DNA of 25,936 nucleotides from a virus. The notes under the pieces are model-generated. The model had not been told where the DNA came from. It saw only the letters and a list, made by a program, of their open reading frames with translations, and did not search any database. The stretch spans positions 1-25,936 of the IMG/VR virus record IMGVR_UViG_3300044608_001352. One strand, written 5' to 3'. Each line of letters starts with the position of its first letter. Within the stretch, counting starts at the first letter, position 1. The position numbers and the translations under genes were made by a program. Positions 1 to 25,936 of the stretch are shown in pieces.

Positions 1-8
1 TGCATCAT
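1..8 (-). CDS. 5' end of a gene that leaves the window on the left
   Basis: Only the first codons are present: ATG ATG reading leftwards from position 8. Just upstream on the minus strand is a very good ribosome binding site, AAGGAG, about six bases before the start codon. This is the strongest such site in the left block. The gene follows the 69-residue gene at 98-307 in the same direction, so it probably belongs to the same leftward transcript. Nothing can be said about its product. Confidence 0.55.
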
Positions 9-65
9 GTCGCTCTCCTTTCTTGTCGTTTCCACGCTCCGGCCACGTTGCCGGCCCGTCCGTCG

Positions 66-91
66 CCCCCGCCGGTTTCCACCGTCGGGGG
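66..91 (-). other. intergenic hairpin
   Basis: An inverted repeat with two 10-base arms (66-75 and 82-91), one mismatch and a 6-base loop lies just downstream of the gene ending at 98. No run of T follows on the minus strand, so it is not a standard intrinsic terminator. It is one of eight GC-rich hairpins that follow genes in this block. Confidence 0.5.
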
Positions 92-97
92 TTGCGG

Positions 98-307
98 TCA
101 GGCCGTCGCGGTGGCGTTGTAGTGAGCCGCGATCGCGTCGGCGGCCTGGGCGCTGCTGTACGCCTCGGCCTTGATGACTGCGCCGATCTTCCCGTCGGTC
201 ATGTAGCGGGCGTGCGTCCGCAACTCCCGCGGCAACTCCTCGCGGGTGCAAGAAAATCCGCGATGGATCGCCACGGCGCCCCGTGTTCCGATTACGACGT
301 AGTGCAT
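98..307 (-). CDS. hypothetical protein, 69 aa
   Basis: I do not recognise this protein. It is short and soluble, with an N-terminal segment that reads as a beta strand (HYVVIGTRGAVAI) and an alanine-rich C-terminus that is probably helical. There are no membrane segments and no cysteine clusters. The ATG at 307 is chosen because GGGAGG lies a few bases upstream. It follows the gene at 367-582 in the leftward block, separated from it by a hairpin and a copy of the 14-base repeat. Its start lacks the shared Met-Glu-Thr leader found at several neighbours. It is probably an accessory or early phage gene, inferred only from position and size. Confidence 0.7.
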   Translation of the reverse strand: MHYVVIGTRGAVAIHRGFSCTREELPRELRTHARYMTDGKIGAVIKAEAYSSAQAADAIAAHYNATATA

Positions 308-343
308 TTCTAATCCTCCCTCTCTCTAGGTTTCCTCGGTCCG

Positions 344-366
344 GGGGTCGCCACGTTGGCGGCCCC
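344..366 (-). other. intergenic hairpin abutting a stop codon
   Basis: Two 10-base arms (344-353 and 357-366) pair apart from one G-T pair, around a 3-base loop CGT. The hairpin starts immediately after the stop codon of the gene at 367-582. An identical copy lies at 618-640. No T run follows it. Confidence 0.6.
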
Positions 367-582
367 TCAAAATCTCGATACCTGCCCTCTCCAAAAATCC
401 CGCCCGCCCCGTAGATGGTCGGCGACTTCACGCCCCCACGCCCCGCGGCCTAGCGTCGCCTCCGTGCTGGCAAGCGCGGCCGCGGCAAACTCGGGGCCGT
501 ATTCGCCCCTGCTTTTCGCGGCGTTCAGTAGCTGCCGGCTGTCGATGATGCCGGCCAGATATTCCGCGGTGATTGTTTCCAC
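367..582 (-). CDS. hypothetical protein, 71 aa, GTG start
   Basis: I do not recognise this protein. It is small, charged and probably helical, beginning METITAEYLAGIIDS and ending in an arginine-rich stretch with tryptophan and phenylalanine. No catalytic motif is visible. The start is GTG at 580-582, supported by GAGAGGAG upstream and by the conserved leader (ribosome binding site, CCCCGAAC, start, then GAAAC). The same leader and the Met-Glu-Thr beginning occur at the genes starting at 900 and 3061. A GC-rich hairpin follows its stop directly. The longer frame through 428-697 in another phase is an overlap artefact. Confidence 0.7.
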   Translation of the reverse strand: METITAEYLAGIIDSRQLLNAAKSRGEYGPEFAAAALASTEATLGRGAWGREVADHLRGGRDFWRGQVSRF

Positions 583-617
583 GTTCGGGGCTCCTCTCTC
601 TTGGTTTCCTCGGTCCG

Positions 618-640
618 GGGGTCGCCACGTTGGCGGCCCC
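618..640 (-). other. intergenic hairpin, second copy
   Basis: This has the same sequence as the hairpin at 344-366: arms 618-627 and 631-640 around CGT, with the same flanking 14-mer. It lies two bases past the stop of the gene at 643-900. Two identical copies behind unrelated small genes indicate a dispersed repeat rather than gene-specific terminators. Confidence 0.6.
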
Positions 641-642
641 TC

Positions 643-900
643 TCAATCCACGTTGTTCATCGCAAGCCATCGCCCCCAGTCCATGCCCTCGGGGCACGGG
701 CCGGGGTAGCCGGGCGGGTTCGGTTCGGGGTTCTCCTGCTCGATACGGGCGGCCTTCATGCCGGCGCGTATCCTCATGGCAAGCCCGGTGGCCTCGTGGG
801 CTGCGCCGATTCGTCCGTAGGCTGCGGCGTAGGCTGCGAGCACGTCGATTGCTTTCTGTGCGTCGTCCAGCAAGTTGATAAGGCGGTCGATCGTTTCCAT
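643..900 (-). CDS. hypothetical protein, 85 aa
   Basis: I do not recognise this protein. The N-terminal 55 residues look helical (METIDRLINLLDDAQKAIDVL onwards). A proline-rich turn follows (QENPEPNPPGYPGPCPEG) and then a short end with two tryptophans. The frame stays open upstream to 1149, but the ATG at 898-900 is the likely start. It has GAGAGGA upstream within the shared leader AGGAACCCCGACC, and Met-Glu-Thr as its first residues, as in its neighbours. It is downstream of the zinc-ribbon gene at 971-1702, separated by a hairpin and a 14-mer repeat. Confidence 0.7.
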   Translation of the reverse strand: METIDRLINLLDDAQKAIDVLAAYAAAYGRIGAAHEATGLAMRIRAGMKAARIEQENPEPNPPGYPGPCPEGMDWGRWLAMNNVD

Positions 901-936
901 GGTCGGGGTTCCTCTCTCTGGGTTTCCTCGGTCCAT

Positions 937-961
937 CCCCAGCGGCACCGCGCCGCCGGGG
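937..961 (-). other. intergenic hairpin
   Basis: Two 9-base arms (937-945 and 953-961) with one mismatch enclose the 7-base loop CACCGCG (plus strand). It lies about nine bases past the stop of the gene at 971-1702. A near-identical hairpin with a perfect stem is at 2004-2028. Both are next to the 14-base repeat. Confidence 0.55.
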
Positions 962-970
962 TTTTGTAGG

Positions 971-1702
971 CTACTCGGTAGCCTTCGTTTCGATAATCCG
1001 GGCGCCGGTCGGGCGTTTGCCGAAGCCGAATAGCGGATCGCGGTCGCTACGCTCGATGGTCGCGGCAAACTCCACGGCGTCCCCGCGGGCCGGGCTAATG
1101 CCGGCCGGCACGGTGACGTAGACCGCCCACCCCTCCGGGCTGCGGACAATCATTTTTTCCGTCGTGCCGTAGCGGCTTTCTTGGGTCTTGAATCCGGCCA
1201 CGATTCCGCGAACGGTCTGCTTCCCGGTCGGCACCGTGATGCCTGCGGCGCGGCGCTCCTCGGCCTCCTGTTCGCGGGCCTTGGCGGCCTGGTGGCGCTC
1301 GGCGAGTTGCGCCGCGTAGGCCTGCTGCTTCTCCGTCATGGTGTAGCGGCGAGCCTTCGTCACGAGGTCGCCGTAGGGGTCGGCCTCGGCGAGGAGCGAC
1401 AGGGCCGGGCAGGTTTCCACGTTGGCAGCCCATGTAGCGGCCTCGGCGGCCTTGCGCTTCTCGTCGCGTTTCGCCCGACGGGCTGCCGCCTTCGCATCCT
1501 CGGCCGCGAGGAAAGCGGCGATTTGTTCGGCGGTCCAGTCGGCCGGATAAGTCCAGTCGTATACGGTCGGGTCGTTTCGGCGGCCGTGACAGCGGTAGCA
1601 TATTCCGCCGTCTACGGTCGAATTAACAAAGCCCCCGCCACCGCAACGGGTGCACGGGATAGGCCTGGTCTTGCGGGGCTTGTCTGCGGTCATGGTTTTC
1701 AT
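971..1702 (-). CDS. zinc-ribbon protein with possible C-terminal OB-like region, 243 aa
   Basis: Near the N-terminus are two cysteine pairs, C17-x2-C20 followed by four glycines, and C35-x2-C38 followed by HGR. Together they look like a small DnaJ-type or nucleic-acid-binding zinc ribbon. A long helical, alanine/lysine/glutamate-rich middle follows (about residues 60-160). The C-terminal 75-80 residues (TVRGIVAGF to GARIIE) are predicted strands and may form an OB-like fold; that is a guess from pattern alone. The frame is open to 1903, but the ATG at 1700-1702 is preferred because AAAGGACCCCGACC precedes it and the protein then begins Met-Lys-Thr like its neighbours. A nucleic-acid-binding role in early phage functions is plausible but unproved. 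Confidence 0.75.
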   Translation of the reverse strand: MKTMTADKPRKTRPIPCTRCGGGGFVNSTVDGGICYRCHGRRNDPTVYDWTYPADWTAEQIAAFLAAEDAKAAARRAKRDEKRKAAEAATWAANVETCPALSLLAEADPYGDLVTKARRYTMTEKQQAYAAQLAERHQAAKAREQEAEERRAAGITVPTGKQTVRGIVAGFKTQESRYGTTEKMIVRSPEGWAVYVTVPAGISPARGDAVEFAATIERSDRDPLFGFGKRPTGARIIETKATE

Positions 1703-1721
1703 GGTCGGGGTCCTTTGGGTT

Positions 1722-1973
1722 TTAGGTACGATTCTGCCGAACATACTCGGCCACCGCGGCCGCTGCTTTTTCGTGTCGGTTGTACGCCGATCGGATTCGT
1801 GCGTCTCGCGCGTCTGCGCTTTTCCAGTGCCGGCGGCCGCTGCCGCTGGTTTCGCGTTCCACGGTTTCGCGCCACCGCCAATAGGCGGCGAGCTTGTCGG
1901 CAACTAGCGCCGCGTGTCGGTCGTCGATACATTCGACCGTTTCGCCGCTGCGCGGGTCTGTGTAGGCTGTCAT
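1722..1973 (-). CDS. hypothetical protein, 83 aa
   Basis: I do not recognise this protein. It starts MTAYTDPRSGETVEC, has an arginine- and tryptophan-rich centre (YWRWRETVERE) and a helical C-terminus. It is basic and could bind nucleic acid, but no motif proves it. The ATG at 1971-1973 is supported by GAGGAAACC just upstream. The upstream sequence, CCCCGAACGAGGAAACC, looks like the shared leader with its former GTG changed to GAG, so the start may have moved downstream to the present ATG. An alternative start would add about 14 residues. It lies between the metallopeptidase-like gene and the zinc-ribbon gene. Confidence 0.65.
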   Translation of the reverse strand: MTAYTDPRSGETVECIDDRHAALVADKLAAYWRWRETVERETSGSGRRHWKSADARDARIRSAYNRHEKAAAAVAEYVRQNRT

Positions 1974-2003
1974 GGTTTCCTCGTTCGGGGTTTCCTCGGT
2001 CCG

Positions 2004-2028
2004 CCCCGGCGGCACCGCGCCGCCGGGG
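2004..2028 (-). other. intergenic hairpin with perfect 9-bp stem
   Basis: Perfect arms CCCCGGCGG (2004-2012) and CCGCCGGGG (2020-2028) enclose a 7-base loop, about 23 bases past the stop of the gene at 2051-3061. No T run follows on the minus strand. It could block 3' exonucleases or act as a Rho-independent-like pause; the sequence does not decide. Confidence 0.65.
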
Positions 2029-2050
2029 TTTCGTCCTACTGGGTAGCGTT

Positions 2051-3061
2051 CTAGACTCCGAAAAGCTGGCGAAAAGCCGTGTCGATTGTCGGCATTTCCT
2101 CCGCGAGCGGGTACGGGTAGCAGTCCCCCGGGCGGTCAAACTCCGCCGGGGTGCGAATGTTCGCTAGATAGTCGTTTTCCACTCGGCCACGAATCCACGC
2201 CTCGAAGGCCCGCGCCGCCATTTCGTGCGGTTCGCTCCAATATGGGCGGGTTCGCGTTTTGTCGGCACGGCGGGCGCGGCGGTACATTTCCAGCCCGCGA
2301 AGCGTGACGGCAAGCCTCGCGAGCCCGTCGGTCTGGGTGAAAGCCCGATAGCTGCTCCCGCGGCCTGATTGGTGATGGTCCCAAGCATGAAACCACTCGT
2401 GCGCAAGGCACCCGGCGCCGCGGGTCTTGGTCAAGTTGATCGCGTGGCGGGCGGATTCGTAATGCGCCGACGCCTTGCCATGCCCGCGAGCCCCGAAAGC
2501 AAGCCCCAGCGAGCCCTCGAAGCCGATAGCCTCGGTCGGGATGCCCACGGTCGTAGCAAGGTCGCGGAGCGCGTCGTAGGCTTGGTCTAGTGCCCCCTGC
2601 CGGTTATCCTGCCAATTTCCAAACTCCACCCCATAGGGGCGAAAAGTCGCCATAAAATCCGCCGGGCTGATGGGACGGCCGTTGCGATAATCGGGGCCGC
2701 GGCGTGGCATATTCTGGGGCCGGCGGCAGTGTTCATCCGTGATAGCCTGCGCGGCGAGCGCGGCCCGGTGGAGCCTTTCCAGTTCGGCCGCGGGCGTCGA
2801 TTGAATCCACTCGCGGGCCTCGGTGGGGCTGGGGAAGTATTGCAACGGTACGGGGGGCCGGCTGCTACTGCCGCGGATGATGCGGGCGACATAGCAGCGC
2901 GTACCCTCGGCACCATAACTGCCGTACACCCCGTAGCGTGGCGGGCGGGCGGGGCGTCGGCAGCGCTTGAATCCGGCGGCCTGGTCGTCGATTGCGCGGA
3001 CGGCGGCCAAGTCTTTGCGGGCGCCGCCGATTTTGTTCCCAAAGTCAAGCACGGTTTCCAT
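2051..3061 (-). CDS. LPD1-like domain protein with HExxH zinc-peptidase motif, 336 aa
   Basis: The central part matches what I know of LPD1, the large polyvalent-protein-associated domain 1 of phages and conjugative elements: GVEFGNW near 150, then LGLAFGARG near 190, then INLTKTRGAG, then HEWFHAWDH at residues 221-229. The last motif has the HExxH form of zinc metallopeptidases, with H221 and H225 as ligands and E222 as the catalytic base. A third ligand cannot be assigned by eye. The N-terminal 130 residues are arginine- and proline-rich and not recognised. LPD1 usually sits inside very large polyvalent proteins, while here it is in a stand-alone 336-residue gene. The ATG at 3061 has AAGGACCCTAGACC upstream and starts Met-Glu-Thr. 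A role acting on host or phage proteins early after DNA entry is an inference from the family. Confidence 0.8.
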   Translation of the reverse strand: METVLDFGNKIGGARKDLAAVRAIDDQAAGFKRCRRPARPPRYGVYGSYGAEGTRCYVARIIRGSSSRPPVPLQYFPSPTEAREWIQSTPAAELERLHRAALAAQAITDEHCRRPQNMPRRGPDYRNGRPISPADFMATFRPYGVEFGNWQDNRQGALDQAYDALRDLATTVGIPTEAIGFEGSLGLAFGARGHGKASAHYESARHAINLTKTRGAGCLAHEWFHAWDHHQSGRGSSYRAFTQTDGLARLAVTLRGLEMYRRARRADKTRTRPYWSEPHEMAARAFEAWIRGRVENDYLANIRTPAEFDRPGDCYPYPLAEEMPTIDTAFRQLFGV

Positions 3062-3092
3062 GGTCTAGGGTCCTTTTTCTCTAGGGGTGTTC

Positions 3093-3115
3093 CCTGCCGG
3101 CGAATTGCCGGCGGG
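3093..3115 (-). other. intergenic hairpin
   Basis: The arms GCCGGC (3096-3101 and 3107-3112) enclose GAATT and extend to about nine pairs with one G-T pair. It lies in the 113-base gap between the gene ending at 3175 and the start of the gene at 3061. The rest of the gap is a pyrimidine-rich stretch with no feature I recognise. Confidence 0.45.
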
Positions 3116-3174
3116 CGGGGGTGGTTACTCTACTCTATCGTCTCGCGCGTGTCTATAGGGTTTTCTTTTCTGGC

Positions 3175-3396
3175 CTAAAATCGGCAATCGTCCGGCCAAG
3201 CTTCCGCGGGGAGGTTCTGCAAAATCCATTCAAGGCGGGGCAAAATGTCGGTTTCAGCGTTTATCATATTCGAGCGGCTGCCGTCCCCGTACGGGCTGGC
3301 GATCTTCCGCAAAATCGAGCACCGCGCCGCGTGTACCTCGTCGTAGACTGCGCGGAGCGCGTTCAGGTATTCGTTTCTCTGTTCGTGTAGTTTCAT
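3175..3396 (-). CDS. hypothetical protein, 73 aa
   Basis: I do not recognise this protein. It is mostly helical (MKLHEQRNEYLNALRAVYDEV), with a basic middle and a C-terminal part containing two tryptophans (LEWILQNLPAEAW). There is no signal peptide, membrane segment or cysteine pair. The ATG at 3396 has GGAGG about nine bases upstream, so the start is well supported. It lies between the 89-residue gene at 3425-3694 and the metallopeptidase-like gene, in the same direction. Its leader is not of the repeated Met-Glu-Thr type. Confidence 0.7.
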   Translation of the reverse strand: MKLHEQRNEYLNALRAVYDEVHAARCSILRKIASPYGDGSRSNMINAETDILPRLEWILQNLPAEAWPDDCRF

Positions 3397-3424
3397 GGGT
3401 TTCTATCCTCCGGGGGTTAGGGGT

Positions 3425-3694
3425 CTACTTCTGGGAAAGCGTTTCAAGGATTGCGCGGCGAACGGCGGCCGGGTTGTGTCCGTGCTCGATTGCAACGGCG
3501 CGCCATTCGCGGGCGCCGGCCGCGGCGCGATCGCGTTTTTCCTGGGAGCCGCACAAGCCGCGGCGCTCCTCGGCGACGTACCATCCGCCTAGGGTGCGGG
3601 CGATTTGTCGGCGGGTCTGCTGCAAGTCGTGCGCTATACAGATTCGAGCCTGCACAAGATGGGGCACGGTCTCGGGGTAAACTGCGGTTTTCAC
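3425..3694 (-). CDS. hypothetical protein, 89 aa, GTG start
   Basis: I do not recognise this protein. It is basic and helical, with a central segment of arginine and glutamate (EERRGLCGSQEKRDRAAAG) and a C-terminal helix (AAVRRAILETL). The frame continues upstream to 3829, but GTG at 3692-3694 is preferred. AAAGG precedes CCCGAAC directly before it, the shared leader, and the protein then starts Met-Lys-Thr like the gene at 971-1702. The upstream part of the longer frame has the proline- and arginine-rich look of non-coding GC-rich DNA. It is the next gene after the 100-residue protein at 3732-4034. Confidence 0.7.
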   Translation of the reverse strand: MKTAVYPETVPHLVQARICIAHDLQQTRRQIARTLGGWYVAEERRGLCGSQEKRDRAAAGAREWRAVAIEHGHNPAAVRRAILETLSQK

Positions 3695-3731
3695 GTTCGG
3701 GCCTTTCTTTCTGGGGTTGTTACGTTCGGGG

Positions 3732-4034
3732 CTAGACTGCGGTACGTTCAAAAATCCACGGCAATTCCCCGGCGGTCCGGGCCTCAAGCTGCGTTCGGCC
3801 GGAAAATCCGGCGGTCCATCCGTTGCCAAAATCGAGCACGGGAAAGCGGCCGCGGCCGCCGCGGCTGCAACGGGCGGAGTCGTCCAGCCCGATACGGTCG
3901 CATAACTCGGCGCCGCGCTTCCTGACGCAAGAAAGCAAGCCGGGCAGGGATCGGCGGCCGGTGTATAGAAGCAAGTATCGGGCGCCGCCCGGGGCGGTTA
4001 GGATCGTTTCGTATTTTGTTCTGAAGTGTGCCAT
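3732..4034 (-). CDS. hypothetical protein, 100 aa
   Basis: I do not recognise this protein. It starts MAHFRTKYETILTAPGG, has a strand-like segment (ARYLLLYTGRR) and a glycine- and arginine-rich centre with three scattered cysteines that do not form a clear zinc site. The C-terminal part is aromatic and acidic (ELPWIFERTAV). The ATG at 4032-4034 has AAAGG nine bases upstream. The gap to the next gene downstream contains only the ACGTTCGGGG repeat and that gene's leader. The plus-strand frame overlapping this gene (3823-4536) is arginine/proline-rich and is not taken as real. Confidence 0.65.
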   Translation of the reverse strand: MAHFRTKYETILTAPGGARYLLLYTGRRSLPGLLSCVRKRGAELCDRIGLDDSARCSRGGRGRFPVLDFGNGWTAGFSGRTQLEARTAGELPWIFERTAV

Positions 4035-4046
4035 TTGGGTTAGCCT

Positions 4047-4084
4047 TTTGTGGGTTGTTACGTTCGGGGTTTGTACGTTCGGGG
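4047..4084 (-). repeat. tandem copies of the ACGTTCGGGG motif
   Basis: Two copies of TTGTACGTTCGGGG-like sequence (core ACGTTCGGGG at 4060-4069 and 4075-4084) lie in the spacer just after the stop of the gene at 4087-4419. Further cores lie at 581-590, 3693-3701 (nine of ten bases), 3722-3731 and 4854-4863. At 581 and 3693 the same sequence, read on the minus strand, is the CCCGAAC of the gene leader and runs into the GTG start codon. The motif therefore seems derived from, or shared with, the leader. Confidence 0.65.
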
Positions 4085-4086
4085 GT

Positions 4087-4419
4087 CTACTTGCCAAAAA
4101 GACGAAGCAAGGCGAGCGCGGCGGCTACTCTCTTGGCAACGCAAGAGCGCTTCAGCTCGTATCGTCCGTGCGTCAAGGCGACGTGTCCCCCTACGCTGCC
4201 GCCATCGGTTCCCCATATGCTGCCGCCGCGGCCGGGGAGACTTGCAAGCAAGCCATAGGCGCTGGCGTCACAGTCGCAAAAGGCGGCGTGGTCGCCTGGC
4301 GCAAAATGCCGGACGATCGACACGGTCTGGCCGGTGACGTCAAAGGCCCAGCCATCGGCGCGGGCGGCGCTCAAAAAACTTTCGGCGGTCTGGCGGGCGG
4401 ACGGTTTCGCGGTTTGCAT
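4087..4419 (-). CDS. hypothetical small phage protein, 110 aa
   Basis: The protein runs from a helical N-terminus (AESFLSAARADGW) to strands (FDVTGQTVSIVRHF), then a conserved-looking loop WGTDGGSVGGH and a C-terminal helix with lysines and arginines. I have seen the order 'strand, F-PGD-AF, GS-WGTDGGSVGG-AL, KR-helix' in small proteins of other GC-rich phages, but I know no function. The frame is open to 4872. The ATG at 4417-4419 is chosen for the AGGAACG upstream and because the protein then begins Met-Gln-Thr, close to the shared Met-Glu/Lys-Thr start. The upstream extension is arginine- and proline-rich and does not look coding. Confidence 0.7.
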   Translation of the reverse strand: MQTAKPSARQTAESFLSAARADGWAFDVTGQTVSIVRHFAPGDHAAFCDCDASAYGLLASLPGRGGSIWGTDGGSVGGHVALTHGRYELKRSCVAKRVAAALALLRLFGK

Positions 4420-4449
4420 TGTTTCGTTCCTAGGGGTTTCAATCGTTCG

Positions 4450-4467
4450 CGGTGCCGATCGGCGCCG
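4450..4467 (-). other. intergenic hairpin
   Basis: Two 8-base arms, CGGTGCCG (4450-4457) and CGGCGCCG (4460-4467), pair with one G-T across a 2-base centre. It is in the 100-base gap between the genes at 4520-4783 and 4087-4419. A second GC-rich palindromic patch with the variant 14-mer lies beside it at 4485-4503. Confidence 0.45.
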
Positions 4468-4519
4468 CCCGTTTCCCCGGCCCGGGTTTCCCCGGTCCGG
4501 GGGTGGGGGCGAAGCCGTG

Positions 4520-4783
4520 TCAGGCGGCGCCGGTAGCCTGTCCCACGAGCACGACGTGAACATACTCGGCGCGGCGAGTGGACGGCGCCGACGCGATCGG
4601 GTGCGCGCCCCACCCGTTACGATCGGCGAGCAAACCCGCGGCGCGCTCGTGATTCTCGGCGGTGCTGCGCTCAAAATCCCACGGCACCGCGGCCCGTAGG
4701 CTTGCGCCGACCGCCGACCGCGCCGATACGCTGGCGCCGCGGAAGTTGGTGGCGGGATGATACATTGTGACGATGGAAAGCAT
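4520..4783 (-). CDS. hypothetical phage/plasmid-type protein, 87 aa
   Basis: The pattern YHPATNFRGASVSA near the N-terminus, then WDFERSTAENHERAA, then a helix ending in NGW resembles a small protein family common on phages and plasmids (typical form: T-x-TN-RGSR-KA, then ENH-xAA, then GW). I know no function for that family. The protein has no cysteines and no membrane segment. The ATG at 4781-4783 is chosen over one 33 bases upstream because AAAAGGA lies six bases before it. The gene follows the 84-residue gene at 4865-5119. Confidence 0.7.
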   Translation of the reverse strand: MLSIVTMYHPATNFRGASVSARSAVGASLRAAVPWDFERSTAENHERAAGLLADRNGWGAHPIASAPSTRRAEYVHVVLVGQATGAA

Positions 4784-4816
4784 GGGGAATCCTTTTCTAC
4801 GAACGGGGGGATACAC

Positions 4817-4842
4817 TCCGGCCGATGCAACCCGCGGCCGGA
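4817..4842 (-). other. intergenic hairpin with perfect 8-bp stem
   Basis: TCCGGCCG (4817-4824) and CGGCCGGA (4835-4842) are exact inverted copies around a 10-base loop, in the 81-base gap after the gene at 4865-5119. An ACGTTCGGGG motif (4854-4863) lies between it and the stop codon. No T run follows. Confidence 0.55.
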
Positions 4843-4864
4843 TTCGGGTTTGTACGTTCGGGGG

Positions 4865-5119
4865 TTAATCAAATAATCCGGCGGTTTGTTGTTTGCGCTT
4901 GGGTTCGGCCGCGGTGAAACGTGGCGATTCTGTGGCGCCGTGCTCGGTCAGGCGGAGAACGAAAAACTCCGCCGTCCACCAGTCCGGCGAACCGCGGCCG
5001 CCGACGGCGGCGGCCGCGGCCGCCATATCACCGGCCGCCATATGCTCAACTGCACGACGAACGGGGGCGGGTTTGTCTGCTAGTTCGGCCGATAGCCTGA
5101 TAAACTGATTTATCGTCAT
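4865..5119 (-). CDS. hypothetical protein, 84 aa
   Basis: I do not recognise this protein. It is helical (MTINQFIRLSAELADKPAPVRRAVEHM), with an alanine-rich centre and a C-terminal part WWTAEFFVLRLTEHG followed by a basic tail. The ATG at 5117-5119 is chosen because AAAAGG lies nine bases upstream. The alternative ATG at 5146 has no ribosome binding site and would overlap the previous gene. That AAAAGG overlaps the stop codon of the excisionase-like gene (5133-5135), so translation of the two is probably coupled. Confidence 0.7.
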   Translation of the reverse strand: MTINQFIRLSAELADKPAPVRRAVEHMAAGDMAAAAAAVGGRGSPDWWTAEFFVLRLTEHGATESPRFTAAEPKRKQQTAGLFD

Positions 5120-5132
5120 TTTCGGTAGCCTT

Positions 5133-5747
5133 TTAAAAGGGAACATCGGGCAAGGTGTGGCGCGGCCGGCCGGCCGTGGGGTGCCGTTGGACTTGGGCCG
5201 CGGCCGATAGGCTCACGAGGTAGGATTTTCCAACTCGGCGCCCGGGGATTTTTCCGGCCTTCACGAGTCGGCGCATCCATACGGGCGAAACTCCGGCCGC
5301 GGCCGCTGCTTCATCCGTCGAGACAAAATCGCGTAGCGAGCCCGGCGCCGCTGGGCAATCGTCGACGGCACGATCGAGCGCGCGCCGCATAGTGTCGGCC
5401 GCGGGCGGTGCCGATGGTGCTGGCGCCGACAGAATCGCCCACAATTCCGCCGCGGGATTGTCGGCCGGCAGAATGTCAGGGTACTCGATGGACAAGTCGG
5501 CCGCGGCTACGTCAAAACCGGGAATGGTATCGTAATCACCGCCCGACAATTCGCGGCGCCAGTTCGTTTTTGCGCGGCCGCCGCTGGCATGGCCAGTCAA
5601 GCGGGAAAATGCCGTTCGGCGGAAGTCTAGGGTACGCTCGTGCGCCGACATTTCATCGGCGCGCATCGAATCATATAGGGCACGGGCGGCGCCCCAGTCT
5701 ATTCCGGCGGCGGCGGCGGCGTTTTTAAAATCGGCGAGCGTTCGCAT
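5133..5747 (-). CDS. helix-turn-helix protein, excisionase-like C-terminus, 204 aa
   Basis: Residues 141-184 (STDEAAAAAGVSPVWMRRLVKAGKIPGRRVGKSYLVS in outline) have the layout of the MerR/excisionase-type winged helix used by phage Xis proteins and small regulators: a short 'dEAA...GVS...vrrlvk.GkIpg.rvGks' unit followed by a beta wing. The N-terminal 100 residues (DFKNAAAAAGIDW to LPADNPAAELWAI) are not recognised; they contain many acidic residues and may form a separate domain. It is the first gene of the leftward block, directly behind the predicted promoter, a position typical of a regulator of its own operon. The ATG at 5745-5747 has only a weak ribosome binding site (GAAAGACC). A structural role cannot be excluded. 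Confidence 0.75.
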   Translation of the reverse strand: MRTLADFKNAAAAAGIDWGAARALYDSMRADEMSAHERTLDFRRTAFSRLTGHASGGRAKTNWRRELSGGDYDTIPGFDVAAADLSIEYPDILPADNPAAELWAILSAPAPSAPPAADTMRRALDRAVDDCPAAPGSLRDFVSTDEAAAAAGVSPVWMRRLVKAGKIPGRRVGKSYLVSLSAAAQVQRHPTAGRPRHTLPDVPF

Positions 5748-5792
5748 GATGAAGGTCTTTCGATTGTGGGGTTCCTGCCCCGCGTTACCAGT

Positions 5793-5821
5793 AGAATAGG
5801 CTATCGGCGGGATGGCTTCAA
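5793..5821 (-). promoter_or_regulatory. predicted sigma70-type promoter of the leftward block
   Basis: On the minus strand, TTGAAG (5816-5821) and TATTCT (5793-5798) are separated by exactly 17 bases. Each hexamer matches four of six consensus positions. Transcription would start near 5785, giving a leader of about 40 bases before the ATG at 5747. Sigma70-like consensus is assumed for an unknown host. Confidence 0.45.
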
Positions 5822-5940
5822 GTACCTTAAAAAAGATTCTTGGAAAACCGCGAAAAAATCTTCCGGCGCCCCATTGTGGACACTTAGTAAATGAGAATCG
5901 GCGCCCCGGTCGTGCGACAAGTGTAGGCTTTTTTTCGCTC

Positions 5941-5955
5941 TTTCACGGGGTGAAA
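5941..5955. promoter_or_regulatory. perfect dyad TTTCAC-GGG-GTGAAA, possible operator
   Basis: Six-base arms at 5941-5946 and 5950-5955 are exact inverted copies around GGG. It lies between the predicted leftward promoter and the 17-bp repeat array, next to a T-rich tract. A repressor site is possible, and only one copy was seen. Confidence 0.35.
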
Positions 5956-5983
5956 TGGGCAAGGGGGCGCCGCGGGTTTTTCG

Positions 5984-6202
5984 AGCCTCACCCGCCGGCC
6001 AGCCTCACCCGCCGGCCAGCCTCACCCGCCGGCCAGCCTCACCCGCCGGCCAGCCTCACCCGGTGGCCATCGTCACCAGCCGGCCGACCTCACCCGCCGG
6101 CCGACCTCACCCGCCGGCCGACCTCACCCGCCGGCCAGCCTCACCCGCCGGCCGACCTCACCCGCCGGCCAGCCTCACCCGCCGGCCGACCTCACCCGCC
6201 CG
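5984..6202. repeat. tandem array of 12 complete 17-bp repeats plus a partial one
   Basis: The unit is AGCCTCACCCGCCGGCC, with an alternative first two bases GA in place of AG. Complete units begin every 17 bases from 5984 to 6171, and a thirteenth is broken off at about 6202. Units 1-4, 10 and 12 carry AG; units 7-9, 11 and 13 carry GA. Unit 5 has two changes (GGTGGCC) and unit 6 is diverged. Each unit contains the palindrome GCCGGC. There are no spacers, so this is not CRISPR. Iterons at a replication origin, or a multi-site operator, are the likeliest roles. Confidence 0.95.
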
Positions 6203-6292
6203 TATACCTTTTGGGAAATACCCTATCGTGGGGGCAGCGCCGGCCGCGGCGCCGATGGCGGCGCCCCATATACCCTTTGCGAAATACTACTA
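6202..6292. repeat. pair of about 20-bp imperfect direct repeats
   Basis: Copy A (from 6202) reads TATACC, TTTTGGGAAATAC, CCTA. Copy B (from 6268) reads TATACCC, TTTGCGAAATAC, TACT. They are 66 bases apart and agree at almost all core positions. Each has GTAT/ATAC-like ends. They flank a GC-rich block and lie between the 17-bp array and the rightward genes. They may be binding sites for a phage regulator. Confidence 0.5.
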
Positions 6293-6409
6293 GGGAGGGG
6301 GGGTGAACAGTTGTGCACCTTTTGTATATCAGACCGCCCGTCCCTAGGGACGCCTGCGTGCGGCGGTACAGGCAATTCGCTGGCCGTCGGCGATTTGGAA
6401 AAAAACCGG

Positions 6410-6437
6410 TTGACCTCACAGCCGACTTGGGTAGCCT
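6410..6437 (+). promoter_or_regulatory. weak candidate promoter for the rightward block
   Basis: TTGACC (6410-6415) and TAGCCT (6432-6437) are 16 bases apart. The first hexamer is good and the second is poor. Transcription would begin at about 6444, on the start codon of the HNH gene, giving a leaderless message. That would fit the absence of any ribosome binding site there. This is tentative. Confidence 0.2.
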
Positions 6438-6443
6438 TCTTAT

Positions 6444-7829
6444 GTGGCTGATTCGTGCGTCAATGGACGATGCACCAAGGAAGGTAATCCGTGCAGGACG
6501 TGTGGGCTGCCATGCCTCGACGTGGCAGGCAGGGCGTCTCGTGTCTACTGCTCGAAACGGTGCCAAGGCCGCCGCGGGCGAAAACGCGGCATCAAGCCGG
6601 CCATCGCTAACTGCCTTGTCTGCGGCGTCGGCATCCCGCAAGACCTGAAAAGCCCTGGCCGCGTCAAGGAGTTGTGCTCCCCCCGCTGCCGGCGAGCCCG
6701 AATGGGGAGGGGCAAGCCGGACGTCATCCCGTGTAAGTCATGCGGTGCTCCGGTGCCGCAAGATGTCAACGCGAAAGGGAGGCCGAGAACAACGTGCTCG
6801 AAGGAGTGCCGCGATCGCGCGTCCGCAATTCCGCGGAACTGCCGCCGGTGCGGCGTCGAGTTCCTGTCTGGCGAGGGGAGGCAGTTTTGCAGTGATCGCT
6901 GTCGGTGGCCCTCGCAACTCTCCGATCCTGTGAATTGCAGCGTTTGCGGGGGGCTGTTCACGAGGGCGCATCACACCAATAAGACGTGCTCTACGAAGTG
7001 CCGCGAAGTCGCGGTCGCGAATGCCGTCGCTGCTACTGTCCGGCGAAACAGCCAGCGAGCGGCGGTTTACAAGTGCCTGAACTGCGGCGAGGACTTTAAG
7101 AGAAAGAGATACGCCTCCGGCGCGTACTCCCGCCAGGAGAAATACTGTTCACGAGAGTGCGCTTTTGAGGCACGCCGGATGGGGAAGCCATGCGCCAGGC
7201 GCCCCTCAGAGGCCGCCCGTGGGCTTGCGGGCTGGTTTCTGTCGTGGGGCGATGACCAGTGGCCCGCGATGTCCCGTTGCCCCGACTGCGGAGGTCGTTT
7301 TTGTAGCCAGAAGCAAGCCGACTCGGAGAGTCACGAAAAGTGTCACTCATGCCAAAAGCAAGCGAAGAAGCCTGACATCATCCCGTGTAAGTCATGCGGC
7401 GCTCCGGTGACGCAGGTGGGGCACGGCAGGCGATTTTGCACTGACTGCGCATGGAGCAGAGAGTCGGAGCGAAGACGGGCAAGCAGGAGAAAACATCGAG
7501 AGAGGCACGGCAACGCATGTACGTTTCGCCAGCGGTGCAAAAGATACGGGGCGCCGTACACGAAGGTAAGCAGGCAGGCCGTCATGGAGCGGGGCGGATG
7601 GGTGTGCCAGTTGTGCGGCGCGGCCCTGCTGCGGTCGTTCGTGACCATCGCCGGCACCAGAACCCCTCACCCTCGCTGCCCCACAATCGACCACATAGTC
7701 CCTCTCTCCTTCGGGCCTACATCGCCGGGGCATGTGTTCGACAACTGCCAGGCCGCCTGCTGGGCCTGCAACTGCGAGCGGGGTACGCAAGATGCCGACT
7801 CCTTTGCACGGCGGAAGGCTACCCGGTGA
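6444..7829 (+). CDS. HNH endonuclease with eight N-terminal zinc ribbons, 461 aa
   Basis: The C-terminal 80 residues form an HNH nuclease: C388-x2-C391, the catalytic pair D416-H417 in IDHIVPLS, N434 in FDNC, and C439-x2-C442. HNH proteins beside the terminase are common in HK97-like phages and assist terminase cleavage during packaging. The N-terminal 350 residues are unusual: about eight units of the form CxxCG, 10-25 residues, then CSxxC or CxxC, as in CKSCG...CSKEC. Two of them (PCKSCGAPV near 97 and 315) are almost identical in DNA as well, 34 of 36 bases (6720-6755 and 7374-7409), a sign of recent duplication. The start is GTG at 6444; a stop at 6432-6434 closes the frame just upstream and no ribosome binding site is seen. 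Confidence 0.85.
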   Translation: MADSCVNGRCTKEGNPCRTCGLPCLDVAGRASRVYCSKRCQGRRGRKRGIKPAIANCLVCGVGIPQDLKSPGRVKELCSPRCRRARMGRGKPDVIPCKSCGAPVPQDVNAKGRPRTTCSKECRDRASAIPRNCRRCGVEFLSGEGRQFCSDRCRWPSQLSDPVNCSVCGGLFTRAHHTNKTCSTKCREVAVANAVAATVRRNSQRAAVYKCLNCGEDFKRKRYASGAYSRQEKYCSRECAFEARRMGKPCARRPSEAARGLAGWFLSWGDDQWPAMSRCPDCGGRFCSQKQADSESHEKCHSCQKQAKKPDIIPCKSCGAPVTQVGHGRRFCTDCAWSRESERRRASRRKHRERHGNACTFRQRCKRYGAPYTKVSRQAVMERGGWVCQLCGAALLRSFVTIAGTRTPHPRCPTIDHIVPLSFGPTSPGHVFDNCQAACWACNCERGTQDADSFARRKATR

Positions 7830-7840
7830 TACTTATAGGC

Positions 7841-8329
7841 ATGGCAAAAGGCCCAGCACCAACGCCGAAGCACATCCTTCAGTTGAGAGGCAGCAAGGAG
7901 GCCAAGTACCGCGAGGAACTTGGGACTCCAGTTTCCGACCTGCCGACGCCCCCCGACTGGATGCGGCCGGCGGCCAAGGCGATGTTCACCCAGGTCTGCG
8001 AATACACGCAGAAAATGGGGACTCTGGCTGAATCGGATACGCAGGTAATCGCCCGCTACTCGATCATCTGGGACAAGTGGCAGGAAGCCGAGCAAAACCT
8101 CGCCAAGTCTGGCGAGTGCTGGCGAGAGATTCTCGCCCCTGACGGCTCTCTGCGGTTCTGCCGGCCCACGAAGTGGCAGTCCCAGAGCAACCACTGCCAC
8201 GAGCAACTCCGGCAGTTGGAAACCGTCCTCGGGCTTACCCCTGCCGACCGAACCCGCCTGGGCTACGGCGCGGTGAAGGTCGTCAACGACCCCGTGGATG
8301 CTCTCTTTGACGACATCGCGGCGGGTTGA
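7841..8329 (+). CDS. terS: terminase small subunit, P27 family, 162 aa
   Basis: The small terminase binds the phage DNA and loads it on the large subunit. The layout matches the P27 family: a short basic N-terminus (MAKGPAPTPKHILQLRGSK), the loop LPTPPDWMRPAAKAMF, a helical core (ESDTQVIARYSIIWDKW), and the C-terminal signature of a helix followed by LGLTPADRTRLG. The normal length of this family is about 120-170 residues. The frame is open far upstream inside the HNH gene, but the ATG at 7841 fits the family start. GTG at 7826, overlapping the HNH stop, is an alternative. The gene overlaps the large-subunit gene by 32 bases. Confidence 0.9.
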   Translation: MAKGPAPTPKHILQLRGSKEAKYREELGTPVSDLPTPPDWMRPAAKAMFTQVCEYTQKMGTLAESDTQVIARYSIIWDKWQEAEQNLAKSGECWREILAPDGSLRFCRPTKWQSQSNHCHEQLRQLETVLGLTPADRTRLGYGAVKVVNDPVDALFDDIAAG

Positions 8330-9827
8330 CATCCGGCAGTTCTGCCGGCTCCTGAGGCACACGGAAGCCCCGTTTACGGGCAAGCCGTTCGTGCCGGTCG
8401 ATTGGCAGGACGACTACTTCGACAAACTGTTCAACACCCGCACCCCGGACGGCAAGCGGCAGTACCGGAAGTCGTTCCTGTTCCTGCCTCGAAAGCAAGG
8501 GAAGACGGCGATGGTGGCGCCGATCGCCCTGTACGAGGGGTTTTTCGGCCAGCACGGCGGCCAGATCATCATCGCCGCCGGCGATCGCGAGCAGGCCCGC
8601 AAACTGTTCGACGCCTGCAAAAACTTCCTCGACTCCTGCCCCGGCCTGGCGAAGCGGTGCAAGGTGTTCAAGAACTCGATCTTCTTCCCCGCGACGAAGA
8701 CGACGATGCAGGTCATTTCGCGGGAGGCCAAGACGAAGCACGGCTTCAATCCGAGCCTCGTCGTCGTGGACGAACTCCACGTCCAGCCCAACCGCGACCT
8801 GATCGACGTCTTGACCAGCGGCATGGGCGCGCGAGCCGAGCCCCTCGTTATCTACATCTCGACGGCCGGGATGGACCGAATCGGTCCCTGCTACGACGAG
8901 TTTCTGCGGGCGCAGAAGGTGCGGGACGGCCTGATCGACGACCCGACCTACCTCCCGTGCCTCTACTACGCCGAGCAGGACGACGACCCGTTCTCTGAGG
9001 AGACGTGGAAGAAGGCCCAGCCGAACTACCTCGTCACCGTGAACAAGGCGTTCATGGAGAACGAGGTCCGCCTGGCGAAGGAGACCGTGGCCGATGAGAT
9101 CAAGTTCCGCACCCTGTACCTGAACCAGTGGGTTTCCAACGGGTCAAATCGTTTCTTCCGCACTGGCCAGTGGGAGGCGTGCGACACCCCGCTCCTGCCG
9201 ACCGAGGGGCGGCTGTGCTACTGCGGCCTGGACTTGTCGAGCACCAGCGACACGACAGCCTTTGCCGCCGTCTGGCCCCATGTGGACGAAGATGGCGTGA
9301 CGACCTACGACGTTCACTGCCGCTTGTTCATCCCCGAGGAGGCTGCCGACCGGGATGAAGCCCCGTATCGTCAGTGGGCCAAGGACGGTTTTGTTACACT
9401 GACTGAAGGAAACACTACCTGCTTCGACACAGTTCGGAACTACGTTCTCTCGTTTTGCGAGAAGAACTCAGTTCGTTCTGTTGCCATTGACCGTTGGAAT
9501 GCAACGCACCTGACGACGCAGTTGATTGCGGAGGGCATCGACGTCAAGCCGTATGGGCAGGGGTACGCCAGCATGAGTGCCCCCACGAAACTGCTGCAAA
9601 CTGCCGTTTTGAGCAAGCGAATCCGGCATGGCGGCAACCCGCCATTGGCTCACCAAGTCAGCAATATGCAGGTCAAACAGGATGACGCCGGGAACATCAA
9701 GCCGACGAAGCAGCACTCGCACTCGACGGCCCGAATCGACGGTGCCGTGGCGATGATTATGTGCTTTGGCCTCTGCGGCGGCGAGGCGCCTCCGCTTACG
9801 GACGAGCCTCAACTACTGGTGTTCTAA
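8298..9827 (+). CDS. terL: terminase large subunit, HK97-type (Terminase_1), 509 aa
   Basis: This is the ATPase and nuclease motor that packages DNA into the prohead. Walker A is LPRKQGKTA at residues 63-71. Walker B is LVVVDELH at 154-161, with E159 as the catalytic glutamate. The C-terminal RNase H-like nuclease has its acidic residues in GLDLSS (D312), AIDRWN (D398) and RIDGAVAM (D481). Length and motif order are normal for the family. The start at 8298 lies within the small-subunit gene, a common arrangement giving coupled translation. The stop at 9825-9827 is followed at once by the portal GTG. No frameshift or missing key residue is seen. Confidence 0.95.
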   Translation: MLSLTTSRRVDIRQFCRLLRHTEAPFTGKPFVPVDWQDDYFDKLFNTRTPDGKRQYRKSFLFLPRKQGKTAMVAPIALYEGFFGQHGGQIIIAAGDREQARKLFDACKNFLDSCPGLAKRCKVFKNSIFFPATKTTMQVISREAKTKHGFNPSLVVVDELHVQPNRDLIDVLTSGMGARAEPLVIYISTAGMDRIGPCYDEFLRAQKVRDGLIDDPTYLPCLYYAEQDDDPFSEETWKKAQPNYLVTVNKAFMENEVRLAKETVADEIKFRTLYLNQWVSNGSNRFFRTGQWEACDTPLLPTEGRLCYCGLDLSSTSDTTAFAAVWPHVDEDGVTTYDVHCRLFIPEEAADRDEAPYRQWAKDGFVTLTEGNTTCFDTVRNYVLSFCEKNSVRSVAIDRWNATHLTTQLIAEGIDVKPYGQGYASMSAPTKLLQTAVLSKRIRHGGNPPLAHQVSNMQVKQDDAGNIKPTKQHSHSTARIDGAVAMIMCFGLCGGEAPPLTDEPQLLVF

Positions 9828-11462
9828 GTGGCCGTAGCCGAAGACGTCGAAATCGCCGATGTGATCGAACTTCGCGGCAATCTGTCGCGAATCTTCGAGG
9901 AAATCGTCAACACGCGGCGAACGACGGCCGGCGTCACGGTCAGCCCCGAGACGGCCCTGGAATGCTCGGCGGTCCTGGCTTGCGTCCGCGTGCTGTCAGA
10001 GTCGATCGCCTCCATGCCGTTCGGCGTCTACCAACGCCTGGCCGGCGGCGGCAAGGAGATTGCCGAAGACCAGCACCTCCACGAAGTCTTGGCGTACCAG
10101 CCCAACTCGTGGATGACGGCGTTTGAGTTCCGCGAACTGATGCAGTCGTGGCTCCTCCTCTGGGGCAACGCCTACGCCCTCATCAAGAACGGCCGCCGCG
10201 GCGCCGTGGACGAACTGATCCCGCTCCACCCGTCTCGGATGGAGGCCAAGAGGCTCTCCAACGGCAAGTTGCGGTACTACTACCGCGAGCCGGCAACCCC
10301 GACGCAGCCCGAGGTCGAGGTTACGGAATACCGTCAGGAGGAGATTTTTCACCTCCGCTGGCTGAGTAGCGACGGCGTCACCGGCTACGTCCCGACGACC
10401 CTGTCTCGCGAGGCCATCGGGCTGGCCCGGGCCACGGAACTGCACTCCTCGTCGTTCTTCGGCAACGGCGCGAAGGCAGGGACGTATATCGAGGTCGATC
10501 AGCCCCACAAGCCGGAAGTTCTCCAGCGATTCCGTTTGCAGTGGGACGAGGCCCACCAGGGGCCAGACAAGGCATACAAGACCGTCGTCATGCCTTACGG
10601 CTTCAAGAAGAAGGACGACCCGGTCCGCAACGACACGGCCCAACTTATCGAAACCCGCCGCTATCAGGTCGAAGAGGTGCTGCGGTGCTTTCGCGTGCCG
10701 CCTCACATGGTCGGCGACCTGTCAAACGTGCGGTATTCGACGGCCGAGCAGTCCAGCATCGACTTCATCACCTTCTCGCTCATCCCCTGGTGCCGGCGCT
10801 GGGAGATGGCTTGCCGCCGCGACCTCGTGGTGGATGACCGGAAGTATTTCTGCCAGTTCGACACGAACGCCCTGCTGGCCGGCGACTACCAAGCCCGAGC
10901 CCAGTTCCTCCGCGAGGCGTTCCAGAACGGCGCCATCGACGTGGACGAGTATCGGGCCGCGATTGGGTACAACCCGCTCCCCGACGACGCCGGCAAGAAG
11001 CGTTTCATTCAGGTCAATATGCAACTTCTCTCGGCGTTCACGCCGGAGAACCCCACCGGCAAGACGGCGACGGAGCCGAAGCCATCGGCCGGAGTCGCCG
11101 TCGGCGGCTCCGCGCCCGAGGGGCAGCCTGACGTACAGGTCGGCGCCGCCAGCACGCAGCCACGCGATGCGTCGGATGCCGAGGTTGTCTTCAGGACGCA
11201 CCTTCGTCGCCTCGCTGGGGTCGAGGCTGACGGTATTCTGGAGCGTAGGAACCGCCCGGAGAAACTTTCCGCCTGGTTCGACGCCATGCAGAAGCGGCTT
11301 TGCGACGAGTTGCGCGACGCCGCCAAGGCTACCGGGCGAGATATTAACGAGTTTTCGGTGGCGTGGGTCGCGCGGTCGCGCGAACTCCTGCTGGAGTGCC
11401 ACCGCAGTGGTCAGAAATACGAAACAGCAACCCAAGGATGGTGCGACAAGCACCAGTTTTAG
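9828..11462 (+). CDS. HK97-family portal protein, 544 aa
   Basis: The portal forms the dodecameric DNA gate at one vertex of the head. Family signatures are SPETALECSAVLACVRVLSESIASMPFGVY (in outline, residues 39-67), the region with WGNAYALI, and the later VPPHMVGD-x-STAEQSSIDFI segment. The first 390 residues have the expected family length. About 150 further residues, first proline- and glycine-rich and then helical and charged, form a C-terminal extension that may be internal scaffold or barrel. The start is GTG at 9828, directly after the terminase stop, and lacks a clear ribosome binding site, so termination-reinitiation is likely. Confidence 0.93.
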   Translation: MAVAEDVEIADVIELRGNLSRIFEEIVNTRRTTAGVTVSPETALECSAVLACVRVLSESIASMPFGVYQRLAGGGKEIAEDQHLHEVLAYQPNSWMTAFEFRELMQSWLLLWGNAYALIKNGRRGAVDELIPLHPSRMEAKRLSNGKLRYYYREPATPTQPEVEVTEYRQEEIFHLRWLSSDGVTGYVPTTLSREAIGLARATELHSSSFFGNGAKAGTYIEVDQPHKPEVLQRFRLQWDEAHQGPDKAYKTVVMPYGFKKKDDPVRNDTAQLIETRRYQVEEVLRCFRVPPHMVGDLSNVRYSTAEQSSIDFITFSLIPWCRRWEMACRRDLVVDDRKYFCQFDTNALLAGDYQARAQFLREAFQNGAIDVDEYRAAIGYNPLPDDAGKKRFIQVNMQLLSAFTPENPTGKTATEPKPSAGVAVGGSAPEGQPDVQVGAASTQPRDASDAEVVFRTHLRRLAGVEADGILERRNRPEKLSAWFDAMQKRLCDELRDAAKATGRDINEFSVAWVARSRELLLECHRSGQKYETATQGWCDKHQF

Positions 11463-11464
11463 CC

Positions 11465-11932
11465 ATGCCGGCCGCTTCCCAGACCGTCATCGACGCCCTT
11501 CAGGCGTCCGTCCGCCTCCACCTGCTCGCAATCGAGCACTACCAGTCGCTTTCCGAGCACCTGGGCCGCTGGGGGTACGAGAAACTCGCCCACAAGCACG
11601 CCGAGGATGTGACCGAGGAGCGCGATCACCTGAAAAAGTGTCTGTCGCGGCTCGAATACTACGACGTTCAGCCCACTTACGAGCACGACAAGCCCGAATG
11701 GCCGCGGCATGACTACGAGGGAATCCTCGCGGCGTGCCTGTCGCTTGAGTCGGCGGCTGCCGAAGTGGAGCGGGCCAACATTTTGACGGCCCGCAGCGTT
11801 GGCGACGAGCTTTCTGCCCTTATTTTCGCCTCCATGCTGGCTGGCAGCGAGGACGCGGTTCGTGAAATCGAGGCTGCCCAGAAGGTGATTGAGCAGATTG
11901 GCCTCGACAACTACCTCTCGATGCAGGTCTGA
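11465..11932 (+). CDS. bacterioferritin-family four-helix protein with altered di-iron site, 155 aa
   Basis: The protein lines up with E. coli bacterioferritin (158 residues) by eye without gaps at an offset of one residue. Shared landmarks are the LLAIEHY helix (LVAINQY), E52-x2-H55 (E51 and H54), the LSLES glutamate E95 (E94) and the C-terminal signature IGLDNYL (MGLQNYL). Bacterioferritins oxidise and store iron in 24-mer shells. Here three of six di-iron ligands are changed (E18 to H19, E127 to S128, H130 to A131), and the haem methionine M52 is R53, so normal ferroxidase activity and haem binding are doubtful. The gene sits between portal and protease, two bases after the portal stop and one base before the protease ATG, fully inside the head operon. 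Whether it enters the virion is unknown. Confidence 0.85.
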   Translation: MPAASQTVIDALQASVRLHLLAIEHYQSLSEHLGRWGYEKLAHKHAEDVTEERDHLKKCLSRLEYYDVQPTYEHDKPEWPRHDYEGILAACLSLESAAAEVERANILTARSVGDELSALIFASMLAGSEDAVREIEAAQKVIEQIGLDNYLSMQV

Positions 11933-11933
11933 C

Positions 11934-13520
11934 ATGGAAATTGAACGTCGAATCACGCTCTCTGACGCCACGATCGAGTATCGCGACGGCGAAAACGGCG
12001 AAAAGCGGCCTGTAATTGCGGGCTACGCGGCCGTCTTCAACGCCGAAAGTCGCGTACTGAACGGGTTCGTGGAGCGAATCCACCCAAACGCCTTCGACGA
12101 GGTGCTCTCGACGAACCCCGACGTGATCGGCGTGTTCAATCACGACCGGAATCAGCTCCTGGGGCGGACCTCGAACGGCACACTGAAACTCACCGCAGAC
12201 GGCTACGGCCTGCGCTACGAACTCTCCCCCAACGAAAAGACCTCGGTCGGCAAAGATGTGGTCGAGTGGGTGAAAGACCGGACGGTCGTCGGGTCCAGTT
12301 TCGCCTTCGCGATCAAGAAAGATGGCACTGGGGACCGCTGGCACCGCGACGAACGTGGGATGCAGTGCCGCGAGGTGCGGCAGGTTGCCTTGCTGGAGGA
12401 CGTGGGCCCGGTCGTTCGGCCGGCCTACGCCGCGTCGAGCGTCGTCGTGAGCCGCCGGGCGCTGGAAACGGCCCTCGGCGAGAACTACCGCCCCTCCCAG
12501 ACGATGGCGAACGCAGCGAAGCGTGGCCTGAAGTTGGCCGAGCGGAGCGACGAGGTCGATCAGTCGCTCGTTGCGCTCGCCGACCGGATCGCCAACCGCG
12601 AAGTCGTGAGCGTCGAGGAGTGCGAATACCTCGCCGCGACCTACAAGCGGTGCCTGGAGGCAAAAGCGAAGGGCTGGAATGGCACTCCGGCGTGGATCGA
12701 GTGGCAACTGGCCGGCGGAGACTCCGGTTTGCGGTGGGTCCAGCGACGAGCGCAGCCCGAGCCCGAGAATCCCCCTGCTGCGGCAGCGCCGCAGCCCGAG
12801 AATCGTGAAGAATCGGCTGTCTCGCTCGTCCCGACGGCCGGCATGGCCGCCGCCGCCAAGCGTGGGCTCAAGTTGCACGAGGACGGCCGGTCTGGCGACG
12901 GCCTGAAGCCCGAGACGGTCGCCCGGGCGAAGAAAATCGCCGCCCGCGAGGGGCTGACCGAAGACCATGTCCGCGAAATGCGGGCCTGGTTCCGGCGTCA
13001 CAAGGTCGATAAGAGGCCCGGCTGGAACAAAGCCGGCGAAGAGACGCCCGGCTACACCGCCTGGATGCTGTGGGGCGGCGATCCTGCATGGCGGTGGAGC
13101 GAAGCCAAGGTCGCCCAGATGGGCGAGAAGCGCGACGTTGACGAAGAGGAGTATTCCGGCGCTCTTTCGGAGCGCGACCTCGCCACCGCGGAGTGCTACG
13201 ACGGCATCGCCGAGGAACTGGGCCCGTGGGCGCCGGCCGAGGCGCATTACGTTGCCGACAATCCGTTCGCGAAGGACGGCATCGCGTGCCGCAACTGCGT
13301 CTTCTTCGAGGGCGAAGGGGCGTGCTACGTCGTGTCAGGCGAGATCGCGCAGGATGCGGTGTGCAAGTTGTGGATCATCCCCGAGGGCAGAATGTCAGAG
13401 CAGAAAACCGAAGAAAAGCCGCAGAAGCGCGACGAGGCGGCTGACGCCATGGCGAAGGCTGCGGCCCTCAAGGCAACTTTGCTTGCGACTCGGTTGCACG
13501 GCGCCACTGCGGCACCGTAG
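11934..13520 (+). CDS. HK97-type prohead protease with long C-terminal extension, 528 aa
   Basis: Residues 1-175 form the usual prohead protease: IAGYAAVFN, FNHD with H70, GSSFAF with S121/S122, and LLEDVGPVVRPAY. These fit the U35-type catalytic arrangement, which trims capsid scaffold. Such proteins are commonly 150-250 residues, so about 350 extra residues follow here. They hold two related modules (191-272 and 304-396), each starting AAKRGLKL and ending in a GGD-x-W unit (LAGGDSGLRW and LWGGDPAWRW), joined by a proline/glutamate linker. A four-cysteine motif follows: C452-x2-C455-x8-C464-x12-C477, then KLW. The spacing loosely recalls small iron-sulphur proteins, but zinc is equally possible. 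The ATG at 11934 is preferred, one base after the previous stop. Confidence 0.88.
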   Translation: MEIERRITLSDATIEYRDGENGEKRPVIAGYAAVFNAESRVLNGFVERIHPNAFDEVLSTNPDVIGVFNHDRNQLLGRTSNGTLKLTADGYGLRYELSPNEKTSVGKDVVEWVKDRTVVGSSFAFAIKKDGTGDRWHRDERGMQCREVRQVALLEDVGPVVRPAYAASSVVVSRRALETALGENYRPSQTMANAAKRGLKLAERSDEVDQSLVALADRIANREVVSVEECEYLAATYKRCLEAKAKGWNGTPAWIEWQLAGGDSGLRWVQRRAQPEPENPPAAAAPQPENREESAVSLVPTAGMAAAAKRGLKLHEDGRSGDGLKPETVARAKKIAAREGLTEDHVREMRAWFRRHKVDKRPGWNKAGEETPGYTAWMLWGGDPAWRWSEAKVAQMGEKRDVDEEEYSGALSERDLATAECYDGIAEELGPWAPAEAHYVADNPFAKDGIACRNCVFFEGEGACYVVSGEIAQDAVCKLWIIPEGRMSEQKTEEKPQKRDEAADAMAKAAALKATLLATRLHGATAAP

Positions 13521-13542
13521 GCTACCGATATAGACATCAGTG

Positions 13543-13564
13543 CTTCGCAGCGGACGCTGCGAAG
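13543..13564 (+). other. hairpin between protease and capsid genes
   Basis: CTTCGCAGC (13543-13551) and GCTGCGAAG (13556-13564) are exact inverted copies around GGAC, in the 145-base gap before the capsid gene. This is the longest gap in the rightward operon. No T run follows. It may protect or process the capsid message. I see no promoter in the gap. Confidence 0.55.
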
Positions 13565-13665
13565 GACGGTGCGAGCGACAGCGGTCGCGGCGCGCCAGCG
13601 AGACAAACTCGCCGGCCGCCGCCTTTGACTGCGTTGGCCGGCTCAACCAGGAGCAGGTCAACAAA

Positions 13666-15012
13666 ATGCCCTCGAACCTCAAGCGTCTTCAGGATCGCGC
13701 CGCGGCCGTCGCCGCCCAACTCACCGAACTCCTCTCCATCGAGGATCGCTCGGCGGAGCAGACCGCCGACCTCGCCCGGCTCTCCAAGGAAGCCGACGAC
13801 CTGAAGGCGGGCCTCGACTTCGAGGCGAGGATCGCCGCCAAGGAAGCCGAACTCCGTTCGGTGATCGAGAAGGCGGCCCCCGCTCCGGCGCCGGCCCCCG
13901 AGGCCGCTCCGAAGACCGAGGAGAAGAAGCCCGAGATTCGCTCCCTGGGCGTCCATCACACCCAACTGACCGCGTTCAACGACGGCCCCGAGGCCGTTGA
14001 GAGCGCCTACCGCTGCGGCCGCTGGCTGCGGGCGGCGGTGTTCAAGAGCGCCGACGACATTCGGTGGTGCAAGGACCACGGCGTCGAGAGCCGGGCTCTC
14101 GGCGAGAACGCCAATTCCACTGGCGGCGCCCTCGTTCCCGAGGAGTTTGCCAATCGCGTGATCCGGCTCGTGGAGAACTACGGCACCTTCGCCGCGTCGA
14201 GCGTCGAGAAGGTGACGATGACCCGCGACACGATGATCGTCCCGAAGCGCGTCGGCGGCACCACGGCTTACTTCGTCGGTGAGGGCACTGCCGTCACCGA
14301 AAGCGAGCCGACCTACGCCAACGTGCAGTTGGTCGCCAAGAAGTTGGCCGTCGGCACCCGCATGTCGAGCGAGGTGGTCGAGGACGCCCTGATTTCGCTG
14401 GCCGACGCTGTGGCTACCGAGTTCGCCACGTCGCTGGCCTACAAGACCGACCTTTGCGGCTGGGTCGGCGACGGCACCAGCCAGTACGGCGGCATCAACG
14501 GCGTCGTGAACAAGATCAACGACGGCACGCACGGCGCGGCCGTCCTGACCTCCGGTGCGGGCGCGACCGGGTTTGAGTCGCTCACCGTGACCGACTTCGT
14601 GAAGATGATCGGCCGGCTGCCGCTCTACGCCCGCCAGGGTGCCGAGTGGTACATCTCGCCGGCCGGCTTCGCGGCCTCGATGGCCCGCCTCCGCTACGCG
14701 GCCGGTGGCAACACCGTCGAGCAGATCGGCGGCGGCGTGAACGAGACGTTCCTTGGCTTCAAGGTCAACCTCGTCCATGTGATGGATTCGACCCTGGGGG
14801 CTGACTCCGGCAAGATCAAGGTGCTGTTCGGCAACCTCGGTCTGTCCAGCATCTACGCCCGTCGCCGGGACTTCTCGGTGCGGATGTACGACCAGGTCTA
14901 CGCCACCACCGACCAGCTTCTGCTTCAGGGCACGATGCGGTTCGACATCGTCCACCACAGCCTCGGCGACAACTCGCTCGCCGGTCCTGTGATCGCCCTC
15001 AAGACCGCCTGA
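13666..15012 (+). CDS. HK97-fold major capsid protein with N-terminal scaffold domain, 448 aa
   Basis: Residues 1-65 are a charged heptad-like coiled coil (LKRLQDRAAAVAAQLTELLS), as in the HK97 delta domain that serves as internal scaffold and is removed by the protease. An alanine/proline linker follows at about 70-82. From about residue 145 the HK97 fold begins with ENANSTGGALVPEEF (GGALVPEEF at 153-161), followed by FVGEGTAVTESEPTY, a typical capsid segment, and later QYGGINGVVN. The last 20 residues (TMRFDIVHHSLG) fit the family. The frame is open from 13540, but the ATG at 13666 is chosen because AGGAG and CAGG lie upstream and the coiled coil starts there. It is probably the most abundant structural protein. 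Confidence 0.93.
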   Translation: MPSNLKRLQDRAAAVAAQLTELLSIEDRSAEQTADLARLSKEADDLKAGLDFEARIAAKEAELRSVIEKAAPAPAPAPEAAPKTEEKKPEIRSLGVHHTQLTAFNDGPEAVESAYRCGRWLRAAVFKSADDIRWCKDHGVESRALGENANSTGGALVPEEFANRVIRLVENYGTFAASSVEKVTMTRDTMIVPKRVGGTTAYFVGEGTAVTESEPTYANVQLVAKKLAVGTRMSSEVVEDALISLADAVATEFATSLAYKTDLCGWVGDGTSQYGGINGVVNKINDGTHGAAVLTSGAGATGFESLTVTDFVKMIGRLPLYARQGAEWYISPAGFAASMARLRYAAGGNTVEQIGGGVNETFLGFKVNLVHVMDSTLGADSGKIKVLFGNLGLSSIYARRRDFSVRMYDQVYATTDQLLLQGTMRFDIVHHSLGDNSLAGPVIALKTA

Positions 15013-15042
15013 TCCTGAAACCAACAAGGAGTACCTAGAAAC

Positions 15043-15477
15043 ATGATTCACTCTCAGATGGAGAAGGTGGTTTCGGCCATCCCCACCTCGGTCGGCACCT
15101 CCCCGGTTGTCCTGACGGTCGATACGCTGGACTGGGACCACGCCAGCTTCACGGTCCTTCGTGCCAGCAATGCCTCCACGGTGTTCGCCTCGGCCCTGAA
15201 GGTCGAGGAGTCGGACGCCAGCGGCAGCGGCTATTCCGACGTCACGGCCCTCGTGGGCGGTGGCGTTGGCGGCTTCTCGATCCCGGCGGTGTCGAACACG
15301 GCGGCCGAGGCTGTCGTGAAGCTCGACGTCGATTCCAAGTCGCGGAAGCGTTACCTCCGAGTGACGGCGACCCCCGCGGTGAGCGTTAACACGGTCGTCA
15401 CTGGCCGGCTGTCGCGTGGCGTCGAGGCGCCGGCGACGGCGGCCGAGGCTGGCTGCATCGGCTGGGTCAAGGGCTGA
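15043..15477 (+). CDS. putative capsid decoration or minor head protein, 144 aa
   Basis: The gene directly follows the capsid gene, the usual place for decoration proteins. The sequence is strand-rich with repeated small residues. ALKVEESDASGSGYSDVTAL and KRYLRVTATP recall phage proteins with an 'LKV-S-D-G--WSDV ... KRYLRV' pattern found near capsid genes; I know no proven function. There is no cleavage or membrane signal. The ATG at 15043 has AAGGAG about 12 bases upstream, a long but usable spacing. The glycosyltransferase gene follows after 77 bases. Confidence 0.8.
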   Translation: MIHSQMEKVVSAIPTSVGTSPVVLTVDTLDWDHASFTVLRASNASTVFASALKVEESDASGSGYSDVTALVGGGVGGFSIPAVSNTAAEAVVKLDVDSKSRKRYLRVTATPAVSVNTVVTGRLSRGVEAPATAAEAGCIGWVKG

Positions 15478-15554
15478 TCCCGAACAAGCGGGACGGCCAT
15501 TGACGGCCGACGAAGGCGCAAGGATGCGCGCCCGCTCCACACAAGGAGCAAAGC

Positions 15555-16283
15555 GTGCTGCTGCGTATTGGAGATGTAGAGGCGGAAATCAAAGTCGCGG
15601 CGGTGATGAGCACCCCGCGACTCGGGTTCACTGACAACTTCTTCTGTGTCTCGCAGGCTCTCGCCCCGAACGGCATCGCGCCTACCAAGGTGACTGGCGC
15701 CTTCTGGGGGCAGTGCCTTCAGCGGTCAATGGAGACGGTCGTTGAAGACCACGACGTCATCCTGACGATCGACTACGACACCATCTTCAATGCCCGCACC
15801 GTCAAGGCTCTCTTGGCCTTGATGATGCACAGCGGCGTCGATGCGATCGCCCCGCTCCAAACGAAGCGGGAAAGCAACGCCGTCATGCTGGCCCTGCATG
15901 GATCAACCCAGGACGAGAAGACGACCGTCGATCGCTCGTGGTTTGAGAAGAAGGTGCAGCGTGCGGAAACGGCCCACTTCGGCCTTACGTTCCTCCGCAC
16001 GGAAGCCCTGCGGAAGATGCCCAAGCCGTGGTTCCTCGCCTCCGCCAACGAGCAGGGCGAGTTCACTGGGGGGCATATTGACGAGGACATTTACTTCTGG
16101 AAGCAGTGGGCGAAGGTCGGCAACACGCTCGGCATCGCCACAAACATCAGCGTCGGCCATGCCGAACTGATGATTACCTGGCCCAGCATCGAGAATGCGT
16201 CCGGCAAGGTTCAGCAGCACACCTCCGACTACTGGGTCAACGGCCAGAAGGCGCCTGAATCGGCATGGGGGGTGGTGCCATGA
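15555..16283 (+). CDS. GT-A-type glycosyltransferase-like protein in the head operon, 242 aa
   Basis: The sequence shows a GT-A fold outline: VAAVMSTPRLGFTDNFF, then VILTIDYDTIF with a DxD motif (D73-Y-D75, expected to bind the metal and sugar nucleotide), then HFGLTFLRTEAL, then GGHIDEDIYFWKQW near the place of the acceptor-side acidic residue. The closing GHAEL segment may carry a metal-binding histidine. The start is GTG at 15555, six bases after a clear AAGGAG. The gene lies between the decoration protein and connector genes, and its stop overlaps the next gene (ATGA). Sugar transfer to virion proteins is the natural guess; glycosylated virions are known in some mycobacteriophages. Substrate and acceptor are unknown. 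Confidence 0.8.
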   Translation: MLLRIGDVEAEIKVAAVMSTPRLGFTDNFFCVSQALAPNGIAPTKVTGAFWGQCLQRSMETVVEDHDVILTIDYDTIFNARTVKALLALMMHSGVDAIAPLQTKRESNAVMLALHGSTQDEKTTVDRSWFEKKVQRAETAHFGLTFLRTEALRKMPKPWFLASANEQGEFTGGHIDEDIYFWKQWAKVGNTLGIATNISVGHAELMITWPSIENASGKVQQHTSDYWVNGQKAPESAWGVVP

Positions 16284-16465
16284 AGGTCCGCATCATTCAA
16301 GGGTTCGCGAATTACGAACCGGGGCAGGTCTTCGAGGACTGGCCCGCCGGCATGTGCGAAATCTTCATCGCCAAGGGGCTGATCGAGCCGCTTGAGATCG
16401 AGGCTGCCGACGAGCAGCAGGAAATCGAGCGGGCGGAAATGACCGCGAGACGCAAGAAGAAGTAG
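16280..16465 (+). CDS. small head-operon protein, 61 aa
   Basis: The protein starts MKVRIIQGFANYEPGQVFEDW, continues with CEIFIAKGLIEPLE and ends in a charged helix with a lysine tail. Small proteins with 'FANY-PGQV--W ... AKGL-EP' are common between capsid and connector genes of HK97-like phages, without known function. The ATG at 16280 overlaps the stop of the glycosyltransferase gene. An ATG 15 bases upstream would add five residues. GGGGGTGG upstream can serve as ribosome binding site. The next gene starts three bases after its stop. Confidence 0.75.
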   Translation: MKVRIIQGFANYEPGQVFEDWPAGMCEIFIAKGLIEPLEIEAADEQQEIERAEMTARRKKK

Positions 16466-16468
16466 CGA

Positions 16469-17110
16469 ATGGACACGATCGTCTTCGGAACACCGCAGGC
16501 GCCGACGACGCGGATCACTCCGTACCGGAGCCTCGTTCGCGTCACGCCCCCCGCCATCGACCCGGTGTCGCTCGCGGAGGCGAAGAGGCAGTGCCGCGTC
16601 GATACGACCGCTGACGACGACTACATCGTCTCGCTCATCCGCATGGCGACGCACACGGTCGAGGAACTCCTCGACACGTCGTTCATTTCGCAGGAGTGGC
16701 AGGCCAGTTACGACCTGTTTCCGACCTGGGCGATCATCCTGCCGCGGGCTCCGATGGCGTCCGGCACGGTGACGGTGACATACCGCATTGGCGACGGCAC
16801 GACGCGAACCCTGTCGAGCGCGAGCAGTGATTTTCAGGTGGATTACAACGTCATCCCCGGCCGGATTTACCCGAAGTGGGCCACTTCGTGGCCGGCGACC
16901 AGGGGCGACGAGAACTCCGTCGTTGTGCGCTACCCGACGGGGCACGGCCCCAGCGGAACCAGCGTCCCGCCGCAGGCGCGGCACCTGATTTTGGTGCTCG
17001 TCGCCCATATGTACGACACGCGGCAGCCGACGGCGCCGGGGAGTGTGGGGAGCGTTCCGTATATGTTCGACACGCTTCTGGCGGCGTCGGGCCTGGGGAT
17101 TTACCGATGA
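16469..17110 (+). CDS. head-tail connector, phiE125 gp8 / HK97 gp6-like, 213 aa
   Basis: The helical part SLAEAKRQCRVDTTADDDYIVSLIRMATHTVEELLD is the typical connector core, in outline at residues 34-70. A strand-rich segment follows, with ILPRAPMASGTVTVTY, FQVDYNVIPGRIYPK and VVVRYPTGHG, as in the phiE125 gp8 family. A last helix (QARHLILVLVAHMYDTRQP) closes the fold. The protein probably forms the first ring under the portal. The gene overlaps its successor by four bases (ATGA), so translation is coupled. Confidence 0.85.
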   Translation: MDTIVFGTPQAPTTRITPYRSLVRVTPPAIDPVSLAEAKRQCRVDTTADDDYIVSLIRMATHTVEELLDTSFISQEWQASYDLFPTWAIILPRAPMASGTVTVTYRIGDGTTRTLSSASSDFQVDYNVIPGRIYPKWATSWPATRGDENSVVVRYPTGHGPSGTSVPPQARHLILVLVAHMYDTRQPTAPGSVGSVPYMFDTLLAASGLGIYR

Positions 17111-17430
17111 GCGTGCGAGCCAGAATCGACGTTGACGTCGTTTTCCACGACTACACCGACTCTTCGCTGTCGGTGGGTACGGCGTCGGAACACCTGTACG
17201 TCACGCCGGGCGGCGCTGTAGCGACGTCGGGGACGGTCGGAACGTCGGCCATTTCCGTTGTGGGGCCGACATCGTGCTCGACCTTCGCGGTGAAGAACAC
17301 GGGCACCACGGTGCTGCGGCTGGGCGGGGCGATCAACGTGCCGGCTGGCCGGCTGGCGACGATCCCGACGACGGCGACGATTCAGGCAATCGGCGGAAAC
17401 GGGTCATATTCGTGCGTCTGGGTGGGGTAA
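17107..17430 (+). CDS. hypothetical head-tail region protein, 107 aa
   Basis: I do not recognise a family. The protein is strand-rich with many threonines, serines and glycines (HLYVTPGGAVATSGTVGTSAISVVG), and its second half (KNTGTTVLRLGGAINVPAGRLATIPTTA in outline) recalls beta-sandwich virion proteins. It could be a decoration, stopper or small spike protein. The ATG at 17107 overlaps the stop of the connector gene. The frame remains open upstream to 16876, but that part overlaps the connector and is discarded. The next gene begins directly after its stop. Confidence 0.75.
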   Translation: MSVRARIDVDVVFHDYTDSSLSVGTASEHLYVTPGGAVATSGTVGTSAISVVGPTSCSTFAVKNTGTTVLRLGGAINVPAGRLATIPTTATIQAIGGNGSYSCVWVG

Positions 17431-17748
17431 ATGATCGTCTCCGGCCAGATGCGCGAGCGGGTCTTGCTCCAGGCTCCCGTGACGGAGCAGTCGCCGTTCG
17501 GCGAGGCGACGACCGAGTGGGTTGACGTCGCCGAGGTGTGGGCGAGCGTTCGCGGGCTGTCGAGCCGCGAGGTGCTCCAGGCCCAGCAAGCCAACGCGAT
17601 CGTCACCCACGTCGTCCGCATTCGGTTCTTCCCTGGCCTGACGCACCAGCATCGCCTCATCTGGCGTGACCGTAAGATGGAGATTTCGAGCCTGATGGAG
17701 CGGGAAACCCGCACCGTCCACGAAATCATGGCGAGGGAGGTGACATGA
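17431..17748 (+). CDS. phage head-tail adaptor (head closure), 105 aa
   Basis: The sequence fits the small head-tail adaptor family (SPP1 gp16-like): QMRERVLLQAPVTEQSPFGEATTEWVDVAEVWASVRGLSSREVLQAQQ in outline, followed by VRIRFFPGLTHQHRLIWRDRKMEI. Strands alternate with the conserved W-V and R-E positions of the family. The length is normal. It should close the portal channel and form the tail attachment ring. The ATG lies directly after the previous stop, and the gene overlaps the gp10-like gene by four bases. Confidence 0.88.
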   Translation: MIVSGQMRERVLLQAPVTEQSPFGEATTEWVDVAEVWASVRGLSSREVLQAQQANAIVTHVVRIRFFPGLTHQHRLIWRDRKMEISSLMERETRTVHEIMAREVT

Positions 17749-18485
17749 ACTGGGACATTACGCAAGGCGAGGGTGCGGCCCGCATTGTTGACGGGTACAC
17801 GAACAAGCAGGTCGCCAATTCGTTCGTCACCATCCAGACGGCGGGCGTGCGAGAACTGGCCCTCCGGCTCCAGAAGGCCGCGGCGATTGCAGGGGACATG
17901 AGAGCCTTGGAGCGGTGCGTCGTCGAGGCCGCCAAGGTCATCGAGCGGGGCTACAAGAGCCGGATTCGCTCGGCCACCGGAAACCTGAAGCGCAGCGTCC
18001 GCACGAAGCCCAAGGCATACCCCGAAAGCGGCGGCGTCATCGCCATCACCGGCCCCGTCCAGACGGGCCCAGTGGGGTCCAGCGACGCGCAGGCCAGTGG
18101 TAACCACGCCTGGCTTCACGAGTTCGGGACCGGCCCGCGAAAGCCCGGCTCGCAGGGGCGCCGGACGTACATCAATGTCCACCAGGCGATCAACGGCAAG
18201 ATGACGCGGCACTCGTCGGCCAACGACGAGCAGTTTTCCAGAATGGGGAAGGGTTACTACTTCCTTATGGGCAGCGCCAACGTGCCCGGTCGCCAAAGCG
18301 GCCGCGGCGCCTTCGTTAAGGCTCCCGGTGGCGGCACGCGGCCGTATTACCTGGGGCCGAACGAGACTTATGGGGCGATGCCGGCCTCGCACGCCATGAA
18401 AGAGACGATCGACCAGGAGCAGATGGCGGTGTTCAACACGCTGAAATCCGCCATCAAGAACACGCTCAAGGGGCTGGAATCTTGA
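17745..18485 (+). CDS. HK97 gp10-like tail completion protein, 246 aa
   Basis: ELALRLQKAAAIAGDMRALERCVVEAAKVI in outline and YKSRIRSATGNLKRSVRTKP are the hallmark of the gp10 family: a helix, then 'I...TGNLKRSI'. The later HAWLHEFGTGPRK gives the family's 'H..lhEfGT' motif. At 246 residues it is longer than many relatives (about 130-170). The extra part is the glycine-rich stretch around residues 150-215. The ATG overlaps the adaptor stop (ATGA), and its own stop overlaps a TTG start of the next gene. Confidence 0.82.
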   Translation: MNWDITQGEGAARIVDGYTNKQVANSFVTIQTAGVRELALRLQKAAAIAGDMRALERCVVEAAKVIERGYKSRIRSATGNLKRSVRTKPKAYPESGGVIAITGPVQTGPVGSSDAQASGNHAWLHEFGTGPRKPGSQGRRTYINVHQAINGKMTRHSSANDEQFSRMGKGYYFLMGSANVPGRQSGRGAFVKAPGGGTRPYYLGPNETYGAMPASHAMKETIDQEQMAVFNTLKSAIKNTLKGLES

Positions 18486-18907
18486 TTATTTCCCCCGAAA
18501 AACACGTTTTTCAGCGGCTCGTTACGACCCCCGGCGTGGCCCGGCTAGTGGGGTTTCAGGTGTTCGCCATCGCCGTCCCGAAGACGGCCACGCTTCCGTT
18601 CGTCATTTACAAGCGAGCCAACATCTCCCGCGATTCGCACTTGGCGGGGCCGATGTTTCAGCCCGTGGTGACTCTCCAGATCGCCTCGTGGGGCATGAAC
18701 TACGACACGGCCCGGGAGTTGGCCGACGAGGTTCGATTGGCTTTGGATGGTCACACTGGCACCCTCGCGGGCGTTACAATCGGTGATATACGGCTGGTGT
18801 CTGAGGTCGATGACTTCATTGACCCAACCGTGATGGGAGCCCAACTCCCGCCCGCATACGAGGTTCGTCAGGCTTATCAGATTCGGTGGCAGGAGGCTAC
18901 CGAGTAG
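18482..18907 (+). CDS. tail terminator protein, DUF3168-like, 141 aa, TTG start
   Basis: The features fit the tail terminator family: an N-terminal helix, then LPFVIYKRANISRD, then the strand VVTLQIASWGMNYDTARELADEVRLAL and the ending EVRQAYQIRWQEA. It should cap the tail tube and join it to the head. The start is TTG at 18482, overlapping the stop of the gp10-like gene (TTGA). No other in-frame start gives a full-length family member, so the rare start codon is accepted. The tail tube gene follows after 27 bases. Confidence 0.85.
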   Translation: MIISPEKHVFQRLVTTPGVARLVGFQVFAIAVPKTATLPFVIYKRANISRDSHLAGPMFQPVVTLQIASWGMNYDTARELADEVRLALDGHTGTLAGVTIGDIRLVSEVDDFIDPTVMGAQLPPAYEVRQAYQIRWQEATE

Positions 18908-18934
18908 GACACCCAGGCGCAAGGAGGCGTTTCG

Positions 18935-19273
18935 ATGGCAGGTTTCACAGCACAGGGACTTACCTTCACGTTCGGCGGCACGACCATGACGGTCACGAGC
19001 GTCAGCGTGAACGACACGCAGGACTTGATTGATGGCAGCCACCTCGGAATCCCTCCGAACGGTCGTCGTGAGTGGGTCGGCGGCTTCGCGACAAACCGCG
19101 AGGTGTCGGCGGACGTCATCAACGCCGGCACCCTTGTGCTTGCCGGCGTTTCGGGCACGCTCACCATCGCCGGCCCCATCGCGTTCACCGGCAACGCGAC
19201 GGTGCAGTCTTCGAGCATCAGCGGCAGCGTGGGTGACCTCGTCAAGGGGTCGGTCACCTGGAAGGTCGCCTAA
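18935..19273 (+). CDS. putative tail tube protein, first paralogue, 112 aa
   Basis: The protein starts MAGFTAQGLTFTFGG and is strand-rich, ending with VGDLVKGSVTWKVA. It lies directly after the tail terminator and before the chaperones, the place of the major tail protein. The ribosome binding site AAGGAGG, about seven bases before the ATG, is among the best in the window, which suits an abundant product. At 112 residues it is shorter than typical tube proteins. A second gene with the same beginning and the same type of ending follows, so tube and another tail protein may have split roles. No family is certain. Confidence 0.78.
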   Translation: MAGFTAQGLTFTFGGTTMTVTSVSVNDTQDLIDGSHLGIPPNGRREWVGGFATNREVSADVINAGTLVLAGVSGTLTIAGPIAFTGNATVQSSSISGSVGDLVKGSVTWKVA

Positions 19274-19294
19274 CCGTAGCGGAGGTGGCGCAGT

Positions 19295-19687
19295 ATGGCA
19301 GGCGTCACCGCCCAGGGCGGCACCTTCACGTTCGCGATCATTGGCGGCGGCGGATCGTCTGGCTTTTCGGCCAGGATCACGTCCATTTCCGTCGAGTCCC
19401 CGCAGGCGGGGGCCGTGGACATGACGGCGATCACGCATGACGCCAGCATCGCCATGATCGCGCCGACCGGCGAATGGTCTGGCGGCGCCGCCACCGTGGA
19501 CTACATCCGCGAGGGGGCCGCCGACCTGCTGTCTCATGTCAGAAAACGCGGCACGGTGACGTTCTCGTCCGCCGGTTTCTCTGTCACGAAGACTGCCATT
19601 CTGGAATCTGGAACGAACCAGGCGTCAACCAACGACATTGTGCGGGGCACTCTCAAGTTTCGGTTTACGGATTACACGGCAACATAG
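19295..19687 (+). CDS. putative tail tube protein, second paralogue, 130 aa
   Basis: It begins MAGVTAQGGTFTF, nearly the same as the gene just before, and ends NDIVRGTLKFRFTDY where the first has GDLVKGSVTWKV. The middle is diverged and longer. This points to an old tandem duplication. GGAGG lies about ten bases before the ATG. Either copy could be the main tube protein, and the other a tube variant or a tail-tip or decoration protein. The chaperone gene follows after 11 bases. Confidence 0.78.
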   Translation: MAGVTAQGGTFTFAIIGGGGSSGFSARITSISVESPQAGAVDMTAITHDASIAMIAPTGEWSGGAATVDYIREGAADLLSHVRKRGTVTFSSAGFSVTKTAILESGTNQASTNDIVRGTLKFRFTDYTAT

Positions 19688-19698
19688 GAGACGATCGG

Positions 19699-20088
19699 AT
19701 GGCGGTTGATTTTCGCAAGCGGCTTCTCGGCGCGAATGACACGAAGGTGCAGCCCATCGAGGTTCCCGAGTGGGGTGGAACGTGGTACGTCCGCGTCCTC
19801 TCCGGCAAGGATCGCGAGGCATTCGAGGAGGCGCTGGCTGCCGAGCAGCGGATGAAGAACTTCCGCATCCGGTTCCTGATCCTCGCCCTCTGTGACGAGA
19901 CGGGCACCCGCATTCTGACCGACGCCGACATCGACGTTCTGGGGGAGCGGAACTCCGTCGTTCTGAATCGCGTGTTCGAGCAGGCGTGGACGATCAATGC
20001 CTTCACCAAGGAGGCAGTGGATGCCCTGGGGGAAGGTTCGCCCGCCGCCCCGAGCGGCGATTCCTCTTCCGCCTTGCCCTCAGTCTAG
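19699..20088 (+). CDS. tail assembly chaperone, gpG-like, 129 aa
   Basis: The gene lies directly before the tape measure, where lambda-like phages have gene G. The protein starts MAVDFRKRLLGANDTKV, is helical and acidic, and contains RIRFLILALCDETGTRILTDADIDVLGERN in outline, the general pattern of tail chaperones. AGGAG lies nine bases before the ATG at 19699. The frame is open upstream to 19474, but that part overlaps the previous gene. The last 19 residues, rich in serine, proline and alanine, overlap a second frame. Some ribosomes probably shift there to make a longer GT-type protein. Confidence 0.82.
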   Translation: MAVDFRKRLLGANDTKVQPIEVPEWGGTWYVRVLSGKDREAFEEALAAEQRMKNFRIRFLILALCDETGTRILTDADIDVLGERNSVVLNRVFEQAWTINAFTKEAVDALGEGSPAAPSGDSSSALPSV

Positions 20089-20348
20089 GCAAGACGGTCA
20101 GGCAACTGCTGAACGAGATTGATTCGGAAGAGATCGCGGAGTGGTGGGCCTACGACCAGCGTTGGCCGCTGCCTGATTCGTGGCAACAGACGGCCAGGAT
20201 GTGCCGGATCATCATGTGCGCCAGCGGCAACTACAAGCGGCACGATATTCCCGATGAGAAGGCATTCATCCCGAGCGTCGTGAAGGCCGAGCAGCCGCAG
20301 GCGGAGATGCTCAGTGAGTTGATGAAACTGGCAGGGCCGCAGAAATGA
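19986..20348 (+). CDS. tail assembly chaperone, T-part of a -1 frameshift fusion
   Basis: This frame is one base behind the gpG-like frame. Its part after about 20034, RRPERRFLFRLALSLGKTVRQL in outline and then SEEIAEWWAYDQRWPLPDSW, resembles the T half of tail chaperones ('FLFRLA..LG.TV.EL ... L.EW.AY'). It ends with the stop overlapping the tape measure ATG. A stand-alone start (GTG at 19986) has no proper ribosome binding site, so I infer that the region is made as a fusion 19699-20348 by a -1 shift near 20028-20034. The fused protein would recruit the tube subunits to the tape measure. Confidence 0.75.
   Translation: MDDQCLHQGGSGCPGGRFARRPERRFLFRLALSLGKTVRQLLNEIDSEEIAEWWAYDQRWPLPDSWQQTARMCRIIMCASGNYKRHDIPDEKAFIPSVVKAEQPQAEMLSELMKLAGPQK
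20028..20034 (+). other. probable -1 frameshift site (GGGGGAA)
   Basis: Zero-frame codons are CTG GGG GAA. In the -1 frame the same run reads GGG GGA, so the GGG codon re-pairs perfectly and the next one partly. It lies about 55 bases before the zero-frame stop, and the T-like sequence begins just after it. Other slip points in 20028-20055 are possible. Confidence 0.5.
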
Positions 20349-23300
20349 GTTATCTCGGCAAAATCTCGGCGATCGTCTCGGCGAATACGTCGGATTTTTC
20401 GGCGAAACTGGCGGCGTCCGGCAAAGAGGTGCAGAGTTGGGCGAGGTCGCTCAACTCTGCCGTCAACACGGCGTCTTCCAAGGCGGCGTCGTCGCTGCGC
20501 GGAATCTACACCGAGGCCCAGAAGGCGGAGCGAGCCCTTCAGGCGATCCAGGCTAAGAAGATCAGCTTTAGCGGGTTCGACGCACAGAACCTCGGCGCCG
20601 CCGTCGATAGGATGCGGGCACTGATCTCCGTCACGAAGGAGGTCAACGAGCCGCTGGCAAAGGCGGCCCGCACGCTCGAAAAACTGCCCGCTTCGATGCA
20701 GGGAGGCTTCATCGACGCGATGAAGCGGGCGCAGTTGCAGGCCGAGCGGCTCGCCGTGGAAGTCGACAAGATCGGTTCGGGTGCGATTGTCTCAAACACC
20801 GCCCTGGAAAAGAAGTTTGAGGCTATCGCCGCCCGCGCGATGACTACCGCCGAGGCGGTCAGTAGGCTCAAGGAGGCTGCGCAGGCCGTCAGCGGGCTTG
20901 CGAGCGGAAGCGAGCTTCGCTTCCGCAACCCGGAGTTCGCGGCTGAGATGGCCCGCGCCAAGGGCATCCAGACCCAGGCCGCCGGCACGCCGGGTGGCGA
21001 CTTCTCGGCGATCATTCAGCGGCAGTCGGCCGCTGCGAACGACCTTGCGACGGCGTTTGCCCGCATGGAGGAGTCGCGGCTCACGGCTGGCGGGAACGTC
21101 AAGGCGGCGACGGCGGAGTATGAGCGGCAGTTGACCGTCGTAAAGGCGATCAACTCCGAACTGGAGCAATCGGTCGCCGTCACCAAGATGAACGCGCAAG
21201 GGGCGTCCGGGGCCGTTGTGGCGGCCAATCGGTTCACGCTCAACGAGTCCGACCGCCGCAAAGGCGTTCTCGCACAGCGGAACGCTGCGTCCTTTGATGC
21301 GGCGACCGAAGGCCTCCTGCGGCCGCCGCCTGCCCAAAAGCCAACAGACCTACTTGCCCGCAAGGATGACATCGTAAAGCGATCTGCCGCCCTGGCGTCG
21401 GACCTTCAGGGGTCCATTTCCGGCGACATTGCTGGCCTGGAGAACCTCGCAAGCGCTGCAAAGACGACATCCGGGGCCGTTGGAGTTCTGAAGGACAACC
21501 TCGATCGCGTCGAAAAGGTGCTTGGTTCGCTTGAAGAGAAGCAGGCGCTTCGCAACGCCGCCGAGAGTTTCTCAATGTCGCCGGAAGACTTGGCAAAGAC
21601 CGCCAAGGAAAAGGGCGCCTTCCAGCCTCTCGGCGACCTGGAAAAGTCGGCCGCCGACCTGCGAACGATGCAGGACGAAATGCGGAAACTGAAGGCCGAG
21701 TCTGATTTTGGCGGGTCTGTCGAGAAGGCTTTCGAGGCGTCGAAGATTTCCAAGGCCAAGGCCGAGATCACCACCCTTCAGGGAATCCTCATCAAGATTG
21801 GCGTCACGACGGGGGACGCGGCGGATGCGGTCGATGACCTTGCCGCGGGGTGGAAGAGGGCGACCTCCGAAGTTGGCGGCACCGTCAAGTACGCCAATCA
21901 GTTGAAGGAGGCCGCCGACGGCGCTGCCGAGGCAGTCCAGCAGGCTGTTAACGCCAGCGGCCAGAGGATCGACGTCAAGGGGACGCTGGCAAAAGTCGGC
22001 GACGTCGGCCGCTTCGGCGCCGACAAAGCATCCCTCGCCTTCCAGCAACTCGGCTTCGCCATCGACGACTTCATGTCGTCCACTGGCGGCGTTGACCAGA
22101 AGATTCGCGCCGTCAGCAACAATATTTCGCAGATGGCCTACATCGTCGGCAGTACGAAGGGGCTGTTTATCGCCCTCGGCGTGACGATGGCATCGCAGGC
22201 TGCGGTGATGGCCTACAAGTGGGCCAGTGGCGGAAAGACCGCCGAAGACCAGGCCAAGGCGCTCAACGAAGCCTTGGCGAAGCAAAAGTCCTTGCTTGAA
22301 GACCTGAAGCAGGCGATTGACTCGTTCGCCAGTTCGCTTGGGCGAAATATGTTCTCGAAGCCCGCAGCCGAGGCTCGCGACTTCCAGAAGCAGATCGAGG
22401 AGATCGCCAAAAAGCAAAAGGAGGGCAGGGATGCAACCTTGGCAGACCTTGACCCGACCGTGCAAAAAGAGCGGGCAACGCAGGCCGCCAAGAGGAAGCA
22501 ACTTGAGTCCGAGACAGACATCGGCCGGCGAGTAGTGTTGCAGCAGGAGATTCGGCAGTCGGCGGCTCGTGAGCGAGAGGCCGCCGCGAGGGCGGCGTCG
22601 GCGCCCCCTCCGTCGAAGGACCGCGCGGCAGAGGTTATCAACCGTGCCGGCAGCGCTCTTTTTGCAAGGATGACGCGGGGCAGCGAGACAGTCACAGAGA
22701 GGGACGTCGCCACCCTCGACAGGGCGAGGGCGAGGGCGGGCGAGGTTGGCGCGTCCACGTCTCCGCAAGAGATGCGCGACACGCTGCAAAGGCAGCTTGA
22801 TGAGTTGATTAGCAGCGGCCTCTCCGAAGGCGATGCAGCCGTCTCCGAGTCGATTCGTGAACTTCAGGAACTCATCAGCGCGCTTGAAGCACCGATCAAG
22901 GCTGCCACTGACGCGCTCGCGATCAGCGTCCTCGAAGGCTCCGTAAAGGTTGCGAAGTCACTGGAGGCCACCCAGGCTCTCCTCGACGGCATTTCGTTCA
23001 GCGAGACTCGCGCGGCGGCCGACAAAGCCGCGCAAGAACTTACGAAGGTCGTCGAGGAACTCAAGACTGCCGAAGACCCGAGCCGCATCGCCGAACTCGA
23101 AAAGCAGCGTTCCGCGCTGGAGCAACAATCCTCCGCCTACCGCGCCGCCGCAGAAACAATCCGCACCTTCGCCGACACGATTAAGCGGATCAGCACCGAT
23201 TTGGCGGATCAGGTCGCTGGGGAGGCGCAGTCGTATGCGGATAAGGCGAGGCGGGATGCGAACGCGGCCGCCGCCGCGAAGGGGCAGAACGGCGAGTTCG

Positions 23301-24127
23301 GCCCAAATGGCGAGAGACGCCGCGACGGTGACCTGGAAAGGAACCAAAAAAGAGCCCGCGCGCGTCGCTGGGATGCAGAGGCCGAGGCCCGCCGCGCTCG
23401 GGACGAGGCGGATGCCGTTCGTAAAGAAAACGATCGCGCACGACGTGAGTTCGAGTCACGCAACGACCCAGAGCTGAATGCCGAGCGCAAGAGGCTAGAG
23501 GAACTTCAGGCGACCATCGACAGCAAGGATGCAACCGAAGAGCAGAAGGCCGCCGCTGCTGAAGAGAAGCAGGCCATTCTGAAGCAGCAGCAGCAGCGAT
23601 GGGAGGGCAGCCCAGCGGGGCAGGCGGCGCAGCGTCGCGCAGACTTCGCTGACGAAAAAGCCGCCAGGCAGCAGGAAGAGTTCCGCCAGCAGGACGAACG
23701 CTACCGCGCCGGCCTCCGCGGCCGCGACCTTGGCCTCACCGAAGGCGAGCGGGCCGCCCGCGAGGCGAAAGACGGCCTCCTCGACATCGGCGCCGCCCGC
23801 GACGAGGGGATGCTTGACGCCCAGCAGACCCAGGCCCAGGCCAGCCGCTTCGCCCAAGAGCAGATGCGCTCCGCCGCCCCGGCGATCTTCGAGATGGCCG
23901 ACGCCGTCGCCAACGCAGTCCTCCAGGGGCCGTCGCGGCAGGCTCTTGAGGCTACCGACGTATCCACTGTGGAAGGCAGCCGGGAACTGAACCGCCTCCT
24001 CCGTGGCGACGACGCCGCGAAGAACGTGAACGTCGTCGAACTGGAAAAGCAGAACCAAAAACTCACTGAACTCGTCACCGTGATGAAGGACGTGGCACAG
24101 AAGATGGGCATCGTCCTCGACCTCTAG
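20345..24127 (+). CDS. tail tape measure protein, 1260 aa
   Basis: This is the longest gene of the window, directly after the chaperones, which fixes the assignment. The N-terminal 550 residues are helical and rich in alanine and glutamate. The hydrophobic stretch at about 603-625 (GLFIALGVTMASQAAVMAY) is the usual membrane-like segment of tape measures. The C-terminal half (about 640-1200) is very charged with long arginine/glutamate/alanine helices. Tape measure length sets tail length, so this suggests a long flexible tail. I see no lysozyme or peptidase motif. The ATG overlaps the chaperone stop (ATGA). Confidence 0.93.
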   Translation: MSYLGKISAIVSANTSDFSAKLAASGKEVQSWARSLNSAVNTASSKAASSLRGIYTEAQKAERALQAIQAKKISFSGFDAQNLGAAVDRMRALISVTKEVNEPLAKAARTLEKLPASMQGGFIDAMKRAQLQAERLAVEVDKIGSGAIVSNTALEKKFEAIAARAMTTAEAVSRLKEAAQAVSGLASGSELRFRNPEFAAEMARAKGIQTQAAGTPGGDFSAIIQRQSAAANDLATAFARMEESRLTAGGNVKAATAEYERQLTVVKAINSELEQSVAVTKMNAQGASGAVVAANRFTLNESDRRKGVLAQRNAASFDAATEGLLRPPPAQKPTDLLARKDDIVKRSAALASDLQGSISGDIAGLENLASAAKTTSGAVGVLKDNLDRVEKVLGSLEEKQALRNAAESFSMSPEDLAKTAKEKGAFQPLGDLEKSAADLRTMQDEMRKLKAESDFGGSVEKAFEASKISKAKAEITTLQGILIKIGVTTGDAADAVDDLAAGWKRATSEVGGTVKYANQLKEAADGAAEAVQQAVNASGQRIDVKGTLAKVGDVGRFGADKASLAFQQLGFAIDDFMSSTGGVDQKIRAVSNNISQMAYIVGSTKGLFIALGVTMASQAAVMAYKWASGGKTAEDQAKALNEALAKQKSLLEDLKQAIDSFASSLGRNMFSKPAAEARDFQKQIEEIAKKQKEGRDATLADLDPTVQKERATQAAKRKQLESETDIGRRVVLQQEIRQSAAREREAAARAASAPPPSKDRAAEVINRAGSALFARMTRGSETVTERDVATLDRARARAGEVGASTSPQEMRDTLQRQLDELISSGLSEGDAAVSESIRELQELISALEAPIKAATDALAISVLEGSVKVAKSLEATQALLDGISFSETRAAADKAAQELTKVVEELKTAEDPSRIAELEKQRSALEQQSSAYRAAAETIRTFADTIKRISTDLADQVAGEAQSYADKARRDANAAAAAKGQNGEFGPNGERRRDGDLERNQKRARARRWDAEAEARRARDEADAVRKENDRARREFESRNDPELNAERKRLEELQATIDSKDATEEQKAAAAEEKQAILKQQQQRWEGSPAGQAAQRRADFADEKAARQQEEFRQQDERYRAGLRGRDLGLTEGERAAREAKDGLLDIGAARDEGMLDAQQTQAQASRFAQEQMRSAAPAIFEMADAVANAVLQGPSRQALEATDVSTVEGSRELNRLLRGDDAAKNVNVVELEKQNQKLTELVTVMKDVAQKMGIVLDL

Positions 24128-24136
24128 GAAGAAACA

Positions 24137-24505
24137 ATGGCTGACATTTCTTACGGCGTCGTCATGCGGATCAACAAGGATTTCCTGAACGACTCGATCA
24201 GCGCAAGCAACGTGACGGCTACGATGGATTCGGCCGGCATTAAGAGCGACACCTACACCCTGTCCGCGACCCCGACGGCTATTTCGACCGCGAACATCTC
24301 GGCGGTGGGCCTTGCGTTCGTCCGCTACCTCGCAACGGCGACGATCGCGACCTGCCAGGTGGGCGTCGTCAGTGGCACCTCTTTCGTCTCGTTCGCTTCG
24401 CCCCGCCCCGGCGAGCCGGCCGTCTTTCGGATGGTTTCGGGCTCTTCGTATCAGGCGACGGGCACGAATGGGACTCGGCTCCGCGTTGACGTTACGGAGG
24501 GCTGA
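24137..24505 (+). CDS. hypothetical tail-region protein, 122 aa
   Basis: I do not recognise this protein. It is strand-rich with many threonines and serines, starts MADISYGVVMRINKDFLND and has ISTANISAVGLAFVRYLATATIATCQVG in outline. It may be a small tail-tip or tail-decorating protein. AGGAAG lies seven bases before the ATG. Its stop overlaps the next start by one base (TGATG), so both are co-translated. Confidence 0.78.
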   Translation: MADISYGVVMRINKDFLNDSISASNVTATMDSAGIKSDTYTLSATPTAISTANISAVGLAFVRYLATATIATCQVGVVSGTSFVSFASPRPGEPAVFRMVSGSSYQATGTNGTRLRVDVTEG

Positions 24506-25617
24506 TGCCAAAGCTCGTATCCGAAATATCCGCCGGCCACCAGTTCCAGCGGTCAGCGACCGAAGGCGTCCTCGCGGACTCGCAGACGCGGGTCTTCCGC
24601 ATCCTGTTGAGCCAGGCCGGCGAGGTCGTAGACCCGCAGGTCCACTGCGAGATCAAGATCGGCGACCCGCACCCGGTCAACACGAACGTCTACTGCGTGT
24701 CGTGGGACATCAAGTTCGACGGCGACAGTCGGATGGTGATGCTGGCGACGTTCAATTACCAGTCCACGCCAGCGTCGAGTCAAGACAGCAACGACAGAAA
24801 CCAGGAGCCGCCAGACCTGCGGCCGGCGAATTGGTCAACGAGCGCCAGTCTCATCGAGGTGCCGGCGAAGAGTTGGCGGCGGGTGCCGCAAAATGGCGCC
24901 GCCACCGACCCCGAGCCGGCCGTAAATCCGGCCGGCGATATGTATGACGGCGTGTCTCGCTTCGAGGCCATCGTCACGATCAACATTGAGCAGTTCGAGA
25001 CAAGCGACCCGACTCGGCACGTCCTGTACGCGGGGTGTGTCAACGAGGACGAACTCACCATTGGCTCGCTTACCTGCCCGCCAGGCTCAGTCATGTTTCG
25101 CGGCGTGCAGTGCAAGCCGCACGTCGAGTCGTGGGGCGACGACCCCGCCGCCAATGCTGGCCCGGGCAAGTATCGCGGGTGGATGTGCAACTACGAGTTT
25201 GCGTTTCGGCAGAACTACGTCGAAGGGATATGGGGCGGGCAGGCGACCTACGACGCTGCAATCGGCTGGGACGTGGCCGTGCCGGTGACTGGATTCAGTG
25301 TCAAGTGCCTTCTCAACGCGCAGGATGTTGAGAAGGCCGGGATGCCGCTGAAGCACAAGAGCGGAAAGATCGAGAACTGGCCCAACGGCGCCGCTTTGCC
25401 GGACGGCGTGGCGGCCGGCCAGAAGGCAAGATCAATGGTGCTCGTCCACGAGTACGAAAACGGCGGCGCGTCGCAACTGCCGTCCGCGCAGCCGATCCCG
25501 TTGAACATGGACGGCTCGCCGCGATCTGCGGACGCCAACCCGAAGGTGCTCGTGGTTCGCCGCCGCCCGAACCCGCAAATCAACTTCATAAACACGTTCC
25601 AACTCCGCCTGACATGA
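24505..25617 (+). CDS. hypothetical tail-region protein, 370 aa
   Basis: I do not recognise a family. The protein has a strand-rich N-terminal part (RVFRILLSQAGEVVDPQVHCEIKIGD in outline, then YCVSWDIKFDGDSRMVMLATFNY) and a C-terminal part with NFINTFQLRL. Eight cysteines are scattered and do not form a clear site. The position after the tape measure suggests a distal tail or baseplate part. The 'pH-V...C-sWDI.fdgdsrmv..tf.Y' pattern looks like a domain for forming a ring or hub, which is an inference. GGAGG lies five bases before the ATG. The stop overlaps the next start (ATGA). Confidence 0.8.
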   Translation: MPKLVSEISAGHQFQRSATEGVLADSQTRVFRILLSQAGEVVDPQVHCEIKIGDPHPVNTNVYCVSWDIKFDGDSRMVMLATFNYQSTPASSQDSNDRNQEPPDLRPANWSTSASLIEVPAKSWRRVPQNGAATDPEPAVNPAGDMYDGVSRFEAIVTINIEQFETSDPTRHVLYAGCVNEDELTIGSLTCPPGSVMFRGVQCKPHVESWGDDPAANAGPGKYRGWMCNYEFAFRQNYVEGIWGGQATYDAAIGWDVAVPVTGFSVKCLLNAQDVEKAGMPLKHKSGKIENWPNGAALPDGVAAGQKARSMVLVHEYENGGASQLPSAQPIPLNMDGSPRSADANPKVLVVRRRPNPQINFINTFQLRLT

Positions 25618-25936
25618 AGTCGCCGGACCGCTACCTGATCGGGCCGGGCCTGCGCACGAAACTGCGCGAGGTCATTACGCGCGTTGACGGAATGCCGGAC
25701 GGCGGCGGCGCGGACACGATTCCGGTGCGGTTGCAGGATATGCCGCGCGGCGGCCAGCCGCTGCGCATCGGCAAGACCACCGCAACGTGGACAAAAAACA
25801 CCCTTGCCACGATCACGCTCTACGAATCCGGCACACCTCCGAACGAGACCGCCAGCACGCCGCCGAAGACGCTAGAGGGCTGCGTGAACAAGTGGGGCGA
25901 CGTCCAGGCGAACAAGTGGGTCGGGCTCCAGCGAGG
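25614..25936 (+). CDS. hypothetical tail-region protein, 5' part (runs off the right edge)
   Basis: The frame opens with ATG at 25614, overlapping the previous stop (ATGA), and stays open to the end of the window, giving 107 residues. It begins MKSPDRYLIGPGLRTKLREVITRVD, continues with a glycine-rich loop and strands (LRIGKTTATWTKNTLATITLY), and then WGDVQANKWVGLQR. I know no function. It is probably another virion protein of the tail module. Confidence 0.75.
   Translation, partial: MKSPDRYLIGPGLRTKLREVITRVDGMPDGGGADTIPVRLQDMPRGGQPLRIGKTTATWTKNTLATITLYESGTPPNETASTPPKTLEGCVNKWGDVQANKWVGLQR

Follow-up and report, generated by a model that had tools for sequence, protein, structure and literature searches.

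A phage-specific clade of bacterioferritin (Bfr) homologues was identified in which, judged by alignment, half of the iron-oxidising site is erased and the other half rebuilt, and phages have therefore probably turned the iron-storage cage to another metal-handling use. The clade was traced from a 155-residue open reading frame in the analysed window (25,936 nucleotides, IMG/VR record IMGVR_UViG_3300044608_001352, positions 1 to 25,936), and comparison with related phages indicates that this ORF behaves as a cassette, both exchangeable and dispensable, in the slot between the portal and prohead protease genes. Phage iron handling has so far been discussed mostly via host genes and iron-binding tails. 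The present clade is phage-specific, large and conserved, and in it the active site of a textbook iron-storage protein is consistently rewritten across unrelated phages; it makes late-infection iron and redox management by phages testable and would offer a ferroxidase centre naturally reduced to one site.

The gene occupies positions 11465-11932 (+ strand; ATG at 11465, TGA at 11930-11932) and was annotated as a phage bacterioferritin-like gene (bfr) from profile searches, phmmer against the PDB and structure prediction. Upstream on the same strand are the genes for the terminase large subunit (TerL, 8298-9827, homology search) and the portal, which forms the upstream border of the slot (9828-11462, Pfam PF04860, 1e-92). 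Downstream, also on the + strand, are those for the S78 prohead serine protease, the other border (11934-13520, PF04586, 3e-38), and an HK97-type major capsid protein (13540-15012, PF05065, 6e-31). The portal stop (TAG, 11460-11462) is followed by two bases before the bfr ATG, and one base separates the bfr stop from the protease ATG at 11934, in agreement with the sequence-only reading, in which the gene was locked between portal and protease. The promoter and terminator of its own that a classical moron carries were lacking at the window gene, as gaps of only two and one bases leave no intergenic room for them. Elsewhere in the window, a gene between the capsid and connector genes (15555-16283) weakly resembles family 2 glycosyltransferases (Glyco_trans_2_3, 1.9e-4; PHROG 1574) and recurs in related phages with and without bfr. 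An ORF upstream of the head operon (2051-3061, - strand) contains the large polyvalent protein-associated domains LPD1 and LPD5.

The window protein scored 38.6 bits against Pfam Ferritin (E = 1.3e-9, cut-off 24.5) and 47.7 bits against NCBIfam bfr (TIGR00754, E = 1.6e-12), the latter short of the curated equivalog cut-off of 125.55 bits. Top phmmer matches in the PDB were exclusively Bfr (E = 3e-12), and a profile of the phage family matched PDB Bfr over positions 4-154 (E = 1e-21). Residues 8-155 were aligned without gaps to residues 7-154 of E. coli Bfr at a constant offset of +1, so E. coli numbering is window numbering minus 1. The AF2 model (pLDDT 96.7) had five helices including helix E, and the PDB fold matches listed were all Bfr or bacterial ferritin of the same fold, with TM mostly 0.92-0.95; identity to solved Bfrs was 19-30%. 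A member of the large-phage group (~40% identity) was likewise modelled as Bfr. Structures were monomer predictions, and site geometry was taken from the ungapped alignment and a superposition of about 1 Å; in these models the full Bfr subunit fold is kept, including helix E of the four-fold pore. The earlier proposal of a gapless, full-length Bfr homologue was therefore upheld by Pfam, NCBIfam, PDB phmmer, the family profile and the alignment: the protein falls with the bacterioferritins, with homology well past chance, and the monomer prediction gives the Bfr fold. An unrelated four-helix family was ruled out by profile, fold and full-length alignment. Shared with cellular Bfr (TIGR00754; E. 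coli Bfr, 1bcf) are the length, the full-length alignment, the four-helix bundle with helix E, Glu51, His54 and the Asn148-Tyr-Leu motif.

For the family survey, IMG/VR was scanned with the window protein, an alignment, the portal and a helix D-E profile, and 112 distinct phage-type sequences were obtained from IMG/VR uncultured phage contigs and a few MAG contigs. Several loci were the same contigs under two identifiers, and counts were made on distinct sequences to avoid doubling. The phage sequences all came from uncultured contigs; the window protein had no match in 50,697 cultured phage records, and a large-phage member used as query against cultured phage records gave weak matches to cellular-type Bfr only. 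A first scan of cellular genome contigs returned none and a second returned the few MAG contigs. The phage family formed one clade apart from cellular Bfr (SH-aLRT 100; 100/100 in a second tree).

In E. coli Bfr, Glu18 and His54 are terminal ligands on Fe1, Glu94 and His130 are terminal on Fe2, and Glu51 and Glu127 are bridging (PMC4771812). Among 27 cellular sequences, Glu18, Glu51, His54 and Glu94 were present in all (27/27), Glu127 in 22/27 and His130 in 24/27. The set of six was incomplete in the window, where these positions, in the order 18, 51, 54, 94, 127 and 130, read H, E, H, E, S and A (all codons + strand). At H19 (codon 11519-11521; Glu18) the terminal Fe1 ligand has become His in 112/112 phage sequences, against Glu in 27/27 cellular ones. 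The bridging ligand E52 (11618-11620; Glu51) and the terminal Fe1 ligand H55 (11627-11629; His54) are kept in 112/112. S128 (11846-11848; Glu127, bridging) is Ser in 112/112, and A131 (11855-11857; His130, terminal on Fe2) is replaced by Gly, Ser or Ala in 112/112. E95 (11747-11749; Glu94, terminal on Fe2) is variable across the phage family (Val in 49, Glu in 48, Asp in 15). The haem ligand Met52, Met in 25/27 cellular sequences, is lost: the window has R53 (11621-11623), the phages have Arg, His, Gln or others, and no Met was found among the five commonest residues in the 112 sequences. The changes E18 to His, E127 to Ser, H130 to Ala and M52 to Arg, with E51, H54 and E94 kept, had been called from the window alone and were reproduced in the alignment. 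With H19, E52, H55 and S128 in 112/112, the altered site is a fixed trait of the whole phage family and not a local oddity. The ligand pattern was also present in 14 sequences found via the portal alone and in 36 found via the helix D-E pattern, and because these recoveries agree, the invariance is no artefact of the search pattern.

Cellular Bfr further differs from the phage family at Met31, which is His in the phages, at Asn34, and in lacking the new invariant R81-H82 and E102. Most phage members have Arg at the B-pore position Asn34, which may change or block the entry of iron. Conservation of H32, R81, H82 and D83 could signal a candidate second metal cluster; H32 and H82 fall within some search patterns, and portal-only recovery has them in 13/14 and 14/14. 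The truncated phage sequence L095 has Gln in place of His at 32.

By alignment, every member of the phage family has lost His130 and the Glu127 bridge, and with them the Fe2 half of the ferroxidase centre; on the simplest reading the Fe1 half would be rebuilt as His19-Glu52-His55, a possible one-metal site. The site might not be the same in all groups, since the large-phage group has Val in place of Glu94. Some metal is probably still bound, because the three ligand positions are co-invariant, which argues against an iron-free fold. A metal-free structural or binding protein, whose H19, E52 and H55 would be conserved because they serve packing, would be compatible with the loss of half of the ferroxidase ligands and of the haem Met, but was judged improbable: the Glu18 to His change places a new metal-binding residue beside two kept ligands in 112/112, and His at 18 would not be expected to be fixed by function loss alone. 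It is very improbable that the gene is an ordinary auxiliary metabolic gene for a normal ferroxidase and iron-storage Bfr; viral bfr genes have been reported (PMC10904782, PMC11780533), but the present protein lacks the haem Met and three of the six ferroxidase ligands, and its score is far below the NCBIfam bfr equivalog cut-off.

In every carrier of group G1, bfr was flanked by portal and protease, and in most of them the junctions measured about -4 to +8 bases. The survey of portal-protease gaps in related phages gave 48 distinct portal sequences with bfr and 17 without, the latter with portal joined directly to protease; presence and absence among close relatives at one locus, 48 vs 17, is the pattern of an accessory gene. 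At least three gains or losses of bfr are required on the portal tree. One phage without the gene (L117) is nested among carriers and has a clean ATG-to-ATG junction, its portal end ...CTCTAATCATG reading straight into the protease. In the carriers L032 and L149 the bfr ATG comes after this same portal stop, and the bfr stop in turn precedes the protease ATG. Compared with these carriers, the L117 portal is 89-90% and the capsid 90% identical, and L117 looks like a clean loss of bfr. The sequence CATGCCA is common to both bfr junctions in L032 and L149, and this repeat is a possible deletion route for the gene.

The slot was also occupied by different alleles in otherwise similar phages. Portal and bfr protein identities were 98% and 51% for L042/L107, 92% and 50% for L032/L149, and 95% and 56% for L029/L105. 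Nucleotide identity in swap pairs was about 0.55-0.6 within the ORF and about 0.9 on either flank; for L042/L107 the start codon marked a fall from about 0.92 to about 0.57, with recovery at the ORF end. The swapped tract runs from the start codon to a point in the final tens of bases of the ORF, and as read from these nucleotide comparisons, almost exactly one ORF is exchanged when divergent bfr alleles replace one another. Purifying selection acts on bfr (median pairwise dN/dS 0.16, 16 pairs), with a value similar to those for portal, protease and capsid (0.12-0.13). Empty and swapped slots indicate that an optional gene can enter or leave a tightly packed head operon with the operon undisturbed.

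Outside G1, the gene was found in other settings. In group G2b (contigs up to about 238 kb) bfr is downstream of a PHROG 7595 gene, and at many loci a ClpP-like head protease is encoded a few kb further downstream; in group G2a a primase-polymerase gene and a helicase gene precede it. At L201, L207 and L213 no head genes of this type were seen, and an AAA ATPase gene is near bfr in L201. As the family occurs in these settings, it is unlikely to depend functionally on one particular portal or protease. The PHROG 7595 gene, with the motif FVARCM...YPDSGQRVAICLGQ, is directly upstream of bfr at most large-phage loci (L053, 5343-5876, and relatives).

A virion or scaffold component, with a cage or subunit that forms part of the phage head or travels inside it, was among the options in the sequence-only reading, and the strict placement between portal and protease with few-base gaps at every G1 carrier locus would suit such a head-related role. 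However, related phages retain portal, protease and capsid without bfr, alleles are swapped without a matching portal change, some family members are encoded close to replication genes or belong to jumbo phages whose proteases differ, and no C-terminal targeting extension is present; a head part is therefore a weak reading and was given only a small chance. The encapsulin analogy drawn with it was not supported either. Encapsulin cargo ferritins are similar in that a ferritin-like protein is encoded beside an HK97-fold shell gene, whereas here there is a real phage capsid operon with portal and protease, and the gene is dispensable. No encapsulin-type C-terminal targeting peptide was found in G1, where most proteins end 0-2 residues (maximum 7) past the Bfr core, and the window locus has TerL, portal, S78 protease and phage capsid in place of an encapsulin shell. 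Encapsulin-type cargo was rejected on the absent targeting extension and the true phage head genes, and the bfr-less relatives, allele swaps and loci away from head genes also count against the analogy.

A late-expressed, optional, cage-type metal-handling protein of bacterioferritin descent, with its metal, 24-mer assembly and function presumed from sequence, was given about an even chance. Held more tentatively, and well short of even, is the narrower proposal that the cage was converted to a one-metal 2-His-1-carboxylate protein, a chemistry not known from the ferritin family, and is passed between phages as a cassette cut exactly to the ORF, both within the late head operon and among jumbo phages. 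Under the broader, even-chance reading the protein would assemble into a Bfr-like cage and bind one metal ion per subunit, most likely Fe(II), at the 2-His-1-carboxylate site, and one-metal binding would replace the two-iron ferroxidase chemistry. Its site of action would be the cytoplasm in late infection, where it would bind iron or handle its redox state; Fenton damage might thereby be limited or the host iron pool shifted. The head-operon position would then reflect high late expression via translational coupling, not a head-part role.

Alternatively, the phage protein might co-assemble with host Bfr into mixed 24-mers, with less ferroxidase activity or a host iron store opened late. The full-length Bfr fold, helix E and the NYL motif are kept, co-expression is known to yield mixed Bfr/Ftn and hetero-Bfr cages (PMC12120770), 9bts and 9iig were among the fold matches, and divergent allele swaps in one slot would fit matching to different hosts. 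Haem-side and helix-end positions, however, differ throughout (Met31 to His, Met52 to Arg/His, Asn34 to Arg), and co-assembly was considered rather unlikely. Shewanella hetero-Bfr (SoBfr1/2, 9iig) is comparable in its Bfr fold and in that one cage tolerates subunits with a degraded ferroxidase centre or without the haem Met; it differs in being encoded by paired chromosomal genes that keep Glu18, whereas here a single phage gene has His18.

The MAG sequences include L077 and relatives, on planctomycete contigs with chromosomal-type neighbours (sulfatase, GntR/LacI-type regulator, ankyrin protein). At a strict cut-off the gene was present in 1/392 genomes of the L077 phylum and 2/72 of its family. 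The chromosomal-type L077 copy (7884-8465) has a signal-peptide-like N-terminal extension, MLKMLGLGLAICASSIAISA, which suggests that export is possible. Three Bfrs from the same phylum (L168, L169 and L170) have Ser for Glu127, two of them also Ser for His130, and all keep Glu18; they are possible intermediates, their link to the phage clade resting on the ligand columns. A planctomycete origin was considered and is not claimed: the three Ser127 Bfrs join the phage clade (98/94), but this grouping is lost in a tree built without the ligand columns.

Virus-encoded Bfr has been described as an auxiliary gene in a Bathyarchaeia virus (PMC10904782) and in Flandersviridae (PMC11780533). Compared by description only, these are similar in that a Bfr is encoded by a virus of microbes; the Bathyarchaeia virus Bfr is reported to be under purifying selection and differs in being described as Thermoproteota-derived and oxidising Fe2+ (PMC10904782). 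Dps and Mn-catalase of Gratiaviridae (PMC8008677) and Lactobacillus phages (PMC6669764), proposed to protect from oxidative damage, are also ferritin-like superfamily proteins in phages, but belong to other families (Semele Dps model, 12% identity, TM 0.77). The Bfr peptides reported from purified virions of phage AXL1 belong to a host protein (PMC9206674). In a literature search of partial coverage, which leaves novelty unproven, no report of the altered-site Bfr clade or of the portal-protease slot was found.

Several further features were recorded at related loci. An intein-like, in-frame insertion of ~350 residues is present at the terminase ATPase motif (GK...THNS) in L038 (595-3156), L100 (534-3113) and L148 (1384-3966). 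In L010 and L105, an extra ORF between the terminase small and large subunit genes resembles a free-standing homing-endonuclease-type protein. The prohead protease of L033, L115 and L029 has an in-frame extra stretch between two conserved parts (~750 residues in total). The BFVD models A0A6J7XDU5, A0A6J7WIS1 and A0A6J7WPK9, from uncultured phages and named "prohead protease", gave ferritin-fold matches, and on these models may be protease-ferritin fusions.
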